From NCBI GenBank assembly GCA_020444505.1, contig JAHLKU010000006.1, forward strand, positions 1 through 64,000: 64,000 nt of DNA, written 5' to 3'. The position numbers were made by a program, and so were the translations under genes. Each line of letters starts with the position of its first letter. Within the stretch, counting starts at the first letter, position 1. This document shows positions 1-64,000 of the stretch, piece after piece. A model generated the notes under the pieces. That model did not search any database, was not told the DNA's origin, and was given only the letters and a program-made list of their open reading frames with translations. The stretch comes from Actinomycetota bacterium. Its GTDB lineage: Bacteria > Actinomycetota > Acidimicrobiia > Spongiisociales > UBA11373.

Positions 1-31
1 CGGGACACTCCGTCGAGATGCCCGTCCTCCC

Positions 32-412
32 ATGTCGATGGATGCCGCGCCAGTCCCGGGCGCAGAGGAGACCATCCCCAGGGTCACCGCCCTCCCCCGG
101 CCCTGGATCCGACCCCGGCTGCTCCACACCGGACGGGCCGGCCACGCCCCCGACGACCCGGCGGTCCGCCGCTTCTGGGTGGCGCTGGTCGGCCCCGGGG
201 CCGTCGCCGACCTGCTGCGCCTCACCGCGGCCGCCCGCACCGGGCGGCAGATCCGCCGGCCCGTGCACCTCGCCGTCCTGCTGCGGGAGGGCCTCGCCGA
301 ACGCGAGGGCGACGACATCCTGGTCCACCCGCGGGTGCCGACGCTGCTCCCCTGCCACCTGCGGCGCCTGCGCCCCAGCCTCCGCGCCGAGTACCTGGCC
401 CTGCAGGCCTGA
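32..412 (+). CDS. Hypothetical protein (126 aa)
   Basis: I do not recognise a family. The protein is basic and Arg/Leu-rich, with no membrane segment or signal peptide and a compact helical look after residue 40. It stops 38 bp before the sirtuin gene on the same strand but is probably separate, because the sirtuin has its own -10 box. The ATG at 32 was chosen because the overlapping longer frame (from 18) shows only Pro/Arg shadow composition. The ATG at 38 (residue 3) is an equally possible start. Only 31 bp of upstream sequence are available, so promoter and context are unknown. Confidence 0.5.
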   Translation: MSMDAAPVPGAEETIPRVTALPRPWIRPRLLHTGRAGHAPDDPAVRRFWVALVGPGAVADLLRLTAAARTGRQIRRPVHLAVLLREGLAEREGDDILVHPRVPTLLPCHLRRLRPSLRAEYLALQA

Positions 413-437
413 CGGCCGGCACCCCCGGCGGCGGCCC

Positions 438-443
438 TACCAT
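438..443 (+). promoter_or_regulatory. -10 box TACCAT of a leaderless sirtuin transcript
   Basis: TACCAT is followed by 7 nt (cggggcc) and then the GTG start at 451. This spacing puts the transcription start at or next to the start codon. There is no Shine-Dalgarno motif. The same arrangement recurs before many genes of this window. Confidence 0.55.
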
Positions 444-450
444 CGGGGCC

Positions 451-1251
451 GTGGACGCCTTCTCCTTCGAACCGGGGGGCAGCGAGGCCGGCATCGAGTC
501 GGCGCTGCGGCTGCTGGCGGACAAGCGCCGCATCCTGGTGTTCACCGGCGCCGGCGTCTCCACCGACTCCGGGATCCCCGACTTCCGCGGCCCCGATGGG
601 GTGTGGACCCGGGTGGACCCCGCGGAGTTCACGTTCAGCCGTTTCATGGAGCGCAGCGAGACCCGCCGCCGCTCGTGGCAGATGCGCGCCGAGTCGGGCA
701 TCCTCGACGCAGAGCCCAATGCGGCCCACCGGGCGCTGGTGGACCTGTGGAAGTCGCGCCGGATGCTGGCCGTGGTCACCCAGAACATCGACGGCCTGCA
801 CCAGAAGGCCGGGCTCCCCAGGCGGGCGGTGGTGGAGCTGCACGGGAACGCCCTCCAGGCGGTCTGCATGTCGTGTCGCACCAAGGTGCCGTCGAGGGTG
901 GTGCTCGAACGTGTCGCCGGCGGCGACCTCGACCCGGCGTGCACGGATTGCGGCGGGATCCTGAAGCCCGACGTGGTGCTGTTCGAGGAGACGATGCCGG
1001 TCCTCGAGACGGATCGGGCCATGCACCTGGCCTTCGACGCCGACGCCGTGGTGAGCATCGGGTCCACCCTCGGCGTGTTCCCGGCCGCCTACGTGCCGAT
1101 CCGCGCCGTCGAGACCGGCGCCGTCCTCGTGATCGTGAACCAGGGCGCCACAGAGCTCGACGACCTCGCCGACACCCGCATCGAGGGCCCCGCCGGCGAG
1201 GTGGTCCCCGAGCTGGTGAGCGGGCTGGTGCGGAGGTCCCGCCGCAAGTAA
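451..1251 (+). CDS. Sir2-family NAD-dependent protein deacylase
   Basis: A sirtuin removes acyl groups from lysine side chains using NAD+, releasing nicotinamide and O-acyl-ADP-ribose; it is cytosolic. The NAD-binding motif GAGVSTDSGIPDFRG lies at about residues 33-47, TQNIDGLH at about 110-117, and the catalytic His in ELHGN at about 131. A Cys4 zinc site is formed by CMSC (139-142) and a later CTDC. GSTLGVFPA is the second nucleotide-contact loop. The 266 aa length is typical for a bacterial sirtuin. The GTG start is supported by a leaderless -10 box. Substrates are not predictable, but acyl-CoA synthetases are common bacterial targets. Confidence 0.93.
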   Translation: MDAFSFEPGGSEAGIESALRLLADKRRILVFTGAGVSTDSGIPDFRGPDGVWTRVDPAEFTFSRFMERSETRRRSWQMRAESGILDAEPNAAHRALVDLWKSRRMLAVVTQNIDGLHQKAGLPRRAVVELHGNALQAVCMSCRTKVPSRVVLERVAGGDLDPACTDCGGILKPDVVLFEETMPVLETDRAMHLAFDADAVVSIGSTLGVFPAAYVPIRAVETGAVLVIVNQGATELDDLADTRIEGPAGEVVPELVSGLVRRSRRK

Positions 1252-1296
1252 CGGAAAGTAGTCAAGTCCCCCACTATCCGCGTCGATGCGGAGAGT

Positions 1297-4200
1297 GTGA
1301 GACTCGACCACGCAACGTATTCACCTCTGCGCCGCAGCGCAGCCATCCTCCTGGTGGCCATGCTGCTGACCGCCCTCCAACCCGCCGGCGACGCGAGCGC
1401 CGACACCATCTTCACCTTCGAGGGCGGCGGCTACGGGCACTCGGTGGGGATGAGCCAGTTCGGGGCGTACGGCATGGCCCTCGACGGCTACACCTGGGAG
1501 GAGATCGTCACCCACTACTACACCGACACCACGGTCGGTGCGGCCGATCCCCTCTTCACCGAGGCACCCCTCTGGGTGGGCATCCGTCAGGAGCAATCCA
1601 CCGTCGAGTTCGTGGTCCGTGCCATCGGCGCCGACGCCGTGCCGGTGACCATCACGCGCGGCGAGGACACCCTCACCGCCCGGCCGGGCGAGGCCATCAC
1701 CATCCAGCAGGCCGGTGGAGGCGGGTGCACCGTCACCACCCCCGAGGGCTCGCTCACCGGCCCGTGCACGATGGACCTGGAGTGGGACGGGTGGGAGGAG
1801 TCCCCCACCTCGGCGCTGGAACTGCAGGGCTGCACCCTGCCCGACTGGAACGCACCCGGCGGGACCGTCTACAAGCCGTGCACCTACGCCCGGGGCACCA
1901 TGCACATCCGCCCCGACAACAACACCGCCACCGTCGCGATCGCACTCGAGATCGACGTGGAGGACTACGTCCTCGGCATCTCCGAGAGCCCGTACGGGTG
2001 GGGCTCCACCGGCGGGATGGCCGCCCTCGAGGCCCAGGCCGTCGCCGCCCGCTCCTACGCCATCCACCGCGCCGCCGACCGTGGCGACCCCGCCTCCCGA
2101 CCTTGGTGCTGGTGCCAGTTGTACGACACGCCCGTGGACCAGAACTACGTCGGCTGGGGCCACGGCACCCAGAACTGGATCGACGCCGTGCACGCCACCG
2201 AGGACATGGTGGTCCTGCACCCCTCTTCGACACGCCAGGGCGTGCCGCTGCCGATCGAGGCCTTCTACTCCAGCAGCACCTTCGGCTGGACCGAGCACTC
2301 CGAGGTCGGCTTCACCGCCTTCGTCCCCTACCTCCGCGGCGTCGACGACCACTGGTCGCTCGATCCCCGCACCTACAACCACTCCGGGCGCTGGACCCGC
2401 TCCTTCAGCGGCTCGACGCTGGCCGCCCGGCTCCCCGGCATGTCCAGCGTCACCGGCCTGGAGGTGACGGCCTGCAGCGACTCCGGGTCTGCCCTCGAGA
2501 TCACCTTCACCGGCTCGGGCGGCCCCCGCACCTTCACCACCCGCGAGTTGCGGGCGTACCTGGGGCTCCGCTCGATGCAGATCCTGCGCGCCGGGTCGCC
2601 GCTGCCCGCCGAGCCCGCCTGCCCCCAGCCCGGTGACCAGAGCGGCGGAGAGCCCCCCGCGGACGGTGGCCCGGCCGTGCTGGCCGGCATCACGCTCGAC
2701 GACGACGCCTCCGGCGACAGCAGCGGCAACGGCAACGGCATCGCCGAGTGCGGCGAGATCGTCGAGGTGTTCACCGACCTCACCAACGAGGGCGAGGATC
2801 TCCACGGCGTCGCCGCCACCCTCATCTCCAATGACCCCTACGTCTCGGTGGTCTGGAACACGGCCTCCACCTACCCCGACCTCGCCGCAGGCGCCACCGC
2901 CCCCAACGACGCCGACTGGGACCTCGCCGTCGCCCCCGACACCCCCGACGGCCACCCGGCGTCCCTGACGCTGCGGGTGATGGCCGACAACGGCGGCCCG
3001 TGGAACCTGGACGTCACCCTGCCGACCGCCTGTGCGGCGACCGAACCGCCGCCTCCGCCGCCCGAGCCGGGGCCCGCGACGCTCACCGGGATCACCCTCG
3101 ACGACGACGCCTCCGGCGACAGCAGCGGCAACGGCAACGGCATCGCCGAATGCGGCGAGATCGTGGAGGTGTTCACCGACCTCACCAACGAGGGCGCAGA
3201 CCTCCACGGCGTCGCCGCCACCCTCACCTCCGACGACCCCTACGTCTCGGTGGTCTGGAACACCACGTCTTCCTACCCCGACCTCGCGGCGGGGGCCACC
3301 GCCCCCAACGACGCCGACTGGGACCTCGCCGTCGCCCCCGGCACCCCCGACGGCCACCTGGCGACGCTCACCCTGGACGTGAGCGCCGCCGACGGCGGGC
3401 CGTGGAGCCACGACGTGGAGATCGCCACGTCGTGCCCCACCGTCGATGCCTCCGGCGCCGTCGGCATCGGCGACCTGGACGGCAACGGCTCGCCCGACGT
3501 CGCCACCGTCATGCGCGACGACCGGGACGACCTGGTCGTCGAGGCCTGGGACACCGCCACCGGCGCCCGCACCGGCAGGGTGAAGGTGGGCGACTCGAGG
3601 TGGGAGATGCTCGACCTCGATCGGGTCCCCGGCACCGACGGCGCCGTCGCCGTGCTGATGGTCCGCGACAACGGTGCGGCCCGGGTGGTCGCCGCCGACC
3701 TCTCGGCCGGCCAGCGCACCGGCCACGTCTACTTCGGCCGCCGCAACGATGCCGTGGCCGCCGCCGTCCTCCAGGGTGACCCGGCCCGCATCGCCGTCGC
3801 CTTCCAACGAGGCAGCGACCGCACCGTCATCCTGGTCAAGAACCTCGACAACACGTTCGACATGCGCTTCGCCGTGAGGACCGCGCCGATCGCCCTCGAG
3901 GCCTTCGACTCCGACGGCGACGGCGCCGCCACCGACCTCGCCCTGCTCGGCGCGCGCCGCAGCGGCGACGTGGGGGTCGACGCACTCGGCGGCGACACCG
4001 GCAACGACCTCTGGTACCGGCCCCTGGGCGCCGGCCCTGCGCAGGACCTCGCCGCCCTCGACACCGACGGCAGCATCGACCGCGTGGCCGTGCTCCACCA
4101 GGCCGGCGGGGTGCCGGTGGTGGAGACGCTCGGCGGCGCCGACGGCAGGGTGATCCGCTCCGTGACGGTCCCGCTCGCGTCGGCCGAGCAACTGGAGGCG

Positions 4201-4482
4201 CTGCCTCCGCTCGGAGGGTCCACCGGCGACACCGTGGCCGTGTTCGGCCTCACCGCCGACGGCGCTCCCTCCGCCGTGGTCGCCGACCCGCACCAGGGCA
4301 GGCTGGTGGCCGGGCCCATCGCCGACCCCGGCGTCGCCGTCATCGACGTCACCGTCGCCGCCCCCTACGGGCCATCCGGCGCCGCACTGGTGTCGCTCGG
4401 CGTCCGCGCGAGCATCCAGGCGGTCCTGGTGCTCAGCGACGCCGCCACCGGGGCGGGGCTCGGCACGCTCCAGATCCCGTAG
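1297..4482 (+). CDS. Secreted SpoIID/LytB-domain protein with duplicated C-terminal module
   Basis: A probable exported cell-wall protein of 1061 aa. A signal-like hydrophobic segment (SAAILLVAMLLTALQPAGDASA) begins the protein. The GGGYGHSVGMSQFGAYGMA motif is at about residues 43-61 and the SpoIID core, with LEAQAVAARSYA at about 244, follows it; in B. subtilis SpoIID the GHGVGMSQ-type motif comes after the core, so the order differs here. SpoIID proteins are lytic transglycosylases acting on denuded glycan. After residue 450 come two near-identical 121-residue modules (459-579 and 593-713) joined by a Pro-rich linker, then a region with GIGDLDGNGSPDVATV and similar Asp-rich FG-GAP/VCBS-like motifs. 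The GTG start at 1297 covers the signal peptide; ATG 1360 would cut into it. Confidence 0.8.
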   Translation: MRLDHATYSPLRRSAAILLVAMLLTALQPAGDASADTIFTFEGGGYGHSVGMSQFGAYGMALDGYTWEEIVTHYYTDTTVGAADPLFTEAPLWVGIRQEQSTVEFVVRAIGADAVPVTITRGEDTLTARPGEAITIQQAGGGGCTVTTPEGSLTGPCTMDLEWDGWEESPTSALELQGCTLPDWNAPGGTVYKPCTYARGTMHIRPDNNTATVAIALEIDVEDYVLGISESPYGWGSTGGMAALEAQAVAARSYAIHRAADRGDPASRPWCWCQLYDTPVDQNYVGWGHGTQNWIDAVHATEDMVVLHPSSTRQGVPLPIEAFYSSSTFGWTEHSEVGFTAFVPYLRGVDDHWSLDPRTYNHSGRWTRSFSGSTLAARLPGMSSVTGLEVTACSDSGSALEITFTGSGGPRTFTTRELRAYLGLRSMQILRAGSPLPAEPACPQPGDQSGGEPPADGGPAVLAGITLDDDASGDSSGNGNGIAECGEIVEVFTDLTNEGEDLHGVAATLISNDPYVSVVWNTASTYPDLAAGATAPNDADWDLAVAPDTPDGHPASLTLRVMADNGGPWNLDVTLPTACAATEPPPPPPEPGPATLTGITLDDDASGDSSGNGNGIAECGEIVEVFTDLTNEGADLHGVAATLTSDDPYVSVVWNTTSSYPDLAAGATAPNDADWDLAVAPGTPDGHLATLTLDVSAADGGPWSHDVEIATSCPTVDASGAVGIGDLDGNGSPDVATVMRDDRDDLVVEAWDTATGARTGRVKVGDSRWEMLDLDRVPGTDGAVAVLMVRDNGAARVVAADLSAGQRTGHVYFGRRNDAVAAAVLQGDPARIAVAFQRGSDRTVILVKNLDNTFDMRFAVRTAPIALEAFDSDGDGAATDLALLGARRSGDVGVDALGGDTGNDLWYRPLGAGPAQDLAALDTDGSIDRVAVLHQAGGVPVVETLGGADGRVIRSVTVPLASAEQLEALPPLGGSTGDTVAVFGLTADGAPSAVVADPHQGRLVAGPIADPGVAVIDVTVAAPYGPSGAALVSLGVRASIQAVLVLSDAATGAGLGTLQIP
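2671..3033 (+). repeat. Intragenic module repeat, copy 1
   Basis: First of two 363-bp in-frame copies (121 residues, PAVLAGITLDDDASG to LPTAC) in the SpoIID-domain gene. The core GDSSGNGNGIAECGEIVEVF is identical in both copies. Many codons are shared as well, suggesting a fairly recent tandem duplication. Confidence 0.9.
3073..3435 (+). repeat. Intragenic module repeat, copy 2
   Basis: Second copy (PATLTGITLDDDASG to IATSC), exactly 402 bp downstream of copy 1 and separated from it by a Pro/Glu-rich linker (PPPPPPEPG). I count roughly 100 of 121 residues identical by eye. Confidence 0.9.
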
Positions 4483-4506
4483 GAGCCCGCCCCGCCGCCG
4501 AGCGGG

Positions 4507-4541
4507 TACCATCCTGACGCTCCCGCCCCCCAGGGAGCGTC
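4507..4541 (+). promoter_or_regulatory. -10 box TACCAT and leader hairpin before the flippase gene
   Basis: TACCAT (4507-4512) is followed by a perfect 9-bp inverted repeat, GACGCTCCC (4516-4524) and GGGAGCGTC (4533-4541), with an 8-nt loop. The ATG is at 4546. The only Shine-Dalgarno-like sequence, GGGAG, lies inside the 3-prime arm, so the hairpin could hide it from ribosomes. Confidence 0.5.
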
Positions 4542-4545
4542 TTCC

Positions 4546-5775
4546 ATGAGCGACGCAGCCATCCCCTCACCCGAGGCCGGCCGGAGATCACGGTCGGGCA
4601 CCACCTACATGGTGGTCGGGACGATGATCGCCGCCGTCGCCGCCTACCTCTTCCAGTTGATCGGCGCCCGGTCGCTGGGCCCGGAGGCCTTCGCCCCCAT
4701 CGCGGTGCTGTGGACCGTCCAGTTCCTCGTGTTCACGACGGTCTTCATGCCGATGGAGCAGCTCACCATCCGCAGGCTCAACGCCGCCGAGAGCCTGGCC
4801 GCCCCCTGGAGCCTGTTCCTCGGGCTCATCGCCGCCGCGACGGTGGGTGCGGTGCTGTACGGCGTCGCCACCCTCGACCGCTCGTTCGACGGCGACGCCT
4901 GGTACCTGCTGATCCTGGGGGTGCTGATCGTCGCCTACGGCGGGTTCGCCATCGGGCGGGGCTTCCTGGCGGGCCGGCTCCGGTACCGGGAGTACGGCCT
5001 CTCCACCTTCGCAGAGTCGATGCTCCGCCTGGTGCTCGCGGTGGCGTTGCTCGCTGCGGGGGTGGGCGCGCTCGGCCTGTCGTGGACCCTCGTCGCCGGG
5101 GCCCTCGTGATCTGGCTGTGGAACCCGCTGCGCGGCGAGCGCAGCCGGGAGGAAGGGGCCGAGCGAGAGGCGGGCTCCACCGGCACCCTGGCCACGTTCA
5201 TCACCGCCAACGCGGCGTCCCAGACCATCGTCGCCGCCGGCCCGCTCGTGGTGGGGATGCTCGGCGCCGCCAAGGCGGAGGTCAGCATCTTCTTCGAGAC
5301 CTTCCTGCTGTACCGGGCCCCGCTGACCGTGTCCTACAGCCTGGTGGCCCGGGTGCTCCCGCCGTTCACCCGCATGGTGGAACGGGGCGAGACGGCCACG
5401 ATCAAGCGGTGGGCCGCCCGCATCTCGGCGGCCGGCCTGGTTGCGGCGGGCGCGGCCTTCGGCATCGGGCTGGTGATCGGGGACGACCTGGTGGCGATCC
5501 TGCTCGGAGAGCAGTTCCGCCCGTCGAGCGAGCTCGCCGCGCTGGCGGTGGCGGGGGTGACGCTGGCCACCGTCGCCCTGTTCGAGCAGCAGTTGCTGAT
5601 CGCGATGCGCTCCACCCGCCGCATGGCGCTGGCCTGGGGCATCGCGCTGGCGGTGGCCGCCCTGTTCCTGGTGCCCGACGGCGCCGGCCCGTCCATCCGG
5701 GCGGGGCGGGCGTTCCTGGCCGGCGAGATCACCGCCCTGCTGGGGCTGACCGCAGCCATCCTCCGCCGCGACTAG
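4546..5775 (+). CDS. Polysaccharide/lipid-linked oligosaccharide flippase-like membrane protein
   Basis: A 409-residue polytopic membrane protein with about 12 hydrophobic segments, resembling the Wzx/MurJ-type MOP superfamily that flips undecaprenyl-linked sugars across the membrane. The N-terminus (TTYMVVGTMIAAVAAYLFQLIGARSLGPEAFAPIAV) has the family's first-helix pattern, with the ARxLGPxxFG-like motif. It faces the convergent priming glycosyltransferase gene 3 bp downstream, which fits surface polysaccharide synthesis. No polymerase or other glycosyltransferases lie beside it. The exact substrate is unknown. Confidence 0.75.
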   Translation: MSDAAIPSPEAGRRSRSGTTYMVVGTMIAAVAAYLFQLIGARSLGPEAFAPIAVLWTVQFLVFTTVFMPMEQLTIRRLNAAESLAAPWSLFLGLIAAATVGAVLYGVATLDRSFDGDAWYLLILGVLIVAYGGFAIGRGFLAGRLRYREYGLSTFAESMLRLVLAVALLAAGVGALGLSWTLVAGALVIWLWNPLRGERSREEGAEREAGSTGTLATFITANAASQTIVAAGPLVVGMLGAAKAEVSIFFETFLLYRAPLTVSYSLVARVLPPFTRMVERGETATIKRWAARISAAGLVAAGAAFGIGLVIGDDLVAILLGEQFRPSSELAALAVAGVTLATVALFEQQLLIAMRSTRRMALAWGIALAVAALFLVPDGAGPSIRAGRAFLAGEITALLGLTAAILRRD

Positions 5776-5778
5776 CGG

Positions 5779-7056
5779 TCAGCGGGCCCCGAAGCCCGAC
5801 ATCACCGTCCACACGCTGCGGCCCAGCACCTCGAGGTCGAGCCACACCCCGACGTGCTTGACGTAGTACAGGTCGTAGGAGAGCTTCTCGATCGTGTCGG
5901 CGTGGCCGTCGGCGTACCCGAAATTCACCTGGGCCCACCCGGTCAGCCCGGGCCGCACCAGGTGGCGGTGCGTGTAGAACGGGATGGTCTCGGAGAACCT
6001 CTCCACGAACGGCCCCTGCTCCGGGCGCGGCCCCACCAGGCTCAGATCGCCGCGCAGCACGTTCCACAGCTGCGGCAACTCGTCCACCCGGATCAGCCGC
6101 AGGAATCGGCCCACCCTGGTGAGCCGGTCGTCGGAGCGCGAGGCGAACCGCGCCTCACGCTCGCCCTCGTTGTTCGTCCGCATGGTGCGGAACTTGTAGA
6201 GCGTGAACGGCCGCCCCTCCAGGCCGATGCGGCGCTGCTTGAACACCACCGGGCCCCGGGAGTCGAGCCGGATGGCGACGGCGATCAGCCCCCCGAGCAC
6301 CAGCGCCACCGGGGCGGCCAGCAGCACGGCGAGCGTGTCGAAGAGGCGCTTGGTCCGCACGTACGGCCCCCTGCCCTCCAGCGGCACCGTCAGCTCCCAG
6401 CCCTCGTGCAGGTGGACGATCGCCAGCCGCCCGGTGTGCTCCTCGTACGCCGAGGCCAGCGAGCGCAGCGGGTACCCGGCCAGGTTGCTGGACGACACGA
6501 ACCGGGCCATCTCGTCGGAGAGCACGGACCGCAGGTCCACGGCGAGCGTCGTCCCCTTGGGCAGCGGCCGCTCCGGCACCGGCCCGGCCGGGTCGAGCAC
6601 CTCGACGATCTGGGCGTGGGGCGCGGTCAGGAGGTGGTCGACCAGTTCCTTCTCCCCGGTCACCACCACCAGCGGCTCGGTCCACGGGCGGCGGCGGCGG
6701 ACCGCCCGGTGGGCCAGTTCCAGGGCCAGCCACACGCCGGCCGCCCAGCCCAGGTACGACCGTGAGAAGTAGGCACGGGAGAACACCAGGGTGAACGCCG
6801 ACACCGTCACCGCCACCATGAAGACGGAGAACGCCCGCCCGTAGGAGGGCCGCGGCACCTCCTTGCCGGCCGATCGGTACGCGACGTAGCAGCCGACCAC
6901 CGCCCCGAACAGCAGCGAGCCGACCAGCGGCCCGACGTCCTGGCGGAAGTGCCACGGCAGCACCGTGCCGAACACCACGATCGAGGCGACGACGAGTGCG
7001 ACCAGCAGCGAGCCGATGTCGAGGCCGATCGAGAGCGCGAGCTTCCGCCCTGCCAT
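5779..7056 (-). CDS. Polyprenyl-phosphate sugar-1-phosphate transferase (priming glycosyltransferase)
   Basis: Bacterial sugar transferase of the WcaJ/WbaP/PglC superfamily. It moves a sugar-1-phosphate from a nucleotide sugar to undecaprenyl phosphate to start exopolysaccharide or glycan assembly at the inner membrane. The N-terminal half has four hydrophobic segments and a cytosolic linker domain. The C-terminal catalytic part starts at KRLFDTLAVLLAAPVALV (re-entrant helix) and carries KFRTMRTN, DELPQLWNVLRGDLSLVGPRPE and RPGLTGWAQV, all signature motifs. At 425 aa it is full length. The start at ATG 7056 is supported by a -10 box 8 nt upstream, placed just after the pepA stop. Confidence 0.92.
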   Translation of the reverse strand: MAGRKLALSIGLDIGSLLVALVVASIVVFGTVLPWHFRQDVGPLVGSLLFGAVVGCYVAYRSAGKEVPRPSYGRAFSVFMVAVTVSAFTLVFSRAYFSRSYLGWAAGVWLALELAHRAVRRRRPWTEPLVVVTGEKELVDHLLTAPHAQIVEVLDPAGPVPERPLPKGTTLAVDLRSVLSDEMARFVSSSNLAGYPLRSLASAYEEHTGRLAIVHLHEGWELTVPLEGRGPYVRTKRLFDTLAVLLAAPVALVLGGLIAVAIRLDSRGPVVFKQRRIGLEGRPFTLYKFRTMRTNNEGEREARFASRSDDRLTRVGRFLRLIRVDELPQLWNVLRGDLSLVGPRPEQGPFVERFSETIPFYTHRHLVRPGLTGWAQVNFGYADGHADTIEKLSYDLYYVKHVGVWLDLEVLGRSVWTVMSGFGAR

Positions 7057-7064
7057 GGTCGGTC

Positions 7065-7070
7065 AGCGTA
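7065..7070 (-). promoter_or_regulatory. -10 box TACGCT of a leaderless sugar-transferase transcript
   Basis: TACGCT on the minus strand, then 8 nt, then ATG 7056. It abuts the pepA stop codon (7071-7073), so the sugar transferase can be transcribed independently of pepA. Confidence 0.5.
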
Positions 7071-8552
7071 CTAGTCCGCGGCGTTCCCGCTCGCGGTTCC
7101 GGCTCGACCCTCGGCGATCGCCGACGCCAGCGCCACGATCGTGCGCACCCCGAATCCGGTGCCGCCCTTCTGGACGTAGTGCTCGGCATCGGAGGCCCGC
7201 GCCGGTCCTGCGATGTCCAGGTGCGCCCACGGCACGTCGCCCACGAACTCCTGCAGCAGCAGCGCCGCGTTGATGGCCCCGCCGTAGCGCGGCCCGGTGT
7301 TCTTCATGTCGGCGACGTCCGAGTCGATCTTCTTGCGGTAGTCGGCGGGCAGCGGCATCTGCCACACCCGCTCGCCTGCGGCTTCCGCAGCGCGCTGCAC
7401 CGCCTCGGTGGCGTCGGCCGTCCCGAACAGTCCGGCGATCTTGTCGCCCAGCGCGATCATGCAGGCGCCGGTGAGCGTGGCCAGGTCGAGGATCATGTCG
7501 GGACCCTGCTCCACGGCCAGCGAGAGGCCGTCGGCCAGCACCAGGCGGCCCTCGGCGTCGGTGTTCAGCACTTCGATGGTCTTGCCGTTGCGCGCCGTCA
7601 GCACGTCGCCGGGGCGCTGGGCGGCGCCGCCGGTCATGTTCTCCGTCAGCGGCGTGATCCCCAGCACCTTCACCGGCAGCCCCAGCCCGGCGATCACCCG
7701 CATGGCCCCGAAGACGGCGGCGGCACCCGCCATGTCGGTCTTCATGGTCTCCATGGAGGCGGCGGGCTTGATCGAGAGGCCGCCGGAGTCGAACACGATG
7801 CCCTTGCCGACGATGGCGAGGAAGCCGCGGGCGTCCTCGGGCTCGTGCCAGATCTGCACCAGCCGCGGCGGGTTGGCGGCGCCGAGCGACACGCCCCGCA
7901 GGCCGCCGAGGCCCTCCGCCTCGATCCGGCCCTCGTCCCACACCTCGATGCGCATGCCGGCGGCCTCTGCCATCTCGGTGGCGATGCGCGCCATCTCCAC
8001 CGGCGGCTTGTACATCGCCGACTCGTTCACCAGGTCGCGGGCCATGGCCACGCCTTCGGCGACCAGCGCGCCGAGGCGGGCGGCCTCCACGTCGCCGTCG
8101 CCTGCGCCGAGCAGGGTCAGCGTCTCGGTGAGCGCCGGCTTCGGCTCACTGCGATGGCGGTCGAACCGGTACTGGCCCAGCAGGAACCCCTCGGCCACGG
8201 CACGGGCCGCGCCGTCGGCGCCGGCCCCATGCAGCGACGTGGCCACCGAGGCGGCGCGGGTGACGGCGCGGGCGCCGAGGCCGGCGGCCTGTCGGACGTC
8301 CTCGGCGTCGGGCGACTCGCCCATCCCCACGAAGACGACGGTCCGGTACGGGAGATCCCCTCCCGGGACCGACACCACCTGCCCGGGCTTGCCCTGGAAG
8401 TCTGCGTCGTCGAGGTAGCCGCCCAGCCAGTCGCCGAGCGCCCCCGCCGCCCACTCCCCCACGGGGTCGAAGGCACGGCCCTGGAGCGAGCCCACGATCA
8501 GGGCGTCTGCGGCTCCCTCGGCGGCGGCGCCGCCGGCAACGATCTCGATCAT
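7071..8552 (-). CDS. pepA: Leucyl aminopeptidase, M17 family
   Basis: Dinuclear-metal cytosolic aminopeptidase that releases N-terminal residues from peptides. The M17 signature NTDAEGRLVLADGL is intact, as are GKGIVFDSGGLSIKP and MKTDMAGAAAV (metal and substrate ligands). At 493 aa with a variable N-terminal macro-like domain it is full length. It follows the adenosyltransferase gene by 4 bp on the same strand, and GAGAGGAG gives a Shine-Dalgarno site before ATG 8552. The two genes are probably co-transcribed without an obvious functional link. Confidence 0.95.
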   Translation of the reverse strand: MIEIVAGGAAAEGAADALIVGSLQGRAFDPVGEWAAGALGDWLGGYLDDADFQGKPGQVVSVPGGDLPYRTVVFVGMGESPDAEDVRQAAGLGARAVTRAASVATSLHGAGADGAARAVAEGFLLGQYRFDRHRSEPKPALTETLTLLGAGDGDVEAARLGALVAEGVAMARDLVNESAMYKPPVEMARIATEMAEAAGMRIEVWDEGRIEAEGLGGLRGVSLGAANPPRLVQIWHEPEDARGFLAIVGKGIVFDSGGLSIKPAASMETMKTDMAGAAAVFGAMRVIAGLGLPVKVLGITPLTENMTGGAAQRPGDVLTARNGKTIEVLNTDAEGRLVLADGLSLAVEQGPDMILDLATLTGACMIALGDKIAGLFGTADATEAVQRAAEAAGERVWQMPLPADYRKKIDSDVADMKNTGPRYGGAINAALLLQEFVGDVPWAHLDIAGPARASDAEHYVQKGGTGFGVRTIVALASAIAEGRAGTASGNAAD

Positions 8553-8556
8553 CCGG

Positions 8557-9099
8557 TCACTCCTCTCGGCTGGGCGTCCAGGTGCCTTCGGCGGCCCTGG
8601 CCAGCATGTACACGTAGTCGGCGAGGCGGTTCAGGTAGGGCACCGCCTCGCTGTCGTCGATGCCTGCGACGCGGCAGTGGGCCACGGCGCGCCGCTCGGC
8701 GCGCCGGATGACCGACCGGGCCTCGTCGAGTGCGGCGGCCAACGGTGACCCGCCGGGGACGACGAACTCGGTCGGCATGCCCACCCGGTCCACGACGCCG
8801 TCGATCGCCGGCTCCAACGCCGCCACCATCTCCGCCGTGACCCGGCTGACACCGTCGGCCAGCTTGCGACGGTTCTCCGTCTCCGTGGCCAGTTCGGCAC
8901 CGACCACGAACAGGTCGCGTTGCACGGCCAGCAGCGCGGCGGCGGTCTCCTCGTCGGCGGCCGCTCTCGCCACCCCGAGCGCCGACACCGCTTCGTCCAC
9001 CGCGCCGGTGGCCTCGGGCCCGGTGCCGTCCTTGGCCACCCGGCCCCCGTAGAGCCTCCCGGTGGAGCCGTCGTCTCCGCTGCGCGTGTAGATCTTCAT
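8557..9099 (-). CDS. Cob(I)alamin adenosyltransferase, PduO type
   Basis: Transfers the 5-prime-deoxyadenosyl group of ATP to cob(I)alamin, making coenzyme B12. The N-terminal ATP loop KIYTRSGDDGSTGRLYGGRV is diagnostic. The second signature RSVIRRAERRAVA and the C-terminal LNRLADYVYMLAR are also present. The length (180 aa) is typical. Its product is the cofactor needed by the acyl-CoA mutase encoded at 26306-27946, though the genes are 17 kb apart. Confidence 0.94.
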   Translation of the reverse strand: MKIYTRSGDDGSTGRLYGGRVAKDGTGPEATGAVDEAVSALGVARAAADEETAAALLAVQRDLFVVGAELATETENRRKLADGVSRVTAEMVAALEPAIDGVVDRVGMPTEFVVPGGSPLAAALDEARSVIRRAERRAVAHCRVAGIDDSEAVPYLNRLADYVYMLARAAEGTWTPSREE

Positions 9100-9110
9100 G
9101 GCCGAGGGGG

Positions 9111-9116
9111 ATTGTA
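9111..9116 (-). promoter_or_regulatory. -10 box TACAAT before the adenosyltransferase gene
   Basis: TACAAT on the minus strand, 11 nt before ATG 9099. This predicts a leader of only a few nucleotides and no Shine-Dalgarno site. Confidence 0.5.
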
Positions 9117-9123
9117 CGGGCGA

Positions 9124-9801
9124 TCAGCCGAGCACCGGTCCGGCGGCGAGCAGACGGCCGAGCACCACCGTCCCGATGGCCGTCAGCACCGCCAGGTAGG
9201 ACAGGCCGGTGGCCGCCATCACCGCCGGGTACCCCTCCTCGCCCAGCGCCGCCCACACCGCCGCAGCCAGGGCCACGGTGGTGGCTGCGAGGACCAGGTA
9301 CCCGATGCCGACCGGAGCGTCCCCCGACACCCAGGGGACGGCTCCGAGCACGGCGAGGACGGCGACGTCCACCACCATCCCGGCCCCCGCAGCGGCGTCG
9401 AGGCGCCGCAGCGACCAGCGGGGCAGCCGGGGGTCGACCAGGAACCAGTGGCCCAGCATCATCTCGGCGGTGATCGCCCCCAGCGCCACCGCCCCCGACA
9501 CGCTCGCCGCGACGCCGCCGTCGGGGATCGCAGCCACCACCAGGGCCACTGCGGCGACGGCGAACGACCACGCAGGCGCCCTGGTCCGCACCCCGGCCAC
9601 CGCCAGCGCCGCCGCCGCGCACCCGGCCGCAGCCCACCCCCCGGCGCCGGCGAGCGCGGCGGGGACGCCGAAGAGCAGGATCGTGCCCGCGCTCAGCCAG
9701 ACGTAGCCGGCACCGACCACCCGCCACCAGGCGACCACCGCCGACGCGGCGGCGACACCGCCCGCCCACATGGCGAGCACCGACGATGGGGTGATGTCCA
9801 G
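9124..9801 (-). CDS. Conserved multi-pass membrane protein of unknown function
   Basis: About seven hydrophobic helices and a distinctive cytosolic-looking loop, AEMMLGHWFLVDPRLPRWSLRRLD. I recognise it as a widely seen type of membrane protein but cannot name a function. The start is unusual: GGAGG lies 5 nt before a CTG codon at 9801 (LDITPSSVLAMW), below a TATGAT -10 box. The alternatives GTG 9780 and ATG 9771 have no ribosome site. The track's 9939 start adds a 46-residue basic, non-hydrophobic extension that overlaps the divergent sat promoter and looks spurious. It lies 24 bp upstream of the adenosyltransferase gene on the same strand. Confidence 0.65.
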   Translation of the reverse strand: MDITPSSVLAMWAGGVAAASAVVAWWRVVGAGYVWLSAGTILLFGVPAALAGAGGWAAAGCAAAALAVAGVRTRAPAWSFAVAAVALVVAAIPDGGVAASVSGAVALGAITAEMMLGHWFLVDPRLPRWSLRRLDAAAGAGMVVDVAVLAVLGAVPWVSGDAPVGIGYLVLAATTVALAAAVWAALGEEGYPAVMAATGLSYLAVLTAIGTVVLGRLLAAGPVLG

Positions 9802-9825
9802 GGGGGCCTCCGGTCGCGGGCGGCG

Positions 9826-9831
9826 ATCATA
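9826..9831 (-). promoter_or_regulatory. -10 box TATGAT for the membrane-protein gene
   Basis: TATGAT on the minus strand, with GGAGG about 15 nt further downstream at 9811-9807. It forms a divergent promoter pair with the sat promoter 37 bp away. Confidence 0.45.
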
Positions 9832-9867
9832 CCGGGGGTGTGATTCGGGTCCCCGATGCCGAACCGA

Positions 9868-9873
9868 TACAAT
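9868..9873 (+). promoter_or_regulatory. -10 box TACAAT for the sulfate-activation gene
   Basis: TACAAT sits 68 nt before GTG 9942, which has a good Shine-Dalgarno sequence AGGAAGGA. This predicts a leader of about 60 nt. I see no clear -35 box. Confidence 0.4.
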
Positions 9874-9941
9874 CCGCGTCACCCCGCGGCCGCTGCGTGC
9901 CTCGCCGCGGCACTCCACCGAAGTTCCAGGAAGGATCAACC

Positions 9942-11669
9942 GTGCCCGACAGCCTCATCGCCCCCCACGGCGGCACGCTCGTCGACCTCATGGCCGCCGA
10001 GCCCCGCGTCGGGGAGCTCTCCAAGGCGTCCCGCGACTTCCCGTCGCTCGACCTCACCGCCCGCCACCTGTGCGACCTCGAACTCCTCATGAACGGGGGC
10101 TTCTCACCGCTCACCGGCTTCCTCGGAAAGGCCGACTACGACTCGGTGTGCGCCGACATGCGCCTCGCCGACGGGACGCTGTGGCCGATGCCGATCATGC
10201 TCGACGTGGACGAGGAGTTCGCCTCCGAAGTCGGTGAGGGCTCCCAGGTGGCGCTGCGCGACGCCGAGGGCGTCATGCTGGCCGTCCTGTCGGTGTCGGA
10301 CGTCTGGAAGCCGGACCGTGAGGCCGAGGCCCGGGCCGTCTTCGGCACCGACGACCCCGAGCACCCCGGCGTGGACTTCCTCCTCAACCAGACCAAGCCC
10401 TACTACCTGGGCGGACGCATCGAGGGCGTGCAGGCGCCCATCCACTACGACTTCCGCACCCTGCGGATGACGCCCGCCGAGGTGCGGGCGCGCTTCACCA
10501 AGCGGGGATGGCGGAAGGTGGTGGCCTTCCAGACCCGCAACCCGATGCACCGGGCCCACCTGGAACTGACGGCCCGTGCCGCCAAGGACGTCGAGGGCAA
10601 CCTGCTGATCCACCCCGTGGTCGGGATGACCAAGCCCGGCGACGTGGACCACTACACCCGGGTGCGGGCGTACCAGGCCATCATGGACCGCTACCCCCGC
10701 AACACGGCCGAACTGGCGCTGCTGCCGCTGGCCATGCGGATGGGCGGCCCCCGCGAGGCCGTGTGGCACGCCATCATCCGCAAGAACCACGGCTGCACCC
10801 ATCTGATCGTCGGGCGGGACCACGCCGGTCCCGGCTCCGACTCGTCGGGCACCCCGTTCTACGGCCCCTACGACGCCCAGGAGCTCCTCGCCGCGCACGA
10901 GGAGGAGATCGGTGTCGTCCAGGTGCCCTTCAAGATGATGACCTACCTCCCCGACGAGGGCACCTACATGCCGGTGGACCAGGTCTCCGAGGGGACCAAG
11001 ACGCTGTCGATCTCCGGCACCGAACTGCGGGAGCGGCTCGCAGACGGACGGGAGATCCCCGAGTGGTTCACCTTCCCCTCCGTCGCCGAGGAACTGCGCA
11101 AGACCCACCCGCCGCGGGCCCGCCAGGGGTTCACCGTGTTCTTCACCGGCCTGTCCGGCTCCGGCAAGTCCACCATCGCCAACGTGCTGCAGGTGCGGCT
11201 GCTGGAGATGGGCGGGCGGCCGGTGACCCTGCTCGACGGCGACCTGGTCCGCAAGAACCTGTCGAGTGAACTGGGCTTCTCCAAGGAGCACCGCGATCTG
11301 AACATCCAGCGGATCGGCTACGTCGCCTCGGAGATCACGAAGAACGGCGGGATCGCCCTGTGCGCCCCCATCGCCCCGTACGACGCGGTCCGCAAGGTGG
11401 TGCGCAACACGATCGAACCCCACGGCGGCTTCATCCTGGTGCACGTGGCCACCCCGCTCGAGGTGTGCGAGGAGCGGGACCGCAAGGGCCTGTACGCCAA
11501 GGCACGGGCGGGGATCATCAAGGAGTTCACCGGCATCTCCGACCCCTACGAGGTGCCCGAGGACGCCGACATCGTCATCGACACCACCTCGATGTCCGCC
11601 GCCGAGGCGGCCCACAAGGTGATCCTGCACCTGGAGCACCTGGGCTACATCGGGCCCCGCCGCGACTGA
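9942..11669 (+). CDS. Bifunctional sulfate adenylyltransferase / adenylylsulfate kinase
   Basis: One polypeptide (575 aa) for both steps of sulfate activation: sulfate + ATP to APS, then APS to PAPS. The N-terminal ATP sulfurylase carries QTRNPMHRAH at about residues 197-206 and GRDHAGPG at about 291. The C-terminal APS kinase has an intact Walker A GLSGSGKST at about 403-411, DGDLVRKNLSSELGFSKEHRD, and the lid region YDAVRKVVR. The intact P-loop argues that the kinase is active, unlike the degenerate kinase-like domain of fungal ATP sulfurylases. The track's ATG at 9840 is upstream of the -10 box, so GTG 9942 with its ribosome site is the real start. Confidence 0.94.
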   Translation: MPDSLIAPHGGTLVDLMAAEPRVGELSKASRDFPSLDLTARHLCDLELLMNGGFSPLTGFLGKADYDSVCADMRLADGTLWPMPIMLDVDEEFASEVGEGSQVALRDAEGVMLAVLSVSDVWKPDREAEARAVFGTDDPEHPGVDFLLNQTKPYYLGGRIEGVQAPIHYDFRTLRMTPAEVRARFTKRGWRKVVAFQTRNPMHRAHLELTARAAKDVEGNLLIHPVVGMTKPGDVDHYTRVRAYQAIMDRYPRNTAELALLPLAMRMGGPREAVWHAIIRKNHGCTHLIVGRDHAGPGSDSSGTPFYGPYDAQELLAAHEEEIGVVQVPFKMMTYLPDEGTYMPVDQVSEGTKTLSISGTELRERLADGREIPEWFTFPSVAEELRKTHPPRARQGFTVFFTGLSGSGKSTIANVLQVRLLEMGGRPVTLLDGDLVRKNLSSELGFSKEHRDLNIQRIGYVASEITKNGGIALCAPIAPYDAVRKVVRNTIEPHGGFILVHVATPLEVCEERDRKGLYAKARAGIIKEFTGISDPYEVPEDADIVIDTTSMSAAEAAHKVILHLEHLGYIGPRRD

Positions 11670-11686
11670 CGACGGACCCGACCGAT

Positions 11687-11712
11687 CTGCGGCCCCCGCG
11701 CGGGGGCCGCAG
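11687..11712 (+). terminator. GC-rich palindrome, probable terminator after sat/cysC
   Basis: CTGCGGCCCCCGC followed directly by GCGGGGGCCGCAG, a perfect 26-bp palindrome 17 bp after the stop codon. It can fold as an 11-bp stem with a CGCG loop. No T-tract follows, as is common in actinobacterial terminators. Confidence 0.6.
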
Positions 11713-11748
11713 GCCCCTCCGGCCGGCACCGCTCATCCCACCATTCGT

Positions 11749-11787
11749 TAGGGTGGAGCGTGCGGCTGCGCACCGCACTCGCAGCCG
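11749..11787 (+). promoter_or_regulatory. -10 box TAGGGT and leader hairpin of the lat gene
   Basis: TAGGGT (11749-11754), then an inverted repeat CGGCTGCG (11763-11770) and CGCAGCCG (11780-11787) with a 9-nt loop at the predicted 5-prime end of the transcript. ATG 11849 with AAGGAG follows about 60 nt later. Confidence 0.4.
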
Positions 11788-11848
11788 TGAACCGAAGCCC
11801 CGGGGCTGCGCTGCGCGGCGCCCCCGGATGGTGGGAAGGAGCCCCCGA

Positions 11849-13153
11849 ATGATCGGCGCCGACGCCGTCCACGACACCCTCCGCAAGCATCAGTTGGTCG
11901 ACGGGTACCCCGTGGTCCTCGACCTGGAGAAGTCCGAGGGCGTGTGGATGCACGATGCCGTCACCGGCACCCGCTACCTGGATGCGTTCTCGTTCTTCGC
12001 CTCGTGGCCGATGGGCTACCGGCACCCGATGCTGGAGGACCCCGACTTCCAGCACGAACTGGTGCGTGCCGCCACCACCAAGGTGGCCAACAGCGACATC
12101 TACACCGTCGAGATGGCCAAGTTCGTGGACGCCTTCGGCTCCCGGGTCACCCCGGAGGGGTACCCGCACCACTTCTGGATCGCCGGCGGCGCCCTCGCCG
12201 TCGAGAACGCCATGAAGACGGCGTTCGACTGGAAGGCCCGCAAGCTGGGGAGGACCGCATTCACCGACCCGGTCGAGGACCTGGTGATCCTGCACTTCCG
12301 CCAGGCGTTCCACGGCCGCAGCGGCTACACGCTGAGCGTCACCAACACCCTCCCCGACAAGATCGGGCTGTTCCCCAAGTTCGACTGGCCCCGGGTGCAC
12401 AACCCGGCCATCGTCTTCGACCTCGAGGGCGGCATCGCCAACGACATCGAGGCCGAGGAGGCCCGGGCCCTCGCCGAGATCGACGCGGCCTTCGAGCGGC
12501 ACGGCGACAAGGTGGCCGCGATCCTCATCGAGCCCATGCAGGGCGAGGGCGGCGACAACTACTTCCGCGGCGAGTTCCTGGCAGCGCTGCGCCGGATCGC
12601 CGACGAGCGCGACGCGCTGCTGATCTTCGACGAGGTGCAGACGGGCTTCTTCTCGAGCGGCCCGGCCTGGATGTGGCAGCGCTACGGCGTCGCCCCCGAC
12701 GTGGTCGCCTTCGGCAAGAAGGCCCAGATCTGCGGCATCTACGCCTCCGCCCGCATCGATGAGGTCCCCGACAACGTGTTCCAGCGCTCCAGCCGCATCA
12801 ACAGCACCTGGGGCGGCAGCCTCACCGACATGGTGCGATCGCGCCGGTTCATCGAGATCATCGAGAAGGAGGACCTCGGCAACCGCGTCGCCGAGATGGG
12901 CGATCGCCTGGTGGCCGGCCTGCGGCGCATCGCCTCCGAGACCGGCAAGTTCACCAACCCGCGCGGCGCCGGATCGCTGGTGGCGGTGACGCTGGAATCC
13001 GGCGAGGCCCGCAACGCCCTGCTGCGCCGCATGTTCGAGAACGAGACGCTGGCGCTGCCGTCGGGGCCGCTGGCCATCAGGTTCCGGCTGCCGTTCGTGA
13101 TCCGGCCGGCCGAGGTGGACGAACTGCTCGCCCGGGTGGAGGCCAGCCTCTAG
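11849..13153 (+). CDS. lat: L-lysine 6-transaminase (PLP-dependent)
   Basis: Moves the epsilon-amino group of lysine to 2-oxoglutarate, giving allysine (piperideine-6-carboxylate), an entry to alpha-aminoadipate and lysine catabolism. The 434-aa class III aminotransferase has GGALAVENAMKTAFDWK, the FDEVQTGFF cofactor motif and the PLP lysine in AFGKKAQ at about residue 290. The N-terminus HDTLRKHQLVDGYPVVLDLEKS and the sequence GGALAVENA distinguish Lat from GABA and ornithine aminotransferases. The start is ATG 11849 with AAGGAG 7 nt upstream; the longer ORF-track start runs back into the sat gene. Confidence 0.9.
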   Translation: MIGADAVHDTLRKHQLVDGYPVVLDLEKSEGVWMHDAVTGTRYLDAFSFFASWPMGYRHPMLEDPDFQHELVRAATTKVANSDIYTVEMAKFVDAFGSRVTPEGYPHHFWIAGGALAVENAMKTAFDWKARKLGRTAFTDPVEDLVILHFRQAFHGRSGYTLSVTNTLPDKIGLFPKFDWPRVHNPAIVFDLEGGIANDIEAEEARALAEIDAAFERHGDKVAAILIEPMQGEGGDNYFRGEFLAALRRIADERDALLIFDEVQTGFFSSGPAWMWQRYGVAPDVVAFGKKAQICGIYASARIDEVPDNVFQRSSRINSTWGGSLTDMVRSRRFIEIIEKEDLGNRVAEMGDRLVAGLRRIASETGKFTNPRGAGSLVAVTLESGEARNALLRRMFENETLALPSGPLAIRFRLPFVIRPAEVDELLARVEASL

Positions 13154-15141
13154 CCGCCGCCGGGCACCGCCGCCGGAGGGTCGCAGTCGTAGAGCGCCGC
13201 CCCGACGCCGCCTCCGTAGGCGGCGGGCGGCACGACGCTGCAGCGGCCAGCGACCACCTGCGCCCACCCCTCCGCCCGGCCCCGGGACGGCGAGAGCAAG
13301 ACGAAGCGCAACGCGCCGGAGTCGAGGTACCCCTCCAGTTCCTCCGTGGTCGGCGCCGGGTCGCCTCCGCTGAAGCCCCCCATGGCCATCACGGCCTCGC
13401 CGGTCTCCAGGATCAGGGCCGAGGCGGTGCCGCTGCCGACCGCCGCCGCAATCCAGGTCTCCCCGTCGTGAGCGTCCACGAGGAACCGGGCGAGCAGAGC
13501 CAGCCGTTGGCCGCCCCGGCCGGCGTCGTCCTGCGGCCCGCCGCTGGGGGCGGCGCCGGGCCGATCGGGTGCTCCCGCTCCCCCTCCGGGCCGGGGCCGC
13601 CCCTCTCCCATGGGGGGTGCCTCCTCGCCCGGCCGGGCGGCGGGGGCGGCGGGGACGGGACGCCCGGTCTCGCCGGGCCCCGCCTTCGGGTTGCCCCCGG
13701 AGTAGTCGGTGCCGATGGAGGCCAGGGCAAAGGAGACCGGTCCCGCCACCAGCACCGCGCCCACTGCGGCCGCCGCGGCCCACCGGTGCCATCCCGCAGC
13801 GGGACGGGCTCGCACCAGAGGGATCGCCAGCCCGGCGAGGACGGCCGCGGCAACGATCACCGTCCCCAGGCCCGGGGCGAAGTCGGGGGTCCGCCCCAGG
13901 ACGACGGCCGACCACACCCCGGTGCCGGCCACCGCCAGCCCGAACGCCCAGGCGGCGGCAGCCGACCGCGCGGCGGCCCGCCACCACTCGACCACCCCTG
14001 CGCCCGCCAGGGCGGCCACCGGTGCGGCCAGGGTCATCACGTAGTACGGGTGGAAGACGCCCTCCATCAGGCTGAACGTGGCCATCTGCACGGCGAAGAA
14101 GGTGCCCCACATCAGCCACCCCGCCCGCTCGCCGTCGGTGCGCGGCGCCCGGCGTGCGCTCCACAGGCCCAAAACCAGCGACGCCGCCGCCAGCGGGATC
14201 AGCCAGGACACCTGGCCGCCCACCTCGCCGTTGAACACCCGGGCCCAGCCGCCGGTGCCGCCGAAGGGGTCCCCCGGCCCGACCCCGTCACCGGTGATCC
14301 TGCCCAGCCCGTTGATGCCGAACACGTACTCCCCGAAACCCCCGTTCTGCGTCTGCCCGAAGAAGGGCGCCGACGGCACCGCGACGGCCAGCACCACCCA
14401 CCACCCGGCTGCGGCGACGGCGGCTCCCGCAGCAGCCGCCCCGTGCGCCAGCCTGCGCCGCAGCGGCACCGGGGCGGCCACCAGGTACACCACGGCCACG
14501 GCGGGCACCACCAGCAGCGCCTGCGTGGTCTTGGTGAGGAAGGCCAGGCCGACCAGCGCGCCGGAGGCGGCCAGTCGCCGCACGCTGCCCTGCCGGGCCG
14601 CCGAGTACGCCAGCGCGGCGGACGACGTCAGCAGCAGCGTGAGGATGGCGTCGGGGTTGTTGTAGCGGGCCATCACCACGAACACCGGGGTGACGGCCAG
14701 CAGGCCGGCGGCGGCGAGCGCCGCGGCGGGGCCGTGCCAGCGGCGCACCGTCCGGTGCAGCACCAGCACCGTGCCCACCCCGGCGAGGGCATGCGGCACC
14801 AGCACGCTCCAGGAGGAGAGCCCGAACACCCGCACCGAGAGCCCACTCACCCACAGCGACAACGGCGGCTTATCCACCGAGATGAAGGACGCAGTGTCCA
14901 GGGAGCCGAACAGCCAGGCGTGCCAGTCGAGCGAGCCGCTGTACGCCGCGGCGGCGTAGTACTCGTTGCCGTACCCGCTGGCGTCGAGCGACCACAGCAG
15001 CAGCACCGCCGACAGCGCCGTCACCCCCACCAGGCCGGGCCGCGCCCACCAGGGATCGGCCTCGGGGCCGCGCAGCCATCTCCGGACGCGGCCGGGCGGC
15101 GGCGCCGGCGGCCCGGGATCTCGGAACGGCGGAGCATCCAT
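13150..15141 (-). CDS. GT39/ArnT-like membrane glycosyltransferase, YkcB-type
   Basis: A 663-residue integral membrane protein with about 12 helices, resembling the C-class glycosyltransferases (PMT/ArnT/YkcB) that use polyprenyl-phosphate sugars outside the membrane. The VDKPPLSLWVSGLSVRVFGLS loop matches the family's DKPPL motif. NGGFGEYVFG and the C-terminal extracellular domain (ALILETGEAVMAMGGFSGGDPAPTTEEL) match actinobacterial YkcB proteins. A Pro/Gly/Glu-rich linker (about residues 490-540) precedes that domain. ATG 15141 was chosen because the 32-residue extension in the track overlaps the divergent gene. Stop codons overlap the convergent lat gene by 4 bp. Confidence 0.8.
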   Translation of the reverse strand: MDAPPFRDPGPPAPPPGRVRRWLRGPEADPWWARPGLVGVTALSAVLLLWSLDASGYGNEYYAAAAYSGSLDWHAWLFGSLDTASFISVDKPPLSLWVSGLSVRVFGLSSWSVLVPHALAGVGTVLVLHRTVRRWHGPAAALAAAGLLAVTPVFVVMARYNNPDAILTLLLTSSAALAYSAARQGSVRRLAASGALVGLAFLTKTTQALLVVPAVAVVYLVAAPVPLRRRLAHGAAAAGAAVAAAGWWVVLAVAVPSAPFFGQTQNGGFGEYVFGINGLGRITGDGVGPGDPFGGTGGWARVFNGEVGGQVSWLIPLAAASLVLGLWSARRAPRTDGERAGWLMWGTFFAVQMATFSLMEGVFHPYYVMTLAAPVAALAGAGVVEWWRAAARSAAAAWAFGLAVAGTGVWSAVVLGRTPDFAPGLGTVIVAAAVLAGLAIPLVRARPAAGWHRWAAAAAVGAVLVAGPVSFALASIGTDYSGGNPKAGPGETGRPVPAAPAARPGEEAPPMGEGRPRPGGGAGAPDRPGAAPSGGPQDDAGRGGQRLALLARFLVDAHDGETWIAAAVGSGTASALILETGEAVMAMGGFSGGDPAPTTEELEGYLDSGALRFVLLSPSRGRAEGWAQVVAGRCSVVPPAAYGGGVGAALYDCDPPAAVPGGG

Positions 15142-15211
15142 GGCGCCAGGATCGGCCCGCGCTGTTCGAGAGCCTGCGCGCAACCCGTGAAGACCGTGTA
15201 AAACGGCACCC

Positions 15212-15709
15212 ATGCCGATGATGCCGCCCGACGCCAACCGGATGCAGGACGATCACGCCCCCACCCCCTTCTCCGCCGCCGACATCGCCGCCGCCTGCGG
15301 GCCGGGCAGGGTCACCACCTACCGCGTGTCCCGGCAGGACGGCCCGACGGTGCTCCTGCGCTGGGAGTTCACCTCGGCGGACGACGAGGGCGCGGAGTCG
15401 GTATCAGAGACCTTCGACACCGAAGGCCGGTCCCTCGGCCCCGCCGAGACGTCCACCGCCCGCTGGGTGGACCTGCAGCGCCACGCCTCCACGCCGGCCG
15501 ACCTCACCACCGTCGAGGCCGACGAGGTCGAGGTGCCTGCCGGCCGCTTCCGGTGCTGGCGCTACACGGTGCAGGGCGACGGCGGCCACTCGGTGTCGTG
15601 GTTCGCCGTCGGCCTCCCCGGCCCGCCCGTCCGCCGGATCGAGGTCAGGGACGGGGTGGAGGTGTCGGAGATGACACTGGTCGCGGTGGAGGACCCCCGC
15701 ACCGGGTGA
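15212..15709 (+). CDS. Hypothetical protein (up to 165 aa)
   Basis: I do not recognise a family with certainty. The soluble beta-rich pattern (TYRVSRQDGPTVLLRWEF, VEVPAGRFRCWRYTVQG, SVSWFAVGLPGPPVRRIE) resembles proteins with a DUF3108-like fold that read out an applied modification, but this is only an impression. There is no signal peptide. ATG 15242 (MQDDHAP) is an alternative start. It is divergent from the GT39 gene and convergent with the next small membrane-protein gene. Confidence 0.6.
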   Translation: MPMMPPDANRMQDDHAPTPFSAADIAAACGPGRVTTYRVSRQDGPTVLLRWEFTSADDEGAESVSETFDTEGRSLGPAETSTARWVDLQRHASTPADLTTVEADEVEVPAGRFRCWRYTVQGDGGHSVSWFAVGLPGPPVRRIEVRDGVEVSEMTLVAVEDPRTG

Positions 15710-15712
15710 GCC

Positions 15713-15988
15713 TCAGCCGTCGGAGACCTCCCCCGGTTCCGGGTCGTCGCCGGAGTCGTCCTGGTCGCCCCGCGCCGCCTCCGAGGACCGCTCGTCGATG
15801 ACGTGTTCCATGGACGGCTGGTAGATCGTCTCCAGCAGGCCCAGCGACCCGGTCCGTGCGGGGTGCGGGTTGTGCTTGTTGTAGATCCACCCCCGCTCGG
15901 CGAGCCACCGCGAACGCGACGCCCAGAAGACGAACGCGAGGAAGGCGAAGACCAGGACGATCGCAGCGACGGCCAGGAACCCCGACAT
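15713..15988 (-). CDS. Small membrane protein (91 aa)
   Basis: One N-terminal transmembrane helix (GFLAVAAIVLVFAFLAFVFW), a basic turn (ASRSRWLAERGW), and an acidic C-terminal tail (DDSGDDPEPGEVSDG). No known domain. ATG 15988 was chosen over the track's 16006 because a CAGGAT -10-like box lies 8 nt upstream (leaderless pattern) and because the protein then starts directly at the helix. It lies 28 bp downstream of transketolase. Confidence 0.6.
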   Translation of the reverse strand: MSGFLAVAAIVLVFAFLAFVFWASRSRWLAERGWIYNKHNPHPARTGSLGLLETIYQPSMEHVIDERSSEAARGDQDDSGDDPEPGEVSDG

Positions 15989-15996
15989 CACGCCGC

Positions 15997-16002
15997 ATCC
16001 TG
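15997..16002 (-). promoter_or_regulatory. -10-like box CAGGAT before the small membrane protein
   Basis: CAGGAT on the minus strand, 8 nt before ATG 15988. It deviates from TANNNT at its first base, so support is weaker than for the other leaderless sites. Confidence 0.3.
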
Positions 16003-16015
16003 GCACATCGGGCGG

Positions 16016-17983
16016 CTAGCGCCCCCCGGCCAGCCACTCCCGGATACGGGCGGCCACGTGCTCGGGGGTGAACCCGAAGTGCTCGGCGAGCACCCCGGCG
16101 GGCGCCGACGCCCCGAAGTGATCGATGCCGATCGACAGGCCGGCGCCCACGATGCCTGCCCACCCGAAGGTGGAACCGGCCTCGATCGAAGCGACCGGCA
16201 CCCCGGGGGGGAGCACCGAGGCCCGGTAGGCGTCGTCCTGGCCCTCGAACACCTCCACGCACGGCATGCTGACCACCCGCAGCGAGACGCCGTCTGCGTC
16301 CAGCAGGCCGGCGGCCGCGAGCGCCAGGCCGACCTCGGAGCCGGTGGCCACCAGCACGGCGTCGCCGCCGTCCCGCACCACGTAGCCGCCGCGATGGGCC
16401 GAGCCGGGCTCCCGCTCGAACTCGGGGACCCCCTGGCGGGTCAGCGCCAGGCAGGTGGGGCCGTCGGTGCGCGCCAGGGCCATCTCCCACGCCTCGGCCG
16501 TCTCGGACGCCGAGGCGGGCCGGATCACCCATGTGTTCGGCATCGCCCGCAGCGAGGCCAGGTGCTCGATCGGCTGGTGCGTGGGGCCGTCCTCCCCCAG
16601 GAAGAACGAGTCGTGGGTGAACACGAAGATGCTGGGCGCCCCCATGAGGGCGGCCAGGCGCAGCGACGGCCGCAGGTAGTCGCTGAACACCAGGAACGTG
16701 CCGCCGTAGGCGCGCAGCCCGCCGTGGAGGTTCATCCCGTTGACGGCGGCGCCCATGGCGTGCTCCCGCACCCCGAAGTGGAAGTTGCGGCCCCCCGGCG
16801 TGGCCGACTGGAACGCCGCTTCACCGTCGATCATCGTGTTGTTCGACGGCGCGAGGTCTGCCGAGCCGCCCACCAGCGCGGGCATCGCCGCGGCGACGGC
16901 GTTGATCACGAGGCCGGAGGCCTTCCGGGTGGCCATCTTCTCGCCCACCGCCACCTCCGGCGCCGGCGCCTCCACCGGCTGCGGCTCCCAGTGCGCCGCC
17001 CACCGGCCGGCGAGGGCGGCGTCGGCGGCGAACGCCTCGGCCCGCCGCTGCTCCCAGGCGGCCCTGCGCCCGGCGTTGGCGGCCATCCGGTCGCGGAAGA
17101 GGCCGTACACCTCGTCGGGGACCTCGAAGTCGCCTCCGCTCCAGCCGAGCGCCTGCTTGGTCCGCACGATCTCCTCGGCGCCGAGCGGGCTCCCGTGGGC
17201 GGCGGCGGTGTCCTGCTTGGCGGGCGACCCGTAGCCGATGTGGGTGCGGCACGACACCAGGGTCGGCCTGCCGTCGTCGCGCACGGCGTCGGTGATGGCC
17301 TCGTCCAGCGCGGCGTGGTCGTGCCCGTCCACCTCGAGCGTGGCCCACCCCATCGCCCGCAGCCGGGCCGCCGGGTCCTCGGTGAACGCCAGCGACGTGC
17401 TCCCGTCGATGGAGATGCCGTTGTCGTCGTACAGCACCACCAGGCGACCCAGCCCGAGGTGGCCCGCCAGCGACGCCGCCTCCGACGAGACGCCCTCCAT
17501 CAGGTCGCCGTCGCCGCAGAACACGTAGGTGCGGTGGTTCTGCAGCCCCTCGCCGAACACCTCCCTGAGGTGCGCCTCGGCGATCGCCATGCCGACGGCG
17601 GTGCCGAACCCCTGGCCGAGCGGTCCGGTGGTCATCTCGATGCCCAGGTGCGGCTCCCGCTCGGGGTGCCCGGCCGTCACCGACCCCCACTGCCGGAACC
17701 GGCGGAGGTCGTCCATGGCGAGATCGAACCCCGACAGGTGCGCCAGCGCGTACAGCAGCATCGACCCGTGCCCGTTGCTGAGCACGAATCGATCCCGATC
17801 GGGCCAGGTGGGATCGGCAGGATCCACCACCAGGTGCCGCGTCCACAGCACCGTGGCGATGTCGGCCATCCCCATCGGCATGCCGGGGTGGCCGCTCTCG
17901 GCACGCTGCACGGCGTCCATGGCCAGCACCCGGAGGGTGGTGGCGGCGAGTTGATCGACGTTGGTGGGTGCTCCGGTGCTCAC
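16016..17983 (-). CDS. tkt: Transketolase
   Basis: Thiamine-diphosphate enzyme of the non-oxidative pentose phosphate pathway, moving two-carbon units between sugar phosphates. It is 655 aa. GHPGMPMGMADIATVLW is the N-terminal substrate motif, GDGDLMEGVSSEAASLAGHLGL the ThDP/Mg motif, and DSFFLGEDGPTHQPIEHL the pyrimidine-domain motif, all intact. GTG 17983 follows GGAGGAG by 6-8 nt; the track's 18013 start lies upstream of that ribosome site. It lies 38 bp downstream of the M24 peptidase gene on the same strand. Confidence 0.96.
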   Translation of the reverse strand: MSTGAPTNVDQLAATTLRVLAMDAVQRAESGHPGMPMGMADIATVLWTRHLVVDPADPTWPDRDRFVLSNGHGSMLLYALAHLSGFDLAMDDLRRFRQWGSVTAGHPEREPHLGIEMTTGPLGQGFGTAVGMAIAEAHLREVFGEGLQNHRTYVFCGDGDLMEGVSSEAASLAGHLGLGRLVVLYDDNGISIDGSTSLAFTEDPAARLRAMGWATLEVDGHDHAALDEAITDAVRDDGRPTLVSCRTHIGYGSPAKQDTAAAHGSPLGAEEIVRTKQALGWSGGDFEVPDEVYGLFRDRMAANAGRRAAWEQRRAEAFAADAALAGRWAAHWEPQPVEAPAPEVAVGEKMATRKASGLVINAVAAAMPALVGGSADLAPSNNTMIDGEAAFQSATPGGRNFHFGVREHAMGAAVNGMNLHGGLRAYGGTFLVFSDYLRPSLRLAALMGAPSIFVFTHDSFFLGEDGPTHQPIEHLASLRAMPNTWVIRPASASETAEAWEMALARTDGPTCLALTRQGVPEFEREPGSAHRGGYVVRDGGDAVLVATGSEVGLALAAAGLLDADGVSLRVVSMPCVEVFEGQDDAYRASVLPPGVPVASIEAGSTFGWAGIVGAGLSIGIDHFGASAPAGVLAEHFGFTPEHVAARIREWLAGGR

Positions 17984-18021
17984 TGCGGCTCCTCCCGCGG
18001 CCCCGACGGGCACGCGTGCGA

Positions 18022-19116
18022 CTACTCGACGATGCTCAGATCCCGGTCCGAGCGATTGAGACGCTCCCCGCCGTCCCCGGTGACGGCGACGATGTCCTCG
18101 ATCCTCATCCCGAACGCACCCGGCACGTAGATGCCCGGTTCGACCGAGAAGGTGTTGCCCCGCTCCAGCGGCCTGCCGTTGCCCTCCACCACGTACGGGT
18201 CCTCGTGCACCTCGATGCCGATGCCGTGGCCGGTGCGATGGACGAAGAACTCCCCGAAGCCCCCGGCAGCGATGATCCCGCGGGCGATGCGGTCGATCTC
18301 CTCGGCCGGCACCCCCGGCGCCACCGCCTCCACGGCGGCGTCCTGAGCGGCCCGCAGGACGGCGAAGGCCTCGGCGTAGCGGGCCGGGGGCTCCCCGACG
18401 TGGAAGTTCCGGGTGGTGTCGCTGTAGTACCCGCCGAGACGGCCGCCGAAGTCCACGACCACGGCGTCCCCGTCGCCGATCTCCCTGCCCCCCGGCTCGT
18501 GGTGAGGCGACGCCCCGTTGGGGCCCGAGGCGACGATGGCGAACGCGGCCACGTCGTGGCCCTCCTCCACGAGCATCTCCCTCACCAGCCCTGCGATCTG
18601 GGCCTCGGTGCGGCCCCCGAAGCGCTCCGAGACCAGGCGGGCCGCCACCCGGTCGGCGGCGTGCCCCGCCCGGCGGAGCAGGTCGAGCTCCTGGTCGTCC
18701 TTGCGAATCCGCAACTCCGCCGTCAGCGGCGTCGCCGGGACGAACCGCGTCGCCGGCGACCGCTCCTGCATGGCGAGCAGGAACCGCGCCCAGGTGTGGT
18801 CGCCGATCGCAGCCACCTGCGGGGAGCCTGCCAGGCGCAGGGCGATCGCCACCGGGTCGTCGGTCTCGTCCCAGGCCAGGATCTCGAAGGCGCTGCGATC
18901 CACCACGGCGGGCGCCTCGAGACGCGGCACCACCAGCGTGGCATCGCCGGCGGCGGGGACGACCAGCATGGTGAGCCGCTCGAGTTGCGGGGCCTCGTAC
19001 CCGGCGAGGTACGGCAGATCGGCGCCCACGGACACCATGAGCGCCCCCACGCCCCGGTCGGCCATCACGGCCCTGGCACGGTCGAGCCGGGCGGCGTAGT
19101 CGGCGTCGGGGAACAT
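18022..19116 (-). CDS. M24-family Xaa-Pro peptidase
   Basis: Dimetal pita-bread peptidase, 364 aa, probably cleaving Xaa-Pro bonds. The N-terminal creatinase-type domain (LMVSVGADLPYLAGYEAPQLERLTMLVV) precedes the catalytic domain. Metal ligands are visible in VVVDFGGRLGGYYSDTTRNF, HRTGHGIGIEVHEDPYV and NTFSVEPGIYVPGAFGMRIED. ATG 19116 (MFPDADYAARL) was chosen because the 84 upstream residues in the track overlap lipBA and are low complexity. It lies in the lpd-E2-lipBA-tkt strand run and may be read through from it. Confidence 0.9.
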   Translation of the reverse strand: MFPDADYAARLDRARAVMADRGVGALMVSVGADLPYLAGYEAPQLERLTMLVVPAAGDATLVVPRLEAPAVVDRSAFEILAWDETDDPVAIALRLAGSPQVAAIGDHTWARFLLAMQERSPATRFVPATPLTAELRIRKDDQELDLLRRAGHAADRVAARLVSERFGGRTEAQIAGLVREMLVEEGHDVAAFAIVASGPNGASPHHEPGGREIGDGDAVVVDFGGRLGGYYSDTTRNFHVGEPPARYAEAFAVLRAAQDAAVEAVAPGVPAEEIDRIARGIIAAGGFGEFFVHRTGHGIGIEVHEDPYVVEGNGRPLERGNTFSVEPGIYVPGAFGMRIEDIVAVTGDGGERLNRSDRDLSIVE

Positions 19117-19147
19117 CACGGCGGAGGCTAGCGGCCGCCGGGCGCCG

Positions 19148-20785
19148 TCACGACGCCGCCGCCCTGGCCTCCCTGGCGTGGTACGACGACCGCACCAGCG
19201 GGCCCGATTCGACGTGCGGCAGGCCGATCTCCCTGCCGTAGGCGGCGTACTCGTCGAACTCGTCGGGATGGACGTAGCGATCCACCGGACGGTGCCTCGC
19301 CGTGGGCCGCAGGTACTGGCCGATGGTGACGATGTCCACGCCCACCGCCCGCAGGTCGGCCAGTGCACCGAGCACCTCGTCCTTGGACTCCCCCATGCCG
19401 ACGATCAGACCCGACTTGACGGCGCCGCCCGAGGTCATGCCCCGCGCCCGCCACAGCAGGGCCAGCGACCTCCCGTAGGAGGCGGCGGTGCGGATGTCGC
19501 GCTGCAGGCGGACCACCGTCTCGGTGTTGTGGTTGAGCACCTCGGGCCGGGCCTTCATCACGGTGGCCAGCGCCTCCGGGTCGCCCTTGAAGTCGGGGAT
19601 CAGCACCTCCACCTCGCACCCCGGCCGGGCGGCACGGATCTCCTCGATGCTGCGGGCGAAGACGGCGGCGCCGCCGTCGGGGAGGTCGTCGCGGTTCACC
19701 GAGGTGAGCACCGCGTGACTCAGGTCCATGGTGGCGATCGCCTCCGCCACGCGGCGCGGCTCGTCCTCGTCCACCTCGCCGGGGCGGCCGGTGGTGACGT
19801 CGCAGAACGAGCAGGCCCGGGTGCAGACGTCGCCGAGCAGCATGAACGTGGCGGTGCCGGCCGCCCAGCACTCGTAGATGTTGGGGCACGACGCCTCCTG
19901 GCACACCGTGTGCAGGTCGAGACCGTCCACCAGGCCCTTCAGGTCCCGGTAGGGCTGCCCCAGCTCGACCCTGGCCTTCATCCACCGGGGCTTCTCCGGC
20001 TCGCCGGGGAGCCTGCCCTTCATGGTGATCTGGATCTGCCCGGCCCGGTCGGGTGCGAACGAGCCGCCGGCGACCAGGCGGTCGATCTCGTAGTCGTCCG
20101 ACCCCCTGCCGGTCCCGCGGCTGAAGGCGGCCATCTGGGTCTCGACGTCGCGGTACCCGAACGCCTCGGCGAACCGGGGCAGCAGCGCCTCGGCCGTCTC
20201 CTCGATGCTCACCCGCCGCCCGAGGACCTCGGACGCCGAGGTCACCGCCCGGTCGGTGATCCCGCACGGGTTGATGTGACCGAACCAGCCCAGGTCGGTG
20301 GAGGCGTTGACGGCGAACCCGTGCGTCGTGACCCGGCGGGAGGCCCGCACCCCGATGGCGGCGATCTTGCCCCGGTCGGTCCAGACGCCGGTGAGGCCCG
20401 GCTCGCGCCGGGCGGCGATGCCCAGGTCGCCGAGCGCCGCCACGATGGCCTCCTCCATCATCCGCACGTGGTCGGAGACGGCGGGGCGGCTCCCCAGGTG
20501 GCGGATGGGGTACCCCACCAGCTGCCCCGGGCCGTGGAAGGTGACGTCGCCGCCACGGTCCACCATGCGGACCTGTGCGCCCGCCTCCTCCAGCGCCCCC
20601 TGCGGCACCAGCACGTTGGCCCGGTCGCCGAAGCGGCCGACGGTGTAGACCGGCGGGTGCTCGAGGAGCAGCAGGTAGTCGTCGGGGGTGCGCCCCTCGA
20701 CCCTGCCCTCGTGCAGGGCGCGCTGCAGGTCCCAGGCCTCGTCGTAGGGCAGCCGGCCCAGCCAGCGTGCCCGCAGCCGGGTCAC
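19148..20785 (-). CDS. LipB-LipA fusion: octanoyltransferase and lipoyl synthase in one polypeptide
   Basis: A single 545-residue frame joins both steps of lipoyl cofactor assembly. Residues 1-215 are LipB, which transfers octanoate from acyl carrier protein to a target lysine; the catalytic Lys140 (GVWTDRGKIAAIGVR) and Cys174 (INPCGITD) are present. After a linker of about 45 residues, residues 262-545 are LipA, which inserts two sulfurs. Its auxiliary cluster cysteines are C295, C300 and C306 (CQEASCPNIYEC), the radical SAM motif is C321-C325-C328 (CTRACSFC), and the C-terminal RSSY is present. Met255 could be an internal start but has no ribosome site. The ATGA overlap with the E2 gene ties it to its substrate. 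Confidence 0.92.
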   Translation of the reverse strand: MTRLRARWLGRLPYDEAWDLQRALHEGRVEGRTPDDYLLLLEHPPVYTVGRFGDRANVLVPQGALEEAGAQVRMVDRGGDVTFHGPGQLVGYPIRHLGSRPAVSDHVRMMEEAIVAALGDLGIAARREPGLTGVWTDRGKIAAIGVRASRRVTTHGFAVNASTDLGWFGHINPCGITDRAVTSASEVLGRRVSIEETAEALLPRFAEAFGYRDVETQMAAFSRGTGRGSDDYEIDRLVAGGSFAPDRAGQIQITMKGRLPGEPEKPRWMKARVELGQPYRDLKGLVDGLDLHTVCQEASCPNIYECWAAGTATFMLLGDVCTRACSFCDVTTGRPGEVDEDEPRRVAEAIATMDLSHAVLTSVNRDDLPDGGAAVFARSIEEIRAARPGCEVEVLIPDFKGDPEALATVMKARPEVLNHNTETVVRLQRDIRTAASYGRSLALLWRARGMTSGGAVKSGLIVGMGESKDEVLGALADLRAVGVDIVTIGQYLRPTARHRPVDRYVHPDEFDEYAAYGREIGLPHVESGPLVRSSYHAREARAAAS

Positions 20786-22353
20786 GAGAGCTCGTGCTCC
20801 CAGTCCCAGGTCTCGATGGCGTCCTTGATGTGACGCAGGAACAGCACCGCCGCCGAGCCGTCGAACGCACGGTGGTCCCAGGTGAGCCCCAGGTTGCCGA
20901 CGTGATGGATGGCGATGGCATCCATGCCCTGCTGGTCGGTGACCGCCACCGGCCGCTTCTGGACGGTGTCGGTGGACAGGATCGCCACGTTCGGCACGTT
21001 GATGATCGGCGCCGACATCAGCGATCCGAACGGGCCCGGGTTGGTGATGGTGAACGTGCTGCCGGTGACGTCGTCGAGGCCGTACTCCCCCGATCGCGCC
21101 TTGCCGGCGACGGCGCGGATCTCGCGGGCGAGGCGCCGCATGCGCATGCTCTCGGCGCCGCGCACGGTCATCACGATCAGGCCCTCCTGGTCCAGGTCCA
21201 CGGCGATGCCAAGATCCACCCGATCGTGCAGCACCCGCTGCTCCTCCTCCTGGAAGAAGGCGCTGTTGACCGCCGGAAACGCCTTGAGGGCGTCGACGGT
21301 GGCACGGGCGATGAACGGCAGGTAGGTGAGCGAGAACCCTTCGTCGGCCTTGTAGGCCGCCTTGTGGCGCTGCCGCACCTGCTCGACGCGCTCGAAGTCC
21401 ACTTCCACCAGCGTCCAGACGTGGGCGGCGGTGCGACGGGACTCCACCATGTTGTCGGCGATCCGCTTGCGGAGCCGGCTGATGGATTCGACCCGGTCAC
21501 CGGGGCGCAGCGGGATGCCGCGCGGTCCGGTGCCCTCGTCCCCCGCCGGAGCCGGGGCAGGGGCGGACGCAGGGGTAGTGGCGGGCGCAGAGGCAGGCGC
21601 TGCCGGCGCAGGAGCGGGCGCCGGGGCAGGCGCCGGGGCAGGCGCCGGGGCGGGGGCGGGCACTGCCGTGGGAGCCGTGCCGGCGGCACGGGCGTCGAGG
21701 TGCGCCTGCACGTCCTTGCGGGTGATCCTCCCGTCGAGGCCGGTGCCGGTGACCAGCCTCAGATCGACGCCGTGCTCGGCGGCCAGTTTGCGGACCACCG
21801 GGGACAACAGGCCGAGATCACCGTCGGCGGGCACGATCTCGACCTCGGCCGTGGGCGTGGGCGCAGGGGCGGGCGCAGGAGCAGGGGCCGGCGCGGGTTC
21901 GGGCGCCGGAGCGGGCGCAGGAGCCGGGGCGGGCGCAGGCGCCGGTGCCGGAGCGGGCGCAGGAGCCGGGGCGGGCTCGGCAGCCGGAGCAGGAGCCGGG
22001 GCGGGCTCGGCAGCCGGAGCAGGAGCCGGGGCGGGCTCGGGCGCCGGCGCGGGCGTCGGGGCCGGGGCGGTCTCGGCAGCCGGCGCGGCGGCCGGGGCGG
22101 GCGCGGGTGCTTCGTCGGCGGTCGTGATGACGGCGAGCGGGGCGCCCACCTCCACGGTGGTGCCCTCGGCGACGAGGATCTCCGCCACGACACCGGTGAC
22201 CGGCGAGGGCACCTCGGTGTCCACCTTGTCGGTGGAGATCTCCACCAGCACTTCGTCCTGGGCGATCGTCTCGCCGGGCTGCTTCGCCCAGCGGAGGATC
22301 GTCCCCTCCGTGACCGTCTCGCCCAACTGGGGCATCGTCACCGTGAACGACAT
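20782..22353 (-). CDS. 2-oxoacid dehydrogenase complex E2 (dihydrolipoamide acyltransferase)
   Basis: E2 core enzyme, 523 aa. The lipoyl domain (residues 1-78) carries the lipoylation Lys43 in ISTDKVDTE. A very long Ala/Pro/Glu linker follows, then the E1/E3-binding domain (SPVVRKLAAEHGVDLRLVTGTGLDGRITRKDVQAHL), a second Ala/Pro linker, and the acyltransferase domain ending with the catalytic LTWDHRAFDGSAAVLFL (His and Asp). It could serve 2-oxoglutarate, pyruvate or branched-chain 2-oxoacids; no E1 gene is nearby to decide. GGAGG precedes ATG 22353. It lies 69 bp downstream of lpd and overlaps lipBA by 4 nt. Confidence 0.93.
   Translation of the reverse strand: MSFTVTMPQLGETVTEGTILRWAKQPGETIAQDEVLVEISTDKVDTEVPSPVTGVVAEILVAEGTTVEVGAPLAVITTADEAPAPAPAAAPAAETAPAPTPAPAPEPAPAPAPAAEPAPAPAPAAEPAPAPAPAPAPAPAPAPAPAPAPAPEPAPAPAPAPAPAPTPTAEVEIVPADGDLGLLSPVVRKLAAEHGVDLRLVTGTGLDGRITRKDVQAHLDARAAGTAPTAVPAPAPAPAPAPAPAPAPAPAAPASAPATTPASAPAPAPAGDEGTGPRGIPLRPGDRVESISRLRKRIADNMVESRRTAAHVWTLVEVDFERVEQVRQRHKAAYKADEGFSLTYLPFIARATVDALKAFPAVNSAFFQEEEQRVLHDRVDLGIAVDLDQEGLIVMTVRGAESMRMRRLAREIRAVAGKARSGEYGLDDVTGSTFTITNPGPFGSLMSAPIINVPNVAILSTDTVQKRPVAVTDQQGMDAIAIHHVGNLGLTWDHRAFDGSAAVLFLRHIKDAIETWDWEHELS
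21961..22040 (-). repeat. 30-bp tandem repeat in the E2 linker (2.67 units)
   Basis: Two exact 30-bp units (plus-strand start aggagccggggcgggctcgg) at 21961-21990 and 21991-22020, plus 20 bp of a third. They encode an Ala/Pro/Glu decapeptide in the flexible interdomain linker, and are likely to vary in copy number by slippage. Confidence 0.85.
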
Positions 22354-22422
22354 CGTCTCCTGCCTCCTGCCCTCGTCCCAGAGAGTGTACGGACCATCGC
22401 CTCGACGGCCGAGGTCATCCGC

Positions 22423-23796
22423 CTAGTGCAGCGACCGCCCGGCCGCGGCGAGCAATGTCTCCCCCACCGCCTCCGCCAGCGTCGGATGGGCGTGCACGAA
22501 CGCAGCGGCCTCCGACGGCAGCGCCTCCCAACCGACGGCAAACATCAGTTCGTGGATCAACTCCCCCGCCGCGGGGCCCACCACCGTGGCACCGAGGATG
22601 GGGCCGCCCTTCTGGGCCACCACCTTCACGGTGCCCTCGGCCCGGCCCTGGATCATCGCCCTGGCCACGCCCCCGAACCCGTGGGAGTGCACGTCCACCT
22701 CGTAGCCCTGCTCCTTCGCCTGCGCTTCGGTGAGCCCCACCGACGCCACCTCGGGGTCGCTGTAGACGATCAGCGGGATGGCCCGGTAGTCGGGTCCGGC
22801 GGACCGCCCGGTGGCGAGGTGCGTGATCGCCGCCATGCCCTCGGCGAAGCCGGCATGCGCCAGTTGCGGGGTCCCGGCGACGATGTCGCCGACGGCGTAG
22901 AGGCCGGGCTCGGCCGTCTGCATGGTGGCGAGGTCCACGCGTACGAACCCCCGGTCCAGGACGGCCCTCGTCGTGTCCACGCCGATGCCCTCGGCGACGG
23001 GAGCGCGGCCCACCGCCACCAGCACCACGTCCACCTCCACGGACCCGCCCGGGTACGGCACGGTGACCCCGGTCGGCGTCACCTGGGCCGGCTCCACCCC
23101 CACCCCGGTGTGGACGTCCACGCCCCGCTTGGTGAGGGCCCGGGTGAGCAGGCGCGCGGCCTGCGGCTCCAGGCCCGGCACCACCTGGTCCATCATCTCG
23201 AACAGGTGCACCGTGGACCCCACGTCGGTCAGCATCGAGGCGAACTCCACTCCGATGGCCCCGGCGCCGATGATCGCCACCCGCTGCGGCCGCGCCTCCC
23301 AGTCGAGGGCGTGGTCGCTGGTGACGATCCGGTAGCCGTCGAGCGGGTATCCGGGGATGGTGCGGGGCACCGATCCGGTGGCCAGGATCACGTTGCGGGC
23401 CTCCACCCGCCGGGTGGTGCCGTCGTGCAGGGAGACGTCCACCGCACCGGGCCCGGCCAGACGGCCGCTGCCCTCGAGGACGTCCACCTTGCGCTGCTTG
23501 AGCAGCCCGCTGAGCCCGCCGTGGAGGCGCTCGACCACCGCGTTCTTGCGGGCCAGCGCCGCAGGCCAGTCCAGCGCCGGGGCGGAGGCGATCACCCCGA
23601 ACTCGGCGGCGCCGGCCACCTCGGTGAACACCTCGGCGGTCTGCAGCCACGACTTCGCGGGGATGCAGCCCCGGTGCAGGCAGGTGCCGCCGACCAGATC
23701 GCGCTCGACGAGGGCGACCTGCAACCCGAAGTTGTGGGCGTACAGGGCGGCGGCGTACCCGCCGGGCCCCCCGCCGATGATGGCTACGTCGTACAC
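22423..23796 (-). CDS. lpdA: Dihydrolipoyl dehydrogenase (E3)
   Basis: FAD-dependent enzyme that re-oxidises dihydrolipoyl groups with NAD+. The N-terminus YDVAIIGGGPGGYAAALYA binds FAD. GGTCLHRGCIPAK holds the redox disulfide. VAIIGAGAIGVEFASMLTDVG is the NAD site, and the C-terminal FVHAHPTLAEAVGE has the catalytic His and Glu. At 457 aa it is full length. GTG 23796 has GGGAG 5 nt upstream; the track's 24000 start overlaps two plus-strand genes. First gene of the E3-E2-lipBA run. Confidence 0.96.
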   Translation of the reverse strand: MYDVAIIGGGPGGYAAALYAHNFGLQVALVERDLVGGTCLHRGCIPAKSWLQTAEVFTEVAGAAEFGVIASAPALDWPAALARKNAVVERLHGGLSGLLKQRKVDVLEGSGRLAGPGAVDVSLHDGTTRRVEARNVILATGSVPRTIPGYPLDGYRIVTSDHALDWEARPQRVAIIGAGAIGVEFASMLTDVGSTVHLFEMMDQVVPGLEPQAARLLTRALTKRGVDVHTGVGVEPAQVTPTGVTVPYPGGSVEVDVVLVAVGRAPVAEGIGVDTTRAVLDRGFVRVDLATMQTAEPGLYAVGDIVAGTPQLAHAGFAEGMAAITHLATGRSAGPDYRAIPLIVYSDPEVASVGLTEAQAKEQGYEVDVHSHGFGGVARAMIQGRAEGTVKVVAQKGGPILGATVVGPAAGELIHELMFAVGWEALPSEAAAFVHAHPTLAEAVGETLLAAAGRSLH

Positions 23797-23864
23797 GGTG
23801 GCTCCCGGATTCGGCTCAACCCGGCAGCGTAGCGGGAGCCTCCCGCCAGCCACCGGGGCGGGGG

Positions 23865-23870
23865 TACGCT
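23865..23870 (+). promoter_or_regulatory. -10 box TACGCT of a leaderless small-protein transcript
   Basis: TACGCT, 7 nt (ggcgccc), then GTG 23878. This is the same spacing as at the sirtuin and sufC1 genes. Confidence 0.5.
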
Positions 23871-23877
23871 GGCGCCC

Positions 23878-23967
23878 GTGCAGACCCGCTATCTCCTCAT
23901 CGCCTCGGTGGTGACCCTGTTCGCCATCCTCGCCGCTTCGGCGGTGTGGTTCCTCATGGCGGGTTGA
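23878..23967 (+). CDS. 29-residue single-helix membrane peptide
   Basis: Below the ORF-track length limit. The frame reads MQTRYLLIASVVTLFAILAA and continues through SAVWFLMAG to a stop: a short polar start and one transmembrane helix. A -10 box 7 nt upstream and a position 4 bp before the hydrolase gene (TTG start) suggest it is the first translated frame of that transcript. It might be a real membrane peptide or a leader coupling translation to the hydrolase gene. Confidence 0.45.
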   Translation: MQTRYLLIASVVTLFAILAASAVWFLMAG

Positions 23968-23971
23968 GAGG

Positions 23972-24604
23972 TTGCCGCAGACGACGATCACCACCGGCAC
24001 CGGCCTCGACCTCGAGGCCGCCTGGGACCTGCCCGATCACGACCCGGCCGTGGTGGTGGTGCTGTGCCATCCCCATCCCCTCATGGGCGGGACGATGGAC
24101 GCCCCGCTGCTGCGGGGCGTCTCCAGGGTCCTGGTCGCAGCCGGCATCGCCGTGCTGCGATTCAACTTCCGGGGCGTGGGGCGCAGCGAGGGCGGCTGGG
24201 GCGGGGGGACCGGGGAGATCGAGGACGTCGCCACCGCCGTGGCCGCCGCCGAGGCGGCCCGCCCCGCCGCCGCCCACGGGATCGCCGGGTGGTCGTTCGG
24301 CGCCCACACCGCCCTCCGATGGCAGGCCAGGGCCGACGACGCCCGCCCCTACGCAGGCATCGCCCCGCCGGTCAGCCTCACCGGTTCGATAGCGCTGCCG
24401 GCGCCGCAAGCGCTGCCGCCCGCCGATCGGCTCTTCGTGATCGGCGATCGCGACCAGTTCACGGCCGCCGCCGACCTGCAGGCGTACGCCGACGCCGCCG
24501 GGGCGCGGTGCGAGGTGCTGGCCGGCTCCGACCACTTCTTCGCGTTCCGGGAGCGCCAGGTGGGCGATCTCCTCGCCGCTCACTTCGCCCCCGACGCCCC
24601 CTGA
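23972..24604 (+). CDS. Alpha/beta hydrolase
   Basis: A 210-residue compact serine hydrolase resembling the YfhR/dienelactone hydrolase group. The oxyanion region VVVLCHPHPLMGGTMDAP, the FNFRGVGRSEG strand-loop, the nucleophile elbow GWSFGA and the His in GSDHFFAFRE are visible. The start is TTG 23972, 4 bp after the 29-residue peptide stop, so translational coupling is likely. The stop lies 9 bp from the convergent amidohydrolase-like gene. The substrate is unknown. Confidence 0.85.
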   Translation: MPQTTITTGTGLDLEAAWDLPDHDPAVVVVLCHPHPLMGGTMDAPLLRGVSRVLVAAGIAVLRFNFRGVGRSEGGWGGGTGEIEDVATAVAAAEAARPAAAHGIAGWSFGAHTALRWQARADDARPYAGIAPPVSLTGSIALPAPQALPPADRLFVIGDRDQFTAAADLQAYADAAGARCEVLAGSDHFFAFRERQVGDLLAAHFAPDAP

Positions 24605-24613
24605 GGCGCCGCC

Positions 24614-25441
24614 TCAGCCGCCCAGTCCGAACACCCGGGCCGCCGTGCCGGTGCGCACCGCGGCGTCGGCCTCGGCAGACGGGCCTAGCGCCGCCCATCC
24701 CTCGAGCCACGAGTCGGGATCGCCGAACGGGTGCCCAGAGCCGATCATCGTCTTGTGCGCCAGGGGGCCGGCCACGGCCTCCTGCACCACGACGCCGGCC
24801 CGGTCGGGGCGCCGTCCTGGGGCGAGGAAGACGTTGGGCTTGTGGGCGGCGACCATCACGGCCTGCTCCTCCCACGGCGGCGAGACACCGGCCAGCACGA
24901 TCGTGAGCCCCGGATGGGTGGCGGCGACCCGGTCCATCCGCATCGGGTCGGCGACGTCGAGGGCGATGCCTGCGCCCCCGGGGCGGCCGGCGCCCATCGC
25001 GGTCGCCCCGCAATGAACCACCACGGGAAGGCCGAGGTCCTCCGCCATCCCCCACACCGCATCTGCCCGGCGCCCCGCCGGGTCGAATCGCTGGGCGGCG
25101 GGGTGGAAGAAGAGGCCGCGCAGGCCCATGCGGTGGACGTCGTGCACCGCCACCACGGCCGCTGCGCCGCGCTGGGGGTCCACGCACCCGAGGCCGGCGA
25201 GCGCACCGGCGTGGGGTTCCACCGCCGCCGCCAGCACTGCGTCGTCCAGCGCCGCCGAGCCGAGGACCGATGCGGCGTCGAAGGCATGCACCAGGCCGAC
25301 GGCGTCACGTTGCCGGTAGTAGGCGGCGAGAGCGGCGAAGTCGGCGGGGCCGTCCGGCGGGGGGTCCAGGTAGGGGCGGTAGCCGTCGGCCACGAGCACC
25401 GTGGCCGGAGGGTGCACCAGGACGTCGACGAAGCTGCTCAC
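24614..25441 (-). CDS. Amidohydrolase-like TIM-barrel protein with altered metal site
   Basis: A 275-residue protein with the layout of amidohydrolase-2 enzymes (VDVLVHP start, GLRGLFFHP, LGLPVVVHCGATA, HPGLTIVLAG). Two metal ligands of the family look changed: the N-terminal HxH reads LxH (L8, H10) and the C-terminal GSDxP reads GSGHP. It may therefore be a non-catalytic relative or use another metal arrangement. It is last in the mutase run, starting with a GTGA overlap on the preceding 67-aa gene. I cannot name a substrate. Confidence 0.7.
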   Translation of the reverse strand: MSSFVDVLVHPPATVLVADGYRPYLDPPPDGPADFAALAAYYRQRDAVGLVHAFDAASVLGSAALDDAVLAAAVEPHAGALAGLGCVDPQRGAAAVVAVHDVHRMGLRGLFFHPAAQRFDPAGRRADAVWGMAEDLGLPVVVHCGATAMGAGRPGGAGIALDVADPMRMDRVAATHPGLTIVLAGVSPPWEEQAVMVAAHKPNVFLAPGRRPDRAGVVVQEAVAGPLAHKTMIGSGHPFGDPDSWLEGWAALGPSAEADAAVRTGTAARVFGLGG

Positions 25442-25641
25442 CGGGGCGTGAAGCCCCGGTTCCTCGCCTCCGCCAGCGTGTCGGGGCTCACCGCCGACAG
25501 CAGCGTGCGCCGCACCAGGTCCTCGTTCGCCACCCGCTGCTCCAGTTCGGCGAACTGGGCCTCGTCGTCGCAGTCGTACACGGTCATGCGGTCCCGCACG
25601 CCGATGAAGCGCTTGTCGGGGAACCTTCGCAGTCGGCCCAT
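25438..25641 (-). CDS. Conserved-looking small protein (67 aa)
   Basis: Soluble, charged, no known domain (starts MGRLRRFPDKRFIGVRD, ends GFTPR). A pattern of alternating acidic and aromatic residues suggests a small globular fold. It sits 19 bp after the anchored protein and overlaps the amidohydrolase-like gene by 4 nt (GTGA), so it belongs to the mutase operon. ATG 25641 has GGAGG upstream. Confidence 0.65.
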   Translation of the reverse strand: MGRLRRFPDKRFIGVRDRMTVYDCDDEAQFAELEQRVANEDLVRRTLLSAVSPDTLAEARNRGFTPR

Positions 25642-25660
25642 GGCACCTCCTGGCCCGACC

Positions 25661-26131
25661 CTACCCGCTCGAAGGTGGGGCGAAGCGCCGCACGGTGACG
25701 AGCGACGTCACCATCCCGGCGTCGCCCGAGACCTCGATGGTGCCCTCCAGGTTGAGCCGGTTGAAGGCGATCAGCCAGCCGTCGCCGGAGGCCGCCGACG
25801 TCTCCACCACGTACCCGGCGCTGACCAGGCCCACCGTGTGGGCGCTGACGGCGTCGACCACCGTCCCTGCCGTCACCACCTTCAGCGTGATCTCGCCGGT
25901 CTCCGGGTCGAAGCTGGGGTCTCCGACGCCGGCGCCGACCGGGATCGGGAAGTCGTCCGGCAGCTCCTCGGGGATCGCCCCACCGGTGCCGCCGTCGTCG
26001 TCGATCGCCGTCCGGTCCAGGATGAGGAAGCCGGCCCACACCACGAGGCCTGCGGCGACCACCACGAGCGCGGCGGTGACCACCCAGTTGCCCCGCAGCC
26101 GCCTCCCCCGCCCGAACAGGCTCCGCCTCAC
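25661..26131 (-). CDS. Membrane-anchored extracytoplasmic protein (156 aa)
   Basis: A basic N-terminus ([14 protein letters not shown]) and one transmembrane helix (WVVTAALVVVAAGLVVWAGFLIL) are followed by an acidic linker and a globular outer domain (PDDFPIPVGAGVGDPSF, GWLIAFNRLNLEGTIEVSGDAG). The domain resembles short lipoprotein-type sensors, but I cannot assign a family. GTG 26131 overlaps the upstream gene stop by 4 nt; the track's 26266 start lies inside that gene in another frame and gives an Ala/Arg-rich extension. Confidence 0.65.
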   Translation of the reverse strand: MRRSLFGRGRRLRGNWVVTAALVVVAAGLVVWAGFLILDRTAIDDDGGTGGAIPEELPDDFPIPVGAGVGDPSFDPETGEITLKVVTAGTVVDAVSAHTVGLVSAGYVVETSAASGDGWLIAFNRLNLEGTIEVSGDAGMVTSLVTVRRFAPPSSG

Positions 26132-26305
26132 TGCAGGCCTCCCCGGCGGGCTGCCGCCCGATGGGGCAGGGACGGCACCGGCTCGCCGACGGCGAGCACC
26201 ACTGCGGGGCGCTCCCCCGGCAGGAACCGGTGCAGCGGCACCTCGCCGGGCGCCACCGACAGCCACCCCGACAGCACCGACCGCTGCAGCGCCCGGCGCA
26301 ACGGC

Positions 26306-26325
<20 letters not shown>
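26128..26325 (-). CDS. Small basic protein (65 aa) overlapping the mutase gene
   Basis: Starts with GTG 26325 inside the last 20 bp of the mutase gene and ends in a GTGA overlap with the next gene, so it is positioned for coupled translation. The sequence is basic and Pro-rich ([47 protein letters not shown]) with no known domain. Without it, a 170-bp gap would interrupt an otherwise closed operon. It may be a conserved short protein or only chance. Confidence 0.5.
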
Positions 26326-27942
<1,617 letters not shown>

Positions 27943-27946
<4 letters not shown>

Positions 27947-28224
27947 GGTGTGGGCTCCTCCCGCTCGATCTCCACGTCGGCACCGCACATGGGGCACGGC
28001 GCCACCGCCACGTCGCCCACGATGAACCGGAACCCGCATGCACCGCACTCCGCCCGCGGCGACGGGGTGGCCGGCTCGGGTGGGGCGGGCGGCGGAGCCA
28101 CGAACCCGGGGTCGTCGGCGGGGGCCCGGCGGACCTCGTTGGCTGCCCCGCACGCCGGACAGGCGAAGCGTCCCTCCCCCGGTGCCTGGAACTGCGTCTG
28201 GCAACGGCCGCAGCGGACGATCAC
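27943..28224 (-). CDS. Double zinc-ribbon protein (93 aa)
   Basis: Two zinc-ribbon units: [25 protein letters not shown] at the N-terminus and [23 protein letters not shown] at the C-terminus, joined by a Pro-rich linker. Each has a pair of CxxC knuckles. There is no DNA-binding or enzymatic domain. The start GTG 28224 and the stop both lie in GTGA overlaps, between the membrane protein and the mutase, so its synthesis is coupled to both. Role unknown; it may be an adaptor. Confidence 0.75.
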
Positions 28225-28637
28225 GGCGCCTCCTCCTCGACGATCTCTCCGACGGCGCCGATCGACACCAGGTAGGCGGCCTCCAGATCCAGCACCAGGC
28301 GGAGGTCGCCGTCGTCGTAGCGGCGACCCTCGGCCGCCGCCTGCTCGGCGACGTACGCGGCCGCCGCCGGCCCGCCGATCACCGCGATGCCCTCGGCGGA
28401 GCGGGGCACCACCACCTGGCTGTGGTAGCGAGACCACTCCAGGATGCGGCGCACGTCGCCGGCGTCGAGTCGTGCCGCCGCGTCGGCCGGGAGGCCGCCG
28501 TGGACGAACTCGATGGCCTGCGGGACCAGGTAGGTGGCGCGCTCGGGGCCGCCCACCCTCCCCGACTGCCACACCAGGACGGCGACGGCGAGCAGCAGGA
28601 CGGCGAACAGGATCGCACCGGCGGCAACGGCACCCAT
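28221..28637 (-). CDS. Single-pass membrane protein, first gene of the mutase operon
   Basis: A 138-residue protein with an N-terminal transmembrane helix ([19 protein letters not shown]) and a soluble domain rich in charged helices ([52 protein letters not shown]). No known family. ATG 28637 was preferred over the track's 28646 because the TACGAT -10 box overlaps the latter and lies 7 nt before the former. Its stop overlaps the zinc-ribbon gene start. Confidence 0.7.
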
Positions 28638-28644
28638 GGGCGCC

Positions 28645-28650
28645 ATCGTA
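28645..28650 (-). promoter_or_regulatory. -10 box TACGAT driving the mutase operon (leaderless)
   Basis: TACGAT on the minus strand, 7 nt before ATG 28637, at the head of a seven-gene run with four 4-nt overlaps. Confidence 0.5.
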
Positions 28651-28662
28651 CCGGGGGCGGGC

Positions 28663-28839
28663 TCAGAGGTCCCTGGCCGGGAGCGGGATCGGCCGTACGA
28701 GCCGCCATCGGACGGGGGTGGCGCCGCTCATCGCACACAGCGGTGCGGGCTCGCCGGGCCGGAGCAGGAGGCGGTGGCCGTGCTCGTCCACGTACCACCC
28801 CGACGTCACCGCCGGCTGGCCGCTGAACAGGATCGGCAT
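28663..28839 (-). CDS. Small protein (58 aa), possibly YjzC-like
   Basis: Starts MPILFSGQPAVTSGWYVDEH with GAGGAGG directly upstream of ATG 28839. The pattern of an FxxGQxAxxSGxY start followed by a short basic beta-rich tail recalls the YjzC-type small proteins of Firmicutes, but similarity is limited. The ORF track hides it inside a longer frame (to 29478) whose N-terminal part is antisense to dsbB. It is 13 bp upstream of the mutase operon's promoter. Confidence 0.55.
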   Translation of the reverse strand: MPILFSGQPAVTSGWYVDEHGHRLLLRPGEPAPLCAMSGATPVRWRLVRPIPLPARDL

Positions 28840-28941
28840 GTCCACCTCCTCGCCGCGGTATCGGCGCCGCGCGGCCGCCCTTGAGCGTGCACAATCGGCG
28901 GCGAAGGCCCATAATCCCACGTCGCCGCATCGAGGGGGACC

Positions 28942-29496
28942 ATGTTCATCGACGCACTCACCACCTTCTTCGCGCTGAGCGCCGTCGTGATCCTCGCCCT
29001 GTTCGGCCTGTGGGCGATCGTCTGGGCAGCGGCGCGGCGCTCGCCGGCGGCGGCCCGCCTCCGGGAGGCGATCGTGGATTCGCTGGGGCCGGCCGCCCCG
29101 TGGCTCGCCTGGGGGATGGCGCTGGTGGCCATGGCCGGCAGCCTCACCTACTCCGAGGTGGCCCACTACGCCCCCTGCGAGTTCTGCTGGTACCAGCGCA
29201 TCGCCATGTACCCCCTGGCGCTCACCCTCGGCATCGCTGCGGTGCGCCGGGACCGCGGGCACTGGCGGTACTCCCTGCCGGTGGTGGCGATCGGGGCGGC
29301 CCTCTCCACCTACCACTACCTGATGCAGCAGTTCCCCGACCTCTCTGCCGGGTCGTGCAGCGCCGCGACCCCGTGCACCGCCGCCTGGGTGTGGGAGTTC
29401 GGGTTCGTCTCGATCCCCCTCATGGCGCTGGCCTGCTTCGCCGCCATCGCGGCGCTGGTGACGATCGGCCGGGCCCATGCCGCCGGTACTGCCTGA
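28942..29496 (+). CDS. DsbB/BdbC-like disulfide oxidoreductase
   Basis: Four-helix membrane protein (184 aa) that passes electrons from thiol oxidoreductases to quinone, creating disulfides in exported proteins. The first redox pair is C79-E-F-C82 in APCEFCWYQRIAMYP. The second pair lies in the loop SCSAATPCTAAWVWEFGFVSIP, with the usual W and PxPxL-like continuation. It is followed on the same strand by two membrane-anchored thioredoxin-fold proteins that could be its partners. A CATAAT at 28910-28915 may be the -10 box, though no -35 box is properly spaced. Confidence 0.9.
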   Translation: MFIDALTTFFALSAVVILALFGLWAIVWAAARRSPAAARLREAIVDSLGPAAPWLAWGMALVAMAGSLTYSEVAHYAPCEFCWYQRIAMYPLALTLGIAAVRRDRGHWRYSLPVVAIGAALSTYHYLMQQFPDLSAGSCSAATPCTAAWVWEFGFVSIPLMALACFAAIAALVTIGRAHAAGTA

Positions 29497-29513
29497 CCGC
29501 CTCTAATCTCTGC

Positions 29514-29519
29514 GCACTC
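29514..29519 (+). promoter_or_regulatory. Possible -10 box TAATCT before the thioredoxin pair
   Basis: TAATCT lies 23 nt before ATG 29543, between dsbB and the first thioredoxin-like gene. There is no convincing -35 box. Confidence 0.3.
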
Positions 29520-29542
29520 GCCCGCCGGACGACAGGACTCAG

Positions 29543-30193
29543 ATGGCCTCCACCAACCGCAACGCCACCGACGCCCAGGGCTCGAAGCGCCGCTCCTTCC
29601 CGCTGGGGTGGGTCCTCGGCGGCGTCTTCACGGTGCTCCTGATCATCACCGTGTTCCTCACCCTCGGCGACGAAGGCACCGCCGCCGCGGACGAGTACGG
29701 CACCCCGTCGGTCACCGGCGCCGCGCTCCCCACGCTGGTCGACACGCTGGAGGACCCGGCGGTGGGTTCGGTCCCGCCGGAGGCCGCCGGCGCCGACTTC
29801 GACGGCACCGACGTCGCCATCACCGACGACGGGCGGCCCAAGATGATCGTCTTCCTGGCCCACTGGTGCCCGCACTGCCAGAACGAGATGCCGGAGGTGT
29901 CCGCCTGGGTGGCCGCAGGCGGCCTGCCGGACACCGTCGATCTCTACGCCGTCGCCACCTCCATCGACCCGTCCCGGGACAACTACCCGCCGTCGGCGTG
30001 GTTCGAGCGCGAGTCCCTGGACGTGCCCACGATCGTGGACGACGCCCGCAACACCATCGGCAACGCCTTCGGCCTCAACGCCTACCCGTTCTGGGTGTTC
30101 GTCCAGGACGACGGCACCATCGCCGCCAGGATCTCCGGGGTCCTCAGCCAGGACGACCTCACCCAGATCGCCACCAGCCTCGCCGACCAATGA
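29543..30193 (+). CDS. Membrane-anchored thioredoxin-fold protein, CPHC active site
   Basis: 216 aa. One N-terminal helix (GWVLGGVFTVLLIITVFLTL) anchors an extracytoplasmic thioredoxin fold. The active site AHWCPHCQNEMP lies at about residues 109-112; CPHC is the DsbA-type dipeptide, which favours an oxidising protein. The cis-Pro loop region NAYPFWVFV is present. It overlaps its paralogue by 4 nt (ATGA) and follows dsbB by 46 bp, suggesting a disulfide-forming pathway for secreted proteins. Confidence 0.88.
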   Translation: MASTNRNATDAQGSKRRSFPLGWVLGGVFTVLLIITVFLTLGDEGTAAADEYGTPSVTGAALPTLVDTLEDPAVGSVPPEAAGADFDGTDVAITDDGRPKMIVFLAHWCPHCQNEMPEVSAWVAAGGLPDTVDLYAVATSIDPSRDNYPPSAWFERESLDVPTIVDDARNTIGNAFGLNAYPFWVFVQDDGTIAARISGVLSQDDLTQIATSLADQ

Positions 30194-31011
30194 CCGACCG
30201 GCACCGCACCCTCGGCCACGGCACCGGAGGCGGCCCCTCGCCCGAGGGAGCGGACGCCGGTGACGGCGCCGCAGCCCCCGAAGGCGCGACGGCGACCCGC
30301 CCCGTCCGGGCGCCCCGGTGGGTGCCGGCGGCCATCGCCGGCGCCCTGGTGGTGGGCGCCGCGCTGGGCGCCACCGTCACCCTGCTGGTGACCGGTGACG
30401 ACGCCCCCGATGCCCAGGGAGCCGCAGCCGCGGCGGCGGGACCCGGGGACGGCACGGCATCCACGATCACGCTCCCCCAGACCGGCGTCGACGACCCCGA
30501 CGCCTACGGGACGGTGGAGGTGACCGGGGCGGTGCTGCCCCGCTACGGCAGCGCCACCGACCTCGCCGTCGGCATGGCCGCCCCCGAGGTGCAGGGCGCC
30601 GACTTCGACGGCAACGACGTGGCGATCACCGCCGACGGCCGGGCCAAGCTCATCGTGTTCCTGGCCCACTGGTGCCCCTACTGCGGCCAGGAGGCACCGG
30701 TGATCCGGGAGTGGTACGCCGCCACCGAACTGCCCGACGGCGTGGACGTGTACACCGTCGACACTCTCACCGACTTCACCCGGTCCAACTACCCGCCCCG
30801 CGCCTGGTACGAGCAGCAGTCCTGGAACGTCCCGCTGCTGGTGGACGACCACCTCGACACCGTCGCCGAGGCCTTCGGGCTGAACGCCGTGCCGTTCTGG
30901 GTGCTGGTGAACGCCGACGGCACCATCGCCGGGCGCTACGCAGGCGGCGGCGTGCCCGCCGACACGCTGACCGAGATCGTCACCCAGTTGGCGGGCGGCG
31001 CCACGCCCTGA
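30190..31011 (+). CDS. Membrane-anchored thioredoxin-fold protein, CPYC active site (paralogue)
   Basis: 273 aa with a longer Gly/Pro/Ala-rich cytosolic N-terminus, one helix (AAIAGALVVGAALGATVTLLV), then a thioredoxin fold closely similar to the preceding protein (GADFDGNDVAITADGRAKLIVFLAHWCPYC). The active site CPYC is at about 162-165. CPYC is the glutaredoxin/DsbC-like dipeptide, so the two paralogues may differ in redox potential. ATG 30190 overlaps the upstream stop; the ORF-track start at 29608 is a shadow of the neighbour. Confidence 0.87.
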   Translation: MTDRHRTLGHGTGGGPSPEGADAGDGAAAPEGATATRPVRAPRWVPAAIAGALVVGAALGATVTLLVTGDDAPDAQGAAAAAAGPGDGTASTITLPQTGVDDPDAYGTVEVTGAVLPRYGSATDLAVGMAAPEVQGADFDGNDVAITADGRAKLIVFLAHWCPYCGQEAPVIREWYAATELPDGVDVYTVDTLTDFTRSNYPPRAWYEQQSWNVPLLVDDHLDTVAEAFGLNAVPFWVLVNADGTIAGRYAGGGVPADTLTEIVTQLAGGATP

Positions 31012-31064
31012 CCGGGCTGCCGCCGCCCTGCCAGAGTGAGGGGACCCGAGCCGCGAGGAGCGCC

Positions 31065-31997
31065 ATGGAATTCGGCCTCATGACCGAGCCCCAACTGGGC
31101 ATGACGTACGCCCAACTGGCCGACACGGCGCGGTTCGCCGAGGAGATCGGGCTGGACGTGTTCGCCCGGTCCGACCACTTCGCCTTCCCCCGCTTCGATG
31201 CGCCGCACGCCACCGAGGCCTTCGCCACCCTCGCCGGCCTCGCCCGGGAGACGAGCCGCATCCAGTTGTGCGTGCTGGTGTCGCCCATCACCTTCCGCCA
31301 CCCCGGGCTCATCGCCAAGACGGCCGCCACCATCGACGAGATGTCGGGCGGACGGCTGCTGCTCGGCATCGGGACCGGGTGGATGCCCGAGGAGCACGAC
31401 CTGCTGGGCATGGAGTTCCCCGACACCGGAGAGCGATTCGACCGCATGGAGGAGGCCCTCGCCTACCTGCGGGCGGCGTTCGACCCCGACGGCCCCGGCT
31501 TCACCGGCGAGCACTACACCCTGGCCCCGGCGCCGCTGCGGCCGTCCCCCACCGGCATCGGCATCGTGGTGGGCGGCAAGGGGCCCCGCAGGACGCCCCG
31601 GCTGGCCGGCACCTACGCCGACGAGTTCAACGTGTTCTCCAGCCCGCTGGACGAGATGGCCGGGCGCATCGCCGCGGCCAGGGCGGCGGCCGCCGCCGCC
31701 GGCAGGGACCCGGCGGCGTTGAAGGTCAGCATGATGTGCCAGGCCGTCGCCGGGACCGACCAGGCCTCCTACCGCTCGAACCTGGAGCAGATCGCCGGCG
31801 CCGACCCGTTCGGCAGGAGCGCGGACGAGGTGGCGGCGGCCCTGGCCGCACGGGGGCTGCCGGTGGGCACCGGCCCCGAGGCGCGCGAGGCCGTGGCGAG
31901 GCTCGCCGAAGCCGGCGTGGACCGCCTCTACGTCCAGCACTTCGGCCCGTGGGGCCACGGCCTCCTGGAGGACGTGTTCGCCGCCGTGCGGGGTTGA
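31065..31997 (+). CDS. LLM-class (luciferase-like) oxidoreductase, probably F420-dependent
   Basis: 310-residue TIM-barrel of the bacterial luciferase superfamily. LDVFARSDHFAFPRF and GRLLLGIGTGWMPEEHDLLGMEF are family motifs, and the GGKGPRRTPRLAGTYADEFNVF segment closes the barrel. In Actinomycetota most such proteins use coenzyme F420, but FMN use cannot be excluded from sequence. GAGGAG precedes ATG 31065. The track's start at 30672 overlaps the thioredoxin gene. Substrate unknown. Confidence 0.88.
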   Translation: MEFGLMTEPQLGMTYAQLADTARFAEEIGLDVFARSDHFAFPRFDAPHATEAFATLAGLARETSRIQLCVLVSPITFRHPGLIAKTAATIDEMSGGRLLLGIGTGWMPEEHDLLGMEFPDTGERFDRMEEALAYLRAAFDPDGPGFTGEHYTLAPAPLRPSPTGIGIVVGGKGPRRTPRLAGTYADEFNVFSSPLDEMAGRIAAARAAAAAAGRDPAALKVSMMCQAVAGTDQASYRSNLEQIAGADPFGRSADEVAAALAARGLPVGTGPEAREAVARLAEAGVDRLYVQHFGPWGHGLLEDVFAAVRG

Positions 31998-32047
31998 GAC
32001 CGCGCGACGCGGCCCCGACGCCGACACGCCCCCTGCACCCGGTGGAG

Positions 32048-32053
32048 TAGGTT
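32048..32053 (+). promoter_or_regulatory. Possible -10 box TAGGTT before the lipoprotein gene
   Basis: TAGGTT, 28 nt before ATG 32082. GGGAG provides the ribosome site. Confidence 0.35.
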
Positions 32054-32081
32054 CGGGGACATCCGCCGCCCGGGAGCCACC

Positions 32082-33068
32082 ATGGGACGCCGCATCGCCG
32101 CATTGCTCGCCGTGACGCTCCTCGCCGCCGCCTGCGGCACCGACGCGTCGGGGACCGGGGAGCCCGGCACCGTCCTGCTCCGCTACGGGTACCAGCCGGG
32201 CGACGTGATCGCCTACGACCTCCGCCAGGAGGTGCAGGTGACGATCGGGGACCAGGGGCACACCACCACCTCCGCCCTGCAGACCGACGGCACCGCCACG
32301 TACACCTTCTCCGAGGGCCCCGTGCCCGACACCGTGGAGATGTCACTGGCCGGCGGCCTCACCGTGGTGTCCGCCACGGTCGGCATCGACGACGGGGAGC
32401 CCGTGGACGCTCCCGCAGGGACCGTGATGGACCTGGACCTCACGGTGGTCGTCGACCCCAGGGGCCGGGTCGTCTCCGGCACCGTCGGCGAGTACGACCT
32501 CCCGCCGGGGCTGGCCGAGCTCTTCAGCGGTGCCGCAGGCTCGGGCGGCCAGATGTTCGGACCGGTGCTGCCCGAGGAGCCGGTCGCGGTGGGCTCCACC
32601 TGGACCACGACCCAGCGGGCCCAGGGCCTGGGGATGGACTTCACCACCACGATCGAAGGCGTCGTGGCCGCCGAGGAGACCATCGACGGCAGGGCCGTGA
32701 TCCGCGTCGAGACCACGACGTCGATGCCAGCCGTCGAGGTGGACGTGATCGAGATGGCCGCCCAACTGGCGGCCGACCCCGAGGCCTACAGCCGGTTCTT
32801 CGGGGAGGGCTTCACCGCCGAGGACATCCGGGCCGCCGCCGCCGGCCTGGCCATGCTCGAGGCCGCCGGCGCCGAGCTGACCTACGTCATCGAGGAGTCG
32901 ACGACCACGACGACCGCGTGGATGGACCCTGCCACCGGCGACGTGGTGCGCATGGAGGTGTCGATGCTGGTGGTCGCCGTCATGGAGGGACGCGGCGTCC
33001 CCGGCGAGGACGACTCGACGATGGACTGGGAGATGCGCAACCACCAGGTGTACACCCTGGCCGGCTGA
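32082..33068 (+). CDS. Lipoprotein of unknown function
   Basis: 328 aa. The N-terminal MGRRIAALLAVTLLAAAC is a lipoprotein signal with lipobox LAAAC. The mature part is beta-rich and repeats phrases such as YDLRQEVQVTIGDQGHTTTSALQTDG, resembling the DUF6263-type actinobacterial lipoproteins. It would be anchored on the outer face of the membrane. It ends 45 bp before the sufC1-sufS-sufU operon but has no evident connection to it. Confidence 0.75.
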   Translation: MGRRIAALLAVTLLAAACGTDASGTGEPGTVLLRYGYQPGDVIAYDLRQEVQVTIGDQGHTTTSALQTDGTATYTFSEGPVPDTVEMSLAGGLTVVSATVGIDDGEPVDAPAGTVMDLDLTVVVDPRGRVVSGTVGEYDLPPGLAELFSGAAGSGGQMFGPVLPEEPVAVGSTWTTTQRAQGLGMDFTTTIEGVVAAEETIDGRAVIRVETTTSMPAVEVDVIEMAAQLAADPEAYSRFFGEGFTAEDIRAAAAGLAMLEAAGAELTYVIEESTTTTTAWMDPATGDVVRMEVSMLVVAVMEGRGVPGEDDSTMDWEMRNHQVYTLAG

Positions 33069-33080
33069 GGAACCCGTTCC
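33069..33080 (+). promoter_or_regulatory. Palindrome GGAACCCGTTCC overlapping the sufC1 -35 region
   Basis: Perfect 5-bp arms GGAAC and GTTCC with a 2-bp centre. It overlaps the -35-like TTCCGG (33077-33082), a position typical for a repressor. The regulator is unknown; no SufR/RirA-type gene is in the window. Confidence 0.35.
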
Positions 33081-33106
33081 GGTATCGGGGGCTGCGCCGA
33101 TATGCT
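33077..33106 (+). promoter_or_regulatory. sufC1 promoter, leaderless
   Basis: TTCCGG (33077-33082), 18 bp, TATGCT (33101-33106), then 7 nt to ATG 33114. The TATGCT box contains the ATG that the ORF track used (33102), which argues against that start. Confidence 0.55.
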
Positions 33107-33113
33107 GGCGGCC

Positions 33114-33863
33114 ATGCCCGAAGCACCCCTGCTCGTCATCGACGACCTGCGCGCCTCCGTCGACGGCACCGAGATCCTCAAAGGCGTGACCCTGACCGTG
33201 CGGCGTGGCGAGATCCACGCCCTGATGGGCCCCAACGGCTCGGGGAAGTCCACCCTGGCCAACGTGCTGATGGGCCATCCCGACTACGAGGTGACCGGCG
33301 GGAGCATCCGGTTCCTCGGCGAGGACGTCACCGAGTGGTCGCCCGACGCCCGCGGCCGGGCCGGCATGTTCCTGGCGTTCCAGTACCCCGAGGAGATCCC
33401 CGGCGTGTCGGTGGTCAACTTCCTGCGCTCCGCCCTCTCCAACCGCACCGGCACCGACTTCACCGTGCTGGAGCTGCGGCTGAAGGTGATGGACACCATG
33501 AAGGAGCTGGGCATGGACGCCTCCTTCGCCGACCGGTACCTCAACGAGGGCTTCTCCGGCGGCGAGCGGAAGCGCAACGAGGTGCTGCAGATGGCCGTGC
33601 TCGAGCCGGAGCTGGCCATCATGGACGAGACCGACTCCGGGCTCGACATCGACGCCCTGCGCACCGTCGCCGAGGGCGTGACCAAGGTCGCCTCCCCCGA
33701 ACGGGGCTTCCTCATCATCACCCACTACCAGCGGATGCTCGACTACATCACCCCCGACGTCGTCCACGTGTTCGTGGACGGGCGGGTCGTGGAGACCGGC
33801 GACGCCCGCCTGGCCGTGCGGATCGAGGAAGACGGCTACGAGGCCTTCCGGCCGGTGGGGTGA
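33114..33863 (+). CDS. sufC: SufC Fe-S assembly ATPase (copy 1)
   Basis: 249-residue ABC-type ATPase of the SUF scaffold. Walker [10 protein letters not shown], the signature FSGGERKR and Walker [17 protein letters not shown] are intact; ETDSGLD is SufC-specific. It heads sufC-sufS-sufU (2-bp gap, then an 11-bp overlap). A second sufC lies at 39688-40473. This copy is separated from sufB and sufD and may energise a scaffold with them in trans or only serve SufS/SufU. Confidence 0.94.
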   Translation: MPEAPLLVIDDLRASVDGTEILKGVTLTVRRGEIHALMGPNGSGKSTLANVLMGHPDYEVTGGSIRFLGEDVTEWSPDARGRAGMFLAFQYPEEIPGVSVVNFLRSALSNRTGTDFTVLELRLKVMDTMKELGMDASFADRYLNEGFSGGERKRNEVLQMAVLEPELAIMDETDSGLDIDALRTVAEGVTKVASPERGFLIITHYQRMLDYITPDVVHVFVDGRVVETGDARLAVRIEEDGYEAFRPVG

Positions 33864-33865
33864 CG

Positions 33866-35095
33866 ATGGGCGACCTGTCCCACCTCCGGGACGACTTCCC
33901 GATCCTCTCCACGGAGATGAACGGGCACCCGCTCGTCTACCTGGACAGCGCCGCCACCACCCAGAAGCCGGTGCAGGTCCTCGACGCGATGGACGGCTAC
34001 TACCGCACCACCAACGCCAACGTCCATCGCGGCGCGTATGCCCTGGCCGTCGAGGCCACCGATGCCTACGAGGGCGCCAGGGCCAAGGTCGCCCGGTTCG
34101 TCAACGCCGCCACCCCGGCCGAGATCGTGTTCACCCGCGGCACCACCACGGCCATCAACGCCATCGCCTACGGGTGGGGCCTCGACCACCTCGGCCCCGG
34201 CGACCGGGTGCTGCTGACCATGCTCGAGCACCACGCCAACGTGGTGCCGTGGCAGATCGTGGCCCGCCACACCGGCGCCGAGCTCGTCTACCTGCCGCTC
34301 ACCGACGGGTACCTCGTGGACACCTCGGCGCTCGACGGCCTGCTCGACGAGCGGGTGAAGGTGGTCGGCTTCTCCGGCATGTCGAACGTGCTGGGGACCA
34401 TCGGCCCCGTCGCCGAGCTCGCCGCCGCCGCCCGCAGCGTCGGGGCGATCTCGGTGGTGGACGCCGCCCAGATGGTGCCGCACATGCCGGTGGACGTGCA
34501 GGCGCTGGGGGTGGACTTCGTGGCCTTCGGCGCCCACAAGATGCTGGGCCCCACCGGCATCGGGGCCCTGTGGGGCCCCATGGATCGGCTGGAGCGGCTG
34601 GAGCCGGCCGAGGGGGGCGGGGAGATGATCCTGGACGTGGGCCTGCAGGAGTCCACCTGGGCCGACATCCCCCACCGCTTCGAGGCGGGCACCCCGCCGA
34701 TCGCCGAAGCCGTCGGCTTCGGGGCGGCGGTGGACTACCTGGAGGCCGTCGGCATGGCGGCGGTGCGGGCGCACGAGGAGCAGATCACCGCCTACGCACT
34801 GGAACGGCTCGCCACCGTGCCCGACCTCACCGTGTACGGCCCCTCCGACGTGTCCGCCCGGGGCGGGGCCGTGTCGTTCACCCTCGCCGACATCCACCCC
34901 CACGACCTGGCCACCATCCTGGACCAGCAGGGCATCGCGGTGCGGGCCGGGCACCACTGCACCCGGCCGCTCCACCGCCTGCTCGACGTGCCGGCCACGG
35001 CCCGGGCGTCGTTCTACGTCTACAGCGTCCCCGGGGAGGTGGACCTCCTGGTCGCCGCCCTCGAGGAGGCGAGGAGGATCTTCGGTGTCGCTTGA
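33866..35095 (+). CDS. sufS: Cysteine desulfurase SufS
   Basis: PLP enzyme (409 aa) that takes sulfur from cysteine for Fe-S clusters. YLDSAATTQKP is the N-terminal motif. The PLP lysine is K225 in FGAHKMLGPTG and the persulfide cysteine is C365 in RAGHHCTRPLHR. ATG 33866 starts 2 bp after the sufC1 stop, and the gene overlaps sufU by 11 bp, so all three are co-translated. Group II desulfurases of this kind work with SufU. Confidence 0.96.
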   Translation: MGDLSHLRDDFPILSTEMNGHPLVYLDSAATTQKPVQVLDAMDGYYRTTNANVHRGAYALAVEATDAYEGARAKVARFVNAATPAEIVFTRGTTTAINAIAYGWGLDHLGPGDRVLLTMLEHHANVVPWQIVARHTGAELVYLPLTDGYLVDTSALDGLLDERVKVVGFSGMSNVLGTIGPVAELAAAARSVGAISVVDAAQMVPHMPVDVQALGVDFVAFGAHKMLGPTGIGALWGPMDRLERLEPAEGGGEMILDVGLQESTWADIPHRFEAGTPPIAEAVGFGAAVDYLEAVGMAAVRAHEEQITAYALERLATVPDLTVYGPSDVSARGGAVSFTLADIHPHDLATILDQQGIAVRAGHHCTRPLHRLLDVPATARASFYVYSVPGEVDLLVAALEEARRIFGVA

Positions 35096-35534
35096 CGAGC
35101 TGTACCGCGAGGTGATCCTCGACCACTACCGCAACCCCCGGCACCGGGGCCGTCTGGAGCACGCCACCGCCCACGCCGAGGGGCAGAACCCGCTGTGCGG
35201 CGACGAGGTGCGCATCGACCTGGTGGTCGACGGCGGGCGCGTGGTCGAGATCGGCGTGACCGGGCAGGGGTGCTCGATCAGCCAGGCGTCTGCTTCGATG
35301 ATGGCCGAGGCCGTCGCCGGCAAGAGCGTCGCCGAGATCGAGGGCCTCTCGTCCCGCTTCCGGGCGATGATGGACCTCGAGGAGGGCGACGCCGGCATCG
35401 ACGAGTCCCGGCCGGGCGAGTCGCTCGGCGACCTGGAGGCCCTGCAGGGGGTCCGCCGCTTCCCGGTCCGCATCAAGTGCGCGGCCCTGCCCTGGACCAC
35501 CCTCAAGGAGGCGCTGGAGGGGGACGCCGGCTAG
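35085..35534 (+). CDS. sufU: SufU zinc-dependent sulfurtransferase
   Basis: 149 aa. Accepts sulfur from SufS and delivers it to the SufBCD scaffold. The three conserved Cys regions are NPLCGDE, GQGCSISQAS and IKCAALPW, and the 18-residue insertion typical of SufU (versus IscU) is present around residue 100. The GTG start at 35085 overlaps the end of sufS by 11 bp. Confidence 0.94.
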   Translation: MSLDELYREVILDHYRNPRHRGRLEHATAHAEGQNPLCGDEVRIDLVVDGGRVVEIGVTGQGCSISQASASMMAEAVAGKSVAEIEGLSSRFRAMMDLEEGDAGIDESRPGESLGDLEALQGVRRFPVRIKCAALPWTTLKEALEGDAG

Positions 35535-35596
35535 GTGACCTTGTCCTCTGGCGGGGCCGCCGCCCCGGCACCACCCTGGCCGGGGAGGTGGTCGTG

Positions 35597-36091
35597 ATGT
35601 CCCGCGAGACCCTGCACCCCGATCGGCTCGCCGAGGTGGCCCTGGCCCTCGAGGCGATGCCCGCCGGCGAGCGGCCCCACTACGGCCTGAGCGCCGACGA
35701 GTTCTCCTTCACGTCGGGGTTCCGCAGCCTCACCTCGTGGTCGGCGGGTGACGCCTACCGGCGGGTCCGGGTGCTCGTCCTGGCCGGCGGCCTCAGGCTC
35801 GAGGGAGGCCGCGCCCGGGCACCGAGGGAGTTCCACCACGGGGACCTGGTGGAGGTCGTCACCCGGGGCGGACGCGGCGCCGGGCTCCGCTTCGCCTCCG
35901 GGGCGAAGGTCCGGCTCCGCCGGGTGCCCTCCCACCTGCTGGAGCCCCTGGCGGGCTACGCGTCGCTGGGGACCGGCGCGCTGGCGTGGGACGCCCTCGA
36001 CGACGCCCAGCGCTCGGAGTGCGCCAGGACCTGGCTGGCCGCCGGGCTGATCCCGGACGCATCGGCCTCGCCGCCCGGGCGCGGCGCCTGA
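35597..36091 (+). CDS. Hypothetical protein (164 aa)
   Basis: Soluble, Arg- and Gly-rich, with beta-strand-like segments (YRRVRVLVLAGGLRLEGGRARA, GDLVEVVTRGGRGAGLRFASGAKVRLRRV) and a C-terminal helix. I do not recognise a family. It lies 62 bp after sufU on the same strand. ATG 35597 was chosen; GTG 35588 and 35591 are alternatives behind the same GGGAGG. It is convergent with the kinase-like gene. Confidence 0.55.
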   Translation: MSRETLHPDRLAEVALALEAMPAGERPHYGLSADEFSFTSGFRSLTSWSAGDAYRRVRVLVLAGGLRLEGGRARAPREFHHGDLVEVVTRGGRGAGLRFASGAKVRLRRVPSHLLEPLAGYASLGTGALAWDALDDAQRSECARTWLAAGLIPDASASPPGRGA

Positions 36092-36092
36092 C

Positions 36093-36620
36093 CTAGCCCA
36101 GCCCCTCCAGCCAGGCGCGGACCTCTGCAGGCGTGCGCAGCCGCACCCACCGCAGGTGGGACCACTCCCCCGACGCCGCGTCCCGCGCGTACCGGGCGTT
36201 GGTGCGGCGATGGGTCCTCACCAGCCACCACAGGATGGAGTCCCGGCTGCAGAAGGCCTTGCGGAACGTCTCCCGGTTGCCGGCCCACAACTCCTCGCGG
36301 CCGCGCACCCGGCGCCGGGTGCGCCGCAGCAGCCGCCACAGGTTCGTACGGAACGGCAGGTCCAGCCACACCACGGTGTCGGCGGCGGCCCAGACCAGGT
36401 CCTGGGAGACGCTGCGGTAGTTCCCGTCCACCACCCAGGCGCCGCCCGCGACGGCCTCCGCCACCTCGGCGCGGATCGTGTCCCGGTCGCGCATCTGCCA
36501 CCCCGGGCCCCAGTGGAGCGCATCCATCTCGACCACGGGGATGCCGAGACGGGCGCCGACGGCAGCGGCGACGGTGGTCTTGCCGGACCCGGTGGGCCCT
36601 ACGACGGAGATGCGGCGCAT
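36093..36620 (-). CDS. P-loop NTPase of the adenylate kinase/FlaR-like group
   Basis: 175 aa. Walker A GPTGSGKTTVA is at the N-terminus. LGIPVVEMDALHWGPGWQMRD, VVDGNYRS and DTVVWLDLPF match the topology-modulation (FlaR-type) nucleotide kinases, a poorly understood group related to shikimate and adenylate kinase. A basic lid region (RLLRRTRRRVRGRE) follows. The substrate is unknown. It is read in the same direction as the ROK kinase, whose stop lies 10 bp upstream of its start. Confidence 0.8.
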   Translation of the reverse strand: MRRISVVGPTGSGKTTVAAAVGARLGIPVVEMDALHWGPGWQMRDRDTIRAEVAEAVAGGAWVVDGNYRSVSQDLVWAAADTVVWLDLPFRTNLWRLLRRTRRRVRGREELWAGNRETFRKAFCSRDSILWWLVRTHRRTNARYARDAASGEWSHLRWVRLRTPAEVRAWLEGLG

Positions 36621-36630
36621 GGCGCCCGCA

Positions 36631-37506
36631 TCATGGCAGGCCGGAGCCGGCCGCCGATCGGGCGAGGAGGAAGGCCCCGTACAGGCCCGCCCTCGCCCCG
36701 AAGTGCGGAGCCTCCACCCGCGGGGCCGGCACGTAGCCGTCCAGTGCCTCGACCATCCGGGCGGCGGCCCGGTCGTGGAGGCCCCTGGCCATGACGCCGC
36801 CGCCGACCACGATCACCTCGGGCGACCAGGCGAGCGTCACCAGGGACAGCCCGGTCCCCACGTACCAGGCCACCAGGTCCCACGCCTCGTGGTCGTCGGG
36901 CAGGTCCTCCCCGGCGATGCCGTAGCGCCGGCGCAGCGACGGCCCCGCCGTCATGCCCTCCCAGCACCCGACGTGGGCGCCGCAGGTGCCCTCGTGATCG
37001 TCGCCCGGCATGCGGGGCACCGGGAGGTGCCCGATCTCGGGGTGCTGCAGGCCCCGGACCGTCCCTCCGTTGGCCACCAGGCCGCCGCCGACCCCGGTGC
37101 CGATGGTGAGGTACGCCGCCACGTCGGCGCCCCCGGCCGCTCCCCATCGCCACTCGGCGAGGGCGGCGGCGTTGACGTCGGTGTCGATGGCCACCGGGGC
37201 GTCGAGGCGGGCCCGGCACTCCTCGACCAGGGGGAACCCCGCCCACCCCCGCTTGGGGGTGGGACCCATCCTCCCCGCCCGCAGGTTCACCGGGCCGAAC
37301 GATGCGATGCCCACCCCGGCGATCTCGTCGCCGCCGGCGGCCTCGCCGACGGCGTCCCTCACCGCATCCCAGGTGCGGTGCGGGTCGTGGCCGGTGGGGA
37401 CCACGGTCTCGGGAGCGGCCAGGACCGGCCGGCCGTCCTCGAAGGCGGCGACGGCGGCGACCACCTTGGTGCCCCCGGTCTCGATGCCCACGTACCACCC
37501 GTCCAT
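36631..37506 (-). CDS. ROK-family sugar kinase, probably fructokinase
   Basis: 291 aa. IETGGTKVVAAVA is the phosphate-binding loop and TIGTGVGGGLVANGG the second one. The zinc-loop sequence EIGHLPVPRMPGDDHEGTCGAHVGCWEGMTAGPSL (His plus three Cys) resembles the fructokinase/GmuE branch more than glucokinase, where CxCGxxGC is spaced differently. ATG 37506 was taken; the ORF-track frame runs back into fumC. It is 20 bp after fumC. Confidence 0.85.
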   Translation of the reverse strand: MDGWYVGIETGGTKVVAAVAAFEDGRPVLAAPETVVPTGHDPHRTWDAVRDAVGEAAGGDEIAGVGIASFGPVNLRAGRMGPTPKRGWAGFPLVEECRARLDAPVAIDTDVNAAALAEWRWGAAGGADVAAYLTIGTGVGGGLVANGGTVRGLQHPEIGHLPVPRMPGDDHEGTCGAHVGCWEGMTAGPSLRRRYGIAGEDLPDDHEAWDLVAWYVGTGLSLVTLAWSPEVIVVGGGVMARGLHDRAAARMVEALDGYVPAPRVEAPHFGARAGLYGAFLLARSAAGSGLP

Positions 37507-37526
37507 GGGCGCAGTCTGGCAGGCGG

Positions 37527-38933
37527 CTACGGGATGCCGCCCTCGGTCATGCCGCGGAGGTCGAGTGCGGCGTCGAGCTCGTCGGCCGGGAGCACGCCCA
37601 TCTCCAGCGCCACCTCGCGCACCGGGCGCCCCTCGGCGGCCGCCCGCTTGGCCACCTCGGCGGCCCGGTCGTAGCCGATCCGGGGGGCCAGGGCGGTGAC
37701 GATGATCACGTTGCGGCCCACCAGGTCGGCGGCGCGGGCCTCGTCGGCGGTGATGCCGTCGACACACCGCTCGGCCAGGAGGTCGGCCGACACCGCCAGC
37801 AGTCCGATCGACTCCAGCAGGTTGCGTGCGATCAACGGCATCATCACGTTCAGCTCCAGCGTGCCGTTGGCCCCGCCCCAGGTGACGGCGGCGTCGTTGC
37901 CGAACACCTGGGCGGCCGCCTGCAGCACCGCCTCGGGGATCACCGGGTTCACCTTGCCCGGCATGATCGACGACCCCGGCTGCAGGGCGGGGAGGCGGAT
38001 CTCGCCGATCCCGGTGGCGGGCCCGGACGCCAGCCAGCGCAGGTCGTTGGCGACCTTGAACATGCCCCCGGCCAGCGCCTTGAGGGCGCCGGAGGCCGCC
38101 ACGGCGGCGTCCTTGCCGCCCTGCGCCTCGAAGTGGTCGTCTGCCTCCCGGAACGGCAGGCCGGTCCGCCGGGCGATCCCTTCGATCACCGCCGCCGCGA
38201 ACCCCTCCGGGGCGTTGATCCCGGTGCCGACCGCCGTGCCGCCCAGGGCCAGCTCGCACAGGCCGTCGAGGGCGGCGTCGACGCGGGCGGCCCCCTTGCG
38301 GATCTGGGCCGCGTAGCCGCCGAACTCCTGGCCGAGACGCACCGGCGTGGCGTCCATCAGATGGGTGCGGCCCGACTTGACCACCCCGTCGAACTCGTCT
38401 GCCTTGGCCTCCAGCGAGGCGGCGAGGCGGTCGAGGGCGGGCAGCAGGTCGGCGGTGATGCCGAGCGCGGCGGCGATGTGGATGGCCGTGGGCACGACGT
38501 CGTTGGACGACTGGCCGGCGTTGACGTGGTCGTTGGGGTGCACGGCCCGCTCCCCCTGCGGGGCGCCGAGGATCTCGGCCGCCCGGTTGGCGATCACCTC
38601 GTTGGCGTTCATGTTCATCGACGTGCCCGACCCGCTCTGGAACAGGCCGGTGGTGAAGCGGCCGCCGCCCACCCGGAACTGCCCGTCGTGGGCCCCGCCT
38701 GCGACCTCGTCGGCGGCGGCCGCCACCGCCTCGGCGAGCGGGCCGTCCAGGATGCCGAGCGCAGCGTTGGCGCGAGCGGCCTCGGCCTTGACCATGCCGA
38801 GGGCGTGCACGAACCGGATGCCGGAGCGGTCGGCTCGCTCCGGGAAGTTGTCGATGGCGCGCTGGGTCTGCGCCCCCCACCTGGCGTCGTCGGGGACCTG
38901 CATCTCCCCCATCGAGTCGCGTTCGGTCCTCAT
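37527..38933 (-). CDS. fumC: Class II fumarate hydratase
   Basis: Iron-independent fumarase of the TCA cycle, 468 aa. The superfamily signature [11 protein letters not shown] is intact. [31 protein letters not shown] and [12 protein letters not shown] are the other active-site regions. The TCA role and [12 protein letters not shown] sequence favour fumarase over aspartase, and SGRTHLMDA is typical of fumarase. ATG 38933 overlaps the upstream hydrolase stop (ATGA). Confidence 0.94.
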
Positions 38934-39682
38934 GCGTCCACCTCCAGGGCTGCCGCCACCGTCTCCAGGTAGCGGTCGTACACGGCGGGCTCGCGGTGGG
39001 CCGAGTGCCCCGACCCCTCCAGCACCACGTAGTCGATCATGGGGTTCTCGGCGGCGAACCACTCGCCGATGGTCACCGGCACGATGCCGCCGTGCTCGGG
39101 GTCTCCGCCGACGATGGTGGTCGGCACCCCCAGCGCGGCGGTCTCGGCGATCAGGTTCCAGCCCGGGTTGTCCCGCACCGTGGCCTCCACCACCTCCTCC
39201 GGGCACTGGTCCATGGCGTCCAGTTTGCGCCGGACCTCCTCGGGGTGCCAGGTCGGGCTCTCGGCCGCCACCGCCTCGACCGTGCGGGGGTGGCGGTACG
39301 GCTCCACCAGCCAGGCGACGGCCTCCTCGGTGGGCACGGCCGCCATCAGCAGCGCCGGGTCCTGCAGGATCAGGCGCCGGGCGAAGCCGGGGTCGGCCGT
39401 CTGCGCCAGCACGGCGACGGCGCCGCCCAGGGAGTGGCCGACCACGCCGTCCCACCCCGAGCCGAGCGCTGCGACGTCGGCGGTGTAGCCCCCCAGCGTG
39501 TAGTCGCCGGCACGGGGGCTCCGCCCGTGGCCCCGCAGATCGGCCGCCGTCACCTCGTACCCGAGGGCGGCCAGGTCGGGCCCGACCCTCCACCACCCCT
39601 CGGTGTTCCAGGTGATGCCGTGGAGGAGCAGCAGGCGGCGCCGGCCCCGCCCCCACGTCCGGGTGTGGAGCGGCAGCGGCAC
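38930..39682 (-). CDS. Alpha/beta hydrolase
   Basis: 250 aa. [22 protein letters not shown] is the oxyanion HG region, ADLRGHGRS a strand-loop motif, [11 protein letters not shown] the nucleophile elbow, and [12 protein letters not shown] holds the catalytic His. GTG 39682 lies 5 bp after the sufC2 stop, and the stop overlaps fumC. The gene thus links the sufD-Rieske-sufC2 block to fumC in one transcript. Substrate unknown. Confidence 0.85.
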
Positions 39683-39687
39683 CGGCC

Positions 39688-40473
39688 CTAGAGCCCGGCC
39701 AGGAAGTCGGCGCCGTCGTCGTCCTCGGGTTCGGAGAGGTCGATGCCGAGGTCGGCGGCGATGGCGTCGTAGCCCTTCGCCTCCAGTTCCTCGGCCAGTT
39801 CTGGCCCGCCCGAGCGCACGATCCGGCCCGCCATCATCACGTGCACCCGATCGGGGGTGACGTAGCGGAGGATCCGGCTGTAGTGGGTGATGAGCAGCAC
39901 GCCGAGGGCGGGGCTCCGCATCGCCTCGACGGCGGCGGCCACCTCGCGGACGGCGTCGATGTCGAGGCCGCTGTCGATCTCGTCGAGGATCGCCACCTTG
40001 GGCGCCATCGACATCAACTGGAAGATCTCCGATCGCTTCTTCTCGCCGCCCGACAGCCCCTCGTTGACCGGACGCTCCAGGAATCGATCCATGCCCAGTT
40101 CGGCGACGGCGGCGGCCATCCGGTCCCCGAACCCGTCGCCGCTCCCCGCCGCCTGGGCGATCTCGCCCATCAGGTCGTCGAGGGTGACGCCCGGCACCTC
40201 CACCGGGTACTGGAACGCCTCGAACAGCCCGAGGCGGGCGCGCTCGTCCACCGGCAGGCCGAGCACGTCGGTGCCGCCCACCCGGGCCGAGCCGGATGCG
40301 TGGTACTCGGGCTTGCCCATCAGCACGTGGCACAGCGTGGACTTGCCGGAGCCGTTGGGGCCCATGAGCGCATGGACCTCGCCGAACGGCACCTCGAGGT
40401 CGACGCCCTTGAGGATCTGGAGCTCGCCGAGGCCGGCCTGCAGCCCGGTGATGGAGAGTGCGGGTCCGCTCAC
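39688..40473 (-). CDS. sufC: SufC Fe-S assembly ATPase (copy 2)
   Basis: 261 aa. Walker [10 protein letters not shown], signature LSGGEKKR and Walker [17 protein letters not shown] are intact, so this copy also looks active. It differs from copy 1 at many positions and carries an acidic C-terminal tail ([12 protein letters not shown]). It lies behind sufD and the Rieske gene, the usual actinobacterial order, so it is the more likely partner of SufB and SufD. GTG 40473 overlaps the Rieske stop by 4 nt. Confidence 0.93.
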
Positions 40474-40799
40474 GATGCCACCTCCAGGGGCTCCAGGGTC
40501 ACGAAGACGTCGCCGTCCTCCACCGCGACGGCGTAGACCTCCACCGGCTTGGTCGCCGGGAAGGAGCCCGGTTCTCCCGTGCGCAGGTCGAACTCGGAGC
40601 CGTGCCGTGGGCACTCGACTGCGCCGTCGAACAGCTCGCCGTCGGCCAGCGACGCCTCGGCGTGGCTGCAGCGGTCGGCGAGGGCGAACACCTCTCCTCC
40701 CACCCGGAACACCGCGATGCGGTGGCCGAAGGCGTCCACCCGGACGCCCCGTCCGTCGGGCAGGTCGGCCAGCGGGGCGATGCGCACCTTCTCGCTCAC
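40470..40799 (-). CDS. Rieske [2Fe-2S] ferredoxin of the suf operon
   Basis: 109 aa. The cluster motifs are CSHAEASLADG and CPRHGSEFDLRTG, giving two Cys and two His ligands. Such Rieske proteins stand between sufD and sufC in Streptomyces and related bacteria; their role there is not established, with electron supply for cluster assembly a reasonable guess. GTG 40799 and the stop are both in GTGA overlaps with sufD and sufC2. Confidence 0.93.
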   Translation of the reverse strand: MSEKVRIAPLADLPDGRGVRVDAFGHRIAVFRVGGEVFALADRCSHAEASLADGELFDGAVECPRHGSEFDLRTGEPGSFPATKPVEVYAVAVEDGDVFVTLEPLEVAS

Positions 40800-42061
40800 G
40801 TGGCGCTCCCGCCGATGATCCCGGCGTACTTGGCCATCGCGGCCTGCCGCAGCGGGGGCTCCAACTGCTGATGGCGGTACCGGGTGAGCACCTCTTCGAA
40901 GAAGCCCTTCACCTGCAGCCGGTCGGCGGCGGCGCGGTCGAGGCCCCGGCTCATCAGGTAGTAGCGCTGCTCGGCGTCGAGGGGGCCGACGGCGGAACCG
41001 TGCCCGCAGCGCACGTCGTTGGCGAGGATCTCCAGGTTGGGCACGGAGTGGGCCTCGGCGCCGTCGCTGAGCACCAGATTGCGGTTGGTCTGGTGGGCGT
41101 TGGTCTTCTGGCCGGCGGGCTCGATGCGGATGAGCCCGGTGAACACCGAGCGGGCCGTGTCGCCGACGGCGCCCTTCAGGAACATGTCCGAGGTGGTGTT
41201 GGGGGCGTTGTGGTTCACGAACGCCCGGTAGTCGAGCGTCTGCTGCCGGTCGCCGAAGTACAGGCCGAGCACCCGGGCGTCGGCGCCGGGGCCGTCGAGA
41301 TCCACGGTCAGGTGGAGGCGGGCGAACCTGCCGCCGAGACCGGTCTCGGCCAGTTCGACCGCGCCGTCGCGGCCGGCGACGTGGTGGTGCTGGGAGATCG
41401 CCGTGGTCTGATCGCCCCAGGTCTGCACCACGGTGACGGACACCCTCGCGTTGGCGCCCCCGCCCACCTCGACGTGGGGGACGGCGGTGAGGGCGACGCC
41501 GTCGGGCGAGCGGTAGTGGACGACGACCGCCGCCTCGGCGCCGTCGCCGGCGGCGACGACGATGCGGGGCAGCACCAGCGACCCGGGGGTGACGGCCTGC
41601 ACCTCGATCAGGTACGGGGCCCCGACGGCGGTGCCGGCGGGCACATCCACACGCACCCCATCGCGCCCGAAGGCGTGGTGGGCTGCGGCGAAGCGGTCGA
41701 GGTCGGCGGGGATGCCCGCCCTGCCCGCTGCCTCCCAGGCGGCGGCGCCGGCGTCGTGCAGCGCCTGCAGGCCATCGCCGGACGCTTCGACGGTGAAGCC
41801 GTCCACCGACAGGGCGCGGCCCGCCACCTCGCCGAGGGCGGCGGCGACGACGCCCTCGCCGGGCATCGGGGCGCCGGGCGCCTCGGGCAGCGCCGCGTCG
41901 TCGAGGTCCATGCCCAGTTCGACGTAGCGCCAATCCTCCCCGCGGGGGTCCGGCATCGGCATCTTCTCGTAGAGGGCCGCGCCGTGCTCGATGCGGGCGC
42001 GGACCGGTTCTGGGAGCCCTGTTGCGGCGCGCGCCGCGGTGTCCTGGGTCAGTGGAAGCAC
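40796..42061 (-). CDS. sufD: SufD, Fe-S scaffold subunit
   Basis: 421 aa, the beta-helical partner of SufB. The C-terminal part VGPLDAEQRYYLMSRGLDRAAADRLQVKGFFEEVL is the family core; HNAPNTTSDMFLKGAVGD and KTNAHQTNRNLVLSDGAEAHSVPNLEILANDVRCGHGSAVG are conserved, and the Cys/His of RCGHGS are retained. GTG 42061 has GAGGTGA upstream and lies downstream of a clear promoter; the track's 42109 start would place the gene start inside the -35 box. Confidence 0.94.
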   Translation of the reverse strand: MLPLTQDTAARAATGLPEPVRARIEHGAALYEKMPMPDPRGEDWRYVELGMDLDDAALPEAPGAPMPGEGVVAAALGEVAGRALSVDGFTVEASGDGLQALHDAGAAAWEAAGRAGIPADLDRFAAAHHAFGRDGVRVDVPAGTAVGAPYLIEVQAVTPGSLVLPRIVVAAGDGAEAAVVVHYRSPDGVALTAVPHVEVGGGANARVSVTVVQTWGDQTTAISQHHHVAGRDGAVELAETGLGGRFARLHLTVDLDGPGADARVLGLYFGDRQQTLDYRAFVNHNAPNTTSDMFLKGAVGDTARSVFTGLIRIEPAGQKTNAHQTNRNLVLSDGAEAHSVPNLEILANDVRCGHGSAVGPLDAEQRYYLMSRGLDRAAADRLQVKGFFEEVLTRYRHQQLEPPLRQAAMAKYAGIIGGSAT

Positions 42062-42080
42062 TCGATCACCTCGGTGCGGC

Positions 42081-42109
42081 ACTCTATTCGCAACCACCCC
42101 CGTACCCAA
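42081..42109 (-). promoter_or_regulatory. sufD promoter
   Basis: On the minus strand TTGGGT (42104-42109), 17 bp, TAGAGT (42081-42086). This is one of the best -35/-10 pairs of the window. It predicts a leader of about 15 nt carrying the GAGGTGA ribosome site. Confidence 0.6.
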
Positions 42110-42124
42110 AGCGGTTTCTGCGCC

Positions 42125-42799
42125 TCAGCAGTGGGCCGCAGCGGCGGCGAACACGGCGTCGAACATCACCTCGGTGAGGCGCCCGGTGAAGGTGTTCTGC
42201 TGGCTGGGGTGATAGGACCCGATGACCATCGGGCCGGAGGTCGGCGCCTCCGCGCCGTGGCCGAATCGGGGCCGCGGCGACGGCACCTCCACACCCCGCC
42301 GCTCCAGCACCCTGAGCACGTGCCCGAAGGCGAACCCGCCGAGCGCCACCACCACCCGCACCGCCGGCAGCAGGTCGAGCTCCCGCTCGAGGAACGGGCT
42401 GCAGGCGTCCCGTTCGGCCGCCGTCGGCGTGTTGGCGGGAGGGGCGCAGCGAACCGGGGCGGTCACCCAGGCCCCCCGCAGGGCGAGCCCATCGTCCCGG
42501 TGCTCGGACGTGGGCTGGTTGGCGAAGCCGGCGCGGTGCAGCGCCCGGTACAGCCAGTCTCCGGAGCGGTCGCCGGTGAACATGCGGCCGGTGCGGTTGG
42601 CGCCGTGGGCCGCAGGCGCCAGGCCCACCACCAGCAGCCGGGCGTCCGGGTCTCCGAAGCCCGGCACCGGCTTGCCCCAGTACTCCTGGTCCCCGAACGC
42701 GGCCCGCTTGACCCGGGCCACCTCCTCGCGCCACGCCACCAGCCGGGGGCACGCCCGGCAGGCGGCGATCTCGGCGGCGAGGGCGTCGAGGTCCGGCAT
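42125..42799 (-). CDS. Uracil-DNA glycosylase, family 5 (UdgB type)
   Basis: 224-residue Fe-S uracil-DNA glycosylase that starts base-excision repair of deaminated cytosine. [31 protein letters not shown] is the family 5 active-site block, where the usual catalytic Asp/Asn is replaced by Ala. [14 protein letters not shown] is the C-terminal motif with His. The cysteines of AACRACPR and others supply the [4Fe-4S] cluster. ATG 42799 has a leaderless -10 box; the track's giant frame to 44413 is antisense to the sigma-factor gene. Confidence 0.93.
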
Positions 42800-42807
42800 G
42801 GGCGGCC

Positions 42808-42813
42808 ACCCTA
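42808..42813 (-). promoter_or_regulatory. -10 box TAGGGT of a leaderless udg transcript
   Basis: TAGGGT on the minus strand, 8 nt before ATG 42799. Confidence 0.5.
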
Positions 42814-42905
42814 GGACGGCGGCGCACCGGCCCGCCACCCGCACCCATCCCGCCCGGCCACGCTCCGTGGTCGGTGCGCGGCGCCGCCCCCGACCTGCGT
42901 ACACC

Positions 42906-42922
42906 ACCCCTGACATGGGGGT
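42906..42922 (+). promoter_or_regulatory. Inverted repeat ACCCC-N7-GGGGT upstream of the sigma-factor promoter
   Basis: ACCCC (42906-42910), seven bases TGACATG, GGGGT (42918-42922), inside the larger sequence ACCACCCCTGACATGGGGGT. It lies 27 bp upstream of the -35 box. C-run/G-run dyads of this kind are used by CsoR-like metal or sulfur sensors, but no such gene is in the window. Confidence 0.3.
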
Positions 42923-42949
42923 ATGCGGTGGTTCCGACGCGGTGTCACG

Positions 42950-42979
42950 TTGCGCGCCCACCGAGCGTCGTGATAGCGT
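42950..42979 (+). promoter_or_regulatory. Sigma-factor gene promoter
   Basis: TTGCGC (42950-42955), 18 bp, TAGCGT (42974-42979). GTG 43010 follows with GGGAGG as ribosome site, so the leader is about 24 nt. Confidence 0.55.
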
Positions 42980-43009
42980 GACCTTCCGCTTTCGGACGGG
43001 AGGTCGAGG

Positions 43010-43942
43010 GTGGCGAAGTCGATGAGAGACAACCCGACGCTCTCCGACAGCGTCGGCATGTACCTCGAGTCGGTGGCGGACCACGACCTCCTCACTGCAG
43101 AAGACGAAGTGCGGTTGGCGCGCGCCATGGAGCGCGGCAAGAAGGCGCAGCGCCGGTTGGACGCCGACAGGGATCTGTCCTCCTACGAGCGGGCCGAGTT
43201 GTTCCGGGCCGTCCACGAGTCCGACGAGGCCAAGGCCGAGTTCATCCGCAGCAACCTGCGCCTCGTCATCTCCATCGCCAAGCGCTACACGGGGCGCGGC
43301 CTCGACCTCCTCGACCTGGTGCAGGAGGGCAACCTGGGCCTGATCCGGGCGGTCGAGAAGTTCGACTGGCGCAAGGGCTTCAAGTTCTCCACCTACGCCA
43401 CCTGGTGGATCCGCCAGGCCATCACGAGGGGCCTCGGCAACCAGGGCCGCACCATCCGCCTCCCCGTGCACATGGTGGACGTGGTCCGCACCGTGCAGGA
43501 GACGGCGCTCAGCCTGGGCGAGCGGCTGCGGCGCAGCCCGACGCTGGAGGAGATCGCCGAGGCGAGCGGCCTCGACCTGGAGCGCGTCCGGGTGGCCATG
43601 GAGGCCCCCGGCGACACCGTCAGCCTCGACCGCCCCGTCGGCGCCGACGGCGACGCCGAACTGAGCGACTTCGTCGAGGACGACGCGGCCGCCGACCCGT
43701 TCGCCGCCGCCGTCGAGGTGTCGGCACGCCAGAGTCTGGAGCAGGCGATGTGCCTGCTCGACGAGCGGGAGCAGGAGGTGGTCCGGCTCCGCTACGGCCT
43801 GGAGGGCGGCACCCCCCGCACCCTGTCGGACGTCGGCAAGCACTTCGACCTCACCCGGGAGCGCATCCGCCAGATCGAGGGCCGGGCACTGGCCAAGCTG
43901 CGCCACCCCTCGTGCGCCTTCGACCTGGAGAGCCTGCTCTAG
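43010..43942 (+). CDS. Sigma-70 family RNA polymerase sigma factor, group 1/2 like
   Basis: 310 aa with regions 1.2 to 4. [25 protein letters not shown] is region 1.2; [59 protein letters not shown] is regions 2.1-2.4; the helix-turn-helix [29 protein letters not shown] is region 4.2. It lacks the long N-terminal extension of a housekeeping sigma, which suggests a non-essential group 2 factor, perhaps for stress or stationary phase. Promoters with TANNNT -10 boxes, as here, fit its region 2.4. Its 3-prime end overlaps convergent nucS by 4 bp. Confidence 0.93.
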
Positions 43943-44598
43943 AAGAGCCGCAGCACGTTGGACTCGATCCCCCGCAGGGCGTCGTAGTCCACCTCGACAC
44001 AGCCGATACCCCGGTCGGCGGCCAGCGTCTTCGCCTGCGGCTTGATCGCCTGGGCGGCCAGCACTCCCCGCACCGGCGCCAGCAGCGGGTCGCGGTTGAG
44101 GAACTCCAGGTAGCGGGTCAGTTGCTCGACGCCGTCGATCTCGCCCCGCCGCTTGATCTCGACGGCGACCACCTGGCCGTCGGCCGCACGGCACAGCAGG
44201 TCGACGGGGCCGATGTCGGTGGCGTACTCCCGCTCCAGCAGGGTCATGCCCTCCTCGATCTCCCCGGGGTGGTCGGCGAGGAGCACCTGCAGGTCGGCCT
44301 CCACGCCGTCCTTGTCGAGGCCGGGGTCGGTGCCGAGGTCGTGGCTCGAGTCGCTGAGCACCTCCTCCAGGGTGATGACCAGCGTCTCGCCCTTGGGGTT
44401 GGTGATCGTCCACCGCCCCTCCCCCTCCTCGACGTGGTTGGGGGCGTTCATCCAGTTGAGCGGCTTGTAGGAGCCGCCGTCGGCGTGCACCAGCACCGAG
44501 CCGTCCGCCTTCACCATGATCAGCCGCACCGCGGAGGGGAGGCGCGCCGACAGGCGGCCGGCGTAGTCCACGGAACAGCGGGCGACGATGAGGCGCAT
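43939..44598 (-). CDS. nucS: Mismatch-specific endonuclease NucS (EndoMS)
   Basis: 219-residue nuclease that cuts DNA at mismatches and provides non-canonical mismatch repair in Actinomycetota and some archaea that lack MutS/MutL. The N-terminal domain is [26 protein letters not shown] with [18 protein letters not shown]. The nuclease core is [22 protein letters not shown] followed by [15 protein letters not shown]. The C-terminal NVLRLF looks like the sliding-clamp-binding tail. A leaderless -10 box precedes ATG 44598. Confidence 0.96.
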
Positions 44599-44606
44599 GG
44601 GGGCCG

Positions 44607-44612
44607 AGCGTA
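44607..44612 (-). promoter_or_regulatory. -10 box TACGCT of a leaderless nucS transcript
   Basis: TACGCT on the minus strand, 8 nt before ATG 44598; no ribosome site. Confidence 0.5.
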
Positions 44613-44622
44613 CCGCGCCCGG

Positions 44623-45105
44623 CTAGATCACCTTGTCGCCGATGCCGGCGACCTGGCGCAGCAGTTCGGCCTGGCCGGTGTGGTAGGTGTCGTGGAAGTA
44701 GCGGAAGTGCACCTTGGCGCCGAGCGTCTCGTCGTCGTCGGGGGACACCGGCGCCGCCAGGCCCTCGGGGCCCAGCGCCCGGACCGCTGCGGCGATCTCC
44801 TCACCGCTCCTCCGCAGGCCGTCGAGCAGGCGGCCCAGCGCCAGCACGTCGGGGCCGTCCTCGAGCACCGGGTCGGACTCGCGGGCGTACCGGGCGGTCT
44901 CCGCCGCGGGGACCACCCTGGGGCGCCCCAGCATCTCCAGCACCAGGCCTCGACCCTCCAGCAGGTGGCCGAGCACCCAGTTGAGGCAATTGACGGGATA
45001 CGGGGTCTGCAGCAACGCGTCGGCGTGGGAGAGGCCCTTCGCCTGCGCCTCCAGGATCCAGGTGTTCCGCTCGAAGCCGTCGGCGAGCAGGCCGGGGTCG
45101 ATCAC
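44623..45105 (-). CDS. DinB/YfiT-like four-helix protein
   Basis: 160 aa. The helical pattern [24 protein letters not shown] near the N-terminus, with a His in LGHLLEGR, and [22 protein letters not shown] near the C-terminus (HDTYHTGQ, two His) give the three metal-binding histidines of the DinB superfamily. Members act as thiol-dependent S-transferases or are of unknown role. GTG 45105 overlaps the LysR stop by 4 nt, so it is co-expressed with the regulator. Confidence 0.85.
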
Positions 45106-46040
45106 GTCGTGCCCGCCAGGTCGGCCCTGCTCCGCAGGTCGGCGTGCTCCTCGCCGAAGGCGAAGTCCCAGAAGGCGTTGGATGCGGCAGTGCCCGCCAC
45201 CTCGGGGTTGCGGATCATGTACAGCGTCGTGGTGATCTCCATGCCCTCGACCGGCACGATCGCCAGGTTGCCGGCCTCCACGGCCTCGGAGGCGACCAGC
45301 GTGGAGACGAAGGCAAGGCCCAGCCCCTCCTGGACCGCCATCCGGATGGCCTCGCTGTTGCCGAGCGTCATCGACAGCGGCAGGTCCTCGGGGGCCAGGT
45401 CGTGCCAGGCCAGCGCCTCCCGAACGGCGACGGCGGTGCCCGAGGTGTCCTCCCGCGAGATGTACCGCTCGGTGGGCAGCTCCTCGGGGAGGACCGGCGC
45501 GGTGCGGGTGGCCCACGGGTGGTCGACCGGAGCGATGAGCCCGATGCGGTCGGTCATGAACGGGCGGTACTCCAGGCCCCGCACCGACTCGAGCACGCTG
45601 GCCAGGCCGATGTGGGCCTCGCCGTCGGCGAGGCGGCCGATCGCCACCGCGCGCGGCACGACGAGGCAGGTGGTCTCCACCTGGGGGTGCGCCTCCTGGA
45701 AGCGGGCGAGGAGGCGGGGCAGGACGTACTTCCCGGCGGTGGTGGTGCAGACCAGGCGCAGCGCGCCGATCACCTCGCCCATGATGGAGGCCATCGCCTC
45801 CTGCATCGACACCGCCCGGTGCGTGAGGTCGCGGGCCATGGGGATGAGCGCCTCGCCGGCCTCGGTGAGGGCGACGCTGCGGCCCGAGCGCTGGAACAGG
45901 TCCACCCCGAGCTGCTCCTCCAGCGACCGGATCTGCATGCTCACCGCCGGTTGGGAGATGCCGACGCGGCGGGCGGTCTCGGAGAAGTTCTCGGTCTCGG
46001 CGGCGACCAGGAAGACACGGAGCTCGGAGAGCGACAGCAT
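45102..46040 (-). CDS. LysR-type transcriptional regulator
   Basis: 312 aa. The N-terminal winged helix LSELRVFLVAAETENFSETARRVGISQPAVSMQIRSLEEQLGVDLFQRSGR is classic LysR; the effector domain follows from about residue 90. It is divergent from the octaheme cytochrome gene across a 165-bp region with repeated GATATCAG/GTTATCAG-like half-sites, so it most likely controls both itself and the cytochrome. Similarity to CbbR/CysB-type regulators is general, and the inducer cannot be predicted. Confidence 0.93.
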   Translation of the reverse strand: MLSLSELRVFLVAAETENFSETARRVGISQPAVSMQIRSLEEQLGVDLFQRSGRSVALTEAGEALIPMARDLTHRAVSMQEAMASIMGEVIGALRLVCTTTAGKYVLPRLLARFQEAHPQVETTCLVVPRAVAIGRLADGEAHIGLASVLESVRGLEYRPFMTDRIGLIAPVDHPWATRTAPVLPEELPTERYISREDTSGTAVAVREALAWHDLAPEDLPLSMTLGNSEAIRMAVQEGLGLAFVSTLVASEAVEAGNLAIVPVEGMEITTTLYMIRNPEVAGTAASNAFWDFAFGEEHADLRSRADLAGTT

Positions 46041-46050
46041 AACGATTCCA

Positions 46051-46056
46051 AGGATA
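46051..46056 (-). promoter_or_regulatory. -10 box TATCCT of the lysR gene
   Basis: TATCCT on the minus strand, 10 nt before ATG 46040. It overlaps a GATATCAG half-site, as expected for an autoregulated LysR gene. Confidence 0.4.
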
Positions 46057-46109
46057 TCAGCCCGTCACCGGTCATCTCACGTTATCGACTGTAAGGGCGG
46101 CCTGATAAC
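46053..46109 (+). promoter_or_regulatory. Candidate LysR operator in the lysR-cytochrome intergenic region
   Basis: Related half-sites GATATCAG (46053-46060), GTTATCGA (46081-46088) and CTGATAAC (46102-46109, inverted GTTATCAG). GTTATC (46081-46086) and GATAAC (46104-46109) form an exact dyad with a 17-bp spacer. A further CTGATACG lies at 46144-46151. Multiple spaced half-sites match the binding mode of tetrameric LysR proteins. Confidence 0.5.
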
Positions 46110-46205
46110 CAGACGGGATGCTCATACGAGGTCACTAGCATGGCCCCTGATACGTGGGGGATGACGACATCGTGTCGCCATCCCGGGACCGACAGAGAGG
46201 TGCGC

Positions 46206-47921
46206 ATGTCGAAGAAGATGCCCCGCTGGGGCGGCGTCGTGGTCGCCGCCGCTGCGGCCGCGGTCGTCCTCGTGCTCGGGGTCGTGGCCGCAGGCGCCCA
46301 GGACGGCGGGACGATGGACCATTCCCAGCTCCCCCAGTTGGCCGGCCCGTTCGAGACCGGCCCGGACGTCACCGCCGCCTGCCTGCAGTGCCATGCCGGC
46401 GTCGGGGAGGACATCCTCCACACCGTCCACTGGACGTGGGAGTACGAGAGCGAAGCCACGGGCGAGACCTACGGCAAGCGCAACGTGATCAACAACTACT
46501 GCGTGTCGGTGGCGCCCAACGAGCCGCGCTGCACCAGTTGCCACATCGGCTACGGCTGGACCGGTGACGACTTCGACTTCGGCGACGCAGGCAACATCGA
46601 CTGCCTGGCCTGCCACGACACCACCGGCACCTACAAGAAGTTCCCGACCGCCGCCGGCCACCCGGTCTACGGCGACCCGGTGCTCTTCAACGGCACCGAG
46701 TGGACGGCGCCCGACCTGGCGGCCGTCGCCCAGAACGTCGGGGAGCCGAGCCGCACCAACTGCGGCTCGTGCCACTTCACCGGCGGCGGCGGGGACGCCG
46801 TCAAGCACGGCGACCTCGACACCAGCCTCGCTGCGCCGGACCGCTCGCTCGACGTCCACATGGCCGTCGACGGCGCCGACATGTCGTGCCAGACCTGCCA
46901 CGTCACCACCGACCATGCCATCGCCGGCAGCCGCTACGTGGGCGACGAGCACACCGGCGGCGCGGCCCAGTGCTCGACGTGCCACACCGACGCCCCGCAC
47001 GGCGACGAGGTCCTCAACACCCACGCCGAGAAGGTCGCCTGCCAGACGTGCCACATCCCCGAGTACGCCCGGGCGCAGCCCACCAAGATGACCTGGGACT
47101 GGACCACCGCCGGCACCCCCACCGACGAGGGCACCCAGCCCAACGTCATCACCGACGAGGCCACCGGCAAGGTGATCTACGACAGCCGCAAGGGCTCGTT
47201 CACCTGGGAGGCCGACGTCGTCCCGGTGTACCTGTGGAGCAACGGCGTGTACGACTACTCGCTGCCGGAGGAGGGCGTGGACCCCGGCACCGGGTTCATC
47301 ATCAACGAGGCGCTCGGCGGCCGCGGCGACGGGAAGATCTGGCCCTACAAGCTGTTCACCGGGACCCAGCCCTACGACGCCGGCAACGACACGATCGCCC
47401 CGCTCAACCTGTTCCCCAAGAACGAGGAGGACGGCGCGACGGCGTTCTGGAAGAACTGGGACATGACGCTCGCCGTCGAGGGCGGCATGGCGGCATGGGG
47501 CCTGCCGTTCAGCGGGGAGATCGGTGACATCGACAGCGAGATGCTGTGGCCCATCACCCACATGGTCGCCCCTGCGAGCGACGCGCTCGGCTGCACCGAC
47601 TGCCACGCCGCCGAGGGCAGGCTCGACTGGGTGGCGCTGGGCTACACCGCAGACGAGGCCGAGGGGCTCGGGGCCTTCCCGCCCACGCTGGGCGCCCCGG
47701 AGACCACGACCACCACCGAGGCCGCCGCCACCACCACCACCGAAGCAGCCACGACCACCACGGAGGCCGCCACCACCACGGAGGCGGCCACGACCACCAC
47801 GGTCGTGGCGATGGACGACGAGGGCGGCGGGAGCGGGCCGATGCCGCTGGTGCTGCTCATCGCCGGGCTGGTGCTGCTGGCCGCCGCCGGGGGCTACGCC
47901 CTCGGCACCCGGGAGCGGTAG
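46206..47921 (+). CDS. Octaheme c-type cytochrome, tetrathionate-reductase (OTR) family, membrane-anchored
   Basis: 571 aa. A signal helix (VVVAAAAAAVVLVLGVVAAGAQ) leads to a domain with eight CxxCH heme sites: CLQCH, CTSCH, CLACH, CGSCH, CQTCH, CSTCH, CQTCH, CTDCH. VINNYCVSVAPNEPRCTSCHIGYGW and CHDTTGTYKKFPTAAGHP are strongly OTR-like. Family members reduce tetrathionate, nitrite or hydroxylamine in vitro. Unlike soluble OTR, this one ends with a Thr/Glu-rich stalk (about residues 498-535) and a C-terminal helix (LVLLIAGLVLLAAAGGYAL), so it is tethered outside the membrane. ATG 46206 has GAGAGG upstream. Confidence 0.9.
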   Translation: MSKKMPRWGGVVVAAAAAAVVLVLGVVAAGAQDGGTMDHSQLPQLAGPFETGPDVTAACLQCHAGVGEDILHTVHWTWEYESEATGETYGKRNVINNYCVSVAPNEPRCTSCHIGYGWTGDDFDFGDAGNIDCLACHDTTGTYKKFPTAAGHPVYGDPVLFNGTEWTAPDLAAVAQNVGEPSRTNCGSCHFTGGGGDAVKHGDLDTSLAAPDRSLDVHMAVDGADMSCQTCHVTTDHAIAGSRYVGDEHTGGAAQCSTCHTDAPHGDEVLNTHAEKVACQTCHIPEYARAQPTKMTWDWTTAGTPTDEGTQPNVITDEATGKVIYDSRKGSFTWEADVVPVYLWSNGVYDYSLPEEGVDPGTGFIINEALGGRGDGKIWPYKLFTGTQPYDAGNDTIAPLNLFPKNEEDGATAFWKNWDMTLAVEGGMAAWGLPFSGEIGDIDSEMLWPITHMVAPASDALGCTDCHAAEGRLDWVALGYTADEAEGLGAFPPTLGAPETTTTTEAAATTTTEAATTTTEAATTTEAATTTTVVAMDDEGGGSGPMPLVLLIAGLVLLAAAGGYALGTRER

Positions 47922-47948
47922 CCCCGCTCCCCCGACACCGCACCACGT

Positions 47949-47979
47949 GCGAGGGCCCCCCGAACCGGGGGGCCCTCGC
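47949..47979. terminator. Bidirectional terminator between the cytochrome and sufB
   Basis: Perfect 13-bp stem GCGAGGGCCCCCC / GGGGGGCCCTCGC with loop GAACC, 28 bp after the cytochrome stop and 24 bp after the sufB stop (convergent genes). No T-tract on either side. Confidence 0.75.
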
Positions 47980-48002
47980 CATTCGGCACGCGAACCGAAC
48001 CC

Positions 48003-49406
48003 TCAGCCGACCGAGCCCTCCATCTGCAGTTCGATGAGGCGGTTGAGCTCGACGGCGTACTCCATCGGCAGCTCCTTGACGATCGGCTCGATGAACCCGG
48101 CGACGATCATCGCCGTCGCCTCCTCCTCGGTGAGCCCCCGGCTCATGAGATAGAACAGCTGGTCGTCGCCGACCTTGGAGACCGTGGCCTCGTGGCCGAT
48201 CTGGGCGTTGGCCTCCTCGATCTCCATGTACGGGTAGGTGTCGGAGCGGCTGTCCTCGTCGAGGATCAGCGCGTCGCAACGGACGAACGACTTCACGTCG
48301 CCGGCGTGCTCCTCCACCCGCAGCAGGCCCCGGTACCCGGCCCGCCCGCCGTCCTTGGAGATGGACTTCGACGTGATCAGCGACGTCGTGTGGGGGGCGG
48401 CGTGGACGATCTTGGCCCCGGCGTCCTGGTGCTGGCCCTTCCCGGCGAAGGCGATGGAGAGCACCTCGCCGTGGGCGCCTTCCTCCATCAGCCAGACGGC
48501 CGGGTACTTCATGGTCAGCTTGGACCCCAGGTTGCCGTCGACCCACTCCATCGTGGCGTTGCGGTAGGCGACGGCCCGCTTGGTCACCAGGTTGTAGACG
48601 TTGTCCGACCAGTTCTGGATGGTGGTGTAGCGGCACCTGCCGCCTTCCTTCACCACGATCTCCACGACGGCGGCGTGCAGCGAGTCGCTGGAGTACACCG
48701 GGGCCGAGCAACCCTCCACGTAGTGGCAGTAGGCGCCCTCGTCCACGATGATCAGCGTCCGCTCGAACTGCCCCATGTTCTCGGCGTTGATGCGGAAGTA
48801 CGCCTGGAGCGGCTGGTCCAGGTGGACGCCCGGCGGCACGTAGATGAACGACCCGCCCGACCACACGGCCGAGTTGAGGGCGGCGTACTTGTTGTCGTTG
48901 GGCGGGATGATCGTCCCGAAGTACTCCCGGACGATCTCGGGGTACTCCCGGAGCGCCGTGTCCATGTCGCAGAACAGGACGCCCAGCGCCTCGAGGTCCT
49001 CGCGGTTGCGGTGGTAGACGACCTCCGACTCGTACTGGGCCGTGACGCCGGCGAGGTACTTGCGCTCGGCCTCGGGGATGCCCAGCTTCTCGTACGTGGC
49101 CTTGATGCTCTGCGGGACCATGTCCCAGTCCTTCACCTGGCCCTCGGTCGGCTTGATGTAGTAGTAGATGTCGTCGAAGTCGATGGTCTCCAGCAGGCCG
49201 CCGCCGCCCCAGGAGGGGGTCGGCTTCTTCAGGAAGCGCCGGTACGCCTTGAGCCGGAACTCGAGCATCCACTCGGGCTCGCCCTTCATCGCCGACATCT
49301 CGCGGATGATCTCCTCGTTCAGGCCCTTGCGGGGCTTGAAGACGTAGTCCTCCTCGTCGTGCCAGCCGAGGGAGTACTTGCCGAGATCGAGATCGACGGT
49401 GCTCAT
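48003..49406 (-). CDS. sufB: SufB, Fe-S scaffold subunit
   Basis: 467 aa, the subunit on which the cluster is assembled. Hallmarks are [26 protein letters not shown]-type sequence ([11 protein letters not shown]), [22 protein letters not shown], and the C-terminal [28 protein letters not shown], which includes the conserved Glu. It stands alone on the minus strand with its own promoter, 6-7 kb from sufD, instead of at the head of the suf operon as in other actinobacteria. Confidence 0.96.
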
Positions 49407-49439
49407 GTCTGTTCCACGCTCCTCCAGGACCGAGGGCGG

Positions 49440-49468
49440 ATTGTGTCACGCGCCGGGGCCCCACTCAA
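49440..49468 (-). promoter_or_regulatory. sufB promoter
   Basis: On the minus strand TTGAGT (49463-49468), 17 bp, CACAAT (49440-49445). GGAGGAG lies 12 nt before ATG 49406. Confidence 0.6.
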
Positions 49469-49582
49469 CCCCCAAACACCTGCGGTGGCGCCGGACCCGC
49501 GTGGGGGAGTGGGGGAAGACCGACCCGTGTCCGGCGCCAACCGCCCTCTCATTGAACCACCGGCCCGGGGCTATGCAGACCC

Positions 49583-49588
49583 TATCCT
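49583..49588 (+). promoter_or_regulatory. -10 box TATCCT of a leaderless transcript
   Basis: TATCCT, 6 nt (cggcgc), then ATG 49595. Confidence 0.5.
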
Positions 49589-49594
49589 CGGCGC

Positions 49595-50017
49595 ATGCCG
49601 GTGATCGTCGTGGGCGCGGGGTGCCCGCTGGGCAAGGCCGTGGTCGAGGCACTGCAGCCGCACCTGCGGGAGGTGAGGGCGTTCGTCGCCGACGCCGCGG
49701 CCCCCGCCGGCGCAGCGTTGCGGGCCGCCGGCGCCCGGGTCGCCATCGGCGATCCGGCCGACGCCTCCCACGTCGCGGCGGCCGCCGACGGCGCCTTCAC
49801 CGCAGTGCTGCTGGCGGACGAGGCCCCCTCCCCCGGCGCGCTGCGCGGGTGGGCGGAGGCGGTGGCCGAGGCCGGGGTCACCCGTTCGCTGTGGGTGGGC
49901 GGCGCACCCGACGAGGGCCCGCCGACCCCGGAGTCGGCCGAGGTGGCCGCCGCCGGCAGGCCGCTCGGGGAGGTCGCCGCCGAGGTCGTGGCACTCGACG
50001 ACCGCGCCGCGCTCTGA
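49595..50017 (+). CDS. Short Rossmann-fold (NmrA-like) protein
   Basis: 140 aa. MPVIVVGAGCPLGKAVVEAL is a dinucleotide-binding start, followed by alternating strands and helices (RAFVADAAAPAGAALRAAGARVAIGDPADASHVAAAADG). It ends after about the fourth strand, so it is shorter than full NAD(P)-dependent NmrA/SDR enzymes (250-300 aa). No catalytic Tyr-Lys pair is visible. It may be a redox sensor or a reduced relative. It is convergent with the GAPDH-like gene. Confidence 0.65.
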   Translation: MPVIVVGAGCPLGKAVVEALQPHLREVRAFVADAAAPAGAALRAAGARVAIGDPADASHVAAAADGAFTAVLLADEAPSPGALRGWAEAVAEAGVTRSLWVGGAPDEGPPTPESAEVAAAGRPLGEVAAEVVALDDRAAL

Positions 50018-50021
50018 GCGC

Positions 50022-51080
50022 CTAGACCTCGCGGAACAGGTACGGGCGGATCACGTCGATCCGGTCCTCGAAGCCGTCGGGGTGCAGGTACCAGAGCGTG
50101 GCGGCCAGCGACGACAGCAGGGCGTTGCCGTCCTGGGGGGTGAAGCAGAACCCCACCAGTTCGTTGCCGTTGCGGACGGTCAGGGTCTCGAACGGCACCA
50201 CCGTCTGGCTGAGGATGCGGCCGAAGTGTCCGTGGTCCCGACCGAACGAGAACACCTGGTTGGCGGACCGCTTGTAGGTCAGGGCGATCCGGGGATTGGC
50301 CCGCAACCGGTCGATCGCCTCGTCCACCGTGGCCTCGCGGTCCAGCACCAGGCTGAAGTGGAGCGCGTGCATGTACTGGGTGTTCAGCTTCACCGCCGAG
50401 GAGAACACCGGCAGGTCGTGGCCCAGGGTGGCGAACAACCCGTGGGCGTCGCGGGCGTGGTGGGTGCCGAAGCGCTCGTCGCCGTGCCCGCCCACGGTGG
50501 GGCTCGGGGCGAACGAGCCGTCCTGGCTGATGTCGTTCGCTCGCCGCATGCAGAGGAAGCGGCCGTTCTCCAGGTGCGAGGTGCCGTCGGGGTCGAACGC
50601 CAGCGACTTGATCAGCACCGCGATGTTGTGGGTGTTGCACGACACCACGTGGATGAAGCGGTCCTCGCCCCGCACCAGCGCCTCGTCGTTGATGCCGCGG
50701 GCGTACATCTTCCCGAAGCCGTACTCCGAGCCCTGGGCGAGGAAGCCGAGCGGGCCGTCGGCGTGCTCGTACACCTCGGCCTTGTTGGTGTTCCCCGCCG
50801 GCGTGCAGTCGATGACCACCGTCGCCCGATCGATCGCCTCCCGGGCATCGAGCCCGGGCTCGAGGCCGATCTCCCGGAAGCCATCCACCGCGCCCTCGTC
50901 CACGGCCAGCGTCGCCCCCCGCCGCAGCAGGTCGGCGACCTTGGCCCGCTCGTGGCGCAGCGGCGTGCGCTTGTGGAAGGTGACCTCGTCGATCCCGAAG
51001 GCGTCCCGATCGTCTTCGAGCAGCCCGATCAGCGGCTCACCGATCGTGCCGGTTCCGACGACGTGGACGATGTTGGGCAT
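50022..51080 (-). CDS. Type II (archaeal-type) glyceraldehyde-3-phosphate dehydrogenase-like protein
   Basis: 352 aa. VVGTGTIGEPLIGLL is the nucleotide-binding start. The catalytic region HVVSCNTHN with Cys148 matches the SCNTTG of archaeal GAPDH rather than the SCTTNC of ordinary bacterial GAPDH. CMRRANDISQDGSFAPSPTVGGHG, MHALHFSLVLDREATVDEAIDRLRANPRIALT and FGRDHGHFGRI follow the type II layout. I infer an NAD(P)-dependent phosphorylating enzyme, but a divergent aldehyde dehydrogenase on another substrate is possible. ATG 51080 has GGGAGGAGG upstream. The track's 52874 start is a shadow. Confidence 0.75.
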   Translation of the reverse strand: MPNIVHVVGTGTIGEPLIGLLEDDRDAFGIDEVTFHKRTPLRHERAKVADLLRRGATLAVDEGAVDGFREIGLEPGLDAREAIDRATVVIDCTPAGNTNKAEVYEHADGPLGFLAQGSEYGFGKMYARGINDEALVRGEDRFIHVVSCNTHNIAVLIKSLAFDPDGTSHLENGRFLCMRRANDISQDGSFAPSPTVGGHGDERFGTHHARDAHGLFATLGHDLPVFSSAVKLNTQYMHALHFSLVLDREATVDEAIDRLRANPRIALTYKRSANQVFSFGRDHGHFGRILSQTVVPFETLTVRNGNELVGFCFTPQDGNALLSSLAATLWYLHPDGFEDRIDVIRPYLFREV

Positions 51081-51154
51081 GGGTGTCCTCCTCCCGGGGC
51101 CCGCCCGACGGGCCGACCTCATGCTACGTGGCGGTCCGCAGCCGCCGGCGGCTC

Positions 51155-52282
51155 CTACGCCGGCACCCCCAGCGCCTCGGCCAGCATGCCGGCCGCCTCC
51201 GGCGGCGTCGTGGCGTGGGGCGACAGGCGCACCCAGTCGCCGCGATGGGACACGATGAGCCCGGCGTCGAGCAGATGGGCGGTCGTCGCCGCCGGCTCCG
51301 CCCCCGGCAACCGGAAGCAGAGGATCCCGGCCCGTTCCGCCGGCGACGCCCAGGGTGCGCGGATGTCCGCCCCGGCCCGGCGCAGTACCTGCTCGAGTTC
51401 GGCCACCCGGTGGTGCACGACCGTGGAGATCGCCTCGATCCCGGCGAGGCCGGCCACCTCCACCGCCGCGGCAAACTGAAAGGCGCCCACGATCGGCGGC
51501 GTCCCCTCCTGGTACCGGCCCGCCCCTGCGGCGGCGGGGTGGGGAGGAGGGACGGCCGTAGCCATGGGCTCCTCCACGCCGAGCCACCCGCACAGCGCCG
51601 GCGACAGGCGATCCAGGGCACGGTCGGACACCGCCATCACCCCGCTCCCCCAGCCGGCCCGCATCCACTTCTGCCCTCCGGCGACCATCACGTCGGCGGG
51701 CCCGATCCCACGGTGCACCGCCCCCAGGCCCTGGATGGCGTCCACCACCAGCAGCGCGTCCCCTGCTGCCTCCCGCATCCCGTCGAGATCCGCCCGGAAG
51801 CCGGTCTCGAACCCGACCAGGCTGAGCGCCACCGCCCGGGTCGCGCCGTCCACCGCGGCGGCCACCACGTCCGGGGTCAGCCGCCCCCCGGGCGCCTCGA
51901 CCCATCGCACCTCGGGCCCGCCCGCCTCGGCCGCCCGGAGCCACGGGTACACGTTGGCGGGGAACTCCCCGGCGGGCACGACGACGTTGCCGCCGCTCCC
52001 GAGGAGCCCGAACGCCACCTGGAACAACCCCGCCGACGTCATGGGCAGCGGGGTGGCATGCGTCGCCGGCACACCCATGAAGCCGGCGATCGCGCCGACC
52101 GCCTCCTCGTAGCGGGGCAGGATCGCGTCCGCCAGCGCGCCTTCGGCGGAGGCGATCTCGGCCAGCAGGGCGTCGACGACGGATCGCACCCGGCGGGACA
52201 CGGGCCCGATGGAGGCGTAGTTGACGTACCCGGCTGGCTCGGAGAACTCGTCCAGGTAGGCGTCGGGCAGCAGGCTCATCAC
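51155..52282 (-). CDS. Class V aminotransferase-fold PLP enzyme
   Basis: 375 aa, fold type I, related to isopenicillin-N epimerase/selenocysteine-lyase-like proteins. PANVYPWL, VVVDAIQGLGAVHRGI (Asp and Gln for PLP) and the PLP lysine in VAGGQKWMRAGWGSG are visible. No persulfide Cys loop like that of SufS is present, so a desulfurase role is unlikely. It overlaps the DUF885-like gene stop by 4 nt (GTGATG), suggesting a shared transcript. Substrate unknown. Confidence 0.85.
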   Translation of the reverse strand: MMSLLPDAYLDEFSEPAGYVNYASIGPVSRRVRSVVDALLAEIASAEGALADAILPRYEEAVGAIAGFMGVPATHATPLPMTSAGLFQVAFGLLGSGGNVVVPAGEFPANVYPWLRAAEAGGPEVRWVEAPGGRLTPDVVAAAVDGATRAVALSLVGFETGFRADLDGMREAAGDALLVVDAIQGLGAVHRGIGPADVMVAGGQKWMRAGWGSGVMAVSDRALDRLSPALCGWLGVEEPMATAVPPPHPAAAGAGRYQEGTPPIVGAFQFAAAVEVAGLAGIEAISTVVHHRVAELEQVLRRAGADIRAPWASPAERAGILCFRLPGAEPAATTAHLLDAGLIVSHRGDWVRLSPHATTPPEAAGMLAEALGVPA

Positions 52283-53667
52283 AGGTCCTCTCTTCCCAGC
52301 AGACCGATCGGCGGGGCGCCGTGCGACAGGATCTCGTCGTGCGAGAGGCCCCCTTCAACGCACGCAGCGATCCGGCGGCGGCCCAGCGCCGCACTCCACC
52401 GCCACGGGTCGGCGGCGCAGGCGTCCGCCTCGGCGGCTGCAGCCGGCTCTCCCAGCCCGGCCCTCGCCGCCAGCCTGCGGGCCGCGTCGCCCACCGGCAG
52501 CCGGTCGGCGTGGATCTCCACCACCGCCAGCAGCCGGGCGTCGTCGAGCACCCGGAGCGGGTCCGGCCCGGCGAGGCCGGCGGCGTAGGCGGCCCACCCC
52601 GCGGTGAAGGCCGGCGATGCGGTGCGGCGCAGCGGCTCCGACGGGGCAGCGGAGTGGTGGAGCGCCTGCAGCGCGCGGCCGGGGAACACCTCCCGCGCCA
52701 GCAGCGCCCGCAACGCCGCCGGGCTCGCCGCGGCGCCGGGCCGCACCCCGCAGCGGACGGTGCGCTCGCCCTCCTCCAACGGGCCCGGCACGTCCACCGC
52801 CACCACCCGCCCCTCCGGGAGCGGCTCCTCCTCTGCCCGCACCCCTGCGCCGGGGGGAAGGGGCGCCACGGCACCGGCGGCGGACTCCAGGGCGGCGAGC
52901 AGGCCCCGCACCTCCTCCACGGTCACCGGATGCTCCTCGGCGGGCGCCGCCGCCACCGGATCCCCCACCCCGGCCCGCACCTCGCCCACCTCGATGCCCA
53001 GCGCCTCGCCGTCGGTCAGCATCGCCTGCAGGGCGGGCTCCCCCAGCGCCGCCTCCGGCAGTGCCGACGGCAGCGCCTCCTCCAGGCGGGCCCAGTACGA
53101 ACCGAGCGCGGCGGCGGCGCGCTGCGCAGACTCCACCAGCGCCGCCGCTGCCGCACGGTCCTCGGCACCGCGCACCCGCGCCGGCAGGCCGTGCTCCAGC
53201 CACCAGGCGGCCTCGCCGACCCGGCGGACCGCACGGCGCAGCACCGGGGCCGGGACCCCGTCGACCGGAGCGTCGAGCACCTCCGGTGCCGCGTCCAGCA
53301 GGGCGGCCGCCGCCTCCGCCCGGTGCCCGAACGGGGCGTAGGGGCGGGCCAGGTAGGGGCGCACGTCGAACGGCGCCGCGGACGACCACGGGTCGCGTCG
53401 TCGAGGCCCTCCCGGGCCCCAGTCGAAAAGGGCACGGTCGGCGGCGGCGCGGAGCACCAGGGCGTCGAAGGCGGCGGCGGGATCGAGCCCCGCCGGCGGC
53501 GCGAGGCGGTCCCCCAGCAGCCGGAGCCGGCCCAGCCGCGCGTCGAGCGCCTCCTCACCGGGCTCGGGCACCGTGCCGTCGTAGTGGTGCATCCCGAACG
53601 CCACCGCCGACGAGGGCTCCAGACCCCACAGCGCAGCGCTCACCCCGTCGGCGACCCGGTCGAACAT
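52279..53667 (-). CDS. DUF885-like protein with degenerate metal motif
   Basis: 462 aa. Overall architecture resembles DUF885 carboxypeptidase-like proteins (helical, with an N-terminal LEPSSAVAFGMHHYDGTVPEP). The family zinc motif HExxPGHxLQ reads REVFPGRALQ here, and the later EGWALY reads AGWAAY. Both His ligands and the Glu of the second motif are therefore replaced. I infer a non-catalytic relative. It is Ala/Arg-rich but has no stop or frameshift. A leaderless -10 box precedes ATG 53667, and it is followed by the class V aminotransferase. Confidence 0.6.
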   Translation of the reverse strand: MFDRVADGVSAALWGLEPSSAVAFGMHHYDGTVPEPGEEALDARLGRLRLLGDRLAPPAGLDPAAAFDALVLRAAADRALFDWGPGGPRRRDPWSSAAPFDVRPYLARPYAPFGHRAEAAAALLDAAPEVLDAPVDGVPAPVLRRAVRRVGEAAWWLEHGLPARVRGAEDRAAAAALVESAQRAAAALGSYWARLEEALPSALPEAALGEPALQAMLTDGEALGIEVGEVRAGVGDPVAAAPAEEHPVTVEEVRGLLAALESAAGAVAPLPPGAGVRAEEEPLPEGRVVAVDVPGPLEEGERTVRCGVRPGAAASPAALRALLAREVFPGRALQALHHSAAPSEPLRRTASPAFTAGWAAYAAGLAGPDPLRVLDDARLLAVVEIHADRLPVGDAARRLAARAGLGEPAAAAEADACAADPWRWSAALGRRRIAACVEGGLSHDEILSHGAPPIGLLGREDL

Positions 53668-53673
53668 GAGCCG

Positions 53674-53679
53674 AGGCTA
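53674..53679 (-). promoter_or_regulatory. -10 box TAGCCT of a leaderless transcript
   Basis: TAGCCT on the minus strand, 6 nt before ATG 53667. Confidence 0.5.
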
Positions 53680-53699
53680 CCCGGCAGGGTGGCTCCGCC

Positions 53700-55460
53700 T
53701 CAGCGGAGGATCCCCCGCTCCCACACCGCCACGAGCCGGGCGTAGCCGGGGTGGCTCACGGCGAGTTCGGCGTGGGGGCCGACCGCCGTGATGCGGCCCT
53801 GGTCCATCATCACCACCCGGTCGGCGCCCTCGGCGGTGCGGAGCCGGTGGGCGATGACCACTGCGGTCCGCCCGGCGAGCACGGTCGCCAGCGCCCGCTC
53901 CACCCGCACCTCGGTCTCGGGGTCGAGGTTCGAGGTGGCCTCGTCGAGCACGATCACGCCCGGGCCGGCCAGCAACGCCCTCCCCAGCGCCACCAGTTGG
54001 CGCTCCCCCGCCGAGAACCGGCTGCCCCGCTCCCGCACCAGGGTGTCGAGCCGTTCCGGCAGCGCCCGCACCCACGGCTCGATCCCCACCTCGCGGCACA
54101 CTTCCCACACCTCGCCGTCGGTGGCGTCGGGGCGGGCGTAGCGGAGGTTGTCGCGCAGCGTGCCGTTGAAGAGGAACCCCTCCTGGGGGATCAGCACCAC
54201 CCTGCGGGCCCGCTCTGCGGCGGTGATGGTGCGCAGGTCGACGCCGTCCACCACCACCCTCCCCTCGGTGGGGTCGTAGAAGCGCAGGACGAGGCGCGCC
54301 AGCGTCGACTTGCCGGCGCCGGTCTCCCCGACGATGGCCACTCGCTCGCCGGGCGCCACCACCAGGTCCACGCCCTCCACCACCGGGAGGCCGGGCACGT
54401 AGGCGAACGTGACGCCCTCCAGCCGCACCTCCCCCCGCACCTCGTCCGGCCACGACGCCGGCGCCTCCGGGTCCTGCACGGTGGGCGGCGTGTCGAGCAG
54501 GCGGAACAGCTTGCCGAACGCCGCCGCCGCCGACTGCATCTGGTTGTAGGTGTTGGAGAGATTGATGATCGGCTGGAAGAACCAGTCGAGGTACAACAGC
54601 ATCACGACCAGCGACCCGAACGACATCTGCCCGTCCAGCACCCGGCGCCCGCCGAGCAGCAGCACCAGGCCGATGCCGACGGCCCGCAGGAACGCCACCC
54701 CGGGGAAGTACCAGGCGACCGCCCGGGCGGCCCGCATGTTGGCTTCGAAGTAGCGCTCGTTGACCCTGCCGAAGGCGCCCGCCTGCTGCTCCTCCTGGGT
54801 GAAGGCCTGCACCACCCGGACGCCGGTGATCCCCTCCTGCAGCGTGGCCAGCACCCGCCCGATCTGCTCCCGCACCTCGCGGTAGGCCCTCCCGGCGAAG
54901 CGCTGGAACACCCAGGAGATGGCGATCACCGCCGTGATGAGGACGAACACCTCCAGGGCCAGCGAGGCGTCCACCAGCAGCATCGCCACCGACACCCCGA
55001 TCAGGGTGAGCAGGTTGATGGCGAGGCTCACCGCTCCCTCCTCGGCGAACTCCTGGATCGACTCGATGTCGTTGGTCATGCGGCTGACCAGCACCCCGGC
55101 CTTCGATCTCCCGAAGAAGGCCATGTCGAGCTCCATGAGATGCCGGAAGACGGCGCTCCGCAATCGCCGCAGGTACTGCTCGCCCACCCACGCCACCGCG
55201 TACTGGGCGGTGCGCTGCGACGCGTACTGCAGCACCATCAGCCCCAGGTACACCAGGGCGGCGACGGTCACCACGCCCCGGTCACCGGCACCCATGCCGT
55301 CGTCGATGCCCACCCGCACCGCCTGCGGGCCGGCGAGGCGGGCCACCGTCGCCACCACCGTCGCCAGCAGCGCGCCGACGGCCGGCCACGCCAGGAACCG
55401 GGCCAGGCCGACCGCCCTGCGCAGCAGGCGGCCGGTGCGGCGCTCCTCACGGACGGTCAC
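53700..55460 (-). CDS. ABC exporter half-transporter, type IV fold (second subunit)
   Basis: 586 aa. Six transmembrane helices (about residues 20-320) precede an ATPase domain with Walker A GETGAGKST, signature SAGERQLVALGRALL, Walker B GVIVLDEATSNLD and the switch IAHRLRT. The signature FSAGERQ is slightly divergent from LSGGQ. It starts in a 4-nt overlap with a second half-transporter, so the two probably form a heterodimer for lipid or drug export. Confidence 0.92.
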   Translation of the reverse strand: MTVREERRTGRLLRRAVGLARFLAWPAVGALLATVVATVARLAGPQAVRVGIDDGMGAGDRGVVTVAALVYLGLMVLQYASQRTAQYAVAWVGEQYLRRLRSAVFRHLMELDMAFFGRSKAGVLVSRMTNDIESIQEFAEEGAVSLAINLLTLIGVSVAMLLVDASLALEVFVLITAVIAISWVFQRFAGRAYREVREQIGRVLATLQEGITGVRVVQAFTQEEQQAGAFGRVNERYFEANMRAARAVAWYFPGVAFLRAVGIGLVLLLGGRRVLDGQMSFGSLVVMLLYLDWFFQPIINLSNTYNQMQSAAAAFGKLFRLLDTPPTVQDPEAPASWPDEVRGEVRLEGVTFAYVPGLPVVEGVDLVVAPGERVAIVGETGAGKSTLARLVLRFYDPTEGRVVVDGVDLRTITAAERARRVVLIPQEGFLFNGTLRDNLRYARPDATDGEVWEVCREVGIEPWVRALPERLDTLVRERGSRFSAGERQLVALGRALLAGPGVIVLDEATSNLDPETEVRVERALATVLAGRTAVVIAHRLRTAEGADRVVMMDQGRITAVGPHAELAVSHPGYARLVAVWERGILR

Positions 55461-57205
55461 GACGCCTCCTCCACCTGGGCGAGCACCTGGGAGTAGCGGG
55501 GCACCGTCGTGATCAGCTCGCGATGGGTGCCCACCGCAGCGATGCGGCCGTCCTCCAGGAACACCACCTGATCCACCAGGTCGAGCGTCGAGGTGCGGTG
55601 GGCGATGATGATCGTGGTGCGGCCCACCATGACCCGCTCCAGTGCGGCCAGCATCTCGGCCTCGACGATCGCGTCGACCGACGACGTGGCATCGTCCAGG
55701 ATCAGCACCCGGGGATCGCGCAGCACCGCCCTGGCCAGGGCCACCCGCTGCCGCTGGCCGCCCGACAGCGAGTGCCCCCGCTCCCCGACCACGGTGTCGT
55801 ACCCGTCGGGCAGCGCGGCGATGAAGTCGTGGGCCTGGGCGAGGCGGGCGGCCAGGCGGATCTGGTGGTCGGAGGCATCGACGTCGCCGAAGGCGATGTT
55901 GTCGCGAACCGACGCCGAGAACAGGAACGTCTCCTGGAAGACGACGGCCACCTCGTTGCGCAGTTCGTCGAGGCGCAGCATCCGGATGTCGGTGCCGTCC
56001 AGGGTGATGGCGCCGTGGCCCACGTCGTGGAACCGGGGCACGAGGTGTGCCAGCGTGGTCTTGCCGGCGCCGGTGCCGCCGACCAGCGCCACCGACCCGC
56101 CCCCGGGGATGACCAGGTCGATGCCGTCGAGCACCGGGGGGCTGTCCGGGTAGCCGAATCGGACATCGTGGAATCGCACCTCACCGGGCCCGGGCCGGAG
56201 GGTCTCGGCGGGATCCGGGTCGGCGATGGCGGGCGCGGTCGCCAGCAGGGCCTGGATGCGGGAGGCGGCCGCCCCGGCCCGAGGCAACTGGGCGAAGAAC
56301 CACCCGGTCAGCCGGAGCGGGAAGTTCAGGACGGCCAGGTACTGCGTGAACGAGACGAACTCGCCGAGGGACAGGCTGCCGTCGATGACCCGCATGCCGC
56401 CCAGCCACAGGACGGCCAGGTTGGCGATGGTGGGGATCATCTCGAACGCCGGCTGATAGGCCGCCCGGATCCACGCCAGGCGCACCGCCCGCCCGTAGAT
56501 GCGCGCGGCCGCGCGGTCGAGCCGCGCCTGCTCCTGGGGCTCCTGCCCGTACGACTTGATCACCTGGACGCCCCCGACGGCCTCCTCCACCACCCGGGTC
56601 AGGTCGGCGAGCCGCTGCTGCACCTCGAAGGAGAGGCCGATGACCCGCCCGGCGTAGCGCCGCGACGCCAGCAGCAGGATGGGCACGGTCAGCGACGACA
56701 CCAGGCCGAGCACCGGGTCGAGCACGATCAGCACGGTCACCACGGACAGGAACATGCCGATGTTGGCCACCGTGATGGGGAGCATCGCGAACACCAGCCG
56801 CATCTGCGACAGGTCGCTCGACGCACGGGCCATCAACTCGCCGGTGCTGGTGACGTCGTGGAAGGAGAAGGCGAGCCGCTGGATGTGCTCGAACATGCGG
56901 TTCCGCAGGTCGGCCTCGGCGCGGTACGACAGCTTGAACCCGAAGTAGCGGCGCACGCCGATGCCGACGCCGAGCAGCAGCCCTGCCCCCAGCACCAGCG
57001 TCACGCCCGGCACCAGCCGGTCCCGGTCCCCGGCGGCGATGGCGACGTCCACCACCCTGCCCACCAGGTACGGCACCGTCACCACCATCGCCATCCACAG
57101 CAGCGCCCCGCCCACCGCAGGCACCAGGGCGGCGCGGTAGCCCACCAGCGTCCGGCGCATCAACCCGAGGCCGGATCGCAGCTCGCCGTCGTTGGCGTCG
57201 CTCAC
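55457..57205 (-). CDS. ABC exporter half-transporter, type IV fold (first subunit)
   Basis: 582 aa. The membrane domain includes FSFHDVTSTGELMARASSDLSQ. The ATPase has Walker A GGTGAGKTT, the canonical LSGGQRQRVALARAVL, Walker B VLILDDATSSVDAI (Asp in place of the usual catalytic Glu) and IIIAHRTST. In heterodimeric exporters one site is often degenerate, and this DD motif marks the degenerate site. GTG 57205 overlaps the yihY stop by 4 nt; the ORF-track start at 57781 is within yihY. Confidence 0.92.
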   Translation of the reverse strand: MSDANDGELRSGLGLMRRTLVGYRAALVPAVGGALLWMAMVVTVPYLVGRVVDVAIAAGDRDRLVPGVTLVLGAGLLLGVGIGVRRYFGFKLSYRAEADLRNRMFEHIQRLAFSFHDVTSTGELMARASSDLSQMRLVFAMLPITVANIGMFLSVVTVLIVLDPVLGLVSSLTVPILLLASRRYAGRVIGLSFEVQQRLADLTRVVEEAVGGVQVIKSYGQEPQEQARLDRAAARIYGRAVRLAWIRAAYQPAFEMIPTIANLAVLWLGGMRVIDGSLSLGEFVSFTQYLAVLNFPLRLTGWFFAQLPRAGAAASRIQALLATAPAIADPDPAETLRPGPGEVRFHDVRFGYPDSPPVLDGIDLVIPGGGSVALVGGTGAGKTTLAHLVPRFHDVGHGAITLDGTDIRMLRLDELRNEVAVVFQETFLFSASVRDNIAFGDVDASDHQIRLAARLAQAHDFIAALPDGYDTVVGERGHSLSGGQRQRVALARAVLRDPRVLILDDATSSVDAIVEAEMLAALERVMVGRTTIIIAHRTSTLDLVDQVVFLEDGRIAAVGTHRELITTVPRYSQVLAQVEEAS

Positions 57206-58056
57206 GCCGAGGCCTCCCCGTTGCGGGACGCCCGCCAGCGCAGGGTGTACGCCACCACCATCGCCCCGGCGAGGATGGCGGCGGCGCCCAGGTAGAGCCA
57301 CACCAGCGCCAGGGCGACCGCCCCGAGCACGCCGAAGGTGGCGCCGAGCACCGGGGTGGCCCCCAGGTACAGCCCGAAGGCGAGGCTGGCCAGCAGCACC
57401 CCGCCGGTCCCCACGGCGGCGGCCAGCCACGGCTTGGGCAGCGGCTCCGGCGGGCCCCAGCGGTAGAACGCCAGCAGGAAGGCGAACAGGCCCCCGGCGA
57501 CGATCGGCAGCCGCACCCACGCCCACAGCACGTCGAGCCATCCCGCCCCGGTCAGCTCCTCCAGGAACCCGACCAGGGCCTTGCCCGCCAGCAGCAGCGC
57601 CGACGCCAGCAGCAGCACGGCGCCGCCCCCGATCGTCAGCCCCACCGCCACCAGCCGCATCTGCACCAGCGGCCGCCGGTCGGTCCGGTTCTCCACGGCG
57701 GCCAGGGCCTTCTGCAGCGCGGCGATGGCGCGGGAGCCGAGGAACAGGGCGAGCAGCACCGAGAGGGCGATGACCCACCACTGCATGCCGCCGAGCCGGG
57801 CCTCGGCGTCCACGAGCACCTGGATGATGAACTCACGGACCGGCCCGGGCACCAGCGGGGCCAGCGTCGAGTCGACCCTGGCCAGGGCGGCGTCCGACTC
57901 GCCGATGAACGAGGCCGCCCCCAACAGTGCCAGCCCAAGCGGCACCATGGCCAGGAAGGCGTTGTAGGCGACGGCGGCGGCGTTGATGCCCAGGTCCGCC
58001 TCGCGGAAGCGGGCCACGAGGCCCGCGAGCAGGTCCCTGGCCGGTCCGGCGCGCAT
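57202..58056 (-). CDS. YihY/BrkB-family membrane protein
   Basis: 284 aa with six hydrophobic helices. The family start LGINAAAVAYNAFLAMVPLGLALLG and the late GAVALALVWLYLGAAAILAGAMV are typical of the YihY (formerly ribonuclease BN) family, now regarded as a membrane protein of unknown transport or lipid role. It leads a three-gene run with the ABC exporter pair through GTGA overlaps. Confidence 0.88.
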   Translation of the reverse strand: MRAGPARDLLAGLVARFREADLGINAAAVAYNAFLAMVPLGLALLGAASFIGESDAALARVDSTLAPLVPGPVREFIIQVLVDAEARLGGMQWWVIALSVLLALFLGSRAIAALQKALAAVENRTDRRPLVQMRLVAVGLTIGGGAVLLLASALLLAGKALVGFLEELTGAGWLDVLWAWVRLPIVAGGLFAFLLAFYRWGPPEPLPKPWLAAAVGTGGVLLASLAFGLYLGATPVLGATFGVLGAVALALVWLYLGAAAILAGAMVVAYTLRWRASRNGEASA

Positions 58057-58063
58057 GGGCAGG

Positions 58064-58069
58064 AGGATA
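58064..58069 (-). promoter_or_regulatory. -10 box TATCCT driving yihY and the ABC exporter genes (leaderless)
   Basis: TATCCT on the minus strand, 7 nt before ATG 58056. Confidence 0.5.
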
Positions 58070-58087
58070 GGGCCGCCCCGGGCCTGC

Positions 58088-58363
58088 TCAGCGGGGCCGG
58101 AGACCCTCGAGATCGAGGTCGATCACGAGGGGACACTCCCCCGGGCCGGTGCACGACGACCCGCAGGCCCCGCCGGCGGCACACCCGCCGGGCGGCTCTC
58201 CGGCGCCGCCGCCGGTGTCGGGGGCGAGGCGGCCCGCAGCGCGGAGGGCGTCGAGCACCGAGCGCACCTCCGGCACCCGGAGCCCGGTGCGGTCGGCCAG
58301 TTCGAGCGCGGTGAGCGGCCGCCCTGCGTCCTCGACGGCGCGGAGCACGGGCCCCAGGCTCAT
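58088..58363 (-). CDS. FeoC-like winged-helix protein with C-terminal cysteines
   Basis: 91 aa. A winged helix (LTALELADRTGLRVPEVRSVLDALRAAGRLAPD) is followed by a Gly/Cys-rich tail, GGCAAGGACGSSCTGPGECPL, with four Cys that could hold an Fe-S cluster or metal, as in FeoC proteins regulating FeoB. ATG 58363 overlaps the feoB stop by 4 nt. Being last in the dtxR-feoA-feoB run supports the call. Confidence 0.75.
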   Translation of the reverse strand: MSLGPVLRAVEDAGRPLTALELADRTGLRVPEVRSVLDALRAAGRLAPDTGGGAGEPPGGCAAGGACGSSCTGPGECPLVIDLDLEGLRPR

Positions 58364-60549
58364 CCGAGCCCCAGCAGCCGGCCGCCCTGGAACACCAGGA
58401 CCGCCATCAACCACGCGATGCCCAGCTGCCCGAGCACCGACACCAGCATCCACCGGGACCCGAACTCGTGGCGGAACGCCGCGACCGCCGCCATGCACGG
58501 GGTGTAGAGCAGCACGAAGACCATGAACGCCAGCGCCGCCAGGGCGCCGTGCCCGCCGCTGGCCTGCTCGAACGACGCCCGGATCCGCCCGTCCACCGCA
58601 TCGGTGGTGCCGTCGTCGACGTCGGTGAAGTCGAGCCCGACGAGACCGGGGATCGACTTCACCGTGCCCCACGCGGCATCCAGGAAGCCCGAGCCGATCT
58701 CGGCGAGGTCGTCGGCGAAGCCCGGGGCGGGCCCGTCCGGCTCGCCGCTGCCGCCGTACAACTGGCTCATCGTGCTGACGACCACTTCCTTGGCCACGAA
58801 GCCCGACATCAGCGCGCCGGTCTGCTCCCACGCTCCCATCCCGGCGGGCTCCAGCAGGGGCGACACGGCGCCGGCGACGGCGCCGAAGGCGCTGTCCTCC
58901 ACCTCGGTGTCCCCGAACGATCCCCCGCCGACGGGGATGGCCAGCAGCAGCCACACGGCGACGCTGGCGCCGAGGATCATCGTCCCGGCGCCCTGGATGA
59001 ACGCCCACGTCCGCTGCTTCACCAGTGTCCAGACGGTCCGCACGTTGGGCAGGCGGTAATCGGGCAGCACCATGACGAACGGGGCCGGATCGTCGTCGCG
59101 GAGCACCGTCCTCCCCATCACCAGGCCCACCAGGATCGCGACCACCACCCCCAGCAGGTACATGGCGAACACCACCGACCCGCTGTGGGCGGCGAAGAAG
59201 ATCGACGCCAGCAGCACGTAGACCGGCAGGCGGGCGCTGCAGGACATGAACGGCACCATCAACCCGGTCAGCAGCCGGTCGCGGTGGCTGTCGAGCGTCC
59301 TGGTGGCGTAGATGGCCGGCACCGTGCAGCCGAACCCCACCATCATCGGCAGGAACGCCTTGCCCGGGATGCCGACGGCGCGCATCGCCCGATCCATCAC
59401 CAGCGCCGCCCGGGCCATGTACCCGGAGTCCTCCAGCACCGCCAGCGTCAGGTACAGCCCGAACAGCACCGGCACGAACGCCAGCACCCCGCCGACCCCG
59501 GCCAGCACGCCGTCGACCACCAGGCCCTCGACCCACCCACCGCCGAGCCCGGAGGCGCCCAGCCCGGCGGCTGCCCACCGGCTAAGGGGGCCGGAGACGA
59601 CCGCGTCCACCCAGTCGAGGAACGGCGCCGTGACGTCGGTGGTGATCTTCAGCACCAGCCACATGACGGCCAGGAAGGCGGGCAGGCCGAGCCAGCGGTG
59701 AGTGAGCACCCGGTCGAGGCGCTGCGACCACAGCGAGCCCCGCCCGGCGCCCGCCGACTGCTCGGCCACCCGGTGCACCCACACGTGGCGGCGCTCGGCC
59801 ACGGCGAGCCCGGCGTCGAGGCCGGTGTCGTCGGCGATGCCGTCCGCGGCCCTGGCCGCCGCCTCGAGCACCGCTGCACCGCCGGCGAGGGCCGCCACCC
59901 GCTCGTGCACCGTCTCCTCGCCGGCCACCAGCTGCACGGCCAGCCAGTGGGCGGGCGCGAGCGCCGCCACCTCGGCGTTCTCCACGACCTCCGCCACCAC
60001 CGTGGACAGGTACCGCTCGATGACGGGGCCGTAGTCCACCACCAGGGGCTGGACCCCGGGGCGGGAGAGGGCGGCGGCCGCCGCGGCCCGCACCTCGCCG
60101 ACCCCCTCGCCGCGTCGGGCGACGGTCGGCACCACCCGGGTGCGCAGCGCCGCGCCGAGCCGCTCGTGGTCGACCTCGATGCCGCGCCGCGCCGCCACAT
60201 CCGACATGTTGCAGGCCACCACCTGACGCAGGCCCAGTTCGGCGATCTGCGCCACCAGATGGAGGCTGCGCTCCAGGTTGGCGGCGTCCACCACGGTGAT
60301 CACCACGTCGGGCCGGTCCAGCAGGAACGACACGGCGATCGACTCCTCGGCGGACACCGGCACCAGCCCGTAGATGCCGGGGAGGTCCACCACGGCGAAG
60401 CGGTGGCCTCCTTCCTCGAACTCCCCGCTCTGCCGCTCCACCGTCTTGCCCGGCCAGTTGCCGACGTGCTGGTGCGCCCCGGTCAACTCGTTGAAGAGCG
60501 AGGTCTTGCCGATGTTGGGGTTCCCGGCGAGGGCAACGGTGGGCGTCAT
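58360..60549 (-). CDS. feoB: Ferrous iron transporter FeoB
   Basis: 729-residue membrane protein that imports Fe2+. The N-terminal G domain has GNPNIGKTSLFNELTG (G1, residues 8-16), DLPGIYGL (G3) and CNMSD (G4), followed by a helical spacer and the gate region with MVGFGCTVPAIYATRTL, FMSCSARLPVYVLL and FVAKEVVVSTMSQLYG. All core motifs are intact. Its start overlaps feoA and its stop overlaps the FeoC-like gene, so the operon is translationally coupled. A DtxR-type repressor heads it. Confidence 0.96.
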   Translation of the reverse strand: MTPTVALAGNPNIGKTSLFNELTGAHQHVGNWPGKTVERQSGEFEEGGHRFAVVDLPGIYGLVPVSAEESIAVSFLLDRPDVVITVVDAANLERSLHLVAQIAELGLRQVVACNMSDVAARRGIEVDHERLGAALRTRVVPTVARRGEGVGEVRAAAAAALSRPGVQPLVVDYGPVIERYLSTVVAEVVENAEVAALAPAHWLAVQLVAGEETVHERVAALAGGAAVLEAAARAADGIADDTGLDAGLAVAERRHVWVHRVAEQSAGAGRGSLWSQRLDRVLTHRWLGLPAFLAVMWLVLKITTDVTAPFLDWVDAVVSGPLSRWAAAGLGASGLGGGWVEGLVVDGVLAGVGGVLAFVPVLFGLYLTLAVLEDSGYMARAALVMDRAMRAVGIPGKAFLPMMVGFGCTVPAIYATRTLDSHRDRLLTGLMVPFMSCSARLPVYVLLASIFFAAHSGSVVFAMYLLGVVVAILVGLVMGRTVLRDDDPAPFVMVLPDYRLPNVRTVWTLVKQRTWAFIQGAGTMILGASVAVWLLLAIPVGGGSFGDTEVEDSAFGAVAGAVSPLLEPAGMGAWEQTGALMSGFVAKEVVVSTMSQLYGGSGEPDGPAPGFADDLAEIGSGFLDAAWGTVKSIPGLVGLDFTDVDDGTTDAVDGRIRASFEQASGGHGALAALAFMVFVLLYTPCMAAVAAFRHEFGSRWMLVSVLGQLGIAWLMAVLVFQGGRLLGLG

Positions 60550-60878
60550 GCGCCGCCGTCCTCCGGCTCGATCTCCACCTGGACGGCGGCCGCCACCACG
60601 CGGTCCACCGCGACCCGGGTATGGCCCACTTCCACCAGCGCCGGGCCCCGGCTCCGGTCCACGACGAGGCAGGCGCCGGGCACGATGCCGAGGGCTGCGA
60701 GGCGGTGGACCAGGCGCCGCCCGCCGTCCACCCTCACCACCCGCACCCGTGCGCCGGGCGCCACGGTGGCGATGGTGGCTGCGCCGGAGGCGGCCGCGCC
60801 GAGGCGGCCCCGTCCCGCTCCGTGCCGGCGGCGGCCTCCCCGCCGCCCGTGACGCCTGCGGGCGCGGCGCTCAGGCAC
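60546..60878 (-). CDS. feoA: FeoA-domain protein
   Basis: About 110 aa. The C-terminal SH3-like core (TVAPGARVRVVRVDGGRRLVHRLAALGIVPGACLVV) is the FeoA fold that binds FeoB. The first 35 residues are Arg/Gly-rich and unusual. GTG 60878 overlaps the dtxR stop by 8 bp; the track's 60899 start is also possible. The stop overlaps feoB (ATGA). Confidence 0.8.
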   Translation of the reverse strand: MPERRARRRHGRRGGRRRHGAGRGRLGAAASGAATIATVAPGARVRVVRVDGGRRLVHRLAALGIVPGACLVVDRSRGPALVEVGHTRVAVDRVVAAAVQVEIEPEDGGA

Positions 60879-61578
60879 GGCCGGCGGCCCCCCGGGCACG
60901 GACCAGGACCGAGTCGGCGGTCGCCGGGTCCAGGTGCACGTCGCCCTCGGGGCCGGCCACCAGCACGCCGCGTCGCCCGGTGGCCGCCACCGTCACCACG
61001 GCGCCCGGGCCCAGGCCCGATGCGGTGAGGAACTCCCCCGCCCGCCGGCCGGCCGCGACCGCCACCACCTCGACGACCGTCCCGGCGGGGACTCCCCCCA
61101 ACGCCTCGGCGCCGGTGTGCGCCTCCGCATCGCCGCCGCCGGGGATCTGGGCGCCCAACGGCCCGGCCTTCGGGTGCCCCAGGTACTCGTCGAGACGGTC
61201 GGCGGTGCCTGCCGCGGTGACGTGCTCCAGGTCGCAGGCGAGGTCGTCGGCCTGCTGCGGCGTGTAGCCGAGGTGGTCGGCGAGGAATCGCGCCCACAAC
61301 CGCCGGGTGCGCAGCACCCGGTCGGCGACCCCCTCACCGGTCGCGGTGAGCGAAGCGCCCTTGTACGGCTCGTAGGAGACCAGGCCCTTCCCGGCGAGCT
61401 TGCGGACCATCTCGTTGGCCGATGCGGGCGACACCCCCAGCCGCGACGCCAGCGGTGCGAGGCCGAGCGGGCCGGCGTGGCCCTCCTCCACGGCGCGGCG
61501 GATGGTGATGAGGTACATCTCCTCGCTCTCGCTGGTTTCAGGCGCACCAGCGACCTTTGGGACAGAATGTTCTGGCAT
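60871..61578 (-). CDS. DtxR/MntR-family metal-dependent repressor
   Basis: 235 aa. The N-terminal winged helix (SEEMYLITIRRAVEEG, LAPLASRLGVSPASANEMVRKLAGKGLVSYEPYKGASLTATGEG) and dimerisation domain (LWARFLADHLGYTPQQADDLACDLEHVTAAGTADRLDEYLGHP) with His/Glu/Cys metal ligands are clear. A C-terminal FeoA/SH3-like domain follows. It should repress iron (or manganese) uptake when metal is plentiful. ATG 61578 sits at the centre of a 30-bp palindrome and 8 nt from a CAGAAT box; the track's ATG 61596 is upstream of that. Confidence 0.9.
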   Translation of the reverse strand: MPEHSVPKVAGAPETSESEEMYLITIRRAVEEGHAGPLGLAPLASRLGVSPASANEMVRKLAGKGLVSYEPYKGASLTATGEGVADRVLRTRRLWARFLADHLGYTPQQADDLACDLEHVTAAGTADRLDEYLGHPKAGPLGAQIPGGGDAEAHTGAEALGGVPAGTVVEVVAVAAGRRAGEFLTASGLGPGAVVTVAATGRRGVLVAGPEGDVHLDPATADSVLVRARGAAGRA

Positions 61579-61592
61579 GCCCAAACATTCTG
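61563..61592. promoter_or_regulatory. Palindromic operator over the dtxR start
   Basis: CAGAATGTT (61563-61571), 12 bp ctggcatgccca, AACATTCTG (61584-61592). The 9-bp arms are exact and the centre GGCATGCC is also symmetrical; only two base pairs break the dyad. On the minus strand CAGAAT (61592-61587) could be the -10 box with ATG 61578 8 nt on, so a bound repressor would block transcription of dtxR-feoABC. Confidence 0.7.
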
Positions 61593-61665
61593 CCATCGAT
61601 CGCTCCCGCTCCGCCGGGGCCGAAAGTCCCTACTCCCGCGCACCGGGAGAACCCCCGCACCCCGG

Positions 61666-61671
61666 TAGAGT
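61666..61671 (+). promoter_or_regulatory. -10 box TAGAGT of the beta-propeller gene
   Basis: TAGAGT, 9 nt before ATG 61681, so a leader of 0-3 nt. Confidence 0.45.
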
Positions 61672-61680
61672 CGCGTCCAC

Positions 61681-63306
61681 ATGCCCCCCGACCGCAATCC
61701 CTGGATCACCGGGCTCCTGACCGGGGCCGTGCTGGCGACCACCAGCGTGATCCTCTTCGTGCTGTTCTCCTCGTCCGGCGGCGAGACCCCCGGCACCACC
61801 CTGGCCGGCTCCACCTCCACCACCACCGGGGACGGCTCGACCTCCTCCACGGAGCCTTCCACCACCGCCACCACCGGGGGGGACACCACCGAGGCCACCA
61901 CCAGCACCACCACGACCACGACGGTCCCGCTCGACCCGTGGGTGGACCGGCGCACCGTCGGGCAGCCGTGGGGCGACGCCGTGGACGGCCTGCTCACCTT
62001 CCGGGGCAACCCCACCAACACCTGGTACGGCACCGGCCCGATCCCCGAGACCGTCCCGACCCGGCTGTGGCGCTACCCCGACAGCCCGATGTGCTCGGAC
62101 TCCACCGACCTGGGCACCACGAGCCGCTGGTGCGGGAACGGGTGGACCGGCCAGCCGGTCATCTGGGAGCGCCCCGACGGGGTCACCGAGATGATCTTCG
62201 GCGCCTACGACCGGCGGCTCCACTTCGTGGACGCCGACACCGGCGAGGACACCCGGTCGTCGGTGCTCACCGGCGACATCATCAAGGGCACGCCGACCAT
62301 CGACCCCGACGGCTACCCCCTGGTGTACTTCGGTTCGCGCGACAACTTCTACCGCATCATGGCGCTCGACCGGGGCGACGCCGTCGAGTTGTGGAAGGCC
62401 GAGGCCAACCTGGCGGTCGAGGGGCGCTGGAACGACGACTGGGACGCCAGCGGCCGCATCGTCAACGACATCCTCTTCGAAGGCGCCGAGAACGGGCTCT
62501 TCTACATCTGGAAGCTGAACCGGGGCTACGACGCCCAGGGCAAGGTGACGGTGGACCCCGAACTGCTCTTCAAGATGGAGTCGTACGACGACGAGTTGCT
62601 CGCCGCGATCGGGCCCTCCTACCCGGCGGTGAGCGTGGAGGACTCGGCGGCGCTGTTCGAGGGCGTCGTCTACTTCGCCAACTCCGGCGGGAGGATCCTG
62701 GGGCTCGACATCACCGACGTGGAGAACGGCAACGCCCCGATCGTCTTCGACTACTGGGTGGGCGACGACGTGGACTCCGCGATCGTCATCGACGACGAGG
62801 GGATGCTGTACGTCTCGGCGCAGTACGAGCGCTACCTGCAGCGGGCGCGGGACCTGGGCCAGGTGATCAAGCTCGACCCGTCCAAGCCCGACGATCCCTA
62901 CGTCTGGGGCATGTACTCCCTCACCAACTCCCCGTGCAAGGGCGGCACCTGGACCACCCCGGCCCTCGGCGACGGCGTGGTGTACACCGTCACCAACAAG
63001 GGGTACCTGGTGGCGATCGACCAGGAGACCGGCGAGGAGTTGTGGGTGGACGACATCGACGACGGCAGCGGCTGCTACGCCGCCCCCCACCACATGTCGT
63101 CGCCGGTGATCGTCGACGGCCACCTGATCCTGGCGCTGGTCGACGGCCGCATCCGCAACTACGACCTGGCCGACCCCGCGGCCCCGGAGCTGGTCTGGGA
63201 GATGCAGCTCACCAGCGGGCGGATCGAGGCGACCCCCGCCGTCTGGGACGGCAGGATCTACGTCGCCGCCTGGGACGGCTACATGTACGCCGTCGGAGCC
63301 GGCTGA
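61681..63306 (+). CDS. Membrane-anchored PQQ-like beta-propeller protein
   Basis: 541 aa. One N-terminal helix (GLLTGAVLATTSVILFVLFSS), a Ser/Thr/Gly-rich stalk (about residues 40-80), then repeated blades of the PQQ/BamB type (TPTIDPDGYPLVYFGSRDNFYRIMALDRGDAVELWK, VYTVTNKGYLVAIDQETGEELWVDDI, GRIYVAAWDGYMYAVGAG). No PQQ-ligating catalytic residues are evident, so a scaffold or binding role outside the membrane is more likely than a dehydrogenase. The ATG has a short or absent leader. Confidence 0.8.
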   Translation: MPPDRNPWITGLLTGAVLATTSVILFVLFSSSGGETPGTTLAGSTSTTTGDGSTSSTEPSTTATTGGDTTEATTSTTTTTTVPLDPWVDRRTVGQPWGDAVDGLLTFRGNPTNTWYGTGPIPETVPTRLWRYPDSPMCSDSTDLGTTSRWCGNGWTGQPVIWERPDGVTEMIFGAYDRRLHFVDADTGEDTRSSVLTGDIIKGTPTIDPDGYPLVYFGSRDNFYRIMALDRGDAVELWKAEANLAVEGRWNDDWDASGRIVNDILFEGAENGLFYIWKLNRGYDAQGKVTVDPELLFKMESYDDELLAAIGPSYPAVSVEDSAALFEGVVYFANSGGRILGLDITDVENGNAPIVFDYWVGDDVDSAIVIDDEGMLYVSAQYERYLQRARDLGQVIKLDPSKPDDPYVWGMYSLTNSPCKGGTWTTPALGDGVVYTVTNKGYLVAIDQETGEELWVDDIDDGSGCYAAPHHMSSPVIVDGHLILALVDGRIRNYDLADPAAPELVWEMQLTSGRIEATPAVWDGRIYVAAWDGYMYAVGAG

Positions 63307-63360
63307 GCCGGGCGGGCAGGCCGGCGAGCGGAGCCGGGGGCGGTTGGCGCAGCCCTCCAC

Positions 63361-63366
63361 CACAAT
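63361..63366 (+). promoter_or_regulatory. -10-like box CACAAT of a leaderless transcript
   Basis: CACAAT, 8 nt before ATG 63375. Confidence 0.4.
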
Positions 63367-63374
63367 GGGGGCCC

Positions 63375-64000
63375 ATGGACCCTGCGCCCGCACCTCCCCG
63401 TCGCTCCCCGTGGTGGCTCGCCGCGGCGGTGGTGGTGGTGATCGGAGCCGCCGCCTGGGCGGCCGGCGCCTCCGGGAGCGGCACGAGCGACCCGGTCCCC
63501 ACGACCGGCCCCGCCGCCACCGACCCTTCCGGCCTGGAGCGGGTCGTGCAGGCCGAGGCGTTCTGGTGGGCTCTGGGTGACGGGGACCTCGCCACGGTGA
63601 TGGGCTTCTTCTCGCCCGGCACAGGGTCGCCGCTCACCCACTACGCCGGGTACACGGCGGCGTTCGAGGCAGGGTACGAGCCGCAGGGGTGCCGGGTGGT
63701 GGCCGCCGACAGCGTCCGGTGCACGCTGCGGTCGTCCAACCCCGACCTCATCGACCTCTACTGGGTGCGGTCGCAGACCACCGAGTGGGTGAGCGCCGGG
63801 ACGGTGGCGTTCGACGAGGGCGGCATCACCGGCTTCCAGGAGCCCGGCCTCGTCACCACGGCCACCCCCCGCCTGGTCGAGGCCGCGGTCGCCGCAAGGG
63901 GCGCCCTGCCGGATGCGTGCGACCGGCTGCACCACGACGCCGCCGACCTGCCGCCCATCGACACGGGGGTCGCCCTGACGGCCGACTGTGCCGCCGCCCT
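63375..64000 (+). CDS. Anchored extracytoplasmic protein, truncated by the window end
   Basis: Not in the ORF track because no stop occurs before base 64000; 208 codons are visible. A Pro/Arg-rich start (MDPAPAPPRRSPWW) leads into a transmembrane helix (LAAAVVVVIGAAAWAAGASG), a Ser/Thr/Pro stalk, then a soluble domain (LERVVQAEAFWWALGDGDLATVMGFFSPG) that resembles SnoaL/NTF2-like folds. It follows the propeller gene by 68 bp and shares its anchored topology. Function unknown. Confidence 0.65.
   Translation, partial: MDPAPAPPRRSPWWLAAAVVVVIGAAAWAAGASGSGTSDPVPTTGPAATDPSGLERVVQAEAFWWALGDGDLATVMGFFSPGTGSPLTHYAGYTAAFEAGYEPQGCRVVAADSVRCTLRSSNPDLIDLYWVRSQTTEWVSAGTVAFDEGGITGFQEPGLVTTATPRLVEAAVAARGALPDACDRLHHDAADLPPIDTGVALTADCAAA

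Follow-up and report, generated by a model that had tools for sequence, protein, structure and literature searches.

Proteins of the DUF885 family (PF05960; Peptidase_MA clan) are widespread and of unknown function, with 3iuk, 3o0y and 3u24 as solved structures. From the clan assignment, taken together with a zinc-site prediction for the family (PMC12572635), it follows that two His and one Glu would be the metal ligands, the two His lying within HExxPGH and the Glu within EGWAxY. Pseudopeptidases are a known kind of protein and have been reviewed (PMC11266112); FtsHi4, for example, has REAAV at the position of the HExxH of FtsH (PMC11266112). In titles and abstracts, the literature searched on DUF885/PF05960 reports no inactive member. 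The protein described here adds a DUF885 case to this already known kind.

The window, the 64,000-nucleotide stretch of actinomycetotal DNA that was analysed, encodes a DUF885 protein, putatively catalytically dead, at 52279-53667 on the minus strand. As stated in the preliminary description, the frame is open over 462 codons, running from an ATG at 53667 to 52279. It begins 32 nt after a gene for an ABC exporter subunit (53700-55460, minus strand), a recurrent neighbour in the loci surveyed, and its stop codon overlaps, in the sequence TGATG, the start of a gene for a class V (PLP) aminotransferase (51155-52282, minus strand; Pfam Aminotran_5, 85.3 bits) that retains the PLP lysine in GGQKW. 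Further downstream, 50022-51089 (minus strand) encodes a protein with distant similarity to the type II glyceraldehyde-3-phosphate dehydrogenase (GAPDH) of archaea (NF003251 of NCBIfam; 70.7 bits against a cut-off of 185) for which a Pfam search gave no match; this neighbourhood is also kept, in gene order, in two of the related genomes described below, G041 and G048. In both, the aminotransferase and GAPDH-like genes are separated by one or more genes for DUF7507/DUF11-type surface proteins (L015:4004-5791 and L016:2080-5753) that the window lacks. Elsewhere in the window, 46140-47921 (plus strand) encodes a secreted-looking protein, probably a multihaem cytochrome of the cell surface, in which many CxxCH haem-binding motifs and a Thr-rich stalk are followed by a membrane anchor at the C-terminus. 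The 2.54-Mb genome has two more DUF885 genes, both canonical (HEGFPGHH or HEGVPGHH; EGWALY) and of other subfamilies.

Membership of the window protein in DUF885, as first proposed, was confirmed in two ways. DUF885 is its sole Pfam match (E 6.4e-9, 36.4 bits, gathering cut-off 32.4), and an AlphaFold2 model built on an 18-row alignment (pLDDT 90.5, pTM 0.90) has as its top Foldseek matches the solved DUF885 structures 3u24, 3o0y and 3iuk (TMq 0.68-0.78, probability 1.00), with M32 carboxypeptidases ranked below them. Given an alignment, a good fold can be drawn by AlphaFold2 even for a decaying protein. A search of the PDB by sequence alone with the window protein gave no match. The Pfam score and the fold match together rule out that the similarity to DUF885 is not significant. 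An open frame of 462 codons would arise by chance, at the codon-position composition of the gene, with a probability of ~0.009. An antisense frame (52321-53745, plus strand) is also open across nearly the whole gene; it is most likely a product of high GC and is no evidence of a gene. As the DNA is very GC-rich and the antisense frame is wholly open too, the open frame is weak evidence for the DUF885 gene, and the case for a real gene is carried by homology, by 3-base periodicity (GC1/2/3 =.87/.60/.92) and by dN/dS.

When the window protein was aligned with 17 intact relatives, 29 columns were invariant among the latter and 18 of these are retained in the window protein, including E326, P329, G330, G357, W358 and H443. 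REVFPGRALQ (residues 325-334) aligns exactly on HExxPGH, a motif in which the H, E and H are present in 17/17 intact relatives; in the corresponding REVFPGR (residues 325-331; 52675-52695, minus strand) the first and second inferred ligands are substituted (H325R and H331R) and the base, E326, is kept. AGWAAY (residues 356-361; 52585-52602, minus strand) replaces EGWAxY and has lost the third inferred ligand (E356A), a Glu also invariant in all 17. Residue 426 (52390-52392, minus strand) is Ala in place of the Tyr of an S-Y-x-x-G motif found in every intact relative, and the invariant Arg at 375 is lost. The preliminary description had claimed that the zinc motif was gone, and this holds, with both substituted motifs present as written and no motif elsewhere. 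A true HExxPGH at another place in the protein is ruled out, as no HE dipeptide was found anywhere in the 462 residues.

A search of the contigs of related genomes with the window protein alone found nothing; an alignment-based search of the same contigs recovered 21 loci. The subfamily is present in only 6 of 138 genomes of the order. Intact copies followed by or paired with the aminotransferase gene occur in G041 (MAG JAHJML01, same genus; HETYPGH and EGWAHY; aminotransferase 68% identical to that of the window) and in G095 (Acidimicrobiia MAG JASJAX01, another family; HEAYPGH and EGWAHY), and in G064 an intact DUF885 gene follows an ABC gene without an aminotransferase gene. Two further copies are dead, both adjoining the aminotransferase gene and both from one sister genus: G048 (Acidimicrobiia MAG JAFGCH01; TEGFPGR and DGWEGY) and G047 (MAG VGBK01; GAACPGR and DGWRLY). 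DUF885 scores fall from 269 bits in the intact G041 to 114 in G048, 111 in G047 and 36 in the window, each above the cut-off. The ligand positions read H/H/E in 17/17 intact relatives, R/R/A in the window, T/R/D in G048 and G/R/D in G047, so that H331R is common to all three dead copies, and E326 is retained in two of them. As to whether the substitutions are fixed in relatives, this is true of H331R, but G041, in the same genus, is intact and the other dead copies differ at the other ligands. None of the three, from three genomes of two genera, has a frameshift or stop, and no more dead DUF885 copies turned up among 397 genomes sampled from the phylum, loci L117-L119 being intact. With intact and dead relatives alike paired with the aminotransferase, the pair is ancestral and the loss secondary. 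That the window gene is not DUF885, or is an assembly artefact, is hardly credible: the Pfam score is weak, the assembly is MAG-like and the antisense frame is open, but the score exceeds the cut-off, the fold matches, an orthologue lies at the same place and two independent genomes show the same kind of loss.

Two other observations were made in this survey. In G047, the beginning of the dead DUF885 gene is present on two contigs (L017 and L012) in near-identical copies, with 97% identity across 642 nt, the result of either a strain mixture or a recent duplication; Ka/Ks between these N-terminal copies is 0.14-0.33 but, with 13 differences only, was given no weight. Locus L032 (G026, family f5, genus g20) encodes a DUF885-like protein whose metal motif is a different variant: it has HEGVHYKQ and NEGLAHY, an HExxH lacking the PG insertion.

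In Actinobacteria, TANNNT ~12 nt upstream of, or close to, the start codon marks leaderless genes (PMC3160421). TAGCCT (53674-53679, minus strand), 6 nt before the ATG of the DUF885 gene, is the candidate -10 box of a probable leaderless promoter. A similar box is found at some start codon in 4 other of 36 long coding-like frames of the window, so a single box is weak evidence and conservation across loci is what counts. TAGNCT is present 3-9 nt before the start in six of six orthologous loci, a span that depends on the start chosen for G048, and the window box is therefore more than chance; in the window and G041 the region reads GGGTAGCCTCGG(CT/TG)C-ATGTTCGA(C/T)CGG. The proposal that the gene has its own -10 box is sound on these sequences, and co-expression with the aminotransferase, also proposed, is probable from the TGATG overlap and the presence of the pair in G041, G095, G047 and G048. 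We infer that the gene is transcribed and gives a stable folded product.

Among intact copies, identity is 69-79% in the catalytic half and 41-49% in the N half; between the dead G047 and G048 this is inverted, at 42% and 53%. A codon branch model in which the DUF885 gene and the adjacent aminotransferase gene had common branch times gave catalytic-half omega values of 0.026 in intact copies, 0.24 in the window and 0.35 on the tips leading to G047 and G048. The corresponding N-half values were 0.08, 0.17 and 0.25, and omega of the aminotransferase stayed at 0.04-0.08. Several branches are at the upper time limit, where absolute omega is rough, but the G047/G048 tips are not; synonymous sites are near saturation except within this pair, and the window omega averages the time before and after loss. 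Omega = 1 is rejected for the window (2dlnL 40 for the catalytic and 55 for the N half) and for the tips (60 and 112), the latter treated as wholly post-loss on the assumption that G047 and G048 inherited one loss, as their shared R331, D356 and deletion suggest. NG86 dN/dS between G047 and G048 is 0.48 (0.36-0.63) in the N half, about the same as for an intact pair (0.46), and 0.57 (0.41-0.77) in the catalytic half, with both upper limits below 1. In the dead copies the catalytic half is strongly relaxed, and on the G047/G048 tips purifying selection persists after loss, relaxed but not neutral. The preliminary description had looked to dN/dS as a check, and with neutrality rejected at a catalytic-half omega of 0.24 (window) and 0.35 (tips) the result agrees with its reading: as purifying selection persists, the window gene is probably not simply a pseudogene.

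These values also bear on the main rival reading, less probable but plausible for the window copy, that the gene is decaying, its peptidase no longer needed and its catalytic half eroded, and that it will be lost in future as in relatives with only the ABC and aminotransferase genes; the frame would then stay open mainly because of what flanks it, the promoter on one side and, on the other, the aminotransferase gene that overlaps it and is translationally coupled to it. In many genomes of family f7 the aminotransferase gene directly follows the ABC gene, the DUF885 gene being repeatedly absent and the aminotransferase kept, so this lineage can do without DUF885. Omega of the catalytic half is up ~10-fold, dN/dS of this half between G000 and G041 is 0.77, and the lineages lost different residues. 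The window copy is the most eroded of the three, having accumulated in-frame deletions (462 aa versus ~535) and a GC-driven amino-acid drift that shows the same relaxation as omega, with G+A+R+P making up 0.52 of its residues, as compared with 0.47 and 0.48 in the other dead copies, 0.32-0.35 in intact DUF885 proteins (0.35 in G041) and 0.38-0.45 in the aminotransferases, whatever the state of the DUF885 copy. Against decay stand the rejection of omega = 1 in both halves, which extends to the sister-genus tips, where in all likelihood the whole branch follows the loss; NG86 confidence limits below 1; an N half in G047/G048 about as constrained by NG86 as in an intact pair; and three genomes of two genera free of frameshifts and stops.

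A plain DUF885 tree joins the three dead copies (support 98/96 at full length and 96/95 for the catalytic half, the N half being unresolved); the aminotransferase prefers window plus G041, the species topology, by 21 lnL. SR4 recoding, which damps composition, joins the N half of the window copy with that of G041 (86/78) and the catalytic half weakly with the dead copies. The window and G041 exclusively share 25 residues in the N half, as against 6 in the C half. Without recoding, the codon likelihood of the N half is better for the one-loss tree by 9 lnL. Two losses are favoured by the aminotransferase tree, gene order, the start region shared with G041 and the SR4 N half, and one loss by the catalytic half, the plain full-length tree and the unrecoded N-half codon likelihood, a signal that can come from long branches and shared composition drift. 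We slightly prefer two parallel losses with convergent erosion; the alternative is a single loss together with an exchange, later or older, in G041.

Our best explanation, held with a probability of about 0.55, is that the window DUF885 protein is a pseudoenzyme retained for a non-catalytic role. An intact DUF885 metallopeptidase-like putative enzyme would have formed an ancestral two-gene operon with the class V aminotransferase, and its metal site would have been destroyed in the window lineage and in the sister genus. The dead protein would have lost both binding of the catalytic metal and cleavage by the mechanism of the family. Transcription presumably continues from the conserved leaderless promoter to give a product predicted to fold as DUF885 and to be translated in tandem with the still-intact aminotransferase, weakened purifying selection keeping the fold, not the chemistry, for a non-catalytic job. 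This might be binding or scaffolding, for which the aminotransferase or a former substrate is a conceivable target, and a regulatory link with the aminotransferase could be imagined. Of the original proposal of a pseudoenzyme kept for binding or regulation, retention under purifying selection is probable; binding or regulation does not find the same support, a DUF885 neighbour being absent from most orthologues of the aminotransferase in the order. The proposed partnership is the weakest link in this reading: it is suggested by family f1, where every genome that encodes this aminotransferase (4/4) also has the DUF885 gene, as against the many aminotransferases elsewhere without one. It is rather unlikely that the protein was inactivated twice in parallel within one family, with an identical H-to-R change and 13-residue loop deletion each time, and then came to serve the aminotransferase specifically, as a non-catalytic subunit or a partner that binds a ligand. 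It is also improbable that the pocket now carries out metal-free chemistry or ligand binding, with an acidic ligand, such as a substrate or product of the aminotransferase, held by the new arginines (R331 being common to the three dead copies). H331R in 3/3 dead copies, E326 in 2/3 and the retained GW and PG frame of the pocket are consistent with such a change, but H to R takes one A-to-G change in a GC-biased genome, the remaining pocket residues differ among the three copies, and R375 and Y426 are lost.

In comparison with known systems, the protein described here resembles DUF885 proteins of known structure in fold, in alignability over the full length and in its GW, PG and C-terminal H and G landmarks, but lacks the three metal ligands, Tyr426 and Arg375 and is ~70 residues shorter. 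With the intact G041 and G095 it has in common the gene pair, -10 box and downstream aminotransferase, whereas these retain both catalytic motifs. Features common to it and the dead G048 and G047 are H331R, absence of the first His and of Tyr426, a gap of 13 residues preceding the motif, and the aminotransferase partner; the G048 and G047 proteins differ from it in being nearly full length and in carrying Asp, not Ala, at 356 and either Thr or Gly at 325. The association of a specific aminotransferase with DUF885 provides a handle on the function of this family. Metallopeptidase-family pseudoenzymes are best studied in eukaryotes; the series described here is bacterial and has a constant operon partner next to both intact and dead orthologues, which allows a direct comparison of lost catalysis with the features that selection still maintains. 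As in the inactive metallopeptidase homologues already reviewed (PMC11266112), ligands are lost and the fold, here a predicted one, is kept, but those homologues belong to unrelated families, are mostly eukaryotic and include several with known function.
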